DNA of 64,000 nucleotides from Alphaproteobacteria bacterium (GTDB taxonomy: Bacteria > Pseudomonadota > Alphaproteobacteria > Micavibrionales > Micavibrionaceae): assembly GCA_030147745.1 (NCBI GenBank), contig JASBUS010000094.1:62001-126000 (forward strand), written 5' to 3'. Within the stretch, counting starts at the first letter, position 1; the number at the start of each line of letters is the position of its first letter. The position numbers were made by a program, and so were the translations under genes. This document shows, one piece after another, positions 1 to 64,000 of the stretch. The notes under the pieces are model-generated. The model saw only the letters and a program-made list of their open reading frames with translations. It had not been told where the DNA came from and did not search any database.

Positions 1-465
1 GATGGGTTGGTATGCCGCCATTACGCACAGCCCGGTAAAGAACAAGATTTATTTGAATTCGCACATTCTAATGCCTTGGGCCCACGCCATCTCGACACCG
101 AAGAAGGTGATCAACTATTGCGCAAAAGAATTGGTGATTACTTAGGCTATCGTAACAGAGATCAATTTCTTTGGGAGAATATACTCCATAGTCCCGTTAT
201 ACCAAATCGAATAAAAGACGCTATCGCAAGAACAAACGTAACAAGAAAGCACGCCTATCAATCCGATCTTTATCGTCAAATTCAGGATGAACCACAGAAT
301 GAAGCGGTTAAGCAGATCCTTGAGATTCACGATCGATTGCGCACAGATTTCGATGGCGTTCGCCAAGCGGTTATTGATGATATTGCCGCCAAATCGGCGG
401 AGAATACCGTGCCCGAAAACACAGCAAAACCAGCTAAAGCAAATTTTTCTTGCAATAATACGTAA
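1..465 (+). CDS. Unknown protein, 5' end outside the window
   Basis: The frame is open from the first base to a TAA at 463-465, so the start codon lies upstream and only the last ~154 residues are visible. The visible part is soluble, rich in charged residues, with no membrane segment. The last ~25 residues are Ala/Asn/Lys-rich and low in complexity, typical of a disordered tail. A TTG and no good ribosome site are present near the edge, so an internal start is unlikely. I recognise no family. It reads in the same direction as the two small genes that follow. Confidence 0.6.
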   Translation, partial: DGLVCRHYAQPGKEQDLFEFAHSNALGPRHLDTEEGDQLLRKRIGDYLGYRNRDQFLWENILHSPVIPNRIKDAIARTNVTRKHAYQSDLYRQIQDEPQNEAVKQILEIHDRLRTDFDGVRQAVIDDIAAKSAENTVPENTAKPAKANFSCNNT

Positions 466-515
466 AACCCCTTATAACATCGGCCATCAACCATATTTAT
501 TGCTGAGAGGTCGAT

Positions 516-830
516 ATGAAAGGCATTAAACAGCTGTTTAACTGGGTTGCTGAGAACTTAGATCCTTACAATCTTTTCCCTAAAGAGTGGGAATTAAGTA
601 AAGATGAGCAATATCATTTGATGGTTAAAGGCTACAAAGTCGATACCGTTAAACGACCAGCCGTAATTCACCCCTATTGTCCAGTACATGTCTTCTATGA
701 CTGCCAGATTGTCAAAACCAATGATGACCAACATTTAAAACGCGCTGGCGTCGAGAAAGTCCAAGCGATTTTGGACAAATATAGAGCGCAAGCTAATCCC
801 GATAACAATCCCTCTTCTAAGCCGGAGTAA
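516..830 (+). CDS. Small unknown protein (104 aa)
   Basis: The ATG at 516 has a GAGAGG ribosome site about 8 bases upstream. The product is a soluble 104-residue protein with a basic, Pro/Tyr-containing middle (PAVIHPYCPVHVFYD) and a disordered Ser/Pro/Asn tail. It lies 5 bases before the next gene, which shares its layout: amphipathic N-terminal helix, an LS-x-(D/E)-E motif near residue 28-33, a Pro/Tyr-rich middle and a C-terminal helix. That suggests the two are diverged copies. Function is unknown. Confidence 0.65.
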   Translation: MKGIKQLFNWVAENLDPYNLFPKEWELSKDEQYHLMVKGYKVDTVKRPAVIHPYCPVHVFYDCQIVKTNDDQHLKRAGVEKVQAILDKYRAQANPDNNPSSKPE

Positions 831-835
831 ATGAC

Positions 836-1156
836 ATGAGCAACTTTAAAGAAACCCTCAAAAACGCATGGCAGAAAGTCTGCTCATTCCTGAACAACGA
901 AGAACACAAACGCAGTGTGTTTTATCTGTCAGATGAAGAGCGTAAAAAGTTGAATGAAGATTACACTTTAACACAGCAGTTTATTTACCCAGTTGGTCGT
1001 TATCCTGCCTATACTATGAGTATTCCAACACAAACATTTAAAGTTCAACACTTAGATGGTCGTGCGTTAAGCGAAGATGAGATATCAGCGCTTGAGCAAC
1101 GCTTAAGCGATATGCGCCACACACCGAAAAATGATGACAATCAACCAAAGCTTTAA
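836..1156 (+). CDS. Small unknown protein (106 aa), possible paralogue of its neighbour
   Basis: This 106-residue soluble protein starts 5 bases after the stop of the preceding gene, with GGAG just before that stop serving as ribosome site. An N-terminal helix (about residues 3-20) is followed by LSDEERKKL, a Tyr/Pro-rich middle, a VQHLDGRALSEDEISALEQRL helix and a charged tail. The order of elements matches the upstream gene although identity is low. The pair ends at a clear intrinsic terminator. I recognise no family. Confidence 0.65.
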   Translation: MSNFKETLKNAWQKVCSFLNNEEHKRSVFYLSDEERKKLNEDYTLTQQFIYPVGRYPAYTMSIPTQTFKVQHLDGRALSEDEISALEQRLSDMRHTPKNDDNQPKL

Positions 1157-1186
1157 TTAGTTTATCATTTTGTAATTACGATAAAA

Positions 1187-1216
1187 ACAGGCCCATCTGA
1201 TGCGGTCTGTTTTTTT
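1187..1216 (+). terminator. Intrinsic terminator after the small-gene pair
   Basis: A 7-bp stem (ACAGGCC pairing with GGTCTGT, one G-U pair) with a 10-base loop is followed by a run of T. It lies about 30 bases after the stop of the preceding gene. Confidence 0.8.
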
Positions 1217-1299
1217 ATATTTGAAAAGCATTGCCTAAAGCGGCGTTTACAGGCAAAATAATACTGTTGTACTGCAATTCAAATATATGAAACATCCTT

Positions 1300-1989
1300 A
1301 TGAACGCCGCACCTATTATAAACAAACAAGATATTCTTGGCTGGCTGAAAGATAATCCAAACTTTTTGGAATCCTGCCCAGAAGCCGCTGACCTCCTTCT
1401 CCCGCCTAGGTTGAAAAAAGAAAAAGGCATCGCCGATTTTCAGTCTTACCTGCTTGACCGCGTAAAGGCCGATAAGGAAATGGTGCTAGAAACGACGCGT
1501 GAGATTGTTGAAAACGCGCGCAGCAATATGAACAACCAAACCCGCATTCATATGGCGGTGCTCCATGTCTTAGAAGCGCAAAGCTTTGATGAATTAATCA
1601 CCAGCATCACTATGGACTTAACCGCCATGCTGGATGTCGATATCACGACCTTGTTGGTGGAAACAGATGACCATGTCATACCGCACACCAATATTCCCGG
1701 TTTAAAAATGGTGCCAAAGGGCACAATTGATAAATGGATGGAAGACCGCCCCGCCCGCCTTCAGGCCGATATCACAGGGCTTGAAGCCATTTATGGCAGC
1801 GGCGCGAATTTAGTCCGCTCGCAAGCTTTAATCCGCATTGATATATCTATGGATATGCCACCAGCCTTACTCTGCTTTGGTTCACGCAATGCGCTGACCT
1901 TTGAAGATGGCCAAGGCATTGAACAAATCTCATTCCTTGCACGTGTGATTGAACGCTGCATCCGTTTATGGCTGACTGTCCCAAACTAA
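1300..1989 (+). CDS. DUF484 family protein
   Basis: The 229-residue protein matches the DUF484 family. It has an N-terminal helical segment with the motif D-I-L-G-W-L-x(3)-P-x-F near residues 10-20, a coiled-coil linker (about 55-80), then a GAF-like fold. The family is nearly always encoded directly before xerC, as here (12-base gap), but its biochemical role is unsettled; a regulatory or ligand-sensing role is usually assumed from the GAF fold. Start chosen at the ATG at 1300; no strong ribosome site precedes it, so an alternative start is possible. Confidence 0.85.
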   Translation: MNAAPIINKQDILGWLKDNPNFLESCPEAADLLLPPRLKKEKGIADFQSYLLDRVKADKEMVLETTREIVENARSNMNNQTRIHMAVLHVLEAQSFDELITSITMDLTAMLDVDITTLLVETDDHVIPHTNIPGLKMVPKGTIDKWMEDRPARLQADITGLEAIYGSGANLVRSQALIRIDISMDMPPALLCFGSRNALTFEDGQGIEQISFLARVIERCIRLWLTVPN

Positions 1990-2001
1990 ACCAAGTTTTA
2001 T

Positions 2002-2958
2002 ATGACGAAAAAGAAACAGGAAACTGATCCATTACTCGCCGTCACGACCGCCGATCTTTATAAATCCATCGGCGATTGGTTTGATGTGCTGCGTTATGAA
2101 CGCCATGTTTCCGCCCATACCATTCGTGCTTATCAAAATGACATTGGGCGTTTCGTGCGTTTTTTGGCGAAATATAACAGCGCGCCTTTATCCATCAGCA
2201 TTTTAGCAGATAGTGACATCACAGCCTTCCGTGCATGGATGGCGAGCCTAACGATTGATGATGAGCTTAGCGCGACCAGCCGCTCACGCGCCCTTTCCGC
2301 TGTGCGCCGTTTTTTAGACTGGCTTGATAAGCAAGGCATTGCGCATAACCCTTATATCAAAACCTTACGTGCCCCGAAAAAGCCGCATAAACTGCCCCGC
2401 CCCGTAAGTGCAGAGCGCATCTTTGAATTACTTGATAGCTATAACGCCACCGATTGGGAAGATTGCCGCGATAAGGCCTTATTCACATTACTTTATGGCA
2501 CAGGCCTTCGTATTCAAGAAGCGCTTTCCCTTGATATTCAAGACTGGCCGCAGGGCTCAGACATCGACTTCCTCACCATTCGCGGTAAAGGGAAAAAGGA
2601 ACGCAAAGTCCCGATTCTTAAACGTGTCCATGATGAAATTAACGCCTGCATAAAGGCCGCACCTTTTGCCCCAATGCCAGACCGCCCAATTTTTGTTGGC
2701 ACGCGTGGCGGGCGATTGCATCAAGGCGTAGCGCAGCGTAATTTGCGCAAGTTGCGCGCAAGTTTTGGCCTGCCTGACAGCGCAACGCCGCATGCCCTCC
2801 GCCATAGTTTTGCCACGCATTTATTGGAGCACGGCGCAAATCTACGTCAAGTGCAAGAACTGCTTGGCCACAGCTCGCTTAGTACAACACAGCGTTATAC
2901 CGATGTTGATAATGCCAAGTTATTTGAAGTTTATAAAATGGCGCATCCACGCAGCTAA
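2002..2958 (+). CDS. xerC: Tyrosine recombinase XerC
   Basis: Site-specific recombinase that, with XerD, resolves chromosome dimers at dif near the septum. The 318 residues show the N-terminal SAM-like core-binding domain (about 20-110) and the C-terminal catalytic domain. The catalytic set is visible: Arg in GTGLRIQEAL (about 171), Lys in the GKGKKERKVP strand, HALRH (about 264-268), His in LLGHSSL and the nucleophilic Tyr in TQRYTDVD. Pairing with an upstream DUF484 gene supports XerC rather than XerD. Length is normal for the family. Confidence 0.93.
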   Translation: MTKKKQETDPLLAVTTADLYKSIGDWFDVLRYERHVSAHTIRAYQNDIGRFVRFLAKYNSAPLSISILADSDITAFRAWMASLTIDDELSATSRSRALSAVRRFLDWLDKQGIAHNPYIKTLRAPKKPHKLPRPVSAERIFELLDSYNATDWEDCRDKALFTLLYGTGLRIQEALSLDIQDWPQGSDIDFLTIRGKGKKERKVPILKRVHDEINACIKAAPFAPMPDRPIFVGTRGGRLHQGVAQRNLRKLRASFGLPDSATPHALRHSFATHLLEHGANLRQVQELLGHSSLSTTQRYTDVDNAKLFEVYKMAHPRS

Positions 2959-3009
2959 GCCTAAATTTTCCCTTGTCAAAATATGACGCGCTATGCTAGG
3001 TGTCGCAGC

Positions 3010-3360
3010 ATGCGTAATTTTTTCAAAACATTAAGCCTTTATGTTCTTATTGTTTTAGCGATGGCTCAACTGGCCATGGCGCAGCACAGCGCTGTGCATT
3101 TTACGGCACATATTGATCATGTCGCAGTAGCGGATTATCATCACGATAACGACCATCACGACAAAGCGCCACAAAAGCCTGATCATTGTGCGACCTGTCA
3201 AATCATCAAAGTTTTTGCCCATAGTGATTTAACACAAAGCACTATTCAGCATGATCATCTGGTCGCGCAGAACCGTTATAGTTTTGGCGATTATGTTGTT
3301 CAATCCGCGACTAAAGCGCAGGCTTATCACGCCCGTGCACCCCCGACATTTCTTAACTAA
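3010..3360 (+). CDS. His-rich periplasmic protein, DUF2946-like
   Basis: I chose the ATG at 3010 instead of the upstream one at 2983 because it gives a standard signal peptide (MRNFFKT, hydrophobic core, AMA cleavage site). The mature protein of ~93 residues has a His/Asp cluster (DYHHDNDHHDKAP), a CATC pair and a C-terminal RAPP motif, as in DUF2946 proteins. It opens a cluster with a porin, a ZnuA-like protein and a permease, so a periplasmic metal-binding or buffering role is inferred. No catalytic function is claimed. Confidence 0.7.
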   Translation: MRNFFKTLSLYVLIVLAMAQLAMAQHSAVHFTAHIDHVAVADYHHDNDHHDKAPQKPDHCATCQIIKVFAHSDLTQSTIQHDHLVAQNRYSFGDYVVQSATKAQAYHARAPPTFLN

Positions 3361-3398
3361 ACCACGAAAACAATTATAATTTTTAGATAAGAAAGGAC

Positions 3399-4766
3399 AT
3401 GAAAATGTCACGTCAATTACTATTGGCAACCCTAAGCGTTGTCGCCCTTAATACATCTCCTGCACTTGCTTCTAATCAAAGCGATATAGACGCGCTGCGT
3501 GCTGAAGTCGCCGCGATGCAGAATGCATATCAAAGCAAAATCCAAGCGTTAGAAAATAAAATTGCAACGCTTGAACAAAAGCAAACATCGCAAATTGCCG
3601 CGATTGCACCAGCCGCAGGCACTAATGCCGCGCAAAGCATTCCTGCAACATCTAAACGCCGCATTAATGACAATAGCTTCAACCCTGAAATTGGTGTCAT
3701 CTTACAAGGCAAATACCAAAACTTTAGCGAGAAAGAAGGCGACATTGCTGGCTTTGCCCTAGGTGAAGAAGGTGAACGAGGCGATGAAGGCTTTGGCATT
3801 GATGAAACGGAGCTTAACTTCTCCGCCAATATTGATAACCTATTCCGCGGCAGCACGACTATTGGCCTTCATGAACATCATGGTGAAACAGAAGTCGAAA
3901 TTGAGGAAGCCTATGTTGAAACCTTATCTTTACCTTATGGCTTACATGGTAAGGCGGGTCGCTTCTTTGCAGAGCTTGGTTACCTCAACAGCCATCACAG
4001 CCATGCTGATGACTTTGCGGATCGCCCTCTCACCAACCGCGTATTCCTCAACAACAACTATAATGACGATGGCGGTCAGTTATCATTGATCCTTCCAACC
4101 GAAATCTATGCTGAAATTGGTGCGGGTGTTTATCGCGGTGAAGATTATCCTGCGGGCGGCGCTGATGGTAACGACTTTGGCACATGGAGTGCGTATGGTC
4201 GTGTCGGTGGTGATATTGGCGACAATGCAAGCTGGCGCTTTGGCTTATCGACCCTGCAAAGTGACAAAGTCAGCCGCGATGGCAATGAAGACACGGTCAA
4301 CTTCACAGGTGATAGCGACCTTTACATTGCTGATCTGCGTATGGTTTATGCGCCAACAGGCAATAATGCGGATCAAGAATTATCGCTGCAAGGTGAATAT
4401 TTCTATCGCGATGAAGATGGCACATATGAAGATAGCGACGCTGGTACAGGCGCAATCAATTATGATGGTCATCAAAGTGGCTGGTATGCACAGGGCGTTT
4501 ATAAATTTGCGCCGCAATGGCGTTTTGGCGCACGCTATAGTGAACTTTATAATGGTGATACGCCAACTGGCTTGAATGGTTCTGCTCTGGATGATGGCGG
4601 CCATGATCCATGGGCGGCGGCTGCGATGCTTGATTGGACGAATAGCGAGTTTTCACGCGCGCGTTTGCAATATAACCGCGAAGAACTAGCGAATGGTCAT
4701 GAAGACAATCAAATCATCCTGCAATATATCATGAGCCTTGGCGCCCATGGTGCACATGCCTATTAA
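3399..4766 (+). CDS. LbtU-like outer-membrane porin of a zinc uptake cluster
   Basis: The 455-residue protein has a signal peptide (cleavage after PALA near 25), a coiled-coil segment (about 28-60, many Gln/Glu/Lys) for trimerisation or wall contact, and a long beta-rich region of alternating aromatic and Gly residues expected for a barrel. The acidic GEEGERGDEGFGIDETELN stretch and the LNSHHSHADDFADRP motif are typical of the porin usually encoded next to ZnuA-like proteins (LbtU-like family). The His/Asp motif could bind metal at the pore. AGAAAGGAC is the ribosome site. The stop overlaps an ATG for the next frame. Confidence 0.8.
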   Translation: MKMSRQLLLATLSVVALNTSPALASNQSDIDALRAEVAAMQNAYQSKIQALENKIATLEQKQTSQIAAIAPAAGTNAAQSIPATSKRRINDNSFNPEIGVILQGKYQNFSEKEGDIAGFALGEEGERGDEGFGIDETELNFSANIDNLFRGSTTIGLHEHHGETEVEIEEAYVETLSLPYGLHGKAGRFFAELGYLNSHHSHADDFADRPLTNRVFLNNNYNDDGGQLSLILPTEIYAEIGAGVYRGEDYPAGGADGNDFGTWSAYGRVGGDIGDNASWRFGLSTLQSDKVSRDGNEDTVNFTGDSDLYIADLRMVYAPTGNNADQELSLQGEYFYRDEDGTYEDSDAGTGAINYDGHQSGWYAQGVYKFAPQWRFGARYSELYNGDTPTGLNGSALDDGGHDPWAAAAMLDWTNSEFSRARLQYNREELANGHEDNQIILQYIMSLGAHGAHAY

Positions 4767-4777
4767 TGGAGGGCGGC

Positions 4778-5713
4778 ATGATGACATATCGTTTAAAAAA
4801 ACTTTATAAGGTCATTGCCGTTTTGGGGGTGCTTATTGCATCCCCTTCTTCGGCGCATGCCACAGTCAATATCTTTGCCTGCACGCCTGAATGGGCAGCG
4901 CTAGCGGAAGATATTGGCGGCGCGCATGTCAAAGTTAAAGCCGCCACAACCGCGCAGCAAGATGTTCACCATATACGCGCTAAACCAAGCTTGCTTGCCG
5001 CGATGCGTCAGGCGGATTTGGTCTTTTGCACGGGCGCATCCCTCGAAATCGGTTGGCTACCCATTCTCGTCAAAAAAGCTGGCGGACCAAATGTTCAGCC
5101 TGAAACCGAAGGTTGGTTGATGGCGGCGGATTATGTTGAGAAAATTGGCATGATGGAACATGCTGACCGCTCTATGGGGCATGTCCATCCTGAGGGCAAC
5201 CCACATATTCACCTGAACCCACATAATATACTGACGATTGCCGAAGTATTAAGCACGCGCCTTGCCCTGATTGACCCTGACCACCGCGCAGATTATCAGG
5301 CGAATTTTGCGCGCTTTAGTGATGCATGGGACAAAAATATCGTTACTTGGCAAAAACAAGGCGCGATGCTCAATGGTCAAAAATTTGTGGTTTATCACAA
5401 TGCTTGGGCTTATTTACTACAATGGTTAAATATGGATGCTGCCGCAAGCTTAGAACCAAAACCTGGCATTCCACCAAGCGCCGCCCATTTAGAAAAACTC
5501 CTCACGACATTAAAAGGTCAGAATGTTCGTGCGATTATTGTTACGCCCTATGAAAACCGTAAAGCGGCGGAATGGCTTTCAACGCGCCTCAACATTCCTA
5601 TTCTAGATTTACCTTTTACGGTTGGCGGCAATACAGAAGCGACAAATCTTACGCGTTTATTTGACGTGACACTCGGGACGCTCACGGCGCAGAAAGTACA
5701 TAAAAATGAATAG
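4778..5713 (+). CDS. Zinc ABC transporter substrate-binding protein (ZnuA-like)
   Basis: Periplasmic metal-binding protein of the ZnuA/cluster 9 family. The GGAGGG ribosome site at 4768-4773 points to the ATG at 4778 (or 4781), not to the one overlapping the previous stop. A signal peptide (RLKKLYKVIAVLG... SSAHA) precedes a mature protein with His ligands expected at DVHHIRAKPSL, GHVHPEGNPHIHLNP and VVYHNAWAYLL, plus the LPFTVGG C-terminal motif. The His-rich loop seen in classical ZnuA is reduced to the short HVHPEGNPHIH segment. It is translationally coupled to the permease that follows (8-base overlap). Confidence 0.87.
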   Translation: MMTYRLKKLYKVIAVLGVLIASPSSAHATVNIFACTPEWAALAEDIGGAHVKVKAATTAQQDVHHIRAKPSLLAAMRQADLVFCTGASLEIGWLPILVKKAGGPNVQPETEGWLMAADYVEKIGMMEHADRSMGHVHPEGNPHIHLNPHNILTIAEVLSTRLALIDPDHRADYQANFARFSDAWDKNIVTWQKQGAMLNGQKFVVYHNAWAYLLQWLNMDAAASLEPKPGIPPSAAHLEKLLTTLKGQNVRAIIVTPYENRKAAEWLSTRLNIPILDLPFTVGGNTEATNLTRLFDVTLGTLTAQKVHKNE

Positions 5714-6488
5714 TGAGATGATTAGTATCCTTGCCCCTGCATTTTGTGCAGGGGTTTTGATATCCCTAACGCATGTGGTTTTGGGGCAAGAAGTTTTAAA
5801 ACGCGGGATCATATTCCTCGACCTTGCCGTCGCCCAATGTGCAGCATTAGGGATGATGAGTTTTAAGCTTCTAACCTTTATTGACCCATATAGTTTTATT
5901 GGGCAATACGGCGTAATTGGCGCGGGTTTATGTGCGGCGCTTATCTGCGCCTTTCTTTTTAAAGCATTAGAAAAAGCGCAGCATTTTCAAGAAGCGTTAA
6001 TTGGCTGCACCTTTGTGCTTGCGGCGAGTTTATCGATCATGCTAACGGCGAATGCACCGCATGGCGCAGAAGATATAAAAAACATTCTTGCAGGACAAAT
6101 TCTTTGGACGACATGGCATGATGTATGGCTATGCGCCCCTGTCTTCATCACACTTTTTTTAACATGGCAGTTTTTACCCTTTTTCCGCACCACCTTATTT
6201 TATCCGCTATTTGCGATTGCCATTCCCTTTGCCGTCAACATCATGGGGGTGTATTTAGTCTTCGCGAGTTTGATATTTCCCGCGCTTGCGGTCGCGCAAA
6301 ATGCGCAGCATAAAACACGCGACGCATTACTAATATCATTGCTGTCATACGGATTGGGGTTATGGGCCTCAAGCGCCTTTGACTGGCCATCAGGCCCCGC
6401 GATTGTTTTGGCTATGGCGATGCTTAGTGCGGGCTATTATCTGATGTCAAAAAATAGCGGGATCAAGCTTTTTAGGCGCAGCAAGTAA
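5706..6488 (+). CDS. Metal ABC transporter permease (ZnuB-like)
   Basis: Integral membrane protein of 260 residues with about eight hydrophobic segments, belonging to the ABC-3 family of zinc/manganese permeases. The motif GVLISLTHVVLGQEVLKRG near residues 16-34 is the usual start of this family. It overlaps the binding-protein gene by 8 bases, so both are made together. No gene for the partner ATPase is found in the cluster or the window. Its 3' end overlaps the 3' end of the opposing gene by about 40 bases. Confidence 0.85.
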   Translation: MNSEMISILAPAFCAGVLISLTHVVLGQEVLKRGIIFLDLAVAQCAALGMMSFKLLTFIDPYSFIGQYGVIGAGLCAALICAFLFKALEKAQHFQEALIGCTFVLAASLSIMLTANAPHGAEDIKNILAGQILWTTWHDVWLCAPVFITLFLTWQFLPFFRTTLFYPLFAIAIPFAVNIMGVYLVFASLIFPALAVAQNAQHKTRDALLISLLSYGLGLWASSAFDWPSGPAIVLAMAMLSAGYYLMSKNSGIKLFRRSK

Positions 6489-6926
6489 ACCTATTTCTTG
6501 GTCTTGCTCTGCATCAGTTGGCGCGGCGATCATCTTGGTCGCCACTTGGTCAATTAGACCTGAGGAAAGCTTCGCTTTGACAGTATAGCCCCAAGTATTT
6601 GACCCCATATAATCATATTGTAAACATAAAATTTCAACGCCGCATTTGGCCATTTTTTCTTTAAACGCAGCTGCAGCAGGCAACGCATTGACAATTTCAT
6701 CTGTTGCAAAAGATTTCTTTGTGGCAATTTCAAATCGGCCATTTTTCAGCACTCTTGAAATACGCTCGGCGTTAAACTCAACCTCTGCAAGGCAGGCTTC
6801 TAATTCTGCATTAACATCCAGCAGCGCATCTTCAAATGCTGCGCGCAATTGTAGAGCGTCTTTTGATGGGTCAAAGACCGTCTCTTTAGACTTTTGCGCT
6901 TTATCATTGCGTGAAAATAATTTCAT
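6447..6926 (-). CDS. Unknown soluble protein (159 aa)
   Basis: Soluble protein of 159 residues with an acidic helical region (about 20-60, many Glu/Ala) followed by an alpha/beta segment with a CGVEILCLQYDYMGSN motif. No signal peptide or membrane segment. It is the last gene of a three-gene reverse operon with an isomerase-like gene and another unknown, and may be distantly related to the latter (similar order: helix, a short L-x-N/D-G-G/R strand, helix, then a G-x-(E/K)-I strand). I recognise no family. Confidence 0.6.
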   Translation of the reverse strand: MKLFSRNDKAQKSKETVFDPSKDALQLRAAFEDALLDVNAELEACLAEVEFNAERISRVLKNGRFEIATKKSFATDEIVNALPAAAAFKEKMAKCGVEILCLQYDYMGSNTWGYTVKAKLSSGLIDQVATKMIAAPTDAEQDQEIGLLAAPKKLDPAIF

Positions 6927-6953
6927 TCTTCCCTCTCCCTATTATTTTAGCTT

Positions 6954-7283
6954 TTACATGTAATATGTGTCATTCACCATGTCGCGCACTTCAAGCGTTA
7001 CGGCGCAACCTTCGGGTGCGGTGCGTTTCATCAAGTTATGGAGCGGCGTAGCATATGATTTTTTAGTCGCGACATCGCGGCCTTCTAACAACAATAATGT
7101 TGCATGCATCATTAAGCCTTTGCTGCCGACTGTACCCACAACGTTATGATTAACGGCAATACCGCGTGTTTTAATGCGGACTTTATCAACACCCGCCGCT
7201 GCTAAAGCTTCGTGCATGTTTTCAAGCAAGGTTGGCATTTGATCATCAAGGGATGGTGAATATTCAACAATAATATGCGGCAT
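6954..7283 (-). CDS. Tautomerase-superfamily protein, CHMI-like
   Basis: Resembles 5-carboxymethyl-2-hydroxymuconate delta-isomerase. I start the gene at 7283, where an AAAGGG ribosome site sits 8 bases ahead. The product then begins Met-Pro-His-Ile-Ile-Val-Glu-Tyr, exposing Pro-1, the catalytic base of the tautomerase superfamily, after Met removal. The longer frame would start inside the ribosome site. The 109-residue length fits CHMI. No other 4-hydroxyphenylacetate catabolic gene is nearby, so the true substrate is open; many family members are uncharacterised tautomerases. Confidence 0.75.
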   Translation of the reverse strand: MPHIIVEYSPSLDDQMPTLLENMHEALAAAGVDKVRIKTRGIAVNHNVVGTVGSKGLMMHATLLLLEGRDVATKKSYATPLHNLMKRTAPEGCAVTLEVRDMVNDTYYM

Positions 7284-7301
7284 GGGATAGCGCCCTTTCA
7301 C

Positions 7302-7787
7302 TTACATTTTTAAATTACGTGCGGCTTGTTTAGCCTGTGCTTTAAAATCTGCACTATTCCATTCCAAATCAAGTGTAATTTCACCACGAATGAAAGTTTC
7401 GCTAATATATGTATCCCAACTGAGCGGCAAATCCTCAAAATCTATATCTGTGATTTTTGCGCCGACTTGATTGAGGCGTTCACTCAGATTTTTATACCCA
7501 TCTGTAGCTTTTGCCAAAGCCTCATCAAAATATGGCAAGCGGCGACGTAAAATCAGCGTTAATTCACCGCCATCATTTAATGCATCAACAATTTGCTGAT
7601 CACTGACATCATTAAATATTTTAGAAAGTCTTTTTTCAACTACAGGCGCCATCTTTTCAGCATAAGCAGCCGCTTTCTCTTGCGCTTTTTTCTGCGCTTT
7701 TATGGCTTTTTCTTCAGCCTTAGCTTTTTTGCAGTCTTCTGTGATAATCTTTTTTGCCAGTTTATCGGCTAATGTTTGCTTTGCCAT
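7302..7787 (-). CDS. Unknown protein with Lys/Ala-rich coiled coil (161 aa)
   Basis: Starts at an ATG preceded by GGAGGG 5 bases upstream. Residues 5-50 are a very Lys/Ala/Glu-rich helix, predicted coiled coil, followed by an alpha/beta domain with many acidic residues. No signal peptide. It is the first gene of the reverse operon that includes the CHMI-like gene 18 bases downstream. Family unknown. Confidence 0.6.
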   Translation of the reverse strand: MAKQTLADKLAKKIITEDCKKAKAEEKAIKAQKKAQEKAAAYAEKMAPVVEKRLSKIFNDVSDQQIVDALNDGGELTLILRRRLPYFDEALAKATDGYKNLSERLNQVGAKITDIDFEDLPLSWDTYISETFIRGEITLDLEWNSADFKAQAKQAARNLKM

Positions 7788-7955
7788 TGCGCCCTCCTAA
7801 TTTTATTGCGAATAGATTGATTACGAAAAATGCTATCTTATGTCAAGGGCAAAAATAATCACAACCCGCTATTCCAATTCTTGCTTTTCTGCATTTTTAT
7901 CTATATGTTGAGGGCCACATAACAACCAGTAGCAGCAAAGTTTAAGCGCCCGTAA

Positions 7956-9776
7956 ATGAGTAAAGAAACGCATAAGTTAGAGCATATCCGCAATTTCGCG
8001 ATTATTGCCCATATTGACCATGGTAAATCCACATTGGCTGACCGCTTGATTCAAACATGCGGCGGGGTCGAAGAACGTGAACTTGAAGAGCAAATGCTCG
8101 ACAACATGGATATTGAGCGCGAACGTGGCATTACGATTAAAGCGCAGACCGTTCGCCTACGCTATACCGCGAAAGACGGTATAGATTATCAATTAAACTT
8201 GATGGACACACCAGGGCATGTGGACTTTGCCTATGAAGTGTCACGCTCTCTTGCCGCGTGTGAAGGTTCAGTCCTTGTGGTCGATTCAACGCAGGGCGTG
8301 GAAGCCCAAACACTTGCTAACGTCTACCAAGCCCTTGATAATGATCACGAGATTGTAACAGCGATTAACAAAATTGACTTACCTGCAGCTGACCCTGAAA
8401 GCGTTAAACGCGAAGTTGAAGATGTCATCGGCCTAGATTGTAGCGAAGCCGTCGAATGTTCAGGTAAAAGTGGTATCGGTATTGATAACTTGCTTGAAGC
8501 GATTGTAAAACAATTGCCACCACCCCGCGAAGGTGATGCCGATGCGCCAACACAAGCCCTGCTTGTTGATAGTTGGTATGATGCTTATTTAGGCGTTGTT
8601 ATTCTGGTCCGTGTTATGCACGGCCATTTAACAAAAGGCCAAAAAGTCAAATTCATGAATACAGGCGCAGAACGTATCATCGACCGCGTGGGTATCTTCA
8701 CCCCTAAACACGTGATTACTGATATTCTCGGTCCTGGTGAAATGGGCTTTATTACCGCGGGTATTAAAGAGATCTCTGAAACACAAGTTGGTGACACAAT
8801 TACGGACTTTAAACGCCCATGCGCAAAAGCCCTTGCAGGCTTTAAACCATCGGTGCCTATGGTTTTCTGTTCTCTCTTCCCTGTTGATAGCTCTGAATTT
8901 GATAAGCTGCGTGACTCGCTCGGTAAACTTGCGCTAAATGATGCGTCTTTGCATTACGAGATGGAATCATCACAAGCCCTTGGCCTTGGTTTCCGCTGTG
9001 GTTTCTTGGGTCTTCTACATATGGAGATTATCCAAGAGCGTTTAGAGCGTGAATTTGACCTAGACCTGATCCCAACAGCGCCGAGCGTGGTTTACCACAT
9101 TTATAAGACAGACGGCACAATGGAAGAACTTTACAATCCTGCAGACATGCCGGATGTCGTTAAGATTGACCATATTGAAGAGCCATGGATTAAGGCGACC
9201 ATTTTGACGCCAGATGAATTTCTGGGCAACTTGTTACAGCTTTGTCAGGAACGCCGCGGTGAACAAATTGACCTCACCTATGCGGGTGGCCGTGCGATGC
9301 TAACTTATCGCTTGCCGCTCAACGAAGTTGTTTTCGACTTTTATGACCGCTTGAAATCAATCTCGCGTGGTTATGCGTCATTTGACTATGAACTTGACGG
9401 CTATGGCGAGAATGATCTGGTTAAAATGGAAATCCGCGTGAACCAAGAGCCTGTTGATGCCTTGGCGATGATTGTTCACCGCAGCGTGACAGAAACACGC
9501 GGCCGCGCCCTTTGTAAGCGCCTGAAAGAACTTATCCCACGCCAGATGTTCAAAATTGCCATTCAAGCGGCGATTGGCGGCAAGGTTATTGCAGCTGAAC
9601 ATTTAAGCGCGCTACGTAAAGACGTCACGGCGAAATGTTATGGCGGTGACGTTAGCCGTAAACGTAAGCTTCTTGAAAAGCAGAAAAAGGGTAAGAAGAA
9701 AATGCGCGAATATGGCAATGTCCAAATTCCACAAAGCGCATTTATCAATGCCCTTAAAATGGGTGATGATCACTAA
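7956..9776 (+). CDS. lepA: Elongation factor 4 (LepA), ribosomal back-translocase GTPase
   Basis: Translational GTPase that acts on stalled or pre-initiating ribosomes. The 606 residues include the G1 motif AHIDHGKS at 18-25, the DTPGH switch II motif, NKID and the LepA-specific C-terminal domain ending in a basic [15 protein letters not shown] segment. Length is typical (about 600). Its stop sits 7 bases before the stop of the convergent chemoreceptor gene, with a shared hairpin covering both ends. No other genes are co-directional, so it is probably monocistronic here. Confidence 0.95.
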
Positions 9777-9808
9777 AACGCGATTAGTCCTGTTGGATAA
9801 TCGCGTTT
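9776..9808. terminator. Hairpin shared by convergent lepA and receptor gene ends
   Basis: A perfect 11-bp stem (AAACGCGATTA pairing with TAATCGCGTTT) with an 11-base loop covers the lepA stop and the last codons of the opposing gene. Short T runs follow on each strand, so it may terminate in both directions, though weakly by T-tract rules. Confidence 0.55.
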
Positions 9809-11475
9809 AGCGACTGCACACCACCTGCAATCATTTGCATTTTTTGTGAAATCTCATTGGTGACGGCCTCTTGCTCATCAATCGCCGCCGCTATGGTTTC
9901 AAGGAACTCACTAAATGATGATGTCCCAGCATCAACGCCGCGCGTTGAATCCACAACTTGATCGACCACACCTTGCATGGTCAAAATCTCGCTTGAGATT
10001 TTATCTGTTGCTTGTGCCGTTTGGTTCGCTAGTGACTTGACCTCACCTGCCACAACAGCAAAGCCTTTACCCGCATCACCGGCGCGGGCGGCCTCAATCG
10101 TCGCATTAAGCGCCAGTAAGTTGACCTGTTCAGAAATATCTAAGATCAGCGATGCAATCCCCTCCATCGCTTTGGTATTTTCCTGCAGCTGCTGTACGAA
10201 GTTATCAACTTGTCGGTTCTTACCGACAATATCGGTTAGCACATGCTGTGAACGCCCCATGCTTTCGGCAATTTCTTTTACCGATGCAAGCATTTGCTCT
10301 GCCCCGCCTGCGACTGTTTGGATATTATCTGTCGTTTCACGGCTTTTATCTGCGGCATCGCGGCGGCGGTTCACTTGGGCTGTTATATCGGTCGCATATT
10401 TCACCACTTTAAAGGGGTTGCCATCCAAATCAAAAATCGGGTTATAACTCGCCTGAATATAAACAGATTTACCGCCTTTGCCGATGCGTTTAAATTCACC
10501 GACGGAGAATTTACCTGCGCGCAGACCATCCCAAAAAGCCTTATATTCTGGTGAATTCTTATAATCTTCTTCAACAAACATGCTATGTTTATGGCCCATC
10601 ACCTCATCGGCGCTATACCCCATAGTTTTGAGGAAGTTTTCATTGGCCTTCAAAATATTGCCATTTAAATCAAACTCAATCACGGCCTGAGACTTACCGA
10701 TCGCGTTAATTTGGCCTTCAAAATCGGCCGAGCGCATACGGTCTGCCGTAATATCCGTTGCGTATTTCACAACGCGGTAGAGTTTTCCATCTTGGTCAAA
10801 AATCGGGTTATAACTAGCACGGATCCAAACCTTCTTCCCGCCTTTACCGATGCGTGGGAATACATCCGCTACAAATTTACCTTCACGCAGTTTTATCCAA
10901 AAATCGGCATATTCCTGACTTTTGGCATATTCTTCAGTGACAAACATCTGGTGATTCTGCCCTTTAATTTCATCAAGGCTATAGCCCATGGTTTTCAAAA
11001 AATTTTCATTCGCGGTGATAATCTGCCCATGTGTATCAAACTCGATCACAGCTTGAGAGCGCTGAATGGCTTCAATCTGCCCTTCAGAATAAGCAGCCTT
11101 CAATCGATCTTTGGTAATGTCCGTGGCTAGCTTGATGACTTTATAAACCTTGCCATGGCTATCAAGCACAGGGCTGTAAGACGCACGCAGCCATACTTCG
11201 TTTTTCTGTTTGTCCCGACGCTTATAAACGCCTGTTGAAAATACGCCTTTGCGTAAATCTTCCCAAAATTGGGCATATTCCTTAGACGCCGCATAAGTTG
11301 GTGTGACAAACATAGAATGATGCTGCCCGACAATCTCGCTCTTCTCATAGCCCATGGTTTTTAGGAAATTTTCATTTGCGTCTTTGATAAAGCCATCTGT
11401 ATCAAAAGTAATCATGGCTAGAGATTTACTTAAAGCATCAAATGCCTGTTTATATTCGATATTGAACATATCCAT
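9784..11475 (-). CDS. Cytoplasmic BdlA-like chemoreceptor with three PAS domains
   Basis: Soluble methyl-accepting-type transducer. The ATG at 11475 has GAGGTGG 6 bases upstream, which I prefer over the GTG inside that site. Three PAS repeats (about residues 10-130, 135-250, 255-370) each carry the pattern ANENFLKTMGY...GQ/GHKHSMFV...ASYNPI...KYATDIT, as in BdlA-type receptors. The C-terminal signalling tip has the classic [19 protein letters not shown] and [18 protein letters not shown]. There is no membrane segment or HAMP domain. It lies downstream of a full-length paralogue. PAS ligand (haem, flavin or none) cannot be told from sequence. Confidence 0.88.
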   Translation of the reverse strand: MDMFNIEYKQAFDALSKSLAMITFDTDGFIKDANENFLKTMGYEKSEIVGQHHSMFVTPTYAASKEYAQFWEDLRKGVFSTGVYKRRDKQKNEVWLRASYSPVLDSHGKVYKVIKLATDITKDRLKAAYSEGQIEAIQRSQAVIEFDTHGQIITANENFLKTMGYSLDEIKGQNHQMFVTEEYAKSQEYADFWIKLREGKFVADVFPRIGKGGKKVWIRASYNPIFDQDGKLYRVVKYATDITADRMRSADFEGQINAIGKSQAVIEFDLNGNILKANENFLKTMGYSADEVMGHKHSMFVEEDYKNSPEYKAFWDGLRAGKFSVGEFKRIGKGGKSVYIQASYNPIFDLDGNPFKVVKYATDITAQVNRRRDAADKSRETTDNIQTVAGGAEQMLASVKEIAESMGRSQHVLTDIVGKNRQVDNFVQQLQENTKAMEGIASLILDISEQVNLLALNATIEAARAGDAGKGFAVVAGEVKSLANQTAQATDKISSEILTMQGVVDQVVDSTRGVDAGTSSFSEFLETIAAAIDEQEAVTNEISQKMQMIAGGVQSLNAIIQQD

Positions 11476-11655
11476 TAAAACCACCTCGAAAAATATAAAT
11501 AATAAAAAAACTTAAAATATAAAAATACAATATTTATACATAATAGCATGGTTTTTGGATCACTTGGTATATAAATATAATCAAATGATCATATACAAAG
11601 ACCCCAAATACACACAAAGGCATGTATTTAGGGCATTTGTGAAAGAAAAAAATTT

Positions 11656-13362
11656 TTATTTAGATGAACCGACCATCTGAATGATTTCATCAAGGCTTTG
11701 GACGCCTTGGGCAATCACCTGCATTTTTTGCGAAATTTCACCGGTAACCGCTTCTTGCTCCTCAATCGCGGCGGCAATGGTTTCAACGGATTCGCCAACG
11801 GCGGCCGTCCCCGCACTAATCGCTTGTGAACTTTGCACAACCTTACCGACTATATTTTGGATATTGGTGATTTCCGTTGTGATACGGTCGGTTGCTGCCG
11901 CCGTTTGGTTGGCGAGGGATTTAACCTCTCCCGCTACAACAGCGAAGCCTTTACCAGCCTCCCCCGCGCGCGCAGCCTCAATCGTTGCGTTCAGTGCCAG
12001 CAAATTCACTTGTTCAGAAATATCACGAATAAGCGCGACGATGTCTTCCATCGATTTGGTGTTATTCTGCAATTCACCGACATAATGATTGGCTTCGTCA
12101 TTTTGCTGTACAATATCACCAATTGCGGTTTGCGAGCGCTGCATATTCATCGCGATTTCTTTGACGGACGCGAGCATTTCTTCCGCTGCGCCTGCGACGG
12201 TTTGAATATTCGCACTAGTCTCATTACTTCTGTCGGCAGCTTCTTTGCGCAGCTGAACTTGCTGTGTAATATCACTTGCATATTTAACGACTTTATATGG
12301 CTTGCCATTCATATCAAAAATCGGGTTATAACTCGCTTGGATATAAATTTCCTTACCGCATTTCGCGATACGTTTATATTCACCAACTGAATATTTACCC
12401 GCACGCAAATCTTCCCAGAAGGCTTTATATTCGGGCGTTGACGTATGTTCTTTTTCGACAAATATGCCATGATGCTGTCCAACGATATCGTTCAGGTCAT
12501 GGCCGAGCGCATCAAGGAAGTTTTCATTCGCATTGACTACTGTACCGTCGAGATTAAACTCAATAACAGCTTGCGAGCGCCCTATTGCCTCAATCTGCCC
12601 TTTAAAATAAGCGGAGCGCAATTTGTCTTTGGTCACATCGGTTGCATATTTCACCACGCGGTAAAGCTTACCATTCATATCATATATTGGGTTATAACAG
12701 GCCTGAATCCATACTTCTTTGCCTTCACGGCCATAGCGTTTAAAGACATCTGATGTATAATTCCCTGCGCGCAGGCCATTCCAGAACTCCACATATTCAT
12801 GGCTTTGTGCATATTGCTTATCAACAAACATCTGGTGATGCTGCCCCATGATATCCTCAAGCTCATAGCCCATGGTATTTAAGAAATTATCATTGGCATT
12901 GAGAATATTGCCCTGCGGATCAAATTCAATCACAGCTAGCGAGCGATGAATGGCGCTTAACTGCCCACTATTATAGGCACTGGTTAATCTATCCGCTGTA
13001 ATGTCAGAGGCAAGCTTCACCACTTTCGTGATGTTACCGTTTTTATCGGTCACTGGGTTATAACTTGCACTGAGCCAAATTTCTCGGCCACCTTTGGCAA
13101 AGCGTTTATAGACCCCCGTTGAGAAAGTTCCATTTTTCAGCTCTTGCCAAAAGCGTTTATAATCCGGCGAGTATTTATATTCATTATCCACGAATAAGGA
13201 ATGATGCTGCCCGATAATTTCGTCTTTATTATAGCCCATCGTATTCAAGAATAGATTATTGGCATTTTCAATGACACCGTCTGGTGTAAATTCGATAACT
13301 GCTTGTGATTTATGAATCGCATTAAGAACGGCATTGTCCTGCCGTGGTGACAATAACTTCAT
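11656..13362 (-). CDS. Cytoplasmic BdlA-like chemoreceptor, tandem paralogue
   Basis: 568-residue paralogue of the neighbouring receptor with the same layout: three PAS repeats followed by a methyl-accepting signalling domain. GAGGGG precedes the ATG at 13362. The three PAS units repeat the ANxxFLNTMGY, GQHHxxFV and YNPI(F/Y)D motifs; the first PAS differs most between the two receptors. The signalling tip ([21 protein letters not shown]) is intact. The 170-base AT-rich gap to the next receptor could hold a separate promoter. A role in taxis or biofilm dispersal is inferred from BdlA and Aer-type relatives only. Confidence 0.88.
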
Positions 13363-13602
13363 ATTTTCCCCTCGCCATAAATATGGTGTTCACACTGATT
13401 TAAATACTACCCTTGATCATATAATCATACGCCTTTTGATACACACTTTCAAGTTTCATATTCACGTATGGGGCAACCTATAGGTTTATCAGCATCACCA
13501 AATTATGCAGCGCAACAACTTTAGTCATTGTAATCATTAAATTATTATGTTAAATGTTTAGCCCTTATTAAAAATAAAAAAAATTTATGCAGGGCCGATA
13601 TC

Positions 13603-14703
13603 ATGAAACATAATTTAAAAGCGATCTTACTTACAACATCTATGATCAGTGGCGTAGCATTAGCCGATGCCCCAGAGCCCAGCATTTTCAATCAAGCTGA
13701 TTATGCAAGTCAGTTACAAGCAGGCTATCAAGGCCATTCAGCGCGCTGGTTCTGGTCGGTATCTGCACAAGCCACACAGCGCCAAAAACCCGCCAATCGA
13801 TATGTTGATTACAGCCATGTAAATGTACAAGGCACGCATTTCTCGAATACTGTATTCTCGGTTATTCCACTCCTTGGCCCATCCATTGAGAAAAGCGTGG
13901 ATCGCGCCATTAATCGACGCCTTACGAGAACCGCTGAATATATCGCCACAAGCGACAAATATGATCGCATCATGCGTGAATTAGAACTTTACCAAGCTAT
14001 CAGCGCAGAAACACAGATGGATATAAGCGCGATTCAATCTGATATTGAAGATTCGCTCTATTATTACATGGATCAGCTTGGTCATTTTGATGAAGAACGC
14101 TACGGCCGTACAATGCATCGCTATGATACGCTTTCACCCGTTAATCATAGCGCCTTTAATGACGTTAATTCAGTGCTCAGCTATTTTGCTTATGCACGCC
14201 ATTTACCGGGCATGAAATTGCGTGGTGAAGTTGGCTATAAAAAAGAAAATTTCGAATGGCGTATTGGCGGACAGAAACACAAAGCCACGGAAAGCTCATT
14301 TTCAAATGAGCGTCAGGAGCGCCAAAGCCTTTACAGCACTATGGATTGGGACATATCCGCCCGCTTTAACTATATGAATTATTACGTCGATGAAACGATG
14401 CAAAACTTCCTTAGCGTCAAAGACCTTGATCATGCGCGTAAGTCTGAATATCACCGTTTAAGTTATCGCTTTAACGAAGATACTGCCCTTTATGTTGGGC
14501 ACGGCCTGCATAAAGATGATGTCTTTGGTAAAGCGTCATATAACCATATAGGTGTACAGTCTTGTGACGATATGATTGAAGGCTTAAAAATTTGCGGCAA
14601 TATCCGTTACGAGCGCGCAGATGTTCAGCAAGACGTCCTACATGACATGAATGGTCAACATTCAGGTGTCGGCGCGACATTAAACCTCAATTACCGTTTC
14701 TAA
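13603..14703 (+). CDS. Probable outer-membrane protein of unknown function (366 aa)
   Basis: A signal peptide (MKHNLKAILLTTSMISGVALA) leads into a protein whose second half (about 200-366) is rich in alternating aromatic residues and ends in Asn-Tyr-Arg-Phe, the terminal-Phe signature of beta-barrel insertion. The first half contains a helical stretch (about 85-165) with many charged residues. Two Cys (QSCDDMIEGLKICG) lie near the C-terminus and could form a disulphide. The gene stands alone, divergent from the PAS receptors. I recognise no family. Confidence 0.6.
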   Translation: MKHNLKAILLTTSMISGVALADAPEPSIFNQADYASQLQAGYQGHSARWFWSVSAQATQRQKPANRYVDYSHVNVQGTHFSNTVFSVIPLLGPSIEKSVDRAINRRLTRTAEYIATSDKYDRIMRELELYQAISAETQMDISAIQSDIEDSLYYYMDQLGHFDEERYGRTMHRYDTLSPVNHSAFNDVNSVLSYFAYARHLPGMKLRGEVGYKKENFEWRIGGQKHKATESSFSNERQERQSLYSTMDWDISARFNYMNYYVDETMQNFLSVKDLDHARKSEYHRLSYRFNEDTALYVGHGLHKDDVFGKASYNHIGVQSCDDMIEGLKICGNIRYERADVQQDVLHDMNGQHSGVGATLNLNYRF

Positions 14704-14726
14704 ACACAAGTAAGGTGTTGATGAGT

Positions 14727-14748
14727 TTCAGCAAAGTTTGTTGCTGAA
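14727..14748. other. Hairpin downstream of the outer-membrane gene
   Basis: A perfect 8-bp stem (TTCAGCAA pairing with TTGCTGAA) with a 6-base loop lies 24 bases after the stop. It lacks a T run, so it is either a factor-dependent end or a 3' stabilising structure. Confidence 0.4.
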
Positions 14749-14818
14749 CTGGTCATGGCTTTTGCATGCATATAAAATATATTCCAGAAACTAAAAATAA
14801 AAAAATAGGAGTATATCT

Positions 14819-15142
14819 ATGGCGAGCATGCCGAATATTCAATTCCCTGAAGTTTTCCAAAATTTACCGGCGTTTCAATGTCGTTTTGATGCCTTCCAAA
14901 TGAAGGGCGAAAATTGCAAAATCCTTTTTGCGACTTACCCTGCAGGCACCGATATTGAACCACACACACATGATACATTTAACTGGGGCATCATTACCCG
15001 CGGCGCAATGCATTTGACTGTTGACGGTGTTGAGAAAACTTACAATGTTGGTGAATGGTTTAATGTCCCGTTAGAAGCCGTCCATAGTGCGCGCTGTGAC
15101 GATGCCACCGAAGTGATTGAGTTTTGGTTCAAGCCAGAATAA
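14819..15142 (+). CDS. Small cupin-domain protein
   Basis: A single-cupin protein of 107 residues. Cupin motif 1 is seen as G-x(4)-PHTHDTFNWGII-x-G (about 40-60), with His residues expected to bind a metal. Motif 2 is GEWFNVPLEAVHSARC (about 77-92) with its His. The ATG has GGAG at an appropriate distance. Such small cupins include sensors, isomerases and dioxygenase-like proteins, and the substrate cannot be given. It stands as a single gene with about 70 bases before the next start, which has its own promoter candidate. Confidence 0.8.
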   Translation: MASMPNIQFPEVFQNLPAFQCRFDAFQMKGENCKILFATYPAGTDIEPHTHDTFNWGIITRGAMHLTVDGVEKTYNVGEWFNVPLEAVHSARCDDATEVIEFWFKPE

Positions 15143-15153
15143 GCACAAAAATA

Positions 15154-15182
15154 TTGACATAATTATCACGCCTATTTAATGT
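15154..15182 (+). promoter_or_regulatory. Sigma-70-type promoter candidate
   Basis: A consensus -35 TTGACA is followed after 17 bases by TAATGT, about 30 bases before the gene at 15213. The -10 box is a moderate match, and TTTAAT two bases earlier is an alternative. Confidence 0.4.
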
Positions 15183-15212
15183 GTTTTTTCTAATAAAAAA
15201 AGGAAAAGACAG

Positions 15213-15842
15213 ATGGGATTATTTGATCGTTTAAAAGATGCTGTGCGCGAAAGCTTTGCTCCGCTTGAGGAGCCAAAAGCCAATAGCCTTGATATCGAAA
15301 GCCTAAACGGTCAATTACAAGAAGCCAAAGCCCTTGGTTTTTGTATCACACATTTATGCCTTGATGGTGATTTAGACATCGAACAAATCAAAGCGGCGTT
15401 TTGTCCATCGCTTATTCATACCGCCCGTATGATTTATATGAATGACTTTGACGCCGAAGGTTTAAGCATTGAAGACATGCAAAACGCCCTGCGCCATGAA
15501 TGGCTGCTCCATTATGGTGAGGCGATCTTCATCCAAAAATCGCAGCAATATGGCCTTGGTACGGATACAGCGCTTACTGATTACAGCTTTGATGTGATCG
15601 ACGCGATTGATGAAGAACTAAATGACAAGAATAAAGTCATGTTTGATATGTTTTGTAGCTTCATGGGATACCGCAATGGTGAAATGCACCCACAGCGCAT
15701 GATTGACTGTGTTGACTACGCCATCGAAAACGGCCTTAGCGACACACGTGAATTAACCCATTGGTTCCCTGTCGCCAATGCGATGATTGATGATATTGAT
15801 CCACCTGCGCAGCAAAAGACGGTTGCACCCAACGCCCCATAA
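15213..15842 (+). CDS. Unknown soluble protein (209 aa)
   Basis: The ATG follows an AAAGGAAAAG ribosome site. The protein is acidic and predicted mostly helical, with no signal peptide or membrane segment, and ends in a Pro/Gln/Ala-rich tail. Motifs such as WLLHYGEAIFIQ and FCSFMGYRNGEMHPQRM are visible but I cannot link them to a family. It is 15 bases upstream of the DUF455 gene and may be co-transcribed with it. Confidence 0.6.
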   Translation: MGLFDRLKDAVRESFAPLEEPKANSLDIESLNGQLQEAKALGFCITHLCLDGDLDIEQIKAAFCPSLIHTARMIYMNDFDAEGLSIEDMQNALRHEWLLHYGEAIFIQKSQQYGLGTDTALTDYSFDVIDAIDEELNDKNKVMFDMFCSFMGYRNGEMHPQRMIDCVDYAIENGLSDTRELTHWFPVANAMIDDIDPPAQQKTVAPNAP

Positions 15843-15857
15843 CGCTATATAGGCGGC

Positions 15858-16685
15858 ATGGATAAAATTGACCTGACATATTGCGCCTGCAAAGTTCTAC
15901 GCACAGATAATGCCGAAGAAAAGGCGCGCTTAACACGCCAATTTAGCGCCGAGATTTTGGCGGCGCCTGAACGCGTTATGATCGGCAGTGAACAGCCTGA
16001 CCTGCGCCCTGCCCGTCCTGCTAAGCCCGAATTACTCGCCCCTGGTAAAATGACCCGCCGCCGCAATGCAGGGTCAACCAAAACCAAAATCACTTTACTG
16101 CACGCGATCGCGCATATTGAATTAAACGCCATAGACCTTGCATGGGATATGATTGCCCGCTTCGCCCCACTCTATAGCGCCAATTCAGATGAATTTAGCC
16201 TACCGCTCGATTTCTTTATGGATTGGTTTAGCGTCGCCGCAGATGAAGCCAAGCATTTCCTGCTGCTGAATGATTATCTAAAAACATTCGACGTCAGCTA
16301 TGGTGATTTTCCCGCCCATGACGGACTGTGGGAAGCCGCAGAAAAAACGCATCACGACCTTGCCGCGCGCCTTGCCGTTGTGCCTATGGTGTTAGAAGCC
16401 CGCGGGTTAGATGTCACACCACAGATGATCGACAACTTCACCGCGCAGGGGGATGACGATACGGTTGCTATCCTGAAAATCATTTTAGAAGAGGAAGTCA
16501 ATCACGTCCGTATTGGCCGCGTCTGGTTTGAATATTTCTGCAATACTCATGGCCATGACATCGAAAGCCACTGGCAGCATTTAGTGCGCGAATATTTCCA
16601 CGGCAAATTAAAACGCCCTTTTAATCATGATGACCGTTTCAAAGCCGGCATGATCCGCGATTGGTATGAACCGCTCGCCGATTAA
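15858..16685 (+). CDS. DUF455 family ferritin-like protein
   Basis: The 275-residue protein belongs to the DUF455 family of ferritin-like four-helix proteins. Carboxylate/His motifs expected to bind a di-metal centre are visible: HAIAHIELNAIDLAWD (about 78-93), ADEAKHFLLL (about 130-139) and EEEVNHVRIG (about 213-222). Family members are often found near tRNA-modifying or oxidative-metabolism genes, and the reaction is not established. The start at 15858 gives a normal family length. It shares direction and a short gap with the upstream unknown gene. Confidence 0.85.
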   Translation: MDKIDLTYCACKVLRTDNAEEKARLTRQFSAEILAAPERVMIGSEQPDLRPARPAKPELLAPGKMTRRRNAGSTKTKITLLHAIAHIELNAIDLAWDMIARFAPLYSANSDEFSLPLDFFMDWFSVAADEAKHFLLLNDYLKTFDVSYGDFPAHDGLWEAAEKTHHDLAARLAVVPMVLEARGLDVTPQMIDNFTAQGDDDTVAILKIILEEEVNHVRIGRVWFEYFCNTHGHDIESHWQHLVREYFHGKLKRPFNHDDRFKAGMIRDWYEPLAD

Positions 16686-16727
16686 TATAAAAGCGGTTAG
16701 CGAGTTGGGGACAAGAATAGACAGCCC

Positions 16728-16751
16728 TTGACCGCAATGCTAGGCTAGCTC
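16728..16751 (+). promoter_or_regulatory. Alphaproteobacterial-type promoter candidate for rocD
   Basis: TTGACCG followed after 9 bases by GCTAGCTC resembles the Caulobacter housekeeping pattern (TTGACGS, short spacer, GCTANAWC). It sits about 30 bases before the rocD start. The spacer is one base shorter than the usual range. Confidence 0.35.
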
Positions 16752-16783
16752 CAGATCATAATGAATAAAAGGGAGCGTCACTC

Positions 16784-18007
16784 ATGAAAACGCAAGATTA
16801 TATTTCACGCGAAGAACAATATTTGGCTTATAACTACCACCCTCTTCCTGTTGTATTAAACAAGGCCGAGGGCGTTTGGTTATGGGATGTTGAAGGAAAT
16901 AAATATCTCGACTTCCTCAGCGCCTATAGTGCAGTGAGTGCAGGCCATGTTAACCCACGTTTGAAACAGGCCTTGATTGACCAATTAAACACATTGGATG
17001 TGCCTAGCCGCGCTTTCTATACCGATAAACTCGGCCTATTTGCGGAAAAGCTTTGCAAAATTACTGGTATGGATAAGATGCTGCCGATGAATACAGGCGC
17101 GGAAGCTGTTGAAACCGCGATTAAAGCGGCGCGCCGTTGGGGTTACACAAAAAAGAACATCCCACAAGACCAAGCGAAAATTTTGGTGTCTTCAGGTAAC
17201 TTCCACGGCCGCACAACCACGGTTGTCGGTTTCTCATCCGAAGACGAATATAAAGAAAATTTCGGCCCATTTGATGGCGGCTTTGAAATTGTGCCATTTG
17301 GTGATTTAGATGCCTTTGAAAAAGCCGCATCAAACCCGAATGTTTGCGCCTATATTACCGAACCTATGCAAGGTGAAGCGGGCATCATCATTCCACCGAA
17401 AGGTTGGTTGAAGTCTGTTCAGGCGATTTGTAAGAAACATAATGTCTTGTTGATCTGTGATGAGATTCAATCTGGCATTGGCCGCACAGGCAAAAACTTT
17501 GCCTTCCAACATGAGATTGATAAGCCAGATGGCCTTATCCTTGGAAAAGCGCTTGGAGGTGGGATTTATCCTGTATCGGCCTTCCTTGCCCGCGCTGATG
17601 TGATGGATGTGTTTAACCCAGGTTCACATGGCTCAACCTTCGGCGGCAACCCAATTGCGGCGGCGATTGGTATTGAGGCGCTTGATATCCTTATTGAAGA
17701 TAAGCTCGCAGAGCGTAGCGCAGAACTTGGCGCCTACACAATGGATAAAATCCGTGCGATGAACAGCCCGCTTATTCAAGACTTACGTGGCGCTGGGCTG
17801 TGGATTGGTATTGATATTGACCCTGCACGCGCATCTGCACGCGATGTGTGTGAAGAACTTAAAACACGTGGCCTGCTCTGCAAAGAAACACATGAAACCG
17901 TTGTGCGTCTTGCCCCGCCGTTAACCATCACGAAAGAGGAAATCGATTGGGCTCTTGTGCAAATTCAAGATGTCCTAAAATTGATGGAACAAAAAGCCGC
18001 TGCTTAA
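16784..18007 (+). CDS. rocD: Ornithine aminotransferase
   Basis: Converts ornithine and 2-oxoglutarate to glutamate semialdehyde and glutamate, using PLP. The 407 residues show the class III aminotransferase features: the GAEAVETAIKAAR cofactor phosphate site, CDEIQSGIGRTG with the Asp that contacts the pyridine nitrogen, and LGKALGGG with the Schiff-base Lys (about 254). GGGAG is the ribosome site. The N-terminus (YLAYNYHPLPVVLNKAEGVW) is characteristic of ornithine aminotransferase rather than acetylornithine aminotransferase. No arginase or proC gene is adjacent. Confidence 0.9.
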   Translation: MKTQDYISREEQYLAYNYHPLPVVLNKAEGVWLWDVEGNKYLDFLSAYSAVSAGHVNPRLKQALIDQLNTLDVPSRAFYTDKLGLFAEKLCKITGMDKMLPMNTGAEAVETAIKAARRWGYTKKNIPQDQAKILVSSGNFHGRTTTVVGFSSEDEYKENFGPFDGGFEIVPFGDLDAFEKAASNPNVCAYITEPMQGEAGIIIPPKGWLKSVQAICKKHNVLLICDEIQSGIGRTGKNFAFQHEIDKPDGLILGKALGGGIYPVSAFLARADVMDVFNPGSHGSTFGGNPIAAAIGIEALDILIEDKLAERSAELGAYTMDKIRAMNSPLIQDLRGAGLWIGIDIDPARASARDVCEELKTRGLLCKETHETVVRLAPPLTITKEEIDWALVQIQDVLKLMEQKAAA

Positions 18008-18130
18008 CCGTAAAGCCTCATCCTGCTTGAAGTTAGCTTACGACTAGGCATACGGCGCGCAGCCTAGCCGCGCTAGGTAAGCAACGCATAACGATGTCTC
18101 AAGACAAAATAAAATGAGCCCCAAAAAGTC

Positions 18131-18245
18131 CGCAAGTGGAGTTGGGGAAGCTCCACTTGCGTGTGTGAGGGCTATATAGAATAGCCTAAGGGTAGTGTGG
18201 GTTTCACTTCCTTCAAAACCTTCGTTTTAAAGGAGGTCTACTCAC
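18131..18245 (+). ncRNA. Candidate structured RNA in the rocD-mdh gap
   Basis: The 367-base gap holds a dense set of inverted repeats. A perfect 11-bp hairpin (CGCAAGTGGAG/CTCCACTTGCG, 18131-18161) is followed by a closing helix TGTGAG (18164-18169) with CTCACA (18240-18245). Inside it lie GGCTAT/ATAGCC and a long hairpin around AAAAC-CTTC-GTTTT, extendable to about 13 pairs with one mismatch. Upstream, CTAGGC/GCCTAG lies inside GCTTAC/GTAAGC. It does not show the hallmark motifs of tmRNA, RNase P or 4.5S RNA. On the minus strand the first hairpin is followed by GACTTTTT, so strand is uncertain. Confidence 0.35.
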
Positions 18246-18321
18246 AATTTACATGGTCACGTAAACATCACTGCAAATTGCTTTCGTATCCTTTATACGG
18301 ATCAAATTAGCTTTGGATCAT

Positions 18322-18353
18322 AAAAAAAAGCGCCGAGATAAATCGGCGCTTTA
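18322..18353 (-). terminator. Terminator of mdh
   Basis: An 8-bp stem (AGCGCCGA with TCGGCGCT), 6-base loop, followed on the minus strand by eight T. It begins about 20 bases after the mdh stop. A shorter T tract on the other strand could also end plus-strand transcripts from the gap. Confidence 0.88.
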
Positions 18354-18374
18354 TTCATTCGTATAAAAGCTTGA

Positions 18375-19337
<963 letters not shown>

Positions 19338-19451
19338 CTAAATAAGACAAAATTAAACCTGCCATCAAGATACGCCAATTCTGAATAAGTACAAGGGCTA
19401 AGCCCAAAAATTATGCGTATAATCATAAAGATTTTTTGTTTTACATATTCG

Positions 19452-19480
19452 TTGACTTGTTTACAAATCTCGGGTAGATT
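19452..19480 (+). promoter_or_regulatory. Sigma-70-type promoter
   Basis: TTGACT and TAGATT are separated by exactly 17 bases, about 50 bases upstream of the following gene. This is one of the best -35/-10 matches in the window. Confidence 0.6.
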
Positions 19481-19530
19481 AGCGCATTACAATTATAAAT
19501 TAGCCCTTTGGCTAAACAAGGACAGAGATC

Positions 19531-20088
19531 ATGACACAAGGCAAAAGCCCAATAAACGATAATGAATATGATGAACGCGAGCAAACAGCTCTAGACCGCT
19601 GGTTTGATAAAGGCAGCCCACTTACACGTAAGCTTAAAATAATTGGAGCCACCACACTTGGCTTTGCGATCATGATCGGTATCATTGCCGCCCCTATTGC
19701 TGAACAACGTGAAGAAGGCCTTGATGTTGTCGACGCCCTAAACAGTCAAGACACCATCACCTTCACATCACATCAAGATTGTGTCGCAAAAGGCTTTGAA
19801 GCCATTGCATGTTATGATTCACAAGAAAATGCGCTCCGCCTTTCTGAAATTTTTAAAGATCCTATTGAACCAATGGACATGAAAGACTGTGCGGAGAAAT
19901 TTGGTAATTGCCCATCTCGTCAACTAAAAAGCCATATCTGGTCAGGAGCAGAGATATATAACTATCGTCCGACTTATAGCGGCTGGCAAGCAACAGCAAA
20001 TGACCTAAACACTGCCCTACCGCTTTATAAGCTAAGCAAAGAAAACACATATCTACGTGTTGATGGGCAATTGGTTTATCCAAAATAA
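19531..20088 (+). CDS. Membrane-anchored DUF1190-like protein
   Basis: The 185-residue protein has a charged cytoplasmic N-terminus (about 1-36), one membrane segment (about 37-57) and an extracytoplasmic part with spaced Cys in DCVAKGF-x(5)-CYDS and DCAEKFGNCPS, a layout reminiscent of DUF1190 (YgiB-like) proteins. The resemblance is partial, so the family call is tentative. GGACAGAG precedes the start and a sigma-70-type promoter lies upstream. It converges on grpE through a shared terminator. Confidence 0.6.
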   Translation: MTQGKSPINDNEYDEREQTALDRWFDKGSPLTRKLKIIGATTLGFAIMIGIIAAPIAEQREEGLDVVDALNSQDTITFTSHQDCVAKGFEAIACYDSQENALRLSEIFKDPIEPMDMKDCAEKFGNCPSRQLKSHIWSGAEIYNYRPTYSGWQATANDLNTALPLYKLSKENTYLRVDGQLVYPK

Positions 20089-20110
20089 GAAACAAATAAA
20101 AACAGGTCAC

Positions 20111-20145
20111 AAAAAAACGCCGCTGATTTTGCGGCGTTTATTTTT
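20111..20145. terminator. Bidirectional terminator between convergent genes
   Basis: A 7-bp GC-rich stem (ACGCCGC with GCGGCGT, 7-base loop) has seven A before it and TTATTTTT after it, so it can act for both strands. It overlaps the grpE stop codon. Confidence 0.85.
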
Positions 20146-20839
20146 AAACTTCTTCGTTCACTGTGTGGTTTGGCGCCGCACCTGGGTCACCTTTGGCAAC
20201 ACCCACGCGTGCAGGACGCAGCAAACGCCCACTAATGACATAGCCTGGCTCAATCACTTGAATGACCGTGCCTTCTAATTTGCCTGTACCTGGCGCTTCG
20301 AACATAACTTCGTGGAAATTCGGGTCGAATTTTTCATCCATTGGTTCGATCTTCTGAATACCATGTGAAGAGAAAATCTTCAGCATATCGCCCTGAACAG
20401 ATTCAACGCCTGTCAAAACAGCATTGATACGCTCATCAACTTCTTTCAAATCTTGTGGGACAGCATCCATCGCACGAGAGAAGTTATCAAGCACATCAAG
20501 CAAATCACGCGCAAAACGTGAAATCGCAAATTTACCTGCATCTTCACGGTCTTTTAGTGCACGGCGGCGTGTGTTTTCAGCTTCAGCCAAGGCGCGCAAC
20601 GCACGTTCTTTTTCTTGTGCAACCGCTTGTTCAAGCTCTGCTATACGTGCCGCAGCACCTGCATCAGCGAATGTGTCTTCTGTGAACATTGGCTGTTCAT
20701 CTTCACCTGTAAATGGTGAAGCGTCGCCTTGGGCGTCTTCAGCAACATGGGCGGCATTATCTGCATCCATAGTCTGTTCTTCCTTCTCTGTGCTATCTTC
20801 TTCAAGCTCTAGCTTATGTTCGTTGCTATGTTCATTCAT
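20144..20839 (-). CDS. grpE: Nucleotide exchange factor GrpE
   Basis: Co-chaperone that releases ADP from DnaK. The 231 residues have a long acidic, disordered N-terminus (about 1-65, Glu/Asp/Ala-rich), a dimerising coiled coil (about 66-125 with RALAEAENTRRRALKDRE) and the C-terminal beta domain with HGIQKIEPMDEKFDPNFHEVMFEAPG. The acidic leader is longer than in E. coli. Ordinarily grpE follows hrcA directly in this group; here an unknown periplasmic gene is inserted between them. Confidence 0.93.
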   Translation of the reverse strand: MNEHSNEHKLELEEDSTEKEEQTMDADNAAHVAEDAQGDASPFTGEDEQPMFTEDTFADAGAAARIAELEQAVAQEKERALRALAEAENTRRRALKDREDAGKFAISRFARDLLDVLDNFSRAMDAVPQDLKEVDERINAVLTGVESVQGDMLKIFSSHGIQKIEPMDEKFDPNFHEVMFEAPGTGKLEGTVIQVIEPGYVISGRLLRPARVGVAKGDPGAAPNHTVNEEV

Positions 20840-20877
20840 TTTAAAAGCACCATTCTATACTTTAGTTATTAGGCCTA

Positions 20878-21732
20878 TTATAGACGACCAATATTCAAAC
20901 GCAACGGTACAATACGGCCTTGTTCGTCAATATCAATCGATTTGAACTCATAATAAGGCACTTTTTGTAGACGTTCTGCGACATGCATATCGGCATTATC
21001 TAGCACAACATAATATGGACGTTTTTTATCGTCATATCGAACCTTGTAATCATGCAGCGTATAACCTTCTTCGCGCACTAATTCACGAAGCTTACGCAGC
21101 ATCAAGTCAAGGTTATATGGCTCATAATCAGGGAAGATTCGAAATGCACCTGCTGGCATTGGCTCATATGACAAAACCTTGTCGATGTTATCAACAGTGA
21201 AATATTTACCTTTGCTGACAGGGACTAATTTATAAACGCCGTTTTCTTCGCTCAAGTTAAAAGCATCTGACATGGTTTGGTTCCAGATGCGCACTTGTTT
21301 GACGCCGCCTTCCACCATCGCTTTCAAGTCAAGCGGCAAACGATATTCTGCGTAGCTATGACGACCACACACATCATGGCCTTGTTCGTTGAGCATTTTA
21401 TAAGTCTGCACAGCCCAAGCAGAAAACTCAACTTCAAGCACACCAATGTTATCACTTAGTTTCACATCATAATCATCAATGCTTGCACAGCTGCTTTCAA
21501 CATTTGATGCTTTGAAATTCAAAGACGCCATACCCGGCTGCTTATAGGAATGTGACATTGATAATTTCACACCGAATGGCAAGGCCTTCGCGCTTAAACG
21601 CTGTTTGATAAAAGTTTCACCATCTTGGGACATCATATCCGAATCCGCATGAGCGGCTGGCGCGAATGTGAATGAAAGAAGTGCCGCGCAAAGAGCAACG
21701 CGCTTAGCTATATGCATATATGACTTTGTCAT
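20878..21732 (-). CDS. Unknown periplasmic protein between hrcA and grpE
   Basis: A signal peptide (MTKSYMHIAKRVALCAALLSF... HA, cleavage near 29) leads to a soluble protein of about 255 residues. Two Cys are visible (SSCASID, DVCGRH). The C-terminal third (about 205-284) is a repeat-like alternation of a helix (LDLMLRKLRELVREEGY) and strands with YDDKKRPYYVVLD and EFKSIDIDEQGRI, reminiscent of PepSY-type folds, but this is only an impression. It ends 38 bases before grpE and starts 17 bases after hrcA, so the three are likely one operon. Confidence 0.65.
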   Translation of the reverse strand: MTKSYMHIAKRVALCAALLSFTFAPAAHADSDMMSQDGETFIKQRLSAKALPFGVKLSMSHSYKQPGMASLNFKASNVESSCASIDDYDVKLSDNIGVLEVEFSAWAVQTYKMLNEQGHDVCGRHSYAEYRLPLDLKAMVEGGVKQVRIWNQTMSDAFNLSEENGVYKLVPVSKGKYFTVDNIDKVLSYEPMPAGAFRIFPDYEPYNLDLMLRKLRELVREEGYTLHDYKVRYDDKKRPYYVVLDNADMHVAERLQKVPYYEFKSIDIDEQGRIVPLRLNIGRL

Positions 21733-21749
21733 GACTGTGTTTACCTTGG

Positions 21750-22790
21750 TTACCCTATTAATTTCGTTAGAACACGCGAAGTATAGTCTAGTATCGGTAT
21801 AATTCGCCCATAATTCAACCGTGTTGGACCAATTACCCCCAACGCACCAATAATATTATTATCGGCATTTTTGTAAGGCGCAATCATCATCGACCAACCC
21901 GCATGATTAAATATATCATTTTCCGCGCCGAGATAGACCTTAACGCCCTCACCTTCATTGGTGGATTGCACCAAATGCATCATGCGTTGTTGGTCTTCGA
22001 TCAAGGCGAATAAATCGCGGGCGCGCTCTAAATCCTCTAACGCCTGCACATCTTCGAGCAATCTAGATTGCCCTTTAATAATCAAATGTGGTTCATTGGC
22101 ATGGTTCGTCGTCGCGACCGCCAAACCCTTAGTGACCAGATCGCGCGTGATTTGGTCAAGATGAATACGATTTTCATTGATCGCTGCACTTAAGGTTTTT
22201 GAAATATCACCAATTGTCCGCCCTGCACATAATTCATTGATAAAATTTGAAAGGCGCTGTAATTCACTTTCATTGAAATCACGCTCCATCTCAATCAAAC
22301 GATTCTCGATTAAACCATCGGCGGAGACAATCACGACCAAGGCCTGCGCCGGCGCGAATTTCACAAATTGAATTTGGCGCACAGGCTTATCAAGCTTCGG
22401 CGCTAAAACTAAGCCTAAATGCTGCGACAGCCCTGAAAGCATTTGCCCTGCACGGTCAAGCATATCATGCGTGGTGTGGCCCGCTTCTGCACACATCAGG
22501 TCAATGCGTGCTTTATCGTTTTGGTCGATGTCACCAATTTCCATGAGGCCATCAATATAGAATTTAAGGCCGCGCGATGTCGGGATACGTCCTGCTGATG
22601 TATGCGGTGAGATAATCAGCCCCTGCGTTTCAAGCGAGGCCATCACATTACGAATTGTGGCGGATGACACATCAAGCCCAAGGTCGCTCAACACCTGTTT
22701 TGAGCCAATCGGCATACCCAAGCGCAAGTAATTTTCAACGATATAGCTGAAAATATATTCCGAGCGTTCATTTAATTCTATCATCGACAT
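21750..22790 (-). CDS. hrcA: Heat-inducible transcription repressor HrcA
   Basis: Represses chaperone genes by binding CIRCE elements. The 346 residues show the N-terminal winged helix (LNERSEYIFSYIVENYL, DVSSATIRNVMASLE, SPHTSAGRIPTSRGLKFYID) and the C-terminal GAF-like part with GALGVIGPTRLNYGRIIPILDYTS. No CIRCE inverted repeat was noticed in the 117 bases upstream. It is divergent from rph and probably leads an operon with the unknown periplasmic gene and grpE. Confidence 0.94.
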   Translation of the reverse strand: MSMIELNERSEYIFSYIVENYLRLGMPIGSKQVLSDLGLDVSSATIRNVMASLETQGLIISPHTSAGRIPTSRGLKFYIDGLMEIGDIDQNDKARIDLMCAEAGHTTHDMLDRAGQMLSGLSQHLGLVLAPKLDKPVRQIQFVKFAPAQALVVIVSADGLIENRLIEMERDFNESELQRLSNFINELCAGRTIGDISKTLSAAINENRIHLDQITRDLVTKGLAVATTNHANEPHLIIKGQSRLLEDVQALEDLERARDLFALIEDQQRMMHLVQSTNEGEGVKVYLGAENDIFNHAGWSMMIAPYKNADNNIIGALGVIGPTRLNYGRIIPILDYTSRVLTKLIG

Positions 22791-22907
22791 GATTTATTCG
22801 GCTTTGATCCCAGCGAAAACTTGCATTCTTCAAACGCATACAATATAAGGCTTTACCATACACAGACAAGTTGATTTTAACATGAATAACAAGGAAAAAT
22901 AAAGCTT

Positions 22908-23636
22908 ATGACCGTTATGCGTCCATCTAGCCGCACCTTTGACCAGTTGCGCGATATTGAAATCATCCCAGACTTTTTACCTTTGGCTGAAGGCTCATGC
23001 CTTGTAAAATGCGGCAACACACATGTGATTTGCACCGCCACAGTTGATGAAAAAGTCCCAGGTTGGATGCGCAACAGCAACAAAGGTTGGGTCACAGCTG
23101 AATATGGTATGCTGCCACGCTCAACAGCGCAGCGTATGGATCGTGAAGCTGCGCGCGGCAAGCAATCTGGCCGCACACAAGAAATCCAACGTCTTATTGG
23201 CCGCGCTTTGCGTGCGGTTGTTGATATGAACAAACTTGGTGAGCGCCAAATTAAAATCGACTGTGACGTTATTCAGGCTGATGGCGGCACACGCACAGCC
23301 TCTATCACGGGCGGTTATGTTGCCCTTGCCCGAGCAATTAATCACTTAATGATGATTGGGGTTTTGACCGAGAACCCATTAATCGACAGCGTCGCGGCAA
23401 TTTCATGCGGCATTTATAAAGGTGAAGCTGTGCTTGACCTTGATTATGATGAAGATTCAAATGCGGAAACCGATGCGAATTTCGTTTTGACTGGCAATGG
23501 CAAAATTGTTGAAATTCAAGGAACAGCCGAAGAAGCGCCATTTTCAGAAGAAGAATTCATCGCGATGTTCCGCCTTGCACAAAAAGGCTGCGCTGAATTA
23601 AAAGCCGCGCAAGAAGACACAGTGAAGGCACAGTAA
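22908..23636 (+). CDS. rph: Ribonuclease PH
   Basis: Phosphate-dependent 3'-5' exonuclease that trims tRNA precursors. The 242 residues contain the family motifs [58 protein letters not shown] and [22 protein letters not shown]. Length is standard. It is divergent from hrcA and directly followed by rdgB with no gap, the usual alphaproteobacterial order. Confidence 0.95.
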
Positions 23637-24257
23637 ATGACAGACAACACCCCACGCCTATTTGATGCAGATGAACTTGTCCTAGCAACACATAACGAAG
23701 GCAAGGTCAAAGAAATTCGTGCACGTTTAGATGGGCGTGCGGTACATGTCTTTAATGCAGGAGATCTCAACTTAGATGAGCCTAAAGAAACGGGCCTGAC
23801 CTTTGAAGATAACGCCATATTAAAAGCGCGCGCCGCGGCAGTTGCCACAGGTAAAATTGCCTTAGCCGATGATAGCGGCCTTGCCGTTGATGCGCTTGAC
23901 GGTGCACCGGGGATATATTCCGCTCGCTGGGCAGGCGAAGGCAAAGACTTTAAAATGGCGATGCAGCGCGTCTATGATGAAATTCGCTCAGGTCAAACGC
24001 CTGATAATTTTGGCGCGGCGTTTGTCTGCGTTATTGCTTTGGCATGGCCTGATGGGCATTGTGAAGTTATGCGCGGGGAATGCCGCGGCACGTTAACATG
24101 GCCAATACGCGGCGTTGATGGTTTTGGTTACGACCCGATGTTTGTGCCTGAGGGCCATACGCAAACTTTCGGCGAAATGGATTTTGCAGAAAAACAAAGC
24201 CTTTCACACCGCAAAAAAGCCCTTGATCAGATTTTCGCGCGATGCTTCCCGATATAA
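23637..24257 (+). CDS. rdgB: dITP/XTP pyrophosphatase (RdgB/Ham1)
   Basis: Removes non-canonical purine nucleotides such as dITP and XTP from the pool. Motifs seen: ATHNEGKVKEIR near the N-terminus, LADDSGLAVDALDGAPGIYSARWAGEG with the metal-binding DDSG, and GFGYDPMFVPEGHTQTFGEM. The start codon follows the rph stop immediately and the end overlaps hemW by 16 bases, so translation is coupled. Confidence 0.95.
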   Translation: MTDNTPRLFDADELVLATHNEGKVKEIRARLDGRAVHVFNAGDLNLDEPKETGLTFEDNAILKARAAAVATGKIALADDSGLAVDALDGAPGIYSARWAGEGKDFKMAMQRVYDEIRSGQTPDNFGAAFVCVIALAWPDGHCEVMRGECRGTLTWPIRGVDGFGYDPMFVPEGHTQTFGEMDFAEKQSLSHRKKALDQIFARCFPI

Positions 24258-25414
24258 ATAACACGCCCCTCGCCCTTTATGTGCATTGGCCATATTGCCT
24301 GTCCAAATGCCCTTATTGCGATTTTAATTCACATGTATCGGATTCGGTTGATGTTGAGTCTTTCGCCACGGCTTATAAAAAAGAGCTCGATTTTTATGCC
24401 GAAGCGACAACGCACCGCCCGCTGCATTCAATTTTCTTTGGTGGGGGCACGCCATCGCTTATGCCACCGCATTTGGTAAAATCGATTATCGATCATGCCG
24501 AAAGCTTATTTGGGTTAGAGCAAGGCTGTGAAATCACGTTAGAAGCCAACCCTACATCTTTTGAAGTTGATAAATTCAAAGCCTTTAAGGATGGCGGCGT
24601 GAACCGTGTATCACTCGGTGTGCAATCTCTTTATGCCGATGACCTCGCCTTTCTTGGTCGCCAACATAGCGCTGATGATGCGATTGCCGCGATTACCGCC
24701 GCACAGCAAATTTTTGAGCGTTTCAGTTTTGATTTAATTTATGCCCGCCCTGAACAAACCCCTGCAAAATGGCAAGATGAATTGAAACAGGCGCTGGATT
24801 ACGGCACCAAACACTTATCGCTTTATCAGCTGACCATCGAACAAGGCACAGCTTTTTACACACGCCATAAACGCGGCGATTTCCGCCTGCCCGATGAGTT
24901 CCTCGCCGCCGATATGTATGAGCTGACACAGAGCCTGACGGCGTCTTATGGCCTGCCCAGCTATGAGACATCAAACCATGCCGCGATGGGCGAAGAATCG
25001 CGCCATAATCTAGTTTACTGGCGTTATTTTGATTATTTGGGGATTGGCCCTGGCGCGCATGGGCGTTACACCAACCATGAAGGTGTTAAAGTCGCAAGCC
25101 GCACCCATTTAGCGCCTGAAAAATGGTTGGCTTTATGTGCAAACAACCCGCATGGCGCGCATCCATTTGAAATCATCAATACTGAAGAAAGCTTTACCGA
25201 GGCAGTCATGATGGGGCTCCGCCTCAAAGAAGGCATTAACCTAAGCGGCCTTGCCCAGCGCCTGGGCGTCACATGGGATGAGCAAATCAACCGCGATAAA
25301 ATTGATATGCTGATCCGCGAAGATTTACTAACATTTGATGCGGACACACAAATACGCGCCACAAATAGCGGCGCGCTTTGTATCAACAGTCTGTTGAATA
25401 TTCTCTTAAATTAA
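24242..25414 (+). CDS. hemW: Heme chaperone HemW (radical SAM)
   Basis: Radical SAM protein once annotated as oxygen-independent coproporphyrinogen oxidase; HemW binds and transfers haem. The cluster-binding CxxxCxxC is at Cys19, Cys23 and Cys26 (HWPYCLSKCPYCDF). GGGTPSL and the NRVSLGVQS motif follow. The 390 residues include the HemN C-terminal domain (about 290-375). It lacks the extra N-terminal Cys context of true HemN, which favours HemW, and its position after rph-rdgB is also typical for HemW. Confidence 0.9.
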   Translation: MLPDINNTPLALYVHWPYCLSKCPYCDFNSHVSDSVDVESFATAYKKELDFYAEATTHRPLHSIFFGGGTPSLMPPHLVKSIIDHAESLFGLEQGCEITLEANPTSFEVDKFKAFKDGGVNRVSLGVQSLYADDLAFLGRQHSADDAIAAITAAQQIFERFSFDLIYARPEQTPAKWQDELKQALDYGTKHLSLYQLTIEQGTAFYTRHKRGDFRLPDEFLAADMYELTQSLTASYGLPSYETSNHAAMGEESRHNLVYWRYFDYLGIGPGAHGRYTNHEGVKVASRTHLAPEKWLALCANNPHGAHPFEIINTEESFTEAVMMGLRLKEGINLSGLAQRLGVTWDEQINRDKIDMLIREDLLTFDADTQIRATNSGALCINSLLNILLN

Positions 25415-27019
25415 TTACTGCTTGGCTGGCTGCTGATTAGCCGCAGGCGGCTTAAGCAACTGCTGCACATTTTGACCATTCAGCATCAAGTTGCCTTGCT
25501 GCGTCAGTTCAAATTCAAAGATGCGCCCGCCTTTATCATCAGATTTACCCAAACCATGGAACATTTGAAGGGGCGTAATAATATTACGCATCGCGGTCGC
25601 ATTCGGGTTATTTGGATCTTGCGCTTCAGCCTTCACCTGATTAAGGAAACCATCCATATTTTGGAATGTTAACGTCCCCTTACCAGAAGCGCCATAAATC
25701 GCATTAATATCTGATTGCACGCGCCCTTTTAACACGGCCTGCCAATCTTTACCTGAAATGCGGACATCATTCGCGACAATACCACTTTGTGCTTCATTCA
25801 AGATTTGCGGCAAACGGGTCATGACTTGCATCATTAGCATAGCTGGATTACCTACAACGCTTTGTGCGTCTTTTGAATACATGCCTAAAATACCACGGAT
25901 AATTTCATGCAATTTACCATGCGGAATATTATCAAGGCCAATATCGACATGGAACGAATCTGGTGCATATGCGCTATAACCCGGCGGGCGTGGCTGCATA
26001 TTAACTTTCTGCGCACCAAATTTCATGGATACGCCCATTTTCTCTTTGAAGATATCTTTGAAGAAGCTTTGAATATAAAGGCTATTTAAGCTGACATTTT
26101 GCATCCACGCTGCTGCGGCAAGAGCTGGGCCAACTTGTACGCCTTCGATCACAAGGCCGCCTTCCATACCATCAGCCATAATACCCATACAGGCCAAAAC
26201 GCTGTCTAGGTAGCCCGCTATAACTGGCGGGTCAATGACCTGTGCTTGTTTAATATAGCTTTGCACTTGCTTATCAACTACCTGCATTTGCTGTACACAT
26301 TTAATCGAGTTTTCACGCGATAAATCCGTATAACCGCCATAGAATTTAATTTTATTGACGGTCAAGAATGGTTCTAAGCCGCCGCCATAAAGTTTAAGGC
26401 CATTGATTTCGACTGGAATACGGCCTGTAAACATACCGGCCGTCTTTTCATCATAACCGCCCTTACCTGTCACACTATCAATCACCAAGATTGGTTTTTC
26501 AGTGCGGACATCGGTCATGACGATATTGTCGTATTGTGCATCAAGGCGCATCGCCAAATTCATTGGCAAATCAACGATACCATTAGTTTTTTGCTTACCA
26601 ATCGCTAGGCGGAAGACCTCTTGATCATTGACGTAGTAGCGCCATGGTGTTGGCAAAGACTGCGCAAAAACATAGCGGCCTTCAACATCTGTTGGCACCA
26701 TATTCAAAGCCGAGATACCAAAATCAAACGCCACTTTGCCGCCTTGCGGCTGTGTTTGCGATGGCGGCGTTGGCATATCCAAACGCAGATGCGGCAAAGT
26801 CACAGCGTAATATGTACCTGCGGCCTCAACATCAACTTCACCAGCGGCCGTAATCCCCATATTTGGGCGCGCCAGCATTTCCTGAATTTTATTTTGCAGG
26901 TAAATTGCGCCATCAACATCAACGGGTTTCGCTGCATTGGCTGCGCTATATCCTGCAAGCCCTGCAATTGCAAAAGCAGACACCCCAAGGGCAAACAGGC
27001 GTATTTTTTTGAAAGTCAT
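25415..27019 (-). CDS. Large secreted or periplasmic protein of unknown function
   Basis: I start at the ATG at 27019, just after an AGGTGGG ribosome site. A signal peptide (MTFKKIRLFALGVSAFAIAGLAGYSAANA) precedes about 500 residues rich in beta strands with GxIPVEINGLKLYGG-type and IGLDNIPHGKLHEI-type segments. These resemble the repeating strands of DUF945/DUF2125-like or AsmA-like periplasmic proteins, but a family call is tentative. Two Cys are well separated. The tail is Gln/Pro/Ala-rich. It converges on hemW with no gap and no visible terminator. Confidence 0.6.
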   Translation of the reverse strand: MTFKKIRLFALGVSAFAIAGLAGYSAANAAKPVDVDGAIYLQNKIQEMLARPNMGITAAGEVDVEAAGTYYAVTLPHLRLDMPTPPSQTQPQGGKVAFDFGISALNMVPTDVEGRYVFAQSLPTPWRYYVNDQEVFRLAIGKQKTNGIVDLPMNLAMRLDAQYDNIVMTDVRTEKPILVIDSVTGKGGYDEKTAGMFTGRIPVEINGLKLYGGGLEPFLTVNKIKFYGGYTDLSRENSIKCVQQMQVVDKQVQSYIKQAQVIDPPVIAGYLDSVLACMGIMADGMEGGLVIEGVQVGPALAAAAWMQNVSLNSLYIQSFFKDIFKEKMGVSMKFGAQKVNMQPRPPGYSAYAPDSFHVDIGLDNIPHGKLHEIIRGILGMYSKDAQSVVGNPAMLMMQVMTRLPQILNEAQSGIVANDVRISGKDWQAVLKGRVQSDINAIYGASGKGTLTFQNMDGFLNQVKAEAQDPNNPNATAMRNIITPLQMFHGLGKSDDKGGRIFEFELTQQGNLMLNGQNVQQLLKPPAANQQPAKQ

Positions 27020-27119
27020 AAGTTTTCCCACCTAAATATATAAAAATCCTAAACAAAACTATGAATTTAAGGCTAACAAATTATAGTGAATTCTACCAGT
27101 GTATTATTTTTGAGCAAAA

Positions 27120-27140
27120 GCCTTAAAATCCTGTTAAGGC
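27120..27140 (+). other. Hairpin in the helicase leader
   Basis: A perfect 7-bp stem (GCCTTAA with TTAAGGC, 7-base loop) lies 16 bases before the start of the helicase gene. It contains the only AAGG-like sequence nearby, so it could affect translation. Confidence 0.35.
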
Positions 27141-27155
27141 CAGACAAACAATATT

Positions 27156-29984
27156 ATGACGCAGAAATATTTAAATGAGAGTCTTTTTTGTGTATTGGGG
27201 CCAACCAATACCGGAAAAACATATCGCGCCGTTGAAAAGATGTTGTCTTACCATGATGGGGTTATCGGCTTTCCCCTACGCCTGCTTGCGCGCGAAAACT
27301 ATGAACGCATCTGCGCCATTAAAGGGGTTGAGGCCACAGCTCTTGTCACTGGTGAAGAACGCGTCATTCCACCTAAGGCGCGTTATTTTTGCTGTACGGT
27401 CGAATCCATGCCGCTTAACCGCCCGTTTGAATTTGTTGCTATAGATGAAATTCAGCTCTGCGCAGATCCTGATCGTGGGCATGTTTTTACGAATCGATTA
27501 CTGCATGCCCGTGGCACGCGCGAAACCATGTTATTGGGGGCAGACACGATGCGCCCTATATTAACTAAGCTCTACCCTGATGCGATATTTGATCGGGCGG
27601 AGCGTTTTTCTGAACTGCGCTATTCAGGCTTTCACAAATTAAGCCGCCTACCAAAGCGTTCAGCCGTTGTCGCCTTCTCGATTGAAGATGTCTATAAAAT
27701 TGCGGAAATTTTACGGCAGGAACGCGGCGGCACAGCCGTGATCCTCGGCGCGCTCAGCCCACGCACACGTAATAAACAAGTCGCCCTTTATCAACGCGGT
27801 GATGTTGATTATATGGTCGCGACCGACGCGATTGGCATGGGGCTTAACATGAATATTACGCATATTGCCTTTGCCGCGACCCATAAATTTGATGGTAAGC
27901 ATAAGCGCAGCCTGTCCCATGCTGAACTTGCACAAATTGCAGGGCGCGCTGGTCGCCATGTTGAAAATGGCAGTTTTGGTGTGACTGGCAACATCCATGG
28001 CCTTAACGAGAATACCGTTAGCGCCATTGAAAATCACGTCCTCCCACCAGTCGACAAGTTATTCTGGCGGAATGCGCTGCTTGATTATTCCAGTTTAAAA
28101 GCGCTTGAGCAAAGCCTAGCCGCCCCGCCGCAGAGCGATGTCTTTGCCCATGGACGGATGAGTTCAGACCATGTGACGTTACGCGCGTTAATGCAACATA
28201 GTGATATTCAGGCCCTAGCCAATAGCGAAGAACGCATTCGTTTATTCTGGCGCGTCTGCCAAATCCCGAATTTCCGCAAGAATATGCCCGAAGCACATAT
28301 CAACCTTGTGCGCCGCGTCTTCATCGACCTTGCTGAATATGGCCATATTGATGAACGCTGGGTGCATAACCAGATGGATCGCCTTGATAATGCCAAGGGC
28401 GAGATTGATGCCCTCACCCAGCGCTTAGAGGCCATTCGCACTTACACCTATATTTCCCATCAAGGGGATTGGTTTAAAAATGCGGATGCATGGCAGGTCA
28501 AAACCCGCGGCATAGAGGATAAATTATCCGATGCCTTGCATATCGCGCTAAGCGAACGTTTTGTCGATAAACGCTCTGCCACGCTGATTCAGTCGCTCGA
28601 AAGCGATAAAAAGCTTTATGCCTCTGTACAAAAAGATGGAAAAGTCTTAATAGAAGGTCATAGCGTTGGACATTTACAGGGTTTTCGGTTTATACCTGAT
28701 AGATCACTAAACAAAAAGGATTTAAAAGCAGTTATGAGTGCAACACGTCAGGCCTTGATGCCAGAATTGAATACACGCGTTGATGATATTTCTAAGTCAT
28801 TGGATCGCCAGTTTTCATTGGCTGATGACGGCTATATTTCATGGCAGCCAAATGAAACGGACCCTCGCCCAGGTGCGCCGATTGCGCAAATTGCTAAGGG
28901 CGACCATATATTGCAGCCTAAAATTACAATTCCACATAGCGACCTGCTTTCCGCAGAACAGCGCGATAAAGTGATTGGTCGCCTTGCCCGCTGGCTTCAA
29001 GACCATATTGGCAGAGTGCTTGAGCCACTTGTGAAGCTGCATGACGATAGCGAGATTACTGGCCCAGCGCGCGGTATTGCGTATCAAGTATACGAATCGC
29101 TTGGCCTCTTGCCACGCGCCGATGTTGAAGAATTAATCAGTGGCCTTGATGCCGAAGGCCGCCGTCAAATTCGTCAGCGCCGCATCATGCTTGGTCCATT
29201 GCTTGTGTTTATTCACAGCTTGAACAAACCTGCGGCAGTGCGTTTACGTGCGCTGCTTTGGGGCGTGTTCCATGACCGTGACCTACCAATGCCTGTGCCA
29301 TATGACGGCGCGGTTTCTATCGAAATTGCCCCTGCGGCGATTGACCGTAAATTCTATCAGTCAATTTCTTATCCAGTTTACGGCAAACGCGCGATCCGTA
29401 TTGATATGCTTGACCGTGTCATTAACGCTATTTACGAAGGCGCTGAAAATCGCCAGTTCCGTGCACAGCATAAAATGTGCGAATGGCTTGGCTGTACAAT
29501 TGACGACCTTTATGAAATTTTGACGGCCATGGGTCACAAAAAAGTTGAGGACGCGGGAACTGCACCTGCAGCAGAGACTGCTGCAGAAGGCGAAACTGTT
29601 GAGACAGCTGAAACAACAGAAGCAGCTGTAGCTGAATCCGCAAGCGAAGGCGCGCCTGAAGCAGCAGCAAAGGAAGCTGCGCCAAGCGAAGCGACCGCAG
29701 CCGAAGCCGCGAAGCTGCCTGAATTGGCGTTGTTCCGCCTGAAAAAGGGCAAAGCGAACGCGAAAGCACCGCGCCCATTCAATAAAGACAAGAAACCTTT
29801 CAAGAATAAAGATGCCCAAGGTGACAAGCCACACGGCAAAAAACCATTCAAGAAAGGTGGTTCAAAAGGTGGTAAGAAGCCGCAGCACCATGATGAAGGT
29901 CGCGTTTATAGCGCTGGCCCTAAAAAAGCGGCAGCAGAAGATTCACCATTTGCAATCCTTGCGCAGCTCAAAGATAAAAAATAA
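27156..29984 (+). CDS. Suv3-like superfamily 2 RNA helicase
   Basis: 942-residue helicase related to mitochondrial SUV3. Motif I is GPTNTGKT (about 15-22), motif II is DEIQ (about 96-99, in FVAIDEIQLCADPDRG), and motif VI is QIAGRAGRH (about 262-270). A long helical middle and a SUV3-type C-terminal domain follow. The last ~140 residues change character: an Ala/Glu/Thr-rich acidic stretch and then a Lys/Gly/Phe-rich basic tail (NKDKKPFKNKD, KKPFKKGGSKGGKKP) that probably binds RNA. A role in RNA turnover is inferred from the family. Confidence 0.88.
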   Translation: MTQKYLNESLFCVLGPTNTGKTYRAVEKMLSYHDGVIGFPLRLLARENYERICAIKGVEATALVTGEERVIPPKARYFCCTVESMPLNRPFEFVAIDEIQLCADPDRGHVFTNRLLHARGTRETMLLGADTMRPILTKLYPDAIFDRAERFSELRYSGFHKLSRLPKRSAVVAFSIEDVYKIAEILRQERGGTAVILGALSPRTRNKQVALYQRGDVDYMVATDAIGMGLNMNITHIAFAATHKFDGKHKRSLSHAELAQIAGRAGRHVENGSFGVTGNIHGLNENTVSAIENHVLPPVDKLFWRNALLDYSSLKALEQSLAAPPQSDVFAHGRMSSDHVTLRALMQHSDIQALANSEERIRLFWRVCQIPNFRKNMPEAHINLVRRVFIDLAEYGHIDERWVHNQMDRLDNAKGEIDALTQRLEAIRTYTYISHQGDWFKNADAWQVKTRGIEDKLSDALHIALSERFVDKRSATLIQSLESDKKLYASVQKDGKVLIEGHSVGHLQGFRFIPDRSLNKKDLKAVMSATRQALMPELNTRVDDISKSLDRQFSLADDGYISWQPNETDPRPGAPIAQIAKGDHILQPKITIPHSDLLSAEQRDKVIGRLARWLQDHIGRVLEPLVKLHDDSEITGPARGIAYQVYESLGLLPRADVEELISGLDAEGRRQIRQRRIMLGPLLVFIHSLNKPAAVRLRALLWGVFHDRDLPMPVPYDGAVSIEIAPAAIDRKFYQSISYPVYGKRAIRIDMLDRVINAIYEGAENRQFRAQHKMCEWLGCTIDDLYEILTAMGHKKVEDAGTAPAAETAAEGETVETAETTEAAVAESASEGAPEAAAKEAAPSEATAAEAAKLPELALFRLKKGKANAKAPRPFNKDKKPFKNKDAQGDKPHGKKPFKKGGSKGGKKPQHHDEGRVYSAGPKKAAAEDSPFAILAQLKDKK

Positions 29985-29994
29985 TAGGCTAATC

Positions 29995-30525
29995 ATGGAA
30001 GATGAATTTGAACGCGGGCAACTGCACTCGCCCGTATCTGAAGATCAGCTACTACCCAAAGACTTCTTTGATATATTGCTGAATCGCTATCTTCCTGTTG
30101 TTAGCCTGACCTTTACAGGCACTGTCATTGCCTATGCGCTAAAAACAAACGGCATGAGCGCGTTTTTTGATGCCTTACTGCATGATAAAAGCATTTATCT
30201 ACTGGCGCTATATGGGGCAATCTGGGTGAGCATCCCTGCAGTGCTTTGGGTCTTAATGAAGAGCAATTCGCTCCTCACCCATCATGCGGATTTATGGTAT
30301 AAAGTTACCGCAGGCATGATGGCGGCAACCTTACTGCTGTCTTTAATGCTTTTCCCGATGGAATCTGGTCTACTTGCCAAAGCACAAAACTTCATTGTTG
30401 CCGTGCTGCCTGTACATATCTTGATGTATATCTATTTCGTTAAAGATGCGATGCCGCCTGTTTTCGGTGTGCCGCTTTCATGTATTGGCGTTGGGCTATT
30501 CTGTTTCGGCATGTTTATTGTGTAA
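29995..30525 (+). CDS. Integral membrane protein of unknown function (176 aa)
   Basis: The frame is open upstream into the helicase gene, but I start it at the ATG at 29995, since only there does the translation become protein-like (MEDEFERGQLHSP). It has four hydrophobic segments (about 38-56, 71-92, 107-126 and 134-176, the last possibly two). It is 10 bases after the helicase and 12 bases before nagZ, and probably co-transcribed. No family recognised. Confidence 0.65.
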   Translation: MEDEFERGQLHSPVSEDQLLPKDFFDILLNRYLPVVSLTFTGTVIAYALKTNGMSAFFDALLHDKSIYLLALYGAIWVSIPAVLWVLMKSNSLLTHHADLWYKVTAGMMAATLLLSLMLFPMESGLLAKAQNFIVAVLPVHILMYIYFVKDAMPPVFGVPLSCIGVGLFCFGMFIV

Positions 30526-30537
30526 GGGAGCGGCGCG

Positions 30538-31446
30538 ATGATACCGGCGATTTTCTCCCTCAAAGGTCATGACATCACACCCGCCGAGCGCCAATTCTTC
30601 ATCGATTCACAGCCATTAGGCTTTATATTGTTTGGGCGCAATATTGATACACCTGAACAAGTCAAACGCCTTACCCATGATTTAAAAGCCACCCTTGGTC
30701 GCGACTGCCCTATTTTAATCGACCAAGAAGGCGGCCGTGTTCAACGTATGAAAGCGCCGCATTGGCCTAAATTCCCTGCGGCAGGCGAATATCAAGGGGA
30801 TCTTGAGCGTCTTTATAATGATATGTATGCCCTCGCCTCTGGCCTGATGGAGCATGGCATTAATGTCAATTGCGCCCCTGTGCTCGACATTCGCTATCCT
30901 GTTGAAACCGATATTATTGGTGACCGTGCCTATAGCTATGATGTTGAAGACGTCATCAAAAGCGGCGCAGTTGTATGCCGTGCCTTTGAGGATGCAGGCG
31001 TTATTCCCGTAAGCAAACATTTGCCTGGTCATGGCCGCGCGCGCGCTGATACGCATTATGCCGAAGCGGTGATTGATACGCCGCTTGATATCCTTGATGA
31101 CACAGATTTCCGTCCCTTCCGAGAAGTACAACCGATATGGGGCATGGTCGCGCATGTCATTGTTTCTGCTGTGGATAGCTTGCCTGCAACGCTGTCTGAA
31201 AAAACAATAAAGGATGTCATCCGCGGGCGAATAGGCTATAAAGGCGTATTAGTCAGTGATGATTTAAGTATGAAGGCTTTAGCAGCCTATGGCGAGATTG
31301 ATGATGTCGCCGAAAAATGCCTTGCTGCGGGCTGTGACCTTGCATTGTATTGTGCAGGCGAACTAGACGAAATGACGGCAATTGCCGCCCGTCTTAAGCA
31401 GCATATTGGGGCTGAACTTGCGCAAAAATTAACGCGCTTTGTATAA
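30538..31446 (+). CDS. nagZ: Beta-N-acetylhexosaminidase NagZ
   Basis: Cytoplasmic glycoside hydrolase family 3 enzyme that removes N-acetylglucosamine from recycled muropeptides. Seen: FILFGRNIDTPEQV, LIDQEGGRVQRM, the SKHLPGHGRARADTH loop with the catalytic Asp/His dyad, and VSDDLSMKALAAY with the nucleophilic Asp (about 241). At 302 residues it is slightly shorter than E. coli NagZ. It heads the nagZ-scpA-scpB-tatABC run typical of alphaproteobacteria; its stop is 5 bases before scpA. Confidence 0.92.
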   Translation: MIPAIFSLKGHDITPAERQFFIDSQPLGFILFGRNIDTPEQVKRLTHDLKATLGRDCPILIDQEGGRVQRMKAPHWPKFPAAGEYQGDLERLYNDMYALASGLMEHGINVNCAPVLDIRYPVETDIIGDRAYSYDVEDVIKSGAVVCRAFEDAGVIPVSKHLPGHGRARADTHYAEAVIDTPLDILDDTDFRPFREVQPIWGMVAHVIVSAVDSLPATLSEKTIKDVIRGRIGYKGVLVSDDLSMKALAAYGEIDDVAEKCLAAGCDLALYCAGELDEMTAIAARLKQHIGAELAQKLTRFV

Positions 31447-31451
31447 AATAT

Positions 31452-32264
31452 ATGAACGATAACCAAACGACAGAGCCAAGCGAAAACGATTTGTTTTCGG
31501 CTGCAGATGATCAACTGCTCCTTGACCTTGAAGGGTATGAAGGGCCAATTGACATGCTGCTTGACCTTGCGCGCAAGCAGAAGGTTGATTTGATCCATAT
31601 TTCGGTTTTGGATTTGGCGCGCCAATATCTCCGCTTCATCCAACAAGCCAAAGATTTAAAACTCGACCTTGCCGCTGAATATTTGGTGATGGCGGCATGG
31701 CTTGCTTATTTAAAATCTCGTTTGTTATTGCCTAAAGATGAAAATGACGAAGAAGAGCTCAGCGGTGAAGAAATGGCCGCGGCGCTGCAATTCCAACTCC
31801 GCCGTTTGGAAGCTATGCAGGATGCCGCCGACACACTCTTCGCACGCCCACAGCTTGGCTGGGATGTTTTTGACCGCGGCATGGGCTTTGACCTCCGCAC
31901 AAAAACTGAAGCAACTTATGAGGTGAGCTTCTTTGAGCTATTAGATTGCTATGGCGCAATTAACCGCCGTCATAATACATCGCATTATAAACCACTCGAT
32001 TTCAATTTGATGTCGATGGATGAAGCGATGGACCGATTAAAAGAGGCCTTTAAAAATCTACCGCGTAAGGGGCAGCATAGTGCGTGGCTGACATTGCAAA
32101 GCTTGGTTGACAAAAAAGAGAAAGACCAACTTTTCAGTCGATCATCATTGGCATCGATGTTTACCGCAGGGTTAGAAATGGCCAAATATGGCGATTGTGA
32201 AATTCGTCAGGATGCGCCGCTCCGCCCGATTTATATGCGCGCTAAAGTAAGGGAAGAATCATAA
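31452..32264 (+). CDS. scpA: Segregation and condensation protein ScpA
   Basis: Kleisin subunit of the SMC-ScpAB complex that compacts and segregates chromosomes. The 270 residues include the kleisin start LDLEGYEGPIDMLLDLARKQKVDL (about 25-48), the LAAEYLVMAAWLAYLKSRLLLP motif (about 75-96), an acidic linker and the C-terminal winged helix. The first 20 residues are disordered and acidic. It precedes scpB by one base. Confidence 0.92.
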   Translation: MNDNQTTEPSENDLFSAADDQLLLDLEGYEGPIDMLLDLARKQKVDLIHISVLDLARQYLRFIQQAKDLKLDLAAEYLVMAAWLAYLKSRLLLPKDENDEEELSGEEMAAALQFQLRRLEAMQDAADTLFARPQLGWDVFDRGMGFDLRTKTEATYEVSFFELLDCYGAINRRHNTSHYKPLDFNLMSMDEAMDRLKEAFKNLPRKGQHSAWLTLQSLVDKKEKDQLFSRSSLASMFTAGLEMAKYGDCEIRQDAPLRPIYMRAKVREES

Positions 32265-32265
32265 A

Positions 32266-32874
32266 ATGAGTAATACAGAAAATAAAGCGCAGCTGCACCA
32301 GCGTATTGTCGAAGCCTTGTTATTCGCGACATCAGAGCCACTTAGCATTGATGAAATTTATGCCTATATGCCTGAAGATGCCGATGTTGGCGCGGCGATA
32401 TCAGGCTTAAAAGATATATATAAAGAACGCGGCGTTGAATTGGTCAGCATCGATGGCCGCTGGTCATTTAAAACAGCAAGTGACCTATCGACGCATTTGA
32501 CTTTACAGCGCCAAGAACAGCGTAAATTATCGCGCGCCGCCATGGAAACATTGGCGATTATCGCCTATCATCAACCTGTCACCCGCGCGGAGATTGAAAC
32601 TATTCGTGGGGTCAGCACTGGGCGCGGTACATTGGATATTTTAATTGAGGCCGGCTGGGTTAAACCAGGCCGCCGCCGTGAAGCCCCAGGCCGCCCGTTA
32701 ACATGGGTGACCACCCCAAGCTTCCTTGAACATTTTAACCTAGAATCCATCCGCGATTTACCGGGCCTAGATGAATTAAAAGCATCTGGCTTGTTAGATA
32801 AGAGCGTAGCCCTTGACAGCGCGCTCACAATGGGTGATCTTTTCGACAATAACAGCAACCGTGAGGATGAGTAA
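32266..32874 (+). CDS. scpB: Segregation and condensation protein ScpB
   Basis: Partner of ScpA in the SMC complex; two tandem winged-helix domains. Motifs: IVEALLFATSEPLSIDEI near the N-terminus, the LSRAAMETLAIIAYHQPVTRAEIETIRGV signature (about 90-118) and GRPLTWVTT. The C-terminal 30 residues are acidic. The stop of scpB directly abuts the tatA start, so expression is coupled. Confidence 0.94.
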   Translation: MSNTENKAQLHQRIVEALLFATSEPLSIDEIYAYMPEDADVGAAISGLKDIYKERGVELVSIDGRWSFKTASDLSTHLTLQRQEQRKLSRAAMETLAIIAYHQPVTRAEIETIRGVSTGRGTLDILIEAGWVKPGRRREAPGRPLTWVTTPSFLEHFNLESIRDLPGLDELKASGLLDKSVALDSALTMGDLFDNNSNREDE

Positions 32875-33072
32875 ATGGCCCCGAGTTTTTGGCAAATCGC
32901 CATTATCGTATTGATTATATTTGTGCTTTTTGGTGCAGGCAAATTGCCACGCATTATGGGCGACCTTGCTGAAGGTATTAAAAGCTTCAAAAAAGGCATG
33001 AAAGACGAAGGCGATTCAAAAGATGACGCGCCAAAGTCACTGGAAAACACTGAATCAAAAGACAAAGAATAA
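32875..33072 (+). CDS. tatA: Twin-arginine translocase subunit TatA
   Basis: Forms the pore-like oligomer of the Tat system for folded proteins. Sixty-five residues: one membrane helix (about 5-22, [17 protein letters not shown]), the hinge GAGKLP and an amphipathic helix ([21 protein letters not shown]), then a short charged tail. Confidence 0.93.
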
Positions 33073-33081
33073 GCCCGTATA

Positions 33082-33417
33082 ATGCTTGATTTCGGCCTTC
33101 CCGAATTAATTCTGATTATGATTGTGCTGATTCTTGTCATCGGCCCACAGCAGATTCCTGAGATCATGTATAACTTAGGCCGCATTATGCGCCGCCTAAA
33201 TTACATGCGCTTTGCCCTATCGCGTCAATTTGAAGACTTCATGCATGACATGGATACCGAAAAACGCGGCGGGCAGGATACAGACAGCCTAAGCATGCTG
33301 CCACGTGAAGGGCAAACCGCCTATCAATCATCCCCAGACGAAGAAGAAGAAGAAGACGAAGATTACATGCCGCCTGAAGTAATCCCTAAGGACGAGAGTG
33401 ATGACCGCAAAGAGTGA
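33082..33417 (+). CDS. tatB: Twin-arginine translocase subunit TatB
   Basis: Works with TatC in recognising twin-arginine substrates. It has one N-terminal membrane helix (about 5-22, [16 protein letters not shown]), the [23 protein letters not shown] amphipathic helix, and a long acidic tail with a run of Glu/Asp (about 90-100). The 111 residues and the Glu near position 8 fit TatB rather than a second TatA. Its end overlaps tatC by about 17 bases. Confidence 0.9.
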
Positions 33418-34156
33418 AGACGATCGTTTCATCAACCACTTGGTTGAACTGCGCCGCCGCTTGTTGATTGTCATGCTCGGCTTTGTCCTTGCGAGTGCGG
33501 TGAGCTATTTTTATGTCGATGAAATATACGGCTTTCTAACTGTACCTCTGCAAAATGCGATGGATCAAAATGGCAGCGGCCGTTTGATTTACACAGGTTT
33601 AAGTGAAGCCTTTTTCACCTATTTAAAAGTGGCGTTATTCATGGGCGCGGCGGTGACCTTCCCGCTTTTTGCTTATCATATATGGGCCTTTATTGCGCCC
33701 GGTTTATATGCATCTGAAAAACGCGTCTTTCTGCCTTATTTAATTGCCGCGCCGCTGTTATTTGTTGCGGGCGCTGCGATGGTCTATTACGTGATTATGC
33801 CGCTGGCTTGGCCGTTTTTCCTGAGCTTCCAAAGTTTTGATAACGCGATTGGCTTACCGATCGAACTTGAAGCGCGGGTGAGCGAATATCTCTCCTTAGT
33901 GATGGTGCTAATTTTTGCGTTTGGCATTGCCTTTCAAATCCCCGTCTTGCTGACTATGCTTGGGCATATGGGCGTGATTAGCGCGGATTCATTGGCGCGT
34001 AAACGCCGCTATATCATCGTGCTTGCTTTTGTGGTCGGTGCGTTTTTGACGCCGCCTGATATTATTTCACAAGTTGGCTTGGCGCTGCCTGTTTGGCTGC
34101 TTTATGAATGTTCGATTATCTTGATCCGCATCATACAGAAAAAAGACAAGGCATAA
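33401..34156 (+). CDS. tatC: Twin-arginine translocase subunit TatC
   Basis: Core receptor of the Tat translocon, with six membrane helices. I use the ATG at 33401 (AAGGACGAG upstream) in preference to the GTG one codon before. Conserved features: [13 protein letters not shown] near the N-terminus, the Phe-Pro pair at [19 protein letters not shown] with the expected E-K-R after it, and [15 protein letters not shown]. Family signature residues are in place. Confidence 0.95.
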
Positions 34157-34160
34157 GCAT

Positions 34161-34547
34161 ATGATCATCTGGGGCTTATATTTATCCATCTTTTGGGCTG
34201 TATCGCTTTATTCTGTTTATCAGGATATTGCCAAGCCTGAGCGTTTTCTCTCGCTTGTTGAAAATGTGATTACATCTTTGGTTATTACTTTCAGCGTCTT
34301 TGGCCTTTACCATGCGCCGACGGGACAAAGCTTCGCGCCATTTTTGTTTATCCTATTACCGCTCAGCGCTTATTTCGAAATTAGCAATGCGCTCGGGGAT
34401 TTAAAATCAGGCCGCATACAAGAACAACTTGAAGAAGACGTCCCGCAGGATATAATCAATAATATCGCGTTTTTATCTTTAAGCGCTATTCTTCTGCCCG
34501 GTTATATTGCCGGTCTTATGTTGATTGTTAAATACGGTAATCTTTAA
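34161..34547 (+). CDS. Small integral membrane protein (128 aa)
   Basis: Has four hydrophobic segments (about 1-20, 32-52, 58-76 and 100-122) joined by short loops and one acidic loop (QEQLEEDVPQD). The gene begins 4 bases after tatC and its stop overlaps the zapE start (TAATG), so it is part of the operon. No known family; a membrane role next to Tat or ZapE is only inferred from position. Confidence 0.65.
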   Translation: MIIWGLYLSIFWAVSLYSVYQDIAKPERFLSLVENVITSLVITFSVFGLYHAPTGQSFAPFLFILLPLSAYFEISNALGDLKSGRIQEQLEEDVPQDIINNIAFLSLSAILLPGYIAGLMLIVKYGNL

Positions 34548-35674
34548 TGGCTGATGTCACGCCTTTATCATTATATGAAACCACCCTTAAAAGCGGCGAA
34601 ATTAAAGCCGACCCTGCGCAGGCACATATTGTTGATGCGTTAAACAATCTTCATGCCGAATTGACCAAGCCACAAGGCACAATTGCCAAGTTACTTAATA
34701 AGCACGCTGCCGTAAAAGGCCTTTATATTTATGGTGATGTTGGGCGCGGTAAAACCTTTCTGATGGATTTATTCCATGATGCCCTGCCCGCGTCCATCGC
34801 CAAAAAACGTGTTCATTTTCACAGCTTCATGCGTGATGCGCATGATTATTTGCACCGTAAGCGCAAAGAAGACAGCCATAAAAACGCCGATGCGATGATC
34901 CCTGCCCTTGCGGATTGGATAAGCAGCCAATGCCGCGTGCTCTGTTTCGATGAATTTCATGTCGTGGATATTGCCGATGCGATGATTTTAGGGCGCTTAC
35001 TTGAGGCGTTATTTGCCAAAAATGTTGTCGTGGTTTGTACATCTAACTGGCTGCCACAAGACCTTTATAAAAATGGTCTACAGCGAGAAAGATTCCTGCC
35101 CGCGATTGATTGCATTTGCGCGCATATGAATATCATCCATCTTGATAGCCCGAAAGATCACCGCCTTGGCCGCCTTGGTGATGATGATGTTTATCACAGC
35201 CCCAATGGCAGCGACAGCAAAGCCCGCCTTGACGAGATTTTTGCGCAATTGACGGATTGCACTGCGGCGCAGGCGGTCACGCTCAACCATAAAAATCGTA
35301 ATTTAAATGTGCCTGCGGCAGCCAAAGGCGTCGCACGTTTTACCTTTCAAGACCTTTGTGAAAAGCCCCTTGGCGCGGCGGATTATTTACTGCTCGCCAC
35401 GCATTTTCACACCATCATCCTTGAAAATATTCCGCGGCTTGGCTATGACCGCCGTAATGAGACCAAGCGCCTCATCACCTTGATTGACGTACTATACGAA
35501 CAAAATATCATGCTGATTATCAGCGCCGCTACGACGGTTGATAAGCTTTACACGGGCCATGACCATAGCTTTGAATTTGACCGCACCATCAGCCGCCTGA
35601 TGGAAATGCGCAGCCAAGATTATCGCGCCGCCCATAGTGAAAAATTTAGTATGACTGCTCCAGAGAACGTATAA
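34547..35674 (+). CDS. zapE: AFG1-type ATPase ZapE
   Basis: P-loop ATPase linked to Z-ring function during division in E. coli, related to mitochondrial AFG1/LACE1. Walker A is GDVGRGKT (63-70); Walker B is VLCFDEFHVVD (about 128-138); SNWLPQDLYKNGLQRERFLPAI follows, the signature of the family, and a C-terminal DRTISRLMEMRS motif. At 375 residues it is normal. In many alphaproteobacteria it lies near mdh; here it ends the tat operon. Confidence 0.92.
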   Translation: MADVTPLSLYETTLKSGEIKADPAQAHIVDALNNLHAELTKPQGTIAKLLNKHAAVKGLYIYGDVGRGKTFLMDLFHDALPASIAKKRVHFHSFMRDAHDYLHRKRKEDSHKNADAMIPALADWISSQCRVLCFDEFHVVDIADAMILGRLLEALFAKNVVVVCTSNWLPQDLYKNGLQRERFLPAIDCICAHMNIIHLDSPKDHRLGRLGDDDVYHSPNGSDSKARLDEIFAQLTDCTAAQAVTLNHKNRNLNVPAAAKGVARFTFQDLCEKPLGAADYLLLATHFHTIILENIPRLGYDRRNETKRLITLIDVLYEQNIMLIISAATTVDKLYTGHDHSFEFDRTISRLMEMRSQDYRAAHSEKFSMTAPENV

Positions 35675-35758
35675 AGTTTTAACCCTTTATTTGCCAAGCC
35701 ATGCTAGACTATAATTTTGATGAATCATTTAAGTCATTATAGCTAAGGTCTTTTAAAT

Positions 35759-37051
35759 ATGGGTATTTTCTCGGCGCTGACCGACAAAATCACAGGTAAG
35801 AACCCCAAAAACAACGCGCAAAGTCCGCGTGATCCTGCACGTTATGAAGATGAACGTGAACAGGCGACCAATGGCAGCAAGAAAGAGCGCATGAGCCTTG
35901 CCAAGAATACAGAGACCCATCGAGAAATCCTTTATTACCTAGCTGAAAATGACCCTGACCCAAAAATCCGCCGTGCATTGGCGGAGAATGCATCACTGCC
36001 TGTACAGGCAAGCAGCATCCTCGCCACCGACCAAGATGTTGATGTGCGCCTTGCGCTCGCCGAGCGGTTAATTAAATTACTGCCAGAATTATCCAAAGAC
36101 AAACATAGCCAGCTTTATGCCTATGCCGTTCAGGCACTCGGTACACTTGCCTTGGATGAAGTCTTGAAAATCCGTTTGGCCTTAACCAGCGCCTTGAAAG
36201 ACCACGCCTATACCCCGCCCAAAGTCGCGGGGCAATTGGCACGCGATGTCGAACGCCAAGTGTCTGAGCCGATTTTGAAATTCTGTGCCGCCCTTGCGGA
36301 TGAAGACTTACTCGACATTTTAAGTAAACATCCTGCGAGCTGGGCTGTTCAAGCGATTGCGGGCCGCAGTAATGTCAGCAGCGATGTATCTACAGCTATT
36401 ATCCGCACCGATGACGTGCCTGCAGGCCGTATATTGATTGAGAATGAAGGCGCGCAGCTTAGCAAAGATTTGCTCATGGAAATTGTCGACAAAGCCCGCA
36501 CCACGCCTGAGTGGCAAAAACCCACCGCGCTGCGTAAATCTCTGCCGCGAGATGTTGTGCTCTCGATGCTATCCTTTGTGGATGAACATATCAAAGCCAT
36601 ACTGGCCTCACGTGAAGATTTTGATGAAGATACACGCAGCGAAGTTGCCGAAATTGCCAAGCGCCGCGTCGCCTTTGCCACCGAACATCAAGCCCAAGAC
36701 GGTGAAACCCCACTCGCCCATGTCAAACGCCTTGATAAACAGAAACTTCTGAATGAAGAACTTGTCGCCGATGCGCTTGCGATGCGCGAAACAGAATTTG
36801 TGATTGCCGTGCTCGCTTATAAAAGCAAAGTCAGTGAAGACGAGATTAAAAAGATTATCGATATGCGCAGCGCGAAGTCGATTATATCGCTTAGCTGGCA
36901 TTGCAAATTTTCTATGCGCTTTGCGTTCCGCCTTGAACAGGAATTATGCCATTTACCAAAGACGGAATTAATTTATCCGAAAGACGGGACGGATTATCCC
37001 CTGCCTGAAGCCGATATGAAATGGCAGATGGAATTCTTAGGCTTCCGCTAA
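35759..37051 (+). CDS. DUF2336 domain protein
   Basis: Alpha-helical repeat protein of 430 residues with HEAT-like repeats. The characteristic DUF2336 start is seen: REILYYLAENDPDPKIRRALAENASLP (about 58-84), then DQDVDVRLALAERLIKLLP. Members occur almost only in alphaproteobacteria and have no assigned biochemical role; helical repeats suggest a scaffold. The first 55 residues are charged and disordered. TATAAT about 47 bases upstream could be a -10 box. It ends at a strong bidirectional terminator. Confidence 0.85.
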   Translation: MGIFSALTDKITGKNPKNNAQSPRDPARYEDEREQATNGSKKERMSLAKNTETHREILYYLAENDPDPKIRRALAENASLPVQASSILATDQDVDVRLALAERLIKLLPELSKDKHSQLYAYAVQALGTLALDEVLKIRLALTSALKDHAYTPPKVAGQLARDVERQVSEPILKFCAALADEDLLDILSKHPASWAVQAIAGRSNVSSDVSTAIIRTDDVPAGRILIENEGAQLSKDLLMEIVDKARTTPEWQKPTALRKSLPRDVVLSMLSFVDEHIKAILASREDFDEDTRSEVAEIAKRRVAFATEHQAQDGETPLAHVKRLDKQKLLNEELVADALAMRETEFVIAVLAYKSKVSEDEIKKIIDMRSAKSIISLSWHCKFSMRFAFRLEQELCHLPKTELIYPKDGTDYPLPEADMKWQMEFLGFR

Positions 37052-37072
37052 ACGCCACCATTTTTAACCCAT

Positions 37073-37110
37073 AAAAAAAAGCCGACAAGATTTCTCTCAT
37101 CGGCTTTTCT
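37073..37110. terminator. Bidirectional terminator between DUF2336 gene and bactofilin
   Basis: A stem of AAAAGCCGA with TCGGCTTTT and a 14-base loop has eight A on the left and TTTTCT on the right, so it can serve both convergent genes. Confidence 0.85.
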
Positions 37111-37128
37111 AATTTCGTCGGACCGGTC

Positions 37129-37935
37129 TTACGCGGTTGCGGCGTCAGTTGCGAAAGGAAGCTGTGTGTCTTCTTCCATAGCTACGTTGTTCGCCGCTTT
37201 AAGCTTTTTTGCAGCTGGCTTTTTCGGGCTTGATTTCATTTCTTGACCAAGCGCTGATGTCGGGCTGATTGTGCCGTGCAATTGTGCGCCAGCTTCAACA
37301 GAAAGTTCACCATATGAAATTGTACCGCTAACAACTGCGCTGCTGCGTAGTGTCAAACGACCGTGAACAATCAAGTCACCTTCGAATTTACCAGAAATTG
37401 TTGCTTCTTGAATTTCAACTGTACCGTAGAATGTACCTTGTTCATAGATATCAAGGATTGCTGCACCTTTAAGAGCTGCTTCAACTGTACCTTCAACGAT
37501 CAAATGGTCACATGAATCAATTTCACCTGACATGTTAATGCCTTGGCCAACAACCAATTTACGGCCTGTATCACGGTCATAGCTATTCGCGCTAGAAACT
37601 GAGCTGCTGAATGTTGAACCAGAGTTATATGATGTAGAACCTGCGTTATAAGCTGCGCTGCGCGCGATCGCTGGCGTAACAACTTCATTTGTGCTTTCAA
37701 CTTTATCTTCTTTAAGATCCATTGTCTTTTTCTCTTCTTCTTGAGGTTGGCTAGCGGAATCGCTTTGATCCTGCTTGGTATTTAATACATGCTGTGTTTG
37801 CAGAAAACTTGCCGGGCTTTTCATGACAGATTTAACATCATATTCAGCTGCATCAGACGCCGCTGGAGTAGATGTGTCTTTTTCTGTCGATGTTTCTGTG
37901 CTCGGTTCACTTGCTGACTTTGGTCTATGAAACAT
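37129..37935 (-). CDS. Bactofilin
   Basis: Polymer-forming cytoskeletal protein. The central bactofilin beta-helix spans about residues 120-225, with repeating short strands such as SGEIDSCDHLIVEGTVEA, GTVEIQEATISGKFEGD and GTISYGELSVEAGAQLHGTIS. Both flanks are disordered: an N-terminal 115 residues rich in Ser/Thr/Glu with SYNSGSTFSSSVSS repeats, and a Lys/Ala tail. The N-terminal extension is longer than in Caulobacter BacA/BacB. AAAGGGA is the ribosome site. No peptidoglycan hydrolase gene is adjacent. Confidence 0.9.
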   Translation of the reverse strand: MFHRPKSASEPSTETSTEKDTSTPAASDAAEYDVKSVMKSPASFLQTQHVLNTKQDQSDSASQPQEEEKKTMDLKEDKVESTNEVVTPAIARSAAYNAGSTSYNSGSTFSSSVSSANSYDRDTGRKLVVGQGINMSGEIDSCDHLIVEGTVEAALKGAAILDIYEQGTFYGTVEIQEATISGKFEGDLIVHGRLTLRSSAVVSGTISYGELSVEAGAQLHGTISPTSALGQEMKSSPKKPAAKKLKAANNVAMEEDTQLPFATDAATA

Positions 37936-38247
37936 AATGCATTCCCTTTGACTGAATTAAATAATCATTTATCAAATTCTTATACTCACCACTAGCCAGG
38001 TCGGCATACCCCCATATGACCCTATACATAGACATGTATAATGGTCAAAGATCTGTCCGTAAAACGAACCTGTCCGTTTCGATGATGATGCGACTTTAGC
38101 AAGGGAAATGGACGCATGCAAGTTTAAAAAATAAAAATTTTCATGTTTTCCATAGTTCATTTTGCACCCTTGCCTTTTGTGGATTTTTCCTATATAAAAT
38201 AAGCACTTAGATCAATCATTTACGAAACGATACGGCCTAAATTAAAA
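37936..38247. other. Intergenic region between divergent bactofilin and nth
   Basis: 312 bases without a supported gene. It is AT-rich and probably holds both divergent promoters. CTGTCCGT occurs twice (38053-38060 and 38070-38077), the second inside a weak AAACG/CGTTT inverted repeat (38062-38079), which could be an operator. A 62-codon minus-strand frame overlaps it but is not protein-like. Confidence 0.3.
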
Positions 38248-38880
38248 ATGAACAAACAAGATGTCATCGGATTTTTCTCCACGCTTCAGCGCCTTAATCC
38301 TGAGCCTGAGGGCGAGCTAGATTGGGTTAATCCATTCACCCTTCTCGTCGCTGTTGTGCTCTCAGCGCAGGCAACCGATGTCGGCGTTAATAAAGCAACT
38401 GGCCCTTTATTTGCGGTCGCCGATACGCCCGAGAAAATGTATGCCCTTGGGGAAGAAAAAATACGTGACTATATTAAGACCATTGGCCTATTTAACACCA
38501 AGGCGAAAAATGTCTATAAACTTTGCGAAATTCTAATCAATGAGTATAACAGCGAAGTCCCACAGAATCGTGATGCGCTTGTCAAGCTGCCAGGTGTTGG
38601 CCGCAAAACGGCGAATGTTGTCTTAAATATCGCCTTTGGGCAGCCGACGATTGCCGTTGATACGCATCTTTTCCGCGTTAGCAACCGTACAGGCCTCGCC
38701 AAGGCAAAAACACCTGAAGCCGTTGAGAAGAAATTAGAAAAAGCGATTCCTGCAGAATTTATGCGTCATGCGCATCATTGGTTGATTTTACATGGCCGTT
38801 ATATTTGTAAAGCCCGCAAGCCTGATTGTGCAAATTGCCCTGTTTATGCCTATTGCGGCTTTAAAGACAAAACCGCTTAA
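38248..38880 (+). CDS. nth: Endonuclease III
   Basis: DNA glycosylase/AP lyase for oxidised pyrimidines. The helix-hairpin-helix LPGVGRKTANVV (about 112-123) holds the catalytic Lys, and the catalytic Asp follows in AVDTHLFRV. Four Cys near the C-terminus (C-x6-C-x2-C-x5-C in ICKARKPDCANCPVYAYC) bind the 4Fe-4S cluster. Length 210 is standard. Confidence 0.95.
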   Translation: MNKQDVIGFFSTLQRLNPEPEGELDWVNPFTLLVAVVLSAQATDVGVNKATGPLFAVADTPEKMYALGEEKIRDYIKTIGLFNTKAKNVYKLCEILINEYNSEVPQNRDALVKLPGVGRKTANVVLNIAFGQPTIAVDTHLFRVSNRTGLAKAKTPEAVEKKLEKAIPAEFMRHAHHWLILHGRYICKARKPDCANCPVYAYCGFKDKTA

Positions 38881-38888
38881 GTCACATA

Positions 38889-39413
38889 TTAGAAATTACG
38901 TGGGCCATAGACCGCTTGGTAACCGCGCGTCAAAAAAGTTTCGATCTTACGCGCCATGAAATAGGCGTTAATCACGACATCCGTTTTGTAATAAGGCGCC
39001 TTTGGATCATCCACATTCGCTTCATAGAGCATATAAAGCGCGTTCATGACTTTTAATTGCTGATCTGTCCGGCATTCCTTAAGCAGATAATCGATATCTT
39101 CTTGCACCTGCCCTAACAATAAACGTGCCATGCGCTGATTTGTAATGCCATGCAAAGCCGCAGTGTCTGGATCATATCCTTCAAGCATTTTGACATAGGC
39201 TTTACGCATATCAAGCTGAACATTAAAAACCGCGTCACTGAAATCTTCTGGTACGCCATTATCTTCCCATGGGTGAGAATTTATCCAGGGATGCACGGAA
39301 ACATCGTGCCAGACATCTTCTAAGGACAAACTCATTGGGCCCGCTTGGTCAGTGAATGTGCGGCATAAGCGCGCAAAAGGTAATTTATCTTTCTTCTCTT
39401 CAGCAATACTCAT
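38889..39413 (-). CDS. Unknown protein, HPW-motif pair, second copy (174 aa)
   Basis: I start at 39413, where AAAGGA lies 9 bases upstream; the longer frame would begin in the preceding gene. It is a soluble helical protein clearly related to its upstream neighbour: LCRxF near residues 17-21, HPWIxxHPWxxNGxPxxF (about 41-58), and GYDPDTA corresponding to SYDPETA. The C-terminal parts diverge. It follows its paralogue by 4 bases, so both are co-translated. No known family. Confidence 0.7.
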   Translation of the reverse strand: MSIAEEKKDKLPFARLCRTFTDQAGPMSLSLEDVWHDVSVHPWINSHPWEDNGVPEDFSDAVFNVQLDMRKAYVKMLEGYDPDTAALHGITNQRMARLLLGQVQEDIDYLLKECRTDQQLKVMNALYMLYEANVDDPKAPYYKTDVVINAYFMARKIETFLTRGYQAVYGPRNF

Positions 39414-39417
39414 GAAC

Positions 39418-39936
39418 TTAATATCCTTTTGGGCCTGAGCCACCTGGGTTGTTTTTCTTCGATATGATAAGAGACATGGTCATTCCCATAACCGGGGCAT
39501 ATGTCCCATAATAAGGTGACGATTCGTTGTCAAAATGCCTATTGAAAAATTCACGCGCGGCTTGGTCTAATTTCGCCATCTGCTCATCTGTAGCATGGCC
39601 TATGAAGTAAATTAGATCATCATTGCGCTGCTTCGCCAAAATACGTTCAAAATCACGCGCGGCACATTCATATTGATAAGCGGTTTCAGGATCATAACTT
39701 TTACACATCAGGGCGAATTCTTCACGAAGCTCACGCATGATATTAAATTCAAGGCCATCAAAGCTATCTGGAATGCCATTTTTCGACCATGGGTGGTTCG
39801 ATATCCAAGGATGGTATTTTGCCAGCATTTTTGTTGTGTCAAAGTCAGGCGACATGATCGCAGCCTGCGCATTAAAATTGCGGCAGAGCTTGGCATATAT
39901 ACCTGTGCGGCGAAGTCTTAAATCTTTTCCGGCCAT
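39418..39936 (-). CDS. Unknown protein, HPW-motif pair, first copy (172 aa)
   Basis: First of two tandem paralogues of nearly equal length (172 and 174 residues). The protein is soluble and helical, with LCRNF near 18-22, HPWISNHPWSKNGIPDSF (about 42-59) and SYDPETAYQYE (about 81-91). The double His-Pro-Trp motif is the family signature. A GGGGG-containing ribosome site precedes the ATG. The tail is Gly/Lys/Asn-rich. Function unknown; the conserved HPW motifs suggest a binding surface. Confidence 0.7.
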   Translation of the reverse strand: MAGKDLRLRRTGIYAKLCRNFNAQAAIMSPDFDTTKMLAKYHPWISNHPWSKNGIPDSFDGLEFNIMRELREEFALMCKSYDPETAYQYECAARDFERILAKQRNDDLIYFIGHATDEQMAKLDQAAREFFNRHFDNESSPYYGTYAPVMGMTMSLIISKKNNPGGSGPKGY

Positions 39937-39998
39937 GTGCGGCCCCCTGTTTTATAGTCTTATATATTTTTAATTATGAAATATATTGCATGGCGGAT

Positions 39999-40030
39999 AA
40001 AAAAAAGCAAGGCTAAATCAGCCTTGCTTT
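39999..40030 (-). terminator. Terminator of the odhA-odhB operon
   Basis: A 9-bp stem (AGCAAGGCT with AGCCTTGCT) and 5-base loop followed on the minus strand by eight T, about 25 bases after the odhB stop. Confidence 0.88.
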
Positions 40031-40055
40031 CTATCCCTAAACTTTAATCTTAGTC

Positions 40056-41261
40056 TTAGATTTCAAGAACCATACGCTGTGGTGCTTCCAAAGATTCCTT
40101 AATACGAACAAGGAAGGATACCGCTTCACGACCATCGATAATACGGTGATCATAAGACAATGCGATATACATCATTGGGCGCGCTTCAATTGAACCATTC
40201 GGCATAACCATTGGGCGTTGCTGAATTTTGTGCATGCCCAAAATACCTGATTGTGGTGCGTTCAAAATTGGTGTCGACATCAATGAACCAAATACACCGC
40301 CATTTGTGATGGTGAAGCTGCCGCCAGTCATATCTTCGATTGAGATTTTACCTTCGCGCGCTTTTGTACCCAAATCAACAATGCTGCTTTCAATATTCGC
40401 CATTGAACGGTTTTCACAGCCACGTAGAACCGGAACAATCAAGCCCTGTGGTGTTGAAACAGCTACGCCGATATCGCAGTAGTTTTTGTAAACGATTTCA
40501 TCGCCTTGAATTTCTGCATTTACCGCAGGGAATTCATTAAGCGCGTTCACACATGCCTTCACGAAGAAAGACATGAAGCCCAATTTTGTACCATGTTTCT
40601 TTTCAAACACGTCTTTATATTGGTTACGCATTTCCATGACAGCGGTCATGTCAACTTCGTTGAATGTCGTCAGCATCGCCGCTGTATTTTGTGCTTCTTT
40701 CAAGCGCTTCGCGATAGACTGACGTAGGCGTGTCATACGAACGCGCTCTTCACGTTCACCGGCTGCGCGCTGTGGCGCTGCTGGCACAGATACCGCCTGC
40801 GGCGCAGGTGTTTCTGCCGCTTTACCTTGGTTCGCCAAGAAGTTCTGTACGTCTTCTTTGATCAGACGGCCATCTTTACCTGTACCGGCAATCTTACTTG
40901 CGTCTAGGCTATGCTCATCAACCATTTTTTGAACCGCTGGTGACAATTTGTGACCGCTTGCATCGCTCTCATCCGCAACTTCTGGCGCCGCTGCTGCTGC
41001 CGCTGGCTTAGAATCATTTGCGACGGCTGATGCATCAATCTCACCAAGCAATGCGCCGACTTCAACATTTTCGCCTTCTTTAGCCGAAATTTTTACAATC
41101 ACGCCATCTGAAGGGGCATTCACTTCAAGTGTGACTTTGTCTGTTTCAAGCTCAACGATTGGCTCATCGGCTTTAACCGCTTCACCTTCCTTCTTCAACC
41201 ATGTTGCCACAGTTGCTTCTGATACTGATTCACCTAATGTCGGTACTAGAATTTCCGTCAT
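40056..41261 (-). CDS. odhB: 2-oxoglutarate dehydrogenase E2, dihydrolipoyl succinyltransferase
   Basis: Core subunit of the 2-oxoglutarate dehydrogenase complex. The 401 residues show one lipoyl domain with the lipoylated Lys in ETDKVTLEV (about 42), a peripheral subunit-binding domain ([33 protein letters not shown], about 105-137) and the catalytic domain with [13 protein letters not shown] (His about 373) and succinyl-specific N-terminal sequence. Follows odhA by about 130 bases and ends in a strong terminator. The E3 gene lpd is not in the window. Confidence 0.94.
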
Positions 41262-41394
41262 TTATCTATCCTGGTCTTGTTAAGTTGTTATATTTAGCGT
41301 TTCTTTTCCAAAGTCCCGACATAACTATATAACGGCACAGAAAAAAAGAAACCCCACATTTTCATTTTTATCCGCGTTAATGCAGCGCCAAAGC

Positions 41395-44304
41395 TTAATA
41401 GCTTAGCGCCTCATCAACTAATTTAGCTTGCTCTTCGCCATGGCGTTTATTCGAACCCGTCGCAGGCGCAGCAGCCGCAGGACGACCAACATAACTTGCA
41501 CGACCTGCCTTGTGCTTCATTGCGCTCAGCGTTTCTTCGATATTTTCCATCGCGTAATGCCATGAACCTTGGTTTTTCGGCTCTTCTTGGCACCAAACGA
41601 CATCAGCATTCTTATAAGCCTGCATTTCTTCGATCAGTGATTTCACTGGCCATGGGAAAAGCTGTTCAACGCGCAAGATGACGACATCATATTGCTCGCG
41701 CTCGCGACGTGTTTGTAGAAGGTCGTAATAAACTTTACCTGAACAAAGCACGATGCGCTTAACCTTATCCGCCTTAACCAATTTATCGGCATCATCATCA
41801 CGCAAGACGCGGTGGAATGTGCTGTCACCCGTAAATTCACTGATGTTCGACACAGCCAATTTATGACGCAGCAATGATTTTGGCGACATGTTGATCATCG
41901 GCTTACGGAAGTCACGATGCATTTGACGGCGCAATGCGTGGAAGAAGTTCGCAGGTGTTGTAATGTTACAAATCTGCCAGTTATCTTCTGCCGACATTTG
42001 CAAGAAGCGCTCAAGACGTGCTGACGAGTGTTCAGGCCCCTGCCCTTCAAAACCATGCGGCAACAACATCACCAAACCTGACATACGCAGCCATTTTGAT
42101 TCACCTGATGAAATGAACTGGTCAATAATAACCTGCGCCATATTCACGAAGTCACCAAATTGCGCTTCCCAAATGGTCAATGTTTTTGGATCCGCCAATG
42201 AATAACCATATTCAAAACCAAGCACGGCAACTTCAGACAATGGACTGTCATGCACTTCGCATTTACGCTGGTCTGGTTTGATATGTTGCAGCGGGATAAA
42301 TTTATCATTTGTTGCTTGATCATACAGAATCGCGTGACGATGCGAGAATGTACCGCGGCCGACATCCTGACCTGATAGACGCAATGCGAAATCGTCATTC
42401 AGCAATGTGCCATAAGCAAGGCCTTCAGCCATTGCCCAGTCAAAACCTTCGCCTGTTTCAAGCATTTGTTCTTTTGCTTTGAACTGACGCGCGATTTTTG
42501 AGTTGATGTTAAAATCAGCAGGAACGTCGATTAACTTTTTGCCAACTTGACGCAAGACATCTTCACTGACCGCTGTCGTACCGCGGCGATCATCACCAGA
42601 AGCAACTTTTAGGCCGGTCCAAGCACCTTCGAGGAAGTCCGCTTTATTTGGTTTATATGATTTTGTCGCTTCAAAAGCTTCTTCAAGATAAGCTGTAAAT
42701 TCATCAACCATCTTATCCGCTTCGCCTGCAGCCAATACGCTTTCGCCTTCTAATTTATCGGCGTAAATTTTGCGTGTTGTTTCATGCGTGCTGATTTTCT
42801 TATACATCACTGGCTGTGTAAAGCTTGGCTCGTCACCTTCGTTATGGCCGTGACGGCGGTAACAGAAGATATCGATCACGACGTCTTTATTAAATGTCTG
42901 ACGGAATTCAGTCGCGATACGTGAGACATGCACAACCGCTTCTGGGTCATCACCATTCACATGGAAGATAGGCGCAGACAGCATTTTCGCCACGTCTGTA
43001 CAATATGGGCCAGAGCGACCAAATTTAGGTGTTGTTGTGAAACCAATTTGGTTGTTAATCACGATATGCACTGTACCGCCAACGCGATAACCAGGCAGCT
43101 CAGAGATCATCAATGTTTCCGCGACAATACCTTGACCTGCGAAAGCCGCGTCACCATGGAGCAACATCGGCATAACTTTTGTGCCATCTGTGTCGCCGCG
43201 CTGAACTTGTTTCGCACGTACTTTACCGACCACAACTGGGTTTACAACTTCCAAATGTGATGGGTTCGCGGTCAATGACAAGTGAATAACATTGCCATCA
43301 AAGTCGCGGTCAGATGATGTCCCTAAGTGGTATTTCACATCGCCTGATCCTTGTACATCTTCAGGTGTTGACGAGTTGCCTTGGAATTCAGAGAAGACAG
43401 CTGTGAACGGCTTGCCCATAACGTTAGTCAACACATTCAAACGACCACGGTGCGCCATACCAAGGACAATTTCCTCTAGGCCCATTTGACCGCCGCGCTT
43501 CATGATTTGTTCAATCGCAGGAATAACAGATTCACCGCCATCCAAACCAAAACGCTTTGTGCCTGTATATTTCGTGTTTAGGAATTTTTCGAATGTTTCT
43601 GCCGCAACAATACGCTGATAAATCGCGCGCTTACCATTCACAGTGAAATCTGTTTGGTTACGTGGCGCTTCGATGCGCTGTTGGATCCATGATTTTTCTT
43701 CTGGATCAGATAGATGTGAAAATTCAACACCAATGGTCTGGCAGTAGATTTCTTTCAGCGCGAGGATGATTTCATCCAATGTCGCATATTCCATACCCAA
43801 TACGCCGTTCAGGAAGATTTTGCGGCCATAATCGCTGGCTGTGAAACCGTAATGCGCAGGATCTAATTCAGGATGATATTCTTTTTCTTTAAGCGCCAAT
43901 GGATCAAGATCAGCAATTAAGTGACCACGTGCACGGAAAGCACGAATAAGCATCAAAGCGCGCACAGAGTCATTTGCCGCTTGCTTAATTGCGTTTTCAT
44001 CAACATTCGCTGGCGTACCTGCACTTGCTTGTACCAAGCTTGCCGCTGCGCCCTGATGAACATGTGTCGCTTTTTCAAATGATGAGAATGAATTTTTCGC
44101 GCGCTTATTTTCTTCTGGTGTCCAGCTTGCACCATTAAGCTCTTTTAAAATCGCGACTTCGTTGTCATTCAACTGAGAGAAGAACTGTTTCCAGCTGCCG
44201 TCGACCTTGTTTGGGTTAATTAAAAACTGACTATATAAATGCGCAATATATTCAGCGTTAATGCCTGTTAGAATGGTTTCTAGGTCTTTTTCGAGTGCTG
44301 TCAT
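41395..44304 (-). CDS. odhA: 2-oxoglutarate dehydrogenase E1
   Basis: Thiamine-diphosphate-dependent decarboxylase subunit. The 969 residues include the N-terminal E1o tail (YIAHLYSQFLINPNKVDGSWKQFF) for E2 binding, GMAHRGRLNVLTNVMGKP, HLSLTANPSHLEVVNPVVVGK, HGDAAFAGQGIVAETL, the NNQIGFTT motif and the RRHGHNEGDEPSFTQP motif. The C-terminal transketolase-like region has RRMSGLVMLLPHGFEGQGPEHSSARLERFLQ-type residues. Length is normal. It is transcribed with odhB; the upstream small-gene pair has the same direction but a 126-base gap. Confidence 0.95.
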   Translation of the reverse strand: MTALEKDLETILTGINAEYIAHLYSQFLINPNKVDGSWKQFFSQLNDNEVAILKELNGASWTPEENKRAKNSFSSFEKATHVHQGAAASLVQASAGTPANVDENAIKQAANDSVRALMLIRAFRARGHLIADLDPLALKEKEYHPELDPAHYGFTASDYGRKIFLNGVLGMEYATLDEIILALKEIYCQTIGVEFSHLSDPEEKSWIQQRIEAPRNQTDFTVNGKRAIYQRIVAAETFEKFLNTKYTGTKRFGLDGGESVIPAIEQIMKRGGQMGLEEIVLGMAHRGRLNVLTNVMGKPFTAVFSEFQGNSSTPEDVQGSGDVKYHLGTSSDRDFDGNVIHLSLTANPSHLEVVNPVVVGKVRAKQVQRGDTDGTKVMPMLLHGDAAFAGQGIVAETLMISELPGYRVGGTVHIVINNQIGFTTTPKFGRSGPYCTDVAKMLSAPIFHVNGDDPEAVVHVSRIATEFRQTFNKDVVIDIFCYRRHGHNEGDEPSFTQPVMYKKISTHETTRKIYADKLEGESVLAAGEADKMVDEFTAYLEEAFEATKSYKPNKADFLEGAWTGLKVASGDDRRGTTAVSEDVLRQVGKKLIDVPADFNINSKIARQFKAKEQMLETGEGFDWAMAEGLAYGTLLNDDFALRLSGQDVGRGTFSHRHAILYDQATNDKFIPLQHIKPDQRKCEVHDSPLSEVAVLGFEYGYSLADPKTLTIWEAQFGDFVNMAQVIIDQFISSGESKWLRMSGLVMLLPHGFEGQGPEHSSARLERFLQMSAEDNWQICNITTPANFFHALRRQMHRDFRKPMINMSPKSLLRHKLAVSNISEFTGDSTFHRVLRDDDADKLVKADKVKRIVLCSGKVYYDLLQTRREREQYDVVILRVEQLFPWPVKSLIEEMQAYKNADVVWCQEEPKNQGSWHYAMENIEETLSAMKHKAGRASYVGRPAAAAPATGSNKRHGEEQAKLVDEALSY

Positions 44305-44430
44305 TTTTTCACCACTTTTGTTGGATCAGTTCACTGTAAAATCGTATTATTCTTATATAAATAGAAATCTGTATTTAGCAAATAAACACTAACGCCTTCG
44401 GCGCGTTATACACTGCTAAAGCCATATGGC

Positions 44431-44967
44431 TTAGGCGCGCTTCTTAGCTTTTAACACATCGCTTAGGGCGTTTAAGGCATCATCTTCGGCGGGCGATGTA
44501 CGCATTTCTTTCTTAAGCTGCGGGTTTGCGATGCCGACAACCATATTTGAAAGCGCACCCCACATGCCTTTTTCATCTTCGTCTTCATTTTCATCGAATG
44601 CGCCGGCGATATAGGTCGCGATACCCATGACAAGTTCCTTATAGGCTTTAACTTCATTATCAACCAAACGGCCATCAAGCAATTTGATTGCCGCCGCGAC
44701 ATCATCTAATGCCGCTTCGCTTTCGCGTTCCCAATGCGGCCAATATTTTTCACGGCGCAAGGCTTCTTCCGCCATTTCAGATATAATCGGGCTTGAGGAA
44801 AACTTACCGATAGATTTTTTAAGGTAACGTTTTAGCGCCTCACGTTCCGCTTCATCCGCCTCACATGCGCCATCGTCATCAATATGGCTCATCCAGACGC
44901 CTACTTTATATAATGACCCTGCGAGGATATTTTGCTCATCAGGGTGAAAGATATGAAAGTCGGCCAT
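44431..44967 (-). CDS. Unknown acidic protein, tandem-pair second copy (178 aa)
   Basis: Soluble, acidic, mostly helical protein preceded by AAAGGA 8 bases before its ATG. It aligns with the upstream gene from end to near end: LYKVGVWMSHID versus PYRVGYWISQSD near the N-terminus, then a matching acidic E-x-E-x(3)-AL segment, a W-x-x-W pair and the L-x-x-x-IA helix. The C-terminus is replaced by an acidic linker (DENEDEDEKG) and a Lys/Ala-rich tail. No recognised family. Confidence 0.7.
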   Translation of the reverse strand: MADFHIFHPDEQNILAGSLYKVGVWMSHIDDDGACEADEAEREALKRYLKKSIGKFSSSPIISEMAEEALRREKYWPHWERESEAALDDVAAAIKLLDGRLVDNEVKAYKELVMGIATYIAGAFDENEDEDEKGMWGALSNMVVGIANPQLKKEMRTSPAEDDALNALSDVLKAKKRA

Positions 44968-45003
44968 TGGATAATCCTTTCTATGGATGTTTAAGACTTG
45001 CCT

Positions 45004-45570
45004 TTAAAACATATTTGCTGGTGGGATGGACAACACATCGGCAAGCTGACGCAGCGCCAGATATTCATCACCCGAGATGTTATAGAGATACGCACCAGTA
45101 CGCGGGGCACGGCCTTCGCGCCATGCATAAATACGCTCACGCACCATAACCCAAATTTTTTGAACGTCGGTTAGGAATGCGTCTTCATCAATTTCACGAT
45201 ATGCCAATGCTACAGACAAGCCAATTTCATAGAGATTTGAACGCAAGGCGTCCATTTCACGTGGTGGTAACTCATCCGATAATTTTGCGATTAACTGGCG
45301 ACATTCATTTGGCACAAGGCTTAAATTGCTTTGCCAGTCCAGCCATTTATCTTTATTTTCGACCGTTAGCTCCATAATACGCTGTACAAATTCAGACTTA
45401 CAGAAGTCTTCTGAATAGCCGCGCACGATTGTCGCCAAAGCCGCAAGTTCTTGCTCTTCGGACTCATCGCCACCCGTTGTATCGGATTGAGAAATCCAAT
45501 AGCCAACGCGGTAAGGCATTTTGACCAGCATATCTAGTTCTTCTTGTTCTAAACGCTCAATGAAATCCAT
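45004..45570 (-). CDS. Unknown acidic protein, tandem-pair first copy (188 aa)
   Basis: I start at the ATG at 45570, which has an AGCAGG site 6 bases ahead, instead of a GTG 15 bases upstream. Predicted soluble and helical. It shares a family with the following gene (YRVGYWISQSD, then acidic residues, W-x-x-W and a helix ending in ALAY). The pair is separated by 36 bases and transcribed together, upstream of odhA on the same strand. Function unknown; the Tyr-x-Val-Gly-x-Trp-(I/M)-Ser motif is the clearest family mark. Confidence 0.7.
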   Translation of the reverse strand: MDFIERLEQEELDMLVKMPYRVGYWISQSDTTGGDESEEQELAALATIVRGYSEDFCKSEFVQRIMELTVENKDKWLDWQSNLSLVPNECRQLIAKLSDELPPREMDALRSNLYEIGLSVALAYREIDEDAFLTDVQKIWVMVRERIYAWREGRAPRTGAYLYNISGDEYLALRQLADVLSIPPANMF

Positions 45571-45648
45571 GGCAGACCTGCTCACATAAATTGATTCAAA
45601 AACATCTAATAGAATATCACTTTACGCAGCGCATTAAAAGACGAAAGC

Positions 45649-45680
45649 AAAAAAAAGCAGGCGTTCCGAAGAACGCCTGC
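45649..45680 (-). terminator. Strong terminator with UUCG loop (unit C)
   Basis: A perfect 10-bp stem (GCAGGCGTTC with GAACGCCTGC) closed by CGAA on the plus strand, TTCG on the minus strand, is followed on the minus strand by eight T. There is no protein gene immediately upstream, so it must end another transcript. Confidence 0.9.
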
Positions 45681-45738
45681 CCGCATTATATAAGGCTCTA
45701 AATATAGTTTTCTAAAAATACTTTACATCTAATTCGCA
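45649..45738 (-). ncRNA. Candidate sigma-54-driven small RNA (unit C)
   Basis: From the -24/-12 site at 45749-45764, the expected start is at about 45738, giving an RNA of roughly 90 bases that ends in the UUCG-loop terminator. It carries only a 13-codon frame (from about 45739, M-R-I-R-C-K) without a ribosome site. Its first bases (minus-strand AUGCGAAUUAG, 45729-45739) are complementary to the stop-codon region of the small-protein mRNA of unit B. Strand and boundaries are inferred. Confidence 0.45.
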
Positions 45739-45748
45739 TCTTATAATA

Positions 45749-45764
45749 AGCAAAGCCTATGCCA
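45749..45764 (-). promoter_or_regulatory. Sigma-54 promoter candidate (unit C)
   Basis: Minus-strand TGGCATAGGCTTTGCT matches TGGCACR-N4-TTGCW at all positions but one (T for C at the sixth), with GG and GC 10 bases apart as required. A terminator lies 69-100 bases downstream. Confidence 0.5.
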
Positions 45765-45909
45765 CGTGCCATGCCAAGATTTTATCCATATATATCAATA
45801 ATTTATAAATTTTTACCATAATCTTAAATCATAGCAACCGTCCCGTTTTAGAACTATAGTTTTGTTCATTGTCGCAAAATGAAACGCCCCTACTATGCCG
45901 TATATTTTC

Positions 45910-45939
45910 AAAAAAAAAATCGCCGGCATTGCACCGGCG
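45910..45939 (-). terminator. Terminator of unit A
   Basis: A 6-bp GC-only stem (CGCCGG with CCGGCG, 7-base loop) is followed on the minus strand by A and ten T. It resembles the unit B terminator in stem sequence, which suggests common origin. Confidence 0.88.
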
Positions 45940-46018
45940 TTAATGTGGGATCAAGTAGGTATTTGTGTGTATGAGTCTGTGTGTTTTAAAATTCTGATCG
46001 AAGGGTCGTCACTTCAAA

Positions 46019-46139
46019 TTAAAATGGCAACATCATGCTGATATAATAATTTATGTTATTTGGAATAATCTGCTCAACATTTCCTACAAAAGCCGAAGCC
46101 ATCCCGACGCCTAAAACTGCATATATATAATTTCCCATT
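46019..46139 (-). pseudogene. Frameshifted copy of the 39-residue MGN...MMLPF small protein
   Basis: The ATG at 46139 has GAGGA 5 bases upstream. The frame begins M-G-N-Y-I-Y-A and continues as a hydrophobic segment to residue 19. In a run of four T (46080-46083) the reading frame shifts by one base relative to its homologue, giving a stop after 21 codons (stop at about 46074). Removing one base restores a homologue ending IPNNINYYISMMLPF with a stop at 46019. The promoter, ribosome site and terminator are intact, so it may be a recent break, a programmed shift, or a sequence error. Confidence 0.6.
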
Positions 46140-46193
46140 TCTTTTCCTCAAACTTATAAAAATAATCTATAAAAATTTAACCAATTTACATAA

Positions 46194-46209
46194 TGCAAAC
46201 AGTGTGCCA
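46194..46209 (-). promoter_or_regulatory. Sigma-54 promoter (unit A)
   Basis: Minus-strand TGGCACACTGTTTGCA is a full match to TGGCACR-N4-TTGCW with correct 10-base GG-GC spacing. The expected start at about 46183 leaves a leader of about 44 bases before the unit A ATG. Confidence 0.75.
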
Positions 46210-46220
46210 GTTTTACAAAT

Positions 46221-46247
46221 AAGAAAAACACCGGCATTGCGCCGGTG
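46221..46247 (-). terminator. Terminator of unit B
   Basis: A 7-bp stem (CACCGGC with GCCGGTG, 5-base loop) followed on the minus strand by TTTTTCTT. It lies about 70 bases after the unit B stop and just downstream of the unit A promoter region. Confidence 0.88.
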
Positions 46248-46267
46248 GTTTTGTGAGTTTATGTGGG

Positions 46268-46303
46268 AGGCATTTGAGTGTGTGTGAGTGTGGGTGAATG
46301 CCT
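46268..46303 (-). other. CA-rich looped hairpin in unit B 3' untranslated region
   Basis: A perfect 7-bp stem (AGGCATT with AATGCCT) holds a 22-base loop that on the minus strand is made almost only of C and A. Unit A has a matching CA-rich stretch without the stem. Such unstructured CA-rich RNA can bind regulatory proteins. Confidence 0.45.
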
Positions 46304-46316
46304 GTTCACATGCGAA

Positions 46317-46436
46317 TTAGAATGGCAGCATCATCTCTACATAATAGCTAACATTATTTGGGATCATTTGATCCACATTGTTGACCAATAGAGTTGTTAA
46401 AACTAGAGCGATTAAACCGTAAAAAATATTTCCCAT
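46317..46436 (-). CDS. Small hydrophobic protein, 39 residues (unit B)
   Basis: Too short for routine gene calling, but well supported. The ATG at 46436 has AAGGA about 9 bases upstream; the frame starts M-G-N-I-F-Y-G, has one hydrophobic segment (about 4-19), a polar turn NNVDQMIPNN (20-29) and ends SYYVEMMLPF. The neighbouring unit carries a homologous sequence sharing MGN, IPNN, YY and MMLPF at the same positions. It has its own sigma-54 promoter and terminator, so it is a one-gene unit. Likely a membrane-bound small protein; toxin-like or regulatory roles are open. Confidence 0.75.
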   Translation of the reverse strand: MGNIFYGLIALVLTTLLVNNVDQMIPNNVSYYVEMMLPF

Positions 46437-46483
46437 TTCCACTATCCTTCTGTAAGCCGTCTCGTTAAACCTGATTTAACATA

Positions 46484-46499
46484 AGCAATCGCTGTGCCG
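46484..46499 (-). promoter_or_regulatory. Sigma-54 promoter (unit B)
   Basis: Minus-strand CGGCACAGCGATTGCT matches TGGCACR-N4-TTGCW except for the first base, with 10-base GG-GC spacing. The expected start at about 46473 leaves a leader of about 37 bases. The -24 half overlaps a hairpin that could terminate plus-strand RNA. Confidence 0.72.
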
Positions 46500-46520
46500 A
46501 ATAATTTGGCACAGTTTTTT
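46492..46520 (+). terminator. Plus-strand terminator overlapping the unit B promoter
   Basis: A 7-bp stem (CTGTGCC with GGCACAG, 9-base loop) is followed on the plus strand by six T. No plus-strand gene precedes it for over 7 kb, so it may end an antisense RNA across units A and B, or be a fortuitous structure around the promoter. Confidence 0.5.
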
Positions 46521-46642
46521 CCATCTATCCTATTGAATTTATTACATTTATGAAAAATCTTAAAAAGACACACACCAGTGCTTATGGAAATATTTGCCTA
46601 GCAAAAATTGCCGTTATGGAAATTTTTTCCATATTTTTTAGG

Positions 46643-47299
46643 TTACAGAACTTCGTGGAGTTGATCGACGATGCGGTCGGGTGTTGTATGGCTCAATCTT
46701 GTTCGAGAGACATAGCCACCTGTAATCGAAATTGATGGTAAATTTAAAGCGCGCCCAACGAATGGTTCTTCATGCGAATCGCCTATTATAAAACTGCACG
46801 ATTCATCAAAGCTCAAATCAGCTAAATAACGCTGTAAACGCTCGGTTTTTGTCAGCTTATGGGTGATATCTGCATCCGTTAAGTTGCCACAAACATGGTC
46901 AAAAAAGCCCCGAACCCCTGTTTTTTCAAGCTCAACAGCCAATAAATCCGCACGATGATTGCTTAAAATGGTCAGATGATAGCCCTTGTCACGAAGATTT
47001 GTGAGCAATTCTAGGGCGCCCTGTCTTAATTTGAAACCCGCAGCCGTTTCATTTTGATACGCTTGGAAGAAGGCCGCATTGGCCAAATCCATCTTTTCTA
47101 GGTAAGTATCTATAGGAATCCCCGCCTTTTCATAGCTATGGATGATTGGACAAGTATATAATTCCTGCCATTCTTCCTTGCTGCGTGGCGGCTGATTAAA
47201 AACAGAAAGCGCTGCATTACAGCTTTTGACCCACGCATCGACATCATCTAATAATGTCCCGTTCCAATCAAATACTGCAAGTGGCAGCGCTTTACGCAT
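46643..47299 (-). CDS. HAD-superfamily hydrolase
   Basis: Phosphatase-type HAD protein of 218 residues. Motif I is VFDWNGTLLDD (about 8-18; Asp nucleophile plus the D-x-x-G-T variant), motif II is ILSNHR (Ser or Asn region, about 116), motif III Lys is expected in the KLTKTERL stretch and motif IV is IGDSHEEP (about 167-174). A helical cap follows motif I. Substrate is not deducible; phosphoglycolate phosphatase-like enzymes share this layout. It lies 24 bases after sucD and probably shares its operon. Confidence 0.85.
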   Translation of the reverse strand: MRKALPLAVFDWNGTLLDDVDAWVKSCNAALSVFNQPPRSKEEWQELYTCPIIHSYEKAGIPIDTYLEKMDLANAAFFQAYQNETAAGFKLRQGALELLTNLRDKGYHLTILSNHRADLLAVELEKTGVRGFFDHVCGNLTDADITHKLTKTERLQRYLADLSFDESCSFIIGDSHEEPFVGRALNLPSISITGGYVSRTRLSHTTPDRIVDQLHEVL

Positions 47300-47323
47300 T
47301 CTTATAATCTCTATAGCTTCAGC

Positions 47324-48199
47324 TTATGCCGCCATAGCTTTAACAACAGCTGCACCTAAACCCGCTGGGCTGTCAGATACAACGAAGCCAGCTGAGCGCA
47401 TTGCTTCCATTTTTGCTGGCGCTGTATCATCACCACCAGAAATAATCGCACCAGCATGGCCCATACGTTTACCTGGAGGGGCTGTTGCACCCGCGATGAA
47501 GCCCGCAATTGGCTTTTTCTTTTTCAATGACTTGTAATATTCAGCCGCGTCGACTTCTGCCTGACCGCCGATTTCACCAATCATCAAGATAGATTCTGTT
47601 TCATCATCCGCCATGAACATTTCAAGGCAGTCAATGAAGTTTGTGCCATTTACAGGGTCGCCGCCGATACCGATACATGTCGATTGACCAAGGCCAACCG
47701 CACCTGTTTGCGCAACGGCTTCATAAGTCAATGTACCAGAACGTGACACGATACCAACTTTACCACGCTTGTGGATGTGGCCAGGCATAATACCAATTTT
47801 ACATTCACCCGGTGTAATCACACCTGGGCAGTTCGGGCCGATTAAGCGAGAAGATGAGCCATCAAGCGCGCGCTTAACTTTAACCATGTCCAATGCTGGG
47901 ATGCCTTCAGTGATACAAACGATCAATTCAAGCTCCGCATCAATTGCTTCTAAAATCGCATCCGCTGCAAATGGTGGTGGAACATAAATTACAGATGCAT
48001 TTGCGCCTGTGCGTTCACGTGCATCTGCCACTGTATCAAACACAGGAAGACCTAAATGCTGTGTGCCGCCCTTACCTGGCGTAACACCGCCAACCATATT
48101 TGTACCATAGGCAATTGCTTGCTCTGAATGGAATGTCCCTTGTGAGCCTGTAAAGCCCTGACAAATGACTTTTGTATTTCTGTTGACGAGAACTGACAT
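47324..48199 (-). CDS. sucD: Succinyl-CoA ligase alpha subunit
   Basis: Couples succinyl-CoA cleavage to nucleotide triphosphate formation. The 291 residues show the CoA-binding Rossmann fold ([15 protein letters not shown]), [33 protein letters not shown], and the phospho-His in [14 protein letters not shown] (about 247). Length is normal and no residue appears missing. The beta subunit gene sucC, normally just upstream, is absent; asd occupies that position instead. Confidence 0.95.
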
Positions 48200-48324
48200 A
48201 AACGGTCTCCATATTACGTTTAAGAATCTAAAACAAATCGGGCTTTAGTATAGCAGCGCGCGCGCTAAACACAACTGCCTAGCGCGCATTCATCCCTATA
48301 AAAACGCATTGATATTGTGAAAAC

Positions 48325-49338
48325 TTATTTCAGCTTCATTTCGATCATTTTTTCGGCGATCTGAATGGCATTCAAAGCAGCACCTTTACGCAGGTTATCC
48401 GCTGCACACCAGAAATTCAGGCCATTTTCAACCGTGATGTCTTCGCGCACACGTGAAATAAATACATTGTCTTCACCCGCAATTTCAGCAGGCGTGACAT
48501 ATTCCATCTCGCTTTCAAGATCAATCAGCGTAATGCCTTCCGCAGACTTCCATGCTTTTTTGGCATCTTTCGCGGTAATTTCATCTTCAAATTCGACATT
48601 GACCATTTCCGCATGGCCAACAAAAACGGGCACACGCACGCAGCTTGCACAAACTTTGATTTTTGGATCAAGGATCTTCTTCGTCTCAACAACTATCTTC
48701 CATTCTTCTTTGGTCATGTTGTCATCCATAAAGACATCAATCTGTGGAATAACGTTAAAGGCAATCTGTTTTGGATAAACTTCTGGCGCAGGAATTTCAT
48801 TGACGTAAACGCCGCGTGTTTGCGCGAATAATTCATCCATCGCCTCTTTACCCGACCCCGAAACGGATTGGTATGTCGACACCACAACGCGTTTAATTTT
48901 CGCTAATTCATGAAGCGGCTTAAGCGCGACAACCATTTGGATCGTTGAACAATTTGGGTTCGCGATGATGTTTTTCTTTTTATAATCATTAAGTGCTTCT
49001 GGGTTTACTTCAGGCACAACCAACGGCACATCAGGGTCCATACGGAAATGTGATGTATTATCAATCACGACTGCACCAGCCGCCGCCGCCTTAGGTGCGA
49101 ATTGCGCCGAGACCTTTGCGCCCGGTGAAGAGAAGACAAAATCAATGCCCGCAAAATCAAAATGCTCTAGATTTTTAACTTTAAGGTCTTTTTCGCCAAA
49201 GGATACTTCACGACCAACTGAACGCGCCGATGCCAAAGCATGGATTTCATCAATTGGGAAACCGCGTTCATGCAATGTGTTTAAAATTTCGCGGCCAACA
49301 TTACCTGTCGCACCAACAACCGCTACCTTATAGCCCAT
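48325..49338 (-). CDS. asd: Aspartate-semialdehyde dehydrogenase
   Basis: Second step of the lysine/threonine/methionine pathway. The 337 residues contain the Rossmann motif VVGATGNVGREIL (about 6-18), the catalytic Cys in NPNCSTIQMV (about 131), ETKKILDPKIKVCASCVRVPVFVGHAE with the active-site His, and the usual C-terminal NLRKGAALNAIQIAE. It is followed by sucD 125 bases downstream on the same strand and preceded by the pilus-type cluster. Confidence 0.94.
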   Translation of the reverse strand: MGYKVAVVGATGNVGREILNTLHERGFPIDEIHALASARSVGREVSFGEKDLKVKNLEHFDFAGIDFVFSSPGAKVSAQFAPKAAAAGAVVIDNTSHFRMDPDVPLVVPEVNPEALNDYKKKNIIANPNCSTIQMVVALKPLHELAKIKRVVVSTYQSVSGSGKEAMDELFAQTRGVYVNEIPAPEVYPKQIAFNVIPQIDVFMDDNMTKEEWKIVVETKKILDPKIKVCASCVRVPVFVGHAEMVNVEFEDEITAKDAKKAWKSAEGITLIDLESEMEYVTPAEIAGEDNVFISRVREDITVENGLNFWCAADNLRKGAALNAIQIAEKMIEMKLK

Positions 49339-49378
49339 GACTATCTATCCTCTATTTATCGCTTAATGATGATTTAAT

Positions 49379-49948
49379 TTATTCGGTTTCTACCATCACA
49401 GGGTCGTGAATTGCAATCTTAAATATTGCCAATGTCGCCGATAATGGCGCATCACCGCCACATTCACGCCCCGCGCAGAACGCTTCTAACTTCACGCGCC
49501 AGTCTGGATGATACATATCCGCATGTCCCATAAAACGCTCAAAGCTTGGGAAAAGATCAGTGCTACGCGCTTCGATGCGCAGTAAGCCTTCTTCATATTT
49601 ATAGGTCAATACTGGATAATGCTTATTCGCGGCATCAATAAAGCCGGCCATTTCTTCATCCGTTATCGGCACACGGCTCAACACGGGCACAACAGGCACC
49701 AAGGCCTCACGCGCTTGCAATTGAACGCGCGCAGATTCAACCATACCAGACTGAATAACAATCACAATAGAAAGCACCAAAGCCACACCAAGCGGCACCA
49801 CGGCGATTGTCAACATACTGCCTTGCGCAACAAGCGTTAGGAATTCACCCATTTGACGCTTGAAACGGTTCCAAAAGCGCATACGCTCCAAACGCGCATT
49901 ACTGCCCGAGCCAATAAATACATCAATGAGATCATTAATTATGCCCAT
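49379..49948 (-). CDS. PilO/GspM-like inner-membrane protein
   Basis: 189 residues with a short cytoplasmic part, one membrane helix (about 45-67) and a periplasmic alpha/beta domain. A coiled-coil-like stretch (QARVQ..., about 70-85) is followed by LLRIEARSTDLFPSFERFM and SATLAIFKIAIHD, typical of the ferredoxin-like fold of PilO/GspM. Two Cys (FCAGREC) may form a disulphide. It directly follows a GspL/PilN-like gene. Family call is from architecture and is tentative. Confidence 0.55.
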   Translation of the reverse strand: MGIINDLIDVFIGSGSNARLERMRFWNRFKRQMGEFLTLVAQGSMLTIAVVPLGVALVLSIVIVIQSGMVESARVQLQAREALVPVVPVLSRVPITDEEMAGFIDAANKHYPVLTYKYEEGLLRIEARSTDLFPSFERFMGHADMYHPDWRVKLEAFCAGRECGGDAPLSATLAIFKIAIHDPVMVETE

Positions 49949-51055
49949 TTATTGCCCCCATGACAGATAACCACGCACACGCACGCGGCCATATTTATCT
50001 GGTGTTGATAATTGTTCAACCTTACGCGCATTGACGTTGCTTAAATAAGCTTCAGGCACAAGTGCATCCCATTTCATACGCCCATCACGCTGCAATTCAT
50101 AAAGCACCAAAGTGCCTTCATTGGCTTCCATTTCTGATAACAACAAGCCCAAATCCGCCATAACGGGATGAATACGCGAAGAGCGCACTTCACGAGAGAG
50201 CACCTCGAGTCTATTCACAGCCTCTTTTGTATCAATCTCCGCCTGTTTGATATCCGCACTGACGGAGCTTGTCACAAACGCGCCTGTACCGATATAAATA
50301 ACCAAAAGCAAATTCAGCAAAATACCAAAACCAAACAAAATACGAAGCGTCGCGCGGCGCAATGTTTCATCACGCAAATTCGCGTGCTTCCAACGCGGCG
50401 TTTCACCTGTATAAGTGTGCAGGTTACGATAGTTCGAATCAATTACCTGCGCGCGGGCATTAATGAAGCGTGGTTCGCCTTGCTGAATAACAACATCCGT
50501 ACCGCCTTCTTCAAAATAAAGCAGTGTAGATTTATTTTCTTTTTCGAAGACATAAGCGTGGTGCATATCCCAGTGCGCCGCCTGCCCCGGAAGCGCCAAG
50601 ATCATTGGACACCAAGTATCTGGGAAAGATGATAAGTCTGATGCTGGCGCGGCGATGTACCAAATACGCCCCTCATGGACACTATATTTATAAAAAATAT
50701 TGCTGGTGCCGCAACCTTGCGTTGCCGCCTTAATCACCAAGTCATCTTCTACGCCGCCGACATGCGGCAGAACACCACCAATCAAATTTGGCGGAACATA
50801 AGCCGAAAGCGCCGCTATGACAGGCTCTTCACCAGCGATTTTCTCGGTAATAAATGTTTCGATGCGTTTTTCAGGAGATAAACCATCACTGACCTCAGCC
50901 ATGGCATCCTGTGCGGCGCGATGCAAGACCGCATCATCAAAGTCCGAAAAACTACCCTCTTCGAACTCAACAGGCTGCGGGCCTTGAAGCGATGGCTCAA
51001 CGCGCTTTTTCTTTTTGTCGCTACTGCGTGCTTTGCCTTTAAAGAACCAAACCAT
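49949..51055 (-). CDS. GspL/BfpC-like assembly protein (PilM-PilN fusion type)
   Basis: 368 residues. The first ~240 are cytoplasmic, with a disordered acidic start and an alpha/beta part with YVFEKENKSTLLYFEEGG and VIQQGEPRFINARAQ, resembling the reduced actin-like domain of GspL/BfpC. One membrane helix (about 245-268) is followed by a coiled coil (about 275-305) and a small periplasmic domain ending in RVRVRGYLSWGQ. Such proteins link the inner-membrane motor to the secretin. It sits 2 bases downstream of the ASH-domain gene and abuts the PilO-like gene. Assigned by layout, not by clear homology. Confidence 0.55.
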   Translation of the reverse strand: MVWFFKGKARSSDKKKKRVEPSLQGPQPVEFEEGSFSDFDDAVLHRAAQDAMAEVSDGLSPEKRIETFITEKIAGEEPVIAALSAYVPPNLIGGVLPHVGGVEDDLVIKAATQGCGTSNIFYKYSVHEGRIWYIAAPASDLSSFPDTWCPMILALPGQAAHWDMHHAYVFEKENKSTLLYFEEGGTDVVIQQGEPRFINARAQVIDSNYRNLHTYTGETPRWKHANLRDETLRRATLRILFGFGILLNLLLVIYIGTGAFVTSSVSADIKQAEIDTKEAVNRLEVLSREVRSSRIHPVMADLGLLLSEMEANEGTLVLYELQRDGRMKWDALVPEAYLSNVNARKVEQLSTPDKYGRVRVRGYLSWGQ

Positions 51056-51057
51056 GC

Positions 51058-52392
51058 CTATTCCGCACCATAATCAACAAATTTTGTTCGATCGCTCGCC
51101 GTCAATGAACGCTCGAAAGGTAAGTTAATTTCAATATCTTCATAAATCATTCTGACCGCATCGCTGCGCAGTTTCACATCCCAACGAAATCCCGCCAAGC
51201 GCGTTTCACGGCCGTTATAGACCATGGTGTAACCTTCAGGCGATGAAATCATCGCACGGTCTTTTGCAAATGAAGATACATAATAATTTTTAAGCGTATC
51301 GCGCGTTGGGCGCACCTGCAATGTTTGCAGCGTTGAATCATATTCCTCGCTATCCACCACAGATACAAGGGCGTTCCCCGTCACGGGAATATAATGAATA
51401 CGGTCTAAAGACGTTACCACTACACGGTTATCAATTTCACCAATTGATGATGGGATCCACTCAACCTCGATCATACAGGTTTCGCCCGGCGGCAGGGTAA
51501 CGCCCGCCTTACAGATACTATTAACCATAGAAAGGCCTGTTGTGGCTTTTTCAAAATGCACGGCATCAAGCTTAATATCTTCCGCCGTCGTATTCTTTAA
51601 ATATGTTGTGAAGCGTGTAACATGGTCAACGCGCCCACCGAAATCGATTGCATCCACAAAGAAGAGCAAATCTGCTTTCGCATATTCAGGGTTTACCATC
51701 ATCTCGCTTGCTTTAGTACGAATATGCAATGGCAAGACACCAATATCACCTGTATGCGAGATTTTTAAAAATGTTTCATCGTCACCCGCTTTTTGTGGAC
51801 GCCAGAACACGCTTAAACGGCAAGATTCACTTGGTTCAACGCGTGAACAATCATGACGATAAGACAAGCCTGATGTTGTTGGGTTTTCCAAATGGAAGTT
51901 ACGCACCATTAACGGCAAAAGCGCCGCATTACGCAGCAATAAAACTTCCTCATAAAGGTCTGGCTGCGCCTGATTTTCATCACCGACAAATTCAACTTCA
52001 CGGCTATCGGTACGGAGTGCACCATCTTTATAATCCGCACGGCGCGGTACAAAACGCGCCGAAAGCGGAATATTGGCCTTAATCGAGCCCGAGCCATCTT
52101 CACGCGACACCAGCATTTCAGCCTTCCATGGGCCAATCATACTCGGCTCAATTTCAATAGGCATTACGAACTGACCCGGTGTTTTTAGCGCCTCTTGCAG
52201 TAAGTCTTGATCCGCCCCCTCAAGCACGATGCCTGAGCGGTCTTCACCACTTGTCGCGGCCCATGGGTCATTAAAACCATTTGCGAATGCATTCTGCCCG
52301 ATTGGCGACAGCGCCAATACAGACGATGCGAGCGCCGCAAGCATAAGCGGCGCTTTAAAAGTGAAATGACGATGTTTATTTTCATGCTGCAT
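51058..52392 (-). CDS. Periplasmic protein with two ASH-type domains and a PilP-like end
   Basis: A signal peptide (cleaved near residue 38, NAFA) precedes about 400 residues. Two immunoglobulin-like (ASH/choice-of-anchor) repeats are marked by paired Cys: SGLSYRHDCSRVEPSESCRLSVFWRP (about 166-191) and GLSMVNSICKAGVTLPPGETCMIEVEW (about 280-306). The C-terminal part (about 375-440; GYTMVYNGRET then GFRWDVKLRSDAVRMIYEDI) looks like the small beta domain of PilP/GspC secretin-binding proteins. This combination is new to me. Its position between the secretin and GspL-like genes supports a linking role. Confidence 0.55.
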   Translation of the reverse strand: MQHENKHRHFTFKAPLMLAALASSVLALSPIGQNAFANGFNDPWAATSGEDRSGIVLEGADQDLLQEALKTPGQFVMPIEIEPSMIGPWKAEMLVSREDGSGSIKANIPLSARFVPRRADYKDGALRTDSREVEFVGDENQAQPDLYEEVLLLRNAALLPLMVRNFHLENPTTSGLSYRHDCSRVEPSESCRLSVFWRPQKAGDDETFLKISHTGDIGVLPLHIRTKASEMMVNPEYAKADLLFFVDAIDFGGRVDHVTRFTTYLKNTTAEDIKLDAVHFEKATTGLSMVNSICKAGVTLPPGETCMIEVEWIPSSIGEIDNRVVVTSLDRIHYIPVTGNALVSVVDSEEYDSTLQTLQVRPTRDTLKNYYVSSFAKDRAMISSPEGYTMVYNGRETRLAGFRWDVKLRSDAVRMIYEDIEINLPFERSLTASDRTKFVDYGAE

Positions 52393-52409
52393 GCTTAAAC
52401 ATCCCTATC

Positions 52410-53792
52410 TTATTTCGATGGCATTGGCGGCCAAGGCGCGCCTTCTGGCACCAAAATCATTGGCTCATCACCAATGGACTGCCAAATATTTGTTTGCTCT
52501 TCACGGGCATCATCCGCGCGCGGCACGCCGTTTATGCCGTAGTAATCCTTACGCGCCTTATAGACGACAACTTTAGGACGGAGCATAATCACCAATTCTT
52601 CATTTTCAGGATGTTCTGCATCGCCGACATTGCGCATCATACCCGCCAATAGCAATGAGTCGCCCGGACGGATACGCATTTGCGTTCTAATTTCTTTTTC
52701 CACTACGCCCGCTAAACGCAAGTCCAGATCAGAAAATACAGATGAACCATCCCATAATGATGAAAGACCGATTTTAATTTCTTCTGGCTTAGTGCCCTCC
52801 GCCGCATTATCCGCCTTCACATTCCAAAGGCCGTTTGCGCCAGACATCACGGAAATTGTCGGCTTCGACAGAACCTGCACATCACCAAATTCTGACAAGA
52901 ATTTTGAAATATCATACATGCCATAGGCATCACCTAAGTCACCCGGCAAACCAATTGAAATAGGCGCACCATATTCACCCGCATATAGGCCTGCGACTTT
53001 TTGCGCGCGACCTTCTGCGCCTTGCAGCAAGCTATCCCACTGCACACCAAATTGGCTGTGGCGACCAAGGCGCACATTCCAAATACCAACCTCATAATTA
53101 ATTAGCGCCATATTACTACGCAGCTTTGCGAAATAATGCGCAAGGCTTGCCGCCTGTTTGCGTGTAGATTTATACAGCAATGTGCGGGTCGACATATCAA
53201 CAATTGGTTCTTCACCAATCACTTTTGCGATAGATTTCGCCACATCATGGATAATATCGACATTTGCGCCTGATGGTGGAATTGTCACAGCATAATCATG
53301 TTCGTTTTGCACGGTCAGCACGTCGTTTTTATACACACAGTATAAGTCAGACATTTCACAAAGCTGCTCAACCATTAAATCCAAACGGCCCTGCAAATTC
53401 GCGATTGTGACTTTACGCTGCCCTGCCAAATTGGTTTCAACCGCCAAAGGGATATCAAATTCAGAAAGAATGAATTGCAGCGCACCCGCTAAGCTCTCGC
53501 CGCGCAGTTCATATGGACCAATATCATCACGTGGTAAATTTTGTGTTGTCACAACATCAGGGATTAAAACGCCCTGTCCCAGCGGCATAAAGCGCACAGA
53601 TTCAATTTTTGGCTGAAGATTATCTTGCGGCTGCGGATGCACGGCCATGGCATCAAGCCCTAATGATGTCGGCGCAAAAATACCCGCATCAACCATGGCG
53701 CGATCAAAGCTTTCACACGCCGCCAATTGCAATACCGCTATGGATACAAGCCCAAGCTTAACAACTTTACGGGCGTTACCTAGGAACAACAT
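52410..53792 (-). CDS. Secretin lipoprotein, R64 PilN-like
   Basis: Outer-membrane secretin of a type IVB pilus or related machine. I start at 53792 since it gives a lipoprotein signal (MLFLGNARKVVKLGLVSI...) with lipobox LAAC; a longer frame upstream (to 53900) has no better site. N-terminal N0/N1-like domains carry GALQFILSEFDIPLAVETN and TLLYKSTRKQAASLAHY, and the secretin channel has LSEFGDVQVLSKPTISVMSG and RTQMRIRPGDSLLLAGMMRN. About 460 residues, somewhat short for PilN. The three genes after it are probably partners; no ATPase, platform or pilin gene is present nearby. Confidence 0.72.
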   Translation of the reverse strand: MLFLGNARKVVKLGLVSIAVLQLAACESFDRAMVDAGIFAPTSLGLDAMAVHPQPQDNLQPKIESVRFMPLGQGVLIPDVVTTQNLPRDDIGPYELRGESLAGALQFILSEFDIPLAVETNLAGQRKVTIANLQGRLDLMVEQLCEMSDLYCVYKNDVLTVQNEHDYAVTIPPSGANVDIIHDVAKSIAKVIGEEPIVDMSTRTLLYKSTRKQAASLAHYFAKLRSNMALINYEVGIWNVRLGRHSQFGVQWDSLLQGAEGRAQKVAGLYAGEYGAPISIGLPGDLGDAYGMYDISKFLSEFGDVQVLSKPTISVMSGANGLWNVKADNAAEGTKPEEIKIGLSSLWDGSSVFSDLDLRLAGVVEKEIRTQMRIRPGDSLLLAGMMRNVGDAEHPENEELVIMLRPKVVVYKARKDYYGINGVPRADDAREEQTNIWQSIGDEPMILVPEGAPWPPMPSK

Positions 53793-53943
53793 CAGGATAG
53801 AATACCCAATACAAAAAAAATTAATCAACACGATATGCGCCACAAAGCGCACAAAGAAAAAAGCCTTCGAACAAGGCATCGACCATTCATAATAGCCCAT
53901 ACCCCAATCAAAGGCAATTGATCACTGGAATTTATTTAAGATT

Positions 53944-54228
53944 TTACCCGTCAAACTTCGGCAGATTATTTGCCTTAGCAACTGGCGTGTCATTTTTAGC
54001 CTCTGCGGTCGGCAATACAATGCTTTCCTCGCCCGCCTTATAAATGATCGACGAAATCCCTAAAGTTTCTGCAGCAGCTATACGGCCACCAACTTCTAGT
54101 TTCGCGCTTTCACCAATTTCTGGAAGGTTTTTCAACGTCAATGCGGCAATAACACTTTGTGTCATGCTGTCTAGCTGCGCCTTGTCTGTTGTATTCGCAT
54201 ATGCGACAAGCTGTGTTTGTTCGGTCAT
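53944..54228 (-). CDS. Small unknown protein (94 aa)
   Basis: Soluble Ala/Thr-rich protein of 94 residues with no Cys or membrane segment. It starts at an ATG at 54228 and is followed 150 bases later by the secretin gene, whose start may lie in that gap. It could be part of the same operon as the pair upstream (54282 and 54753 genes) and the secretin. I recognise no family. Confidence 0.55.
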   Translation of the reverse strand: MTEQTQLVAYANTTDKAQLDSMTQSVIAALTLKNLPEIGESAKLEVGGRIAAAETLGISSIIYKAGEESIVLPTAEAKNDTPVAKANNLPKFDG

Positions 54229-54281
54229 AAAACTACCCCTTTATCTCTTTTGCCCCTCAAGACCAAAAGCAACAAAGGATA

Positions 54282-54698
54282 TTAACGGACGACAAATTGC
54301 AAATGATGCACAACCTGTTGTTCTTGAACCTTTGTAACCAACAAAATACGGCTATCGTTTTTTACCGCCTTTTGGTCTTCATCTTGTAAGAATAGGTTCA
54401 AGTATGCCACAGAACCGCTATTTTGTACAATAGAAAATTGTTTAATCTCGCTATCATACTCGATCCAGCTTGGCACATCGCCTAAGTCCTTCATCACCAC
54501 CAGAACTGTTCGACCATTATGACGCACAAAAGAGGCGCTATTCTGGATTAAACCATCCGTTCCTTTAAGTGGTTGATCAGACTGAGCAGATGATACCGGC
54601 ACAGCTGAGCCCTTCTTACGTTTCCCAACATACAGACAAAAGGTAAAGAATTTCTTTATTTTTGCAAAAAGAGCCACAGAGATTGAATCCTTGAACAT
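54282..54698 (-). CDS. Unknown protein, FVRH-domain pair, shorter copy (138 aa)
   Basis: Has a short hydrophobic, basic N-terminus (about 6-27) that may sit in the membrane, a disordered linker, and a C-terminal domain of about 85 residues. That domain is shared with the next gene upstream: FVRHxGRxVLVV, DVPxW(I/L)EY, FSIV, SRILLVT and VVHHL/IVHHL occur at matching positions. The paired His and aromatic residues could be a binding site. Located just upstream of the secretin cluster on the same strand. Confidence 0.68.
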   Translation of the reverse strand: MFKDSISVALFAKIKKFFTFCLYVGKRKKGSAVPVSSAQSDQPLKGTDGLIQNSASFVRHNGRTVLVVMKDLGDVPSWIEYDSEIKQFSIVQNSGSVAYLNLFLQDEDQKAVKNDSRILLVTKVQEQQVVHHLQFVVR

Positions 54699-54752
54699 GA
54701 CATGACTAAAGTAGACAAGACCATTATGGCAGGGTCAGCGTGATATGTTAGG

Positions 54753-55313
54753 CTATTTCAGCAAAAACATCAAATGATGCACGATTTTTTCGCCATCGCC
54801 GCTCGTCACCAACAAAATTCGACTTTCCTCTTCCAAATCTTCGATATATTTCGCATCAACCTTCAAGTCAATATGTGCGACCTGACCATCCATCATCACA
54901 ATTGAAAAATGGCTAATTTGCTTCTGATATTCCAGCCATTGCGGCACATCAGGCAGCATATAATCCACCACCAAGACCTGACGCCCTTCATGGCGCACAA
55001 ACAAGGCGTGATGATCAAGGATAAGCTGACCACGCTTATCCGCACCATCTTCTAGACTAAGCGGCGCATCACTCTTTAGGGGCTTCCAGCCGCGCTCATT
55101 ACTAATTTCATCATCGCCGTAATCGGACACATCATAATCAAGCCCGTCATAATCATCACTTTGCACGGCTTCAAAATCATAGCTTTCGTCTGGCGCATCC
55201 TGAATGGGTGCTTCTTCGATGCCGCGCATACGCTTAAACACCCAATACAATATGCGAAAGGGTGCGGTCAAAATATACAACAAAATTCTAATGACTATTA
55301 ATAAGGCGTCCAT
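54753..55313 (-). CDS. Unknown membrane-anchored protein, FVRH-domain pair, longer copy (186 aa)
   Basis: Begins with a hydrophobic helix (MDALLIVIRILLYILTAPF, about 3-25), then an acidic Tyr/Asp-rich linker (about 38-72), and ends with the FVRH domain common to the following gene (ALFVRHEGRQVLVV to KIVHHLMFLLK, about 103-186). The shared domain begins just before the FVRH motif and runs to the C-terminus, with conserved Trp-x-Glu-Tyr. Probably a tandem duplicate. It is divergent from pyrB. Confidence 0.7.
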   Translation of the reverse strand: MDALLIVIRILLYILTAPFRILYWVFKRMRGIEEAPIQDAPDESYDFEAVQSDDYDGLDYDVSDYGDDEISNERGWKPLKSDAPLSLEDGADKRGQLILDHHALFVRHEGRQVLVVDYMLPDVPQWLEYQKQISHFSIVMMDGQVAHIDLKVDAKYIEDLEEESRILLVTSGDGEKIVHHLMFLLK

Positions 55314-55443
55314 GGAGGGGGCTTGAAAATAAGACAGTAATTTTAAAAAGTATCACACAGCCTTATACAAAAATCTAGTTCGGATATGGACAAGATATTA
55401 TTTATCCTGCATAAATGAGCAACTTTCAGACAAGGATGATGTA

Positions 55444-56370
55444 ATGAGTAGCATAGCCCATTTACGTGATATCGCAGATTTAACGGCCGATGATGTTCGT
55501 AATTTATTAAGCCGCGCCGCCTTTTTCAAAGACGCGCTGAAGCATAAAAAAGACGTTTCACACAAACATCGCGGCAAAGTCGCCCTGTCCTTTTTCGTTG
55601 AGAATTCCACGCGCACCCGCATTTCATTTGAAATGGCCGCTTTGCGCCTTGGCGTATCCGTTATTAATTGGGACAGCGCATCCAGCAGTCTAAGCAAAGG
55701 CGAAAGCTTTGAAGATACGATTGAAACCCTCGCCTCTATCGCGCCCGATATTCTTGTTATGCGCCATAGCGAATATAACGCACCGCGCAGTGTCGCCCGT
55801 TATATGAATTGCCCTGTCGTCAATGGCGGCGATAGTTACCGCGCCCATCCGACCCAAGCCCTACTCGACCTAATGACCATACAAGAACATAAAGGCGATG
55901 TGTCCAAATTAAAAGTCGCGATTTGTGGCGATATTGCCCATAGCCGCGTTGCACGTTCAAATGCAGAGCTTCTTGACCTGCTCGGCGCGGATATTCATAT
56001 GGTCGCGCCTGAATATTTAATGCCGCAGGAACTGCCTTATAAGAACGCCACTGCCTATACCGACCTAAATGAAGGCATAAAAGATTGTGACGTTGTCATG
56101 ATGCTCCGCCTCCAAAAAGAACGCATGACCCAAGGCTTGATTACATCAGACCACGATTACTTTGCGCAATTCGGTTTGACGCATGAACGTTTGGAACATG
56201 CCAAACAAGGCGCGATGGTTATGCATCCAGGCCCGATGAATCGCGGCGTGGAAATTGATGATGCGGTGGCGGATGACCCGAATGTCAGCTTAATCCGCGC
56301 GCAAGTCGCCAATGGCGTCCCGATGCGTATGGCGGTTTTAGACTGGTTATTAGAAAAGAATGAGGCGTAA
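55444..56370 (+). CDS. pyrB: Aspartate carbamoyltransferase catalytic subunit
   Basis: Second step of pyrimidine synthesis: carbamoyl phosphate plus aspartate to carbamoylaspartate. Motifs: STRTRISFE (about 59-67), SSLSKGESFEDT, the HPTQALLDL loop (about 138-146) and PGPMNRGVEI. The 308 residues lack a regulatory partner in the window. AAGGA 8 bases upstream marks the start. In many alphaproteobacteria pyrC follows; here plsY follows within 4 bases. Confidence 0.95.
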   Translation: MSSIAHLRDIADLTADDVRNLLSRAAFFKDALKHKKDVSHKHRGKVALSFFVENSTRTRISFEMAALRLGVSVINWDSASSSLSKGESFEDTIETLASIAPDILVMRHSEYNAPRSVARYMNCPVVNGGDSYRAHPTQALLDLMTIQEHKGDVSKLKVAICGDIAHSRVARSNAELLDLLGADIHMVAPEYLMPQELPYKNATAYTDLNEGIKDCDVVMMLRLQKERMTQGLITSDHDYFAQFGLTHERLEHAKQGAMVMHPGPMNRGVEIDDAVADDPNVSLIRAQVANGVPMRMAVLDWLLEKNEA

Positions 56371-56373
56371 ATC

Positions 56374-57021
56374 ATGAGTGCAGATATTTTTATTCTTATG
56401 GCGATTAGCTATATTTTCGGCTCACTGCCTTTTGGCTTAATATTATGTGTGGCCTTTGGTTATGGCGACATTCGCAAAATCGGTTCAGGCAATATCGGCG
56501 CAACCAATGTATTGCGCACAGGCAATAAAGTTCTGGCGCTGATCACTTTGCTGCTTGATAGCGGTAAAGGCGCGATTGCCGTTGGCCTTGCGGCGCTGCT
56601 CATTCATAATGGCCTTTTTACCAACAGCCTTGAAAGCGCTGCATCGCTTTATGTCGTGTGTGGTTTTTGTGCGATTATCGGGCATTGCTTCCCTGTCTGG
56701 TTAAAATTTAAAGGCGGCAAAGGCGTTGCCACCACATTAGGCGGCCTGCTTGCTGCCTTGCCACTAGTTGGCCTGTCATGCTGCGCCCTTTGGCTTGTTA
56801 GCGCCGTGATCAGCCGCATTTCATCACTTTCAGCTTTACTGGCAACATTGGCCGCACCATTACTCGCACAATATTTCTATGGCGACTTGAGCGGCGTTAC
56901 CGCCCCAGTCGCAGGAATTACCGTTTTGGTTTGGGCGAAGCATCACGCCAATATCAAACGCATCCTTAAAGGTGAAGAACCTAAAATCGGCAAGAAAAAG
57001 CCAAGCGAAGAAAAGGCTTAA
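56374..57021 (+). CDS. plsY: Glycerol-3-phosphate acyltransferase PlsY
   Basis: Membrane enzyme that acylates glycerol-3-phosphate with acyl phosphate in phospholipid synthesis. 215 residues with five to seven hydrophobic segments, the conserved GSGNIGATNVLRTG loop (about 36-49) and the GHCFPVWLKFKGGKGVATTLGG motif (about 101-122), both catalytic. A short Lys-rich cytoplasmic tail ends the protein. It lies within the pyrB-dprA-topA block. Confidence 0.95.
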   Translation: MSADIFILMAISYIFGSLPFGLILCVAFGYGDIRKIGSGNIGATNVLRTGNKVLALITLLLDSGKGAIAVGLAALLIHNGLFTNSLESAASLYVVCGFCAIIGHCFPVWLKFKGGKGVATTLGGLLAALPLVGLSCCALWLVSAVISRISSLSALLATLAAPLLAQYFYGDLSGVTAPVAGITVLVWAKHHANIKRILKGEEPKIGKKKPSEEKA

Positions 57022-57023
57022 AT

Positions 57024-58187
57024 TTGGATTTATTCACGCATTCAGACCGCAGCCCCTTACCGCCGCTCAGCCCGCAGGAGCGTTTGGCATGGCTGCGCCT
57101 TATTCGGTCTGATCGCGTTGGCCCCGTGACATTTTATCAATTGGTTGCACGCTTTGGCAGCGCAAGCAAAGCGCTTGACGCGCTGCCTGATTTAGCGCGC
57201 CGCGGCGGCCGTAAAAATGATTTTATCCCCTTCCCGCAAAGCCGCGCCGAAGATGAGCTTGCACAAATTGAAAAGCATGGCGGCGTGCTGCTTACGCCGC
57301 GTGATGCCGATTACCCAATCGGCCTATCTGAAATCAGCGATGCGCCGCCCGTGATCACCGTGCTTGGCCGCCGTGATTTGTTGCACAACAAAATGCTGGC
57401 TATTGTCGGGGCGCGTAACGCTTCACTCAACGGTCAAAAATTCACCCGCCGCATCGCGCAGGATTTAGGGCAAGCGGGCATTACGATTATATCTGGCCTT
57501 GCCCGCGGCATTGATACCGCCGCCCATGAAGCAAGCCTTGAAACAGGCACGATTGCCGTGGTCGCCGGTGGGGCAGATGTCATTTACCCCAAAGAAAATA
57601 CAAAATTATATGAACACATCATCTGCGAAGGCTGCCTGATTGCCGAAAGCCCCTGGGGCACTGAACCACTTGCCCGCCACTTCCCACGCCGTAACCGCAT
57701 TATCTCAGGCGCATCTTTAGGGACTTTGGTCGTTGAAGCCTCACTCAAATCAGGCTCACTCATCACCGCGCGCTACGCAGGCGAACAAGGGCGTGATGTT
57801 TTTGCCGTGCCAGGCTTCCCAAGCGACCCACGCGCACAAGGGCCAAACAGCCTGCTGCGTGACGGGGCGATCTTGACCGAAAAAGCCGAAGATATCATTT
57901 CAACATTGGATGGTTTCTTTAGTGCGCGTCATGGCAAAAGCGATGGCTTAAGCGAAAATCAACAGATGTTTTCACCCCTTTCGCCCATGAGCGAACCTAG
58001 CGAAAACACAAGGGATGCTATATGCAACCACATTGAAAACAATCTATCACATGTTCCGGTAACGGTTGACGAATTGCTTAGAACATGTCAATTCAATATA
58101 TCAGAAGTGCAAACGGTGCTGTTAGATATGGAACTTGGTGGGCGAATTACCCGCCATAGCGGCAACCGAATAAGCTTATTGGAGTAA
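57024..58187 (+). CDS. dprA: DNA processing protein DprA
   Basis: Loads RecA onto incoming single-stranded DNA during natural transformation. The best start is a TTG at 57024, 2 bases after plsY. A SAM-like N-terminal domain (about 15-70) is followed by the Rossmann domain with VGARNASLNGQKFTRRIA and ISGLARGIDTAAHEASL (about 135-175), the GGADVIYPKEN motif, and a C-terminal winged helix (about 330-387, DELLRTCQFNISEV). Length 387 is typical. Confidence 0.92.
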   Translation: MDLFTHSDRSPLPPLSPQERLAWLRLIRSDRVGPVTFYQLVARFGSASKALDALPDLARRGGRKNDFIPFPQSRAEDELAQIEKHGGVLLTPRDADYPIGLSEISDAPPVITVLGRRDLLHNKMLAIVGARNASLNGQKFTRRIAQDLGQAGITIISGLARGIDTAAHEASLETGTIAVVAGGADVIYPKENTKLYEHIICEGCLIAESPWGTEPLARHFPRRNRIISGASLGTLVVEASLKSGSLITARYAGEQGRDVFAVPGFPSDPRAQGPNSLLRDGAILTEKAEDIISTLDGFFSARHGKSDGLSENQQMFSPLSPMSEPSENTRDAICNHIENNLSHVPVTVDELLRTCQFNISEVQTVLLDMELGGRITRHSGNRISLLE

Positions 58188-58200
58188 AGAAAGCAGAGTA

Positions 58201-60588
58201 ATGGCTAAAAATCTTGTCATCGTGGAATCACCGGCCAAGGCCAAGACGATTAATAAATATCTAGGTAAGGATTATAAAGTTCTTGCATCATACGGGCATG
58301 TGCGTGATTTGACCGCAAAAGACGGTTCGGTTGACCCTGACAATCATTTCGCGATGAAATGGGAAGTAAGCGGCCGCGCGAGCAAAACATTAAAAGAACT
58401 CTCGACCGAGCTTAAAGAAGCCGAAGCCGTCTTTCTCGCAACTGACCCCGACCGCGAAGGGGAAGCCATTTCATGGCATTTACAGGAATATTTTAAAGAG
58501 AAAAAACTTTTAAAAGACAAAAAAGTTTTCCGCGTGACCTTTAACGAGATCACCAAAGCTGCCGTGCAAAAAGCCTTTGATAAACCACGTGACCTTGATG
58601 ATCCATTAATCCAAGCTTATTTGGCACGCCGCGCGCTTGATTATTTGGTGGGCTTTAACATTTCACCTGTATTATGGCGCAAATTACCGGGCTCAAAATC
58701 TGCAGGCCGCGTGCAATCTGTTGCGCTGCGTTTGATTTGTGAACGCGAATTTGAAATTGAAGAATTTAACGCGCAGGAATATTGGAGCATCGCAACGACG
58801 CTGCTTACACCTGAAGGCGCACCATTCTCAGCGCGCCTAACGCATTTATCTGGCAATAAGCTTGGCAAAATGGATATAGGCAGCGAAGCACAAGCCAAAG
58901 CCGCCGTTGCCCGCATTGAAAATAAAAACCTAAAAATCCAAAGCATTGAGAAGAAACAAGTTCGTCGCAACCCATATGCGCCGTTCATTACATCGACATT
59001 GCAGCAGGAAGCCGCCCGTAAATTGGGCATGAGCGCGCAGCAAACCATGCGTACCGCGCAAAAACTTTATGAAGGTGCGTCAATTGGCGGTGAGACCGTT
59101 GGTTTGATCACCTATATGCGTACCGACGGTACGACTTTGTCAGAAGATGCGGTAAAACAATGCCGCGATCAAATCTTGTCAGACTATGGTCAGAACTATC
59201 TGCCAGATGCGCCGCGTTTGTTTAAATCTAAAGCCAAAAACGCACAGGAAGCGCACGAAGCGATCCGCCCGACAGATTTAAGCCGCACACCAAAAGACGT
59301 TGCGCCCTATTTGGATGACGAACAAAACAAGCTTTATGAGCTGATTTGGAAACGCACCATGGCATCGCAAATGGAACAAGCGATCCTTGACCGCGTAACC
59401 GCAGATATTTCAGATGGCACAGATGACGTTGTCTTACGCGCGGTTGGCTCAACCCTCGCCTTTGATGGTTTCATGCGTTTATACCGCGAAGAGGCTGAAG
59501 AAGGCCAAGACGTGAATGAAGAGGACGATAACAGCGATCGCCTTCTTCCGCCAATGAAGGTACAAGATGCCTTGAAAATTACAGGCATTACACCAGACCA
59601 ACATTTCACACAGCCACCGCCACGTTATTCTGAAGCGAGCCTAGTGAAAACATTGGAAGAAAAAGGCATTGGCCGTCCATCGACATATGCATCTATTTTA
59701 CAGGTGTTACGTGACCGCAGCTATGTGCGCATGGAAAAGCGCCGCTTCTACCCAGAAGACCGCGGCCGTTTGGTGACAGCCTTCCTAACAGAGTATTTCA
59801 AACGCTATGTCGATTATGAATTTACGGCAAATCTGGAAGATCAGCTCGATGCGATTTCATCTGGCAGCGTGACATGGACAGATGCCCTAACCCTATTCTG
59901 GCGCGACTTTAAGGCTGCAGTTGATGCAACCAAAGACTTAACCATCACAGCCGTACTTGACCACTTAGATGAAACATTGGGCGCGCACTTCTTTAAGCCG
60001 ACAGATGACAATAAAGAGCCGCGCAAATGTAAAAGCTGTTCAGATGGTCGCCTGTCTTTGAAACTTGGTAAATTTGGCGCATTTATTGGCTGTTCAAATT
60101 ATCCGGAATGTAAATTCACCCGCCAATTGGCTGAAGTCGAAGGTGTTGACGGTGAAGATGCAACGAAGCCGCTTATGGATGGCCCGAAAGTTTTGGGTAC
60201 AGATCCTGCCACTGGCCGCACCATCACATTGCGTAAAGGCCCATATGGCCCATATGTACAGATCGACCCGCCAGAGGAATCTGCTGACGCAAAAAGTAAG
60301 AAGAAAGAAAAGCCAAAGCGCCAAGGCCTACCAAAAGGCACTTCATATGACGATGTGACGCTAGAATCTGCGATTAGCCTGCTGGCGCTTCCACGTGATG
60401 TTGGTAAGCACCCAGAAACAGGCGATATGATTCAGGCGGGTATTGGTCGTTATGGCCCTTATTTGAAGCATGATGGTAAGTTTATTTCATTGCCGAAAGA
60501 TGAAAGCGTTCTGACCGTTGGCATCAACCGTGCTATCGATATCATCGCTGAAGACGCCGAGAAGAAAAAGAAAAAAGACGCTAAGTAA
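58201..60588 (+). CDS. topA: DNA topoisomerase I
   Basis: Relaxes negative supercoils. The Toprim domain starts with VESPAKAKTINKYLG (about 8-22) and contains ATDPDREGEAISWHL; the catalytic Tyr lies in LITYMRTDG (about 301). One C4 zinc finger is clear near 609-635 (CKSC...GCSNYPEC), then a basic C-terminal tail with zinc-ribbon-like repeats lacking Cys (GRYGPYLKHDGK). The 795 residues are somewhat shorter than many relatives. It follows dprA and ends the pyrB-topA block. Confidence 0.95.
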   Translation: MAKNLVIVESPAKAKTINKYLGKDYKVLASYGHVRDLTAKDGSVDPDNHFAMKWEVSGRASKTLKELSTELKEAEAVFLATDPDREGEAISWHLQEYFKEKKLLKDKKVFRVTFNEITKAAVQKAFDKPRDLDDPLIQAYLARRALDYLVGFNISPVLWRKLPGSKSAGRVQSVALRLICEREFEIEEFNAQEYWSIATTLLTPEGAPFSARLTHLSGNKLGKMDIGSEAQAKAAVARIENKNLKIQSIEKKQVRRNPYAPFITSTLQQEAARKLGMSAQQTMRTAQKLYEGASIGGETVGLITYMRTDGTTLSEDAVKQCRDQILSDYGQNYLPDAPRLFKSKAKNAQEAHEAIRPTDLSRTPKDVAPYLDDEQNKLYELIWKRTMASQMEQAILDRVTADISDGTDDVVLRAVGSTLAFDGFMRLYREEAEEGQDVNEEDDNSDRLLPPMKVQDALKITGITPDQHFTQPPPRYSEASLVKTLEEKGIGRPSTYASILQVLRDRSYVRMEKRRFYPEDRGRLVTAFLTEYFKRYVDYEFTANLEDQLDAISSGSVTWTDALTLFWRDFKAAVDATKDLTITAVLDHLDETLGAHFFKPTDDNKEPRKCKSCSDGRLSLKLGKFGAFIGCSNYPECKFTRQLAEVEGVDGEDATKPLMDGPKVLGTDPATGRTITLRKGPYGPYVQIDPPEESADAKSKKKEKPKRQGLPKGTSYDDVTLESAISLLALPRDVGKHPETGDMIQAGIGRYGPYLKHDGKFISLPKDESVLTVGINRAIDIIAEDAEKKKKKDAK

Positions 60589-60680
60589 AATATCATTTTA
60601 CATATTTCTTGTTTTTTATCTTAAACTATGTTAGTTTCTCCCTCAGAATTTAACGCGCGTTGCGTTGTGGAGGGCATAAA

Positions 60681-61289
60681 ATGACTGACAATAATGATGT
60701 ATATCTAGAGTTTAAGGCCGTTGTCCAAGATGGCGAAGGCGCATTCAGCCGTATGGTCTTCCCAGGGCGCGATGAAATCAACGGCGCACCTGCTGATTGG
60801 CCCCTTGCAACAGACATCAAAGAAGGCCATTTGCAGCCAGGCTCTATGAATTGCCGCGTCACAAGCTTCCCTGACAATTTCAATAAATTAGCTGGCAAAG
60901 GTGACCGCATCGCGGCGCTTGATAGCGGGCAATTTACCCCCGCTTTTGAAATTCCACGCGAAGCCATTAAAAATAACCGCGTTGCCCCATGGGGCCCTGA
61001 TTGCAATCAACGTATGGGGATTGCACAAGCTTGGCGCTGTGTTGTGACAAACGAAGACACCAAAGAAGAATTTAATGCTTGGCATGTGCGCCGCATTGAT
61101 GGTACTTATCCTCCGTTCCACGGCATTATCGAACTTATGGCTGACCGCAAATTACGTGATGCACATAAGCTTGAAAACGGAACACCCATAACAATTAAAA
61201 TGTATAAAGGTGAACAAAATGGCACAGCCGGACAAAACACCACAGCCACAACAGGGTGGCTTAGCAAGCTTAAAAACATTTTGGGATAG
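60681..61289 (+). CDS. Unknown protein resembling archaeal riboflavin kinase (DUF120/RibK-like)
   Basis: I start at the ATG at 60681, after GGAGGG. The 202-residue protein carries features of the CTP-dependent riboflavin kinase fold: a DGEGAFSRMVFPGRD start, LQPGSMNCRV in place of the usual P-G-T-L-N-V (Ser and Asn at the metal-binding positions), and FHGIIELMADRKLRDAHKLENGTPITI matching the H-x-x-x-I-E-I-I-A ... LR ... L-x-D-G-D-x-V pattern at the end. Bacteria normally use a different kinase. The similarity is from motif order; homology is unproven. A short tail overlaps the next gene. Confidence 0.5.
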   Translation: MTDNNDVYLEFKAVVQDGEGAFSRMVFPGRDEINGAPADWPLATDIKEGHLQPGSMNCRVTSFPDNFNKLAGKGDRIAALDSGQFTPAFEIPREAIKNNRVAPWGPDCNQRMGIAQAWRCVVTNEDTKEEFNAWHVRRIDGTYPPFHGIIELMADRKLRDAHKLENGTPITIKMYKGEQNGTAGQNTTATTGWLSKLKNILG

Positions 61290-61428
61290 ATTGATTATCG
61301 CCGCAGCGATGAGCAATTGCGCCATGGGCATGACCCATTTTGGCGAAAGCGCCGAAGGATTTATTCGTTTGCAAAAGCAAATGGATGCGCTTGACAAAAA
61401 AGGTCAAGAGCCGAAGGCCAAGCCTTAA
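61219..61428 (+). CDS. Small unknown protein overlapping the RibK-like gene (69 aa)
   Basis: The ATG at 61219 has AAAGGTG about 6 bases before it, and begins MAQPDKTPQPQ. It overlaps the preceding gene by 71 bases in another frame. A short hydrophobic-amphipathic helix (DRLIIAAAMSNCAMGMTHFGESAEGFIRL, about 23-51) is followed by a charged tail. It converges on the ABC exporter. It could be real given its ribosome site, but may be an accident of the overlap. Confidence 0.5.
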   Translation: MAQPDKTPQPQQGGLASLKTFWDRLIIAAAMSNCAMGMTHFGESAEGFIRLQKQMDALDKKGQEPKAKP

Positions 61429-63236
61429 TCCTTGATAAATCCACCGGATTGCATCGACCATAATTTTGCATAGACGCCGTTTTGCGCAATCAAATCGGCG
61501 TGGTTGCCTTCCTCAATAATCTTGCCATTTTCAATGACAATTAAACGATCGAGATGATTAATCGTCGATAGACGATGCGCAACGGCAATCACCGTCTTGC
61601 CCTCCATCACGCCTTCTAGGCTTTGCTGAATTAAACGCTCGCTTTCGCTATCTAGCGCTGATGTTGCTTCATCCAGCACCAAGATTGGCGCATCTTTTAA
61701 AATGGCGCGCGCTATGGCAATGCGTTGACGCTGGCCACCAGATAGGCGCACGCCGCGCTCCCCGACTATGGTTTGGTAACCCTCAGGTAAATCTTCGATA
61801 AAGTCATGGGCATAGGCCTGCTTTGCGGCGGCAATGACCTCCGCATCCGTTGCTTCAAAACGGCCATAGCGTATGTTATCGAGAATACTGTGATTAAACA
61901 ATGAAATATCCTGCGGGATAATCGCGATATTTTGGCGCAGGCTATCTAAGTCGACATCGACAATATTCTGCCCATCAATACAGATCTGACCGCTCTGCAC
62001 ATCATAAAAACGCAACAGCAATTTGATTAAGGACGACTTACCCGCCCCCGATGTACCGATTAAACCAATCTTCTCCCCCGCTTTGATTTCAAGGTCTAGG
62101 CCATCAAAAACCTGCTGCACGCCGCCATATAGAAACGATATGTTTTGTATTGATATATTGGCTTGCTCAATATTCAACATAGGCGCGCCTTCAGCGGAAG
62201 TTATGCTTGGCTGCATGCTCATACTAATTATTAAGCGTTTCACTGCCGTATAGCTTTCCACAACAAGGGCAAAAATGCGCGTAAAAGATGCCAAGCGGTC
62301 CCATACTGTCAACATAAACAACGTTACTAAGACGAACGCAGAGATACTCATATTACCTCGCTGAACCTCATAGATAGAAAACACCGCCACGGCGGTAATC
62401 CAGCAAACCGCCAACATATCTGTTAGCGCCCAACGTAAACCTCGTAATTTTGCCGCATCCATCATAGCGCTATGGCTAACCAACTCCTTACGCGCCCCCT
62501 CAGCCATTAAGAAGCAATGCAAGTTAAACAACTTTACTGTGGCGATTGAATTGACAAACTCATAAACCTTGGTGGATAGATTTTCTAAAGTTTCATAGTA
62601 ACGATTTGTCGGCTTAAGCAACCATTGCCCCGTATAATAAGATGCCGCTATGTATGTTGTGACATATAGTGCAAGGGGAATAATAAAGTAATTTGGCATA
62701 TCCATGACATAAACAGAAATAAACATGCTAACAAAAATAGCTAAGAAATCACTCACATCCCAAAAATAATTTTCAAACAAGTCGAACAGCCCCTTACGCG
62801 CAGTAACAATTCGCTGCATCTTCCCGCCTGAACCTGACAACTCATGCCAAGATAAAGGCATACGCATATAGTGCCGCACAGCGAACATGCTCATTTCGCG
62901 CGAGATCTTATCACATATAGACATCCGGCGATGAATAAGCACCCAACATAAAAAACAAATGATGTTAAGCACAACAAAAACAGTGAGGATCATTAATGGC
63001 TGGCGTAAATCATCCTGTACACGTCCCTGCTCAAACAATTCAGCAATCTTGGTAAAAAATAACGCCGTGCACATAAAATATATATAACGCGCCAAATGCA
63101 CTAAATTATAGATTAATAGCTCCGCCTTATACGGCTTAGTAAAAAACCATATCCAAGGCAACAAAGCCTTGGTGCGCGGCGCGTCAGATGCATCCGGCAC
63201 GTTTAGTGATTTAAACTTATAGAAACGATCTAACAT
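61425..63236 (-). CDS. ABC exporter with fused membrane and ATPase domains (MsbA-like)
   Basis: A half-transporter of 603 residues. Six membrane helices lie within about 25-330. The nucleotide-binding domain has Walker A GTSGAGKSS (about 390-398), the signature LSGGQRQRIAIARAIL (about 497), Walker B ILVLDEATSALDSESE and the H-loop AHRLSTI. The family exports lipids, peptides or drugs; the substrate is unclear from sequence. It is convergent with the small 61219 gene, overlapping its end by 4 bases, and follows sspB on the same strand. Confidence 0.9.
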   Translation of the reverse strand: MLDRFYKFKSLNVPDASDAPRTKALLPWIWFFTKPYKAELLIYNLVHLARYIYFMCTALFFTKIAELFEQGRVQDDLRQPLMILTVFVVLNIICFLCWVLIHRRMSICDKISREMSMFAVRHYMRMPLSWHELSGSGGKMQRIVTARKGLFDLFENYFWDVSDFLAIFVSMFISVYVMDMPNYFIIPLALYVTTYIAASYYTGQWLLKPTNRYYETLENLSTKVYEFVNSIATVKLFNLHCFLMAEGARKELVSHSAMMDAAKLRGLRWALTDMLAVCWITAVAVFSIYEVQRGNMSISAFVLVTLFMLTVWDRLASFTRIFALVVESYTAVKRLIISMSMQPSITSAEGAPMLNIEQANISIQNISFLYGGVQQVFDGLDLEIKAGEKIGLIGTSGAGKSSLIKLLLRFYDVQSGQICIDGQNIVDVDLDSLRQNIAIIPQDISLFNHSILDNIRYGRFEATDAEVIAAAKQAYAHDFIEDLPEGYQTIVGERGVRLSGGQRQRIAIARAILKDAPILVLDEATSALDSESERLIQQSLEGVMEGKTVIAVAHRLSTINHLDRLIVIENGKIIEEGNHADLIAQNGVYAKLWSMQSGGFIKD

Positions 63237-63280
63237 TACGCCCCCTTTCCGTCATAGCCTAACTGCCATGCTTAGGGCGA

Positions 63281-63790
63281 TTAATCTTTCTTACGGAATT
63301 TGTCCAAAGAAATAACCTCACCTGCAGGCGCGTCTTTCTGTTTCGCTGAAGATGAACTATCTTCGTCTTCATCATCAAAACCTTCAGGATCATCGTCTGG
63401 ATCAAAATCGCTGTCATCTTCAGTCAATGGCTGGAATTGTAGCGCGAAGTTCACAGATGGGTCTGCAAAAATGCTGATCGATGCCAATGGGATGATCAAA
63501 TGTTCAGGCACAGAGTTAAATGACAATGTGACTTCTAATTTTTCATCATCTACTTTTAGGTCATAGAATTGATATTGTAGAACGATGGTCATTTCACCAG
63601 GGTAGCGTTCCGCCAAATAATCAGGTATTTGAACACCTGGATGGTCTGTATTAAATGTGATGTAAAAATGGTGTTCACCCGGCAAATCACCGCGCTCAAT
63701 CACTTCCTCTACAACGTTTTTAACTACGCTGCGCAAGGCTTTCTCAACCATTCTGTCATATCTCAGACTATCTTCAAAACTATCGTTCAT
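63281..63790 (-). CDS. sspB: SspB-like ClpXP adaptor, alphaproteobacterial type
   Basis: Delivers ssrA-tagged and other substrates to ClpXP. The 169 residues carry the alpha-type signature LRYDRMVEKALRSVVKNVVEEV near the N-terminus, then PGEHHFYITFNT, ERYPGEMTIVLQYQF, VTLSFNSVPEHLIIPLASI and FADPSVNFALQF, followed by an acidic disordered linker and the ClpX-binding tail EVISLDKFRKKD. It probably is co-transcribed with the ABC exporter. Confidence 0.9.
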   Translation of the reverse strand: MNDSFEDSLRYDRMVEKALRSVVKNVVEEVIERGDLPGEHHFYITFNTDHPGVQIPDYLAERYPGEMTIVLQYQFYDLKVDDEKLEVTLSFNSVPEHLIIPLASISIFADPSVNFALQFQPLTEDDSDFDPDDDPEGFDDEDEDSSSSAKQKDAPAGEVISLDKFRKKD

Positions 63791-63918
63791 TGTAATATTG
63801 TCGCTTTTTTTTCAAAATTAATCAGACGTGTATCTTCTCATATTTATAACCGCATTATCAGCCGAAAACCAGAGGCTTTCAATATTTCCCTTGAATTAAT
63901 CCAAATTTTCGGTGATAT

Positions 63919-63945
63919 AGGGGGTGTCCCCCTGACCCGTATAAT
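63919..63945 (+). promoter_or_regulatory. TATAAT box with an upstream palindrome, before the gene at the window end
   Basis: A perfect inverted repeat AGGGGG-TGT-CCCCCT (63919-63933) lies just ahead of TATAAT (63940-63945). It covers the expected -35 position, so it could be an operator where a repressor or activator binds. No classical -35 is seen. Confidence 0.4.
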
Positions 63946-63976
63946 TACGCAATAATAATAAAAAGAGTATATATTT

Positions 63977-64000
63977 ATGAGCGAAGCGAAGGCTCCATCC
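63977..64000 (+). CDS. Start of a gene truncated by the window end
   Basis: The ATG at 63977 has AAAGAG about 12 bases upstream and encodes M-S-E-A-K-A-P-S before the window ends. Too short to identify. Confidence 0.45.

Follow-up and report, generated by a model that had tools for sequence, protein, structure and literature searches.

Secretin machines are usually viewed as gated channels through which cargo is pushed by a cytoplasmic ATPase, and the locus described here raises the question of what a secretin does in a gene cluster that has no motor. The window, as we call the 64,000-nucleotide stretch of alphaproteobacterial DNA that was analyzed, carries 4 adjacent open reading frames on its minus strand between positions 49379 and 53792, encoding in order a secretin, an ASH protein, and 2 proteins designated c4 and c6. 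A first-pass annotation of the window had described this same tight run of 4 genes, and the adjacent open reading frames confirm it. That annotation took the run for the alignment half of a type IVb pilus or type II system and offered 2 explanations for the missing motor: components encoded elsewhere in the genome, or a different secretin-based device. The source genome (2.39 Mb in 101 contigs) is 98.6% complete. The genomes compared are metagenome-assembled genomes, and the window's genus is sampled as 3 of them, the source genome (G000), G001, and UBA2705 (G002); ARS11 is likewise a member of this genus.

The secretin (52410 to 53792, minus strand, 460 amino acids) is a predicted lipoprotein with the lipobox LAAC, as is expected of the secretin of a type IVb pilus. 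It is divergent, scoring 15.9 bits against PF00263, below the curated cutoff of 27.5, where a relative from a full system (L042) scores 61.8. It matches the MshL family (E = 1e-12), a profile of its own family matches the BfpB structure (E = 3e-19), and its nearest families include PilN/MshL. The reading frame stays open up to 53900; because of a conserved ATG at 53792 and a terminator-like hairpin with a T run at 53863 to 53877 on the same strand, the later start at 53792 is favored. Since this hairpin, which is present in the ARS11 locus (L032) as well, precedes the secretin, it suggests that the 4 genes may form a transcription unit apart from the 3 genes upstream.

These 3 genes, all on the minus strand, encode a 94-amino acid protein (53944 to 54228) found in all 3 genus members and 2 copies of a family designated c15, the second at 54282 to 54698 and the first, with an N-terminal transmembrane segment, at 54753 to 55313. 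A link of the 94-amino acid protein or the second c15 copy to the device is unproven, and an operon of 7 genes including the 94-amino acid and c15 genes is not claimed, given the terminator-like hairpin before the secretin in 2 species. The tandem c15 pair (54282 to 55313) has a single homolog beside pyrB in G012 and weaker homologs scattered in the family. Elsewhere in the window, 2 tandem related proteins of 178 and 193 amino acids (44431 to 44967 and 45004 to 45585) are conserved in ARS11 and have no Pfam match. They are followed by about 1 kb without a long open reading frame (45586 to 46642), in which neither Rfam nor tRNA searches gave a match; L032 has a comparably sized gap at the same place (15760 to 16752).

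The ASH protein (51058 to 52392, minus strand, 444 amino acids) has a signal peptide and matches PF15780 (E = 3e-10), consistent with an exported, periplasmic, Ig-like protein. Compared with full systems, it is shorter by about 47 residues in its N-terminal region. The c4 protein (49949 to 51055, minus strand) is a predicted bitopic inner-membrane protein in the position of GspL or BfpC, with a cytoplasmic N-terminal region of about 235 residues, one transmembrane segment at about residues 237 to 255, and a periplasmic C-terminal region. The c6 protein (49379 to 49948, minus strand) is likewise bitopic, with one transmembrane segment and a periplasmic domain, and is PilO/GspM-like by position and topology. 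Searches of Pfam, NCBIfam, and the PDB assigned neither protein to a family, with PDB matches at chance level. BfpC/PilO2 (PF06864) is marked by an actin-like cytoplasmic domain, and c4 agrees with it in topology but has no Pfam or PDB match to it; PilO/GspM is marked by a ferredoxin-like periplasmic domain, and the likeness of c6 to it is again one of topology. The names GspL/PilN-like and PilO-like are thus putative ones drawn from topology and gene order, and no protein family backs them. AlphaFold models made from 3 sequences for c4 (pLDDT 40) and 2 for the secretin (pLDDT 31.5) were unusable. The best-conserved cytoplasmic patch of c4 spans residues 161 to 206; a reading of this patch as a docking site for the ATPase that disappeared together with the motor was dropped, as distant full systems bearing the ATPase keep 12 of 33 residues and the window protein keeps 11 of 33. 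Among 385 genomes sampled across the class, c4 is present in 12.

Synteny in relatives, one of the checks named at first pass, speaks directly to the origin of the cluster. Family relatives carry a complete operon at the same site, beside pyrB-plsY-dprA-topA, in the order response regulator, secretin, ASH protein, ATPase, platform, c4, c6, and 2 pilin-like genes, with a prepilin-peptidase-like gene adjoining it. The ATPase is GspE-type (PF00437, E = 3e-77), the platform (family c9) is GspF-type (PF00482, weak within the family and E = 8e-15 in L067), and the last 2 proteins have a pilin-like hydrophobic N-terminus. The pilin-like genes of 4 relatives (L071, L073, L075, and L078) lie between c6 and asd, in some together with a response-regulator/Hpt gene. 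Because the order secretin-ASH-ATPase-platform-c4-c6-pilin is shared by distant alphaproteobacterial families (L064 to L068, although L066 has its pilin genes at a separate place), we consider it ancestral. In G040 and G047, pilin-like genes of family c12 are scattered genome-wide, with 44 and 26 copies, and such large families suggest variable fiber subunits or tip proteins. A literature search did not find a description of this complete operon with its ASH protein and many-copy pilin-like genes, which is carried by bacteria related to the predator Micavibrio. In the ARL-13 genome paper, a type II system is reported whose annotation lacks GspCGHK (PMC3189940); as a guess, that system may represent the window operon in its full form.

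Set beside these loci, the window has nothing where the central genes of the full system would be: the junction between the ASH protein and c4 (51056 to 51057), the site of the ATPase and platform genes, spans 2 nt in L032 and 3 nt in L038 and is near-identical across the 3 species of the genus. The site of the pilin-like genes in relatives is a 40-nt spacer between c6 and asd (49339 to 49378). The comparison of gene content and order shows the cluster to be what is left of a complete type IVb-pilus-like machine, which the ancestor of the Micavibrio-like family carried between pyrB and asd, and the first-pass annotation was right to read it as the alignment half of such a machine or of a type II-like one. 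On the genus stem, the machine lost its ATPase and platform, its 2 pilin-like genes, the response regulator, and the prepilin peptidase encoded nearby. Loss is preferred over the assembly of parts because relatives have the full operon at the same site and other families have the same gene order.

Could the missing parts be encoded elsewhere? The window's genome was searched family by family with profiles for T2SSE, T2SSF, c9, and c12. No T2SSE or T2SSF copy was found on the window's contig (C93), and the absence of an ATPase, platform, prepilin, or peptidase gene from the window, reported at first pass, is confirmed by the list of open reading frames together with these searches. The platform c9 had no match in any of the 3 genus genomes, whereas 103 of the 142 genomes of the order were matched. 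Pilin-like c12 genes are absent from G000 and G002, and G001 has 1 weak, distant copy away from the locus; most relatives keeping the full system have several to 44, and the 6 genomes of the family without secretin and platform (G005, G007, G015, G020, G029, and G034) are also without c12. The lone c12 relative in G001 (L080, contig C8, 8203 to 8922) lies beside an 841-amino acid protein that looks DotL-like by eye. Family c14 is absent from the window locus, as is a prepilin peptidase; an A24 peptidase is present in the MSHA/T4a locus.

The genome does encode 5 T2SSE ATPases, typed as PilB/MshE-like, PilT, and PilU (all 3 of the MSHA/T4a kind), Tad, and DotB, and G001 and G002 likewise have 5 each with scores matching those of G000. 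Its T2SSF proteins are found only at the MSHA/T4a and Tad loci (contigs C74 and C36), each of which has its own secretin. From the types of the ATPases and these dedicated secretins, a hidden or borrowed cognate motor seems unlikely. The genome search that the first-pass annotation called for therefore returned no cognate ATPase, platform, or prepilin gene, and its suggestion that the cluster works with remote components is not supported; pilus loci with their own secretins, the finding it had named as a refutation, do exist elsewhere and refute that suggestion while leaving the existence of the cluster untouched. The dedicated assembly ATPase, platform, and pilin of a type IVb pilus are missing, and so are GspE, GspF, and GspG of a type II system. 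An assembly gap was rejected as the reason for the missing motor, as 3 genomes agree. The DotB-type ATPase lies beside a TraI/DotC-type protein (PF16932, E = 2e-78) at positions 6414 to 9109 of contig C13 (L037), a pair which suggests that this genome encodes a type IVB (IncI/Dot-like) secretion system.

The genes that remain show no sign of neglect. Measured against ARS11, dN/dS is 0.104 for the secretin, 0.059 for the ASH protein, 0.051 for c4, and 0.033 for c6, within or below the range of 0.049 to 0.116 for asd, pyrB, plsY, dprA, and topA, all of these values being rough because dS is near saturation (about 1.1 to 2.1). The 4 genes are thus under strong constraint and not decaying. Their earlier history was different. 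The 4 kept proteins are 23% to 34% identical to those of full relatives, which are 53% to 61% identical among themselves, and the equivalent values for flanking genes are 51% to 68% and 58% to 72%. In trees, the genus stem branch measures 1.78 substitutions per site for the 4 proteins and 0.56 for the flanking genes, a figure that is if anything overstated because the flanking-gene tree has no outgroup, while the present-day path from the window to L032 is 0.155 and 0.125, respectively. By these branch lengths, the 4 kept genes evolved at about 3 times the flanking-gene rate on the genus stem and under ordinary constraint since.

A structural change accompanies this history in the secretin, whose segments we delimited with the published domain limits of BfpB, covering gates and barrel segments (PMC12114550). 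Aligned on these limits, gate 1 is reduced from 25 residues in relatives to 11 in the window and gate 2 from between 15 and 24 residues to 3; inner strands 2 and 3 have 19 residues in place of 29, and the last outer-barrel segment has 33 in place of 50. The remaining segments, namely the N-domains, outer-barrel segment a, and inner strands 1 and 4, are full length. The amphipathic lip of GspD/PilQ structures presumably falls in the region included in the last outer-barrel segment. Judged against BfpB, gate 1 of the window secretin is mostly gone, hardly anything of gate 2 is left, and the membrane lip is partly missing; the 2 gate hairpins inside the barrel that are typical of the secretin family are not there. 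The gate region is trimmed in all 3 species of the genus, UBA2705 included.

Reduction of this system is not confined to the window's genus. Among the 142 genomes of the order, c4 occurs without the platform in the window genus and in 2 more genomes, each a single representative. One (G446) has the order pyrB-peptidase-c4-c6-pilinA-asd, and the other (G041) has a peptidase, a 224-amino acid N-terminal fragment of the ATPase without the catalytic domain, c4, c6, and asd, the fragment being a separate gene (L077, contig C16, 4805 to 5479). Both retain c4 and c6; since their kept sets differ beyond these 2 genes, one shared new function is not established. A further candidate, G493, was rejected, as its contig ends inside c4.

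What, then, might the 4 proteins build? That selection keeps their genes intact after the loss of motor, fiber subunits, and gates suggests that a pilus machine has been converted into some other structure of the cell envelope, and the first-pass annotation was right to suspect a different device. We lean, by somewhat more than an even chance, toward a static, motorless, non-filament trans-envelope complex. The lipid of a secretin-derived ring would anchor it to the outer membrane, with the ASH protein placed in the periplasm; c4 and c6 would be inner-membrane components, and the domain of c4 would point into the cytoplasm. Such a complex would no longer extrude a filament, and its role may be that of a tether, scaffold, or signaling link from the envelope to the cytoplasm. 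The fuller evolutionary account, in which a type IV pilus machine became a motorless, filament-less, ungated trans-envelope structure with a new function, with c4 and c6 likewise kept without the platform in 2 other lineages, one of them with the ATPase fragment, we put forward tentatively, at a little less than an even chance.

The loss of gates could also yield an open conduit instead of a static scaffold. The secretin would then form an outer-membrane pore, always open or plugged in some other way, that a substrate crosses with no ATPase motor, and c4 and c6 would control access at the inner membrane; 2 trimmed gates in a secretin whose N-domains, inner strands 1 and 4, and segment a of the outer barrel are full length would suit such a pore. 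However, an ungated secretin pore is expected to leak, no substrate gene is apparent nearby, and 17 residues of the outer barrel and lip, a region thought to be key to membrane insertion (PMC7545093), have gone too, and we regard the conduit as unlikely. A motor could also be borrowed, with the PilB-PilC pair of the MSHA/T4a locus or the motor of the Tad locus driving the window's alignment complex, and both exist in this genome, with matching ATPases in G001 and G002. That each serves a locus with its own secretin argues against such sharing, as does the identity of only about 27% to 32% between their assembly ATPases and the lost one, orthologs of which are 72% to 85% identical among relatives. 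Cognate pilin-like genes and gates are lost as well, and borrowing strikes us as distinctly improbable.

The 2 remaining explanations are decay and transfer. The cluster could be a decaying remnant heading for full loss, an outcome already reached in the 6 family genomes from which the system is wholly gone. The open frames, dN/dS of 0.03 to 0.10, near-identical junctions in 3 species, and a present-day rate like that of housekeeping genes all run counter to decay, which we think very improbable; apparent frameshifts in UBA2705 were rejected, the breaks being runs of N. Horizontal transfer from a distant reduced system, in place of deletion at the site, would fit the observation that the window proteins are about as distant from members of their own family as those are from the systems of other families. 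But the cluster occupies the same site between pyrB and asd, the tree puts a long, 100%-supported branch between the window genus and the systems of other families, the genus falls outside the sampled family members just as it does for housekeeping genes, and no reduced donor was seen, so that transfer is scarcely credible. If the static complex that we favor is real, a conserved secretin complex without motor, fiber, or gate would mean that the alignment half is useful on its own. Full, partly reduced, and lost states within one bacterial order would amount to a natural dissection of the machine, which can be used to test what GspL/GspM-type contacts and those of the secretin N-domains do.

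A motorless or ungated secretin system, or a link between ASH proteins and pili, was not found in the literature searched, a coverage that mostly excludes subscription journals, and the cluster is best placed by its nearest known relations. Like the type IVb pili BFP of Escherichia coli and the R64 thin pilus, it has a lipoprotein secretin, nearest to BfpB, and a bitopic protein of the inner membrane that, like BfpC/PilO2, has a large cytoplasmic part (PMC3984277), and the full relatives of the window genus add the ATPase, platform, and pilin-like genes. It differs from BFP and R64 in that the window genus lacks a cognate ATPase, platform, and pilin, that its secretin is without most of both gates, and that none of the BFP or R64 family models is matched by c4 or c6. 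All 4 kept genes are homologous to those of the complete alphaproteobacterial operon (L039 to L053 and L064 to L068), in the same order and, within the family, at the same site, whereas 2 central and 2 distal genes of that operon are missing from the window genus. The MSHA/T4a and Tad pili of the window's own genome are secretin-based machines of the same superfamily, but they have their own secretin, motor, and platform. The mitochondrial type II system (miT2SS, PMC8134430) is another reduced secretin machine, in which the ATPase, platform, pseudopilin, and secretin C-domain persist but GspL and the N-domains of the secretin do not. The window cluster retains the opposite half, with the N-domains and the proteins in the GspL/M position kept and the motor, platform, pilin, and gates lost, which makes it a mirror image of the mitochondrial one.
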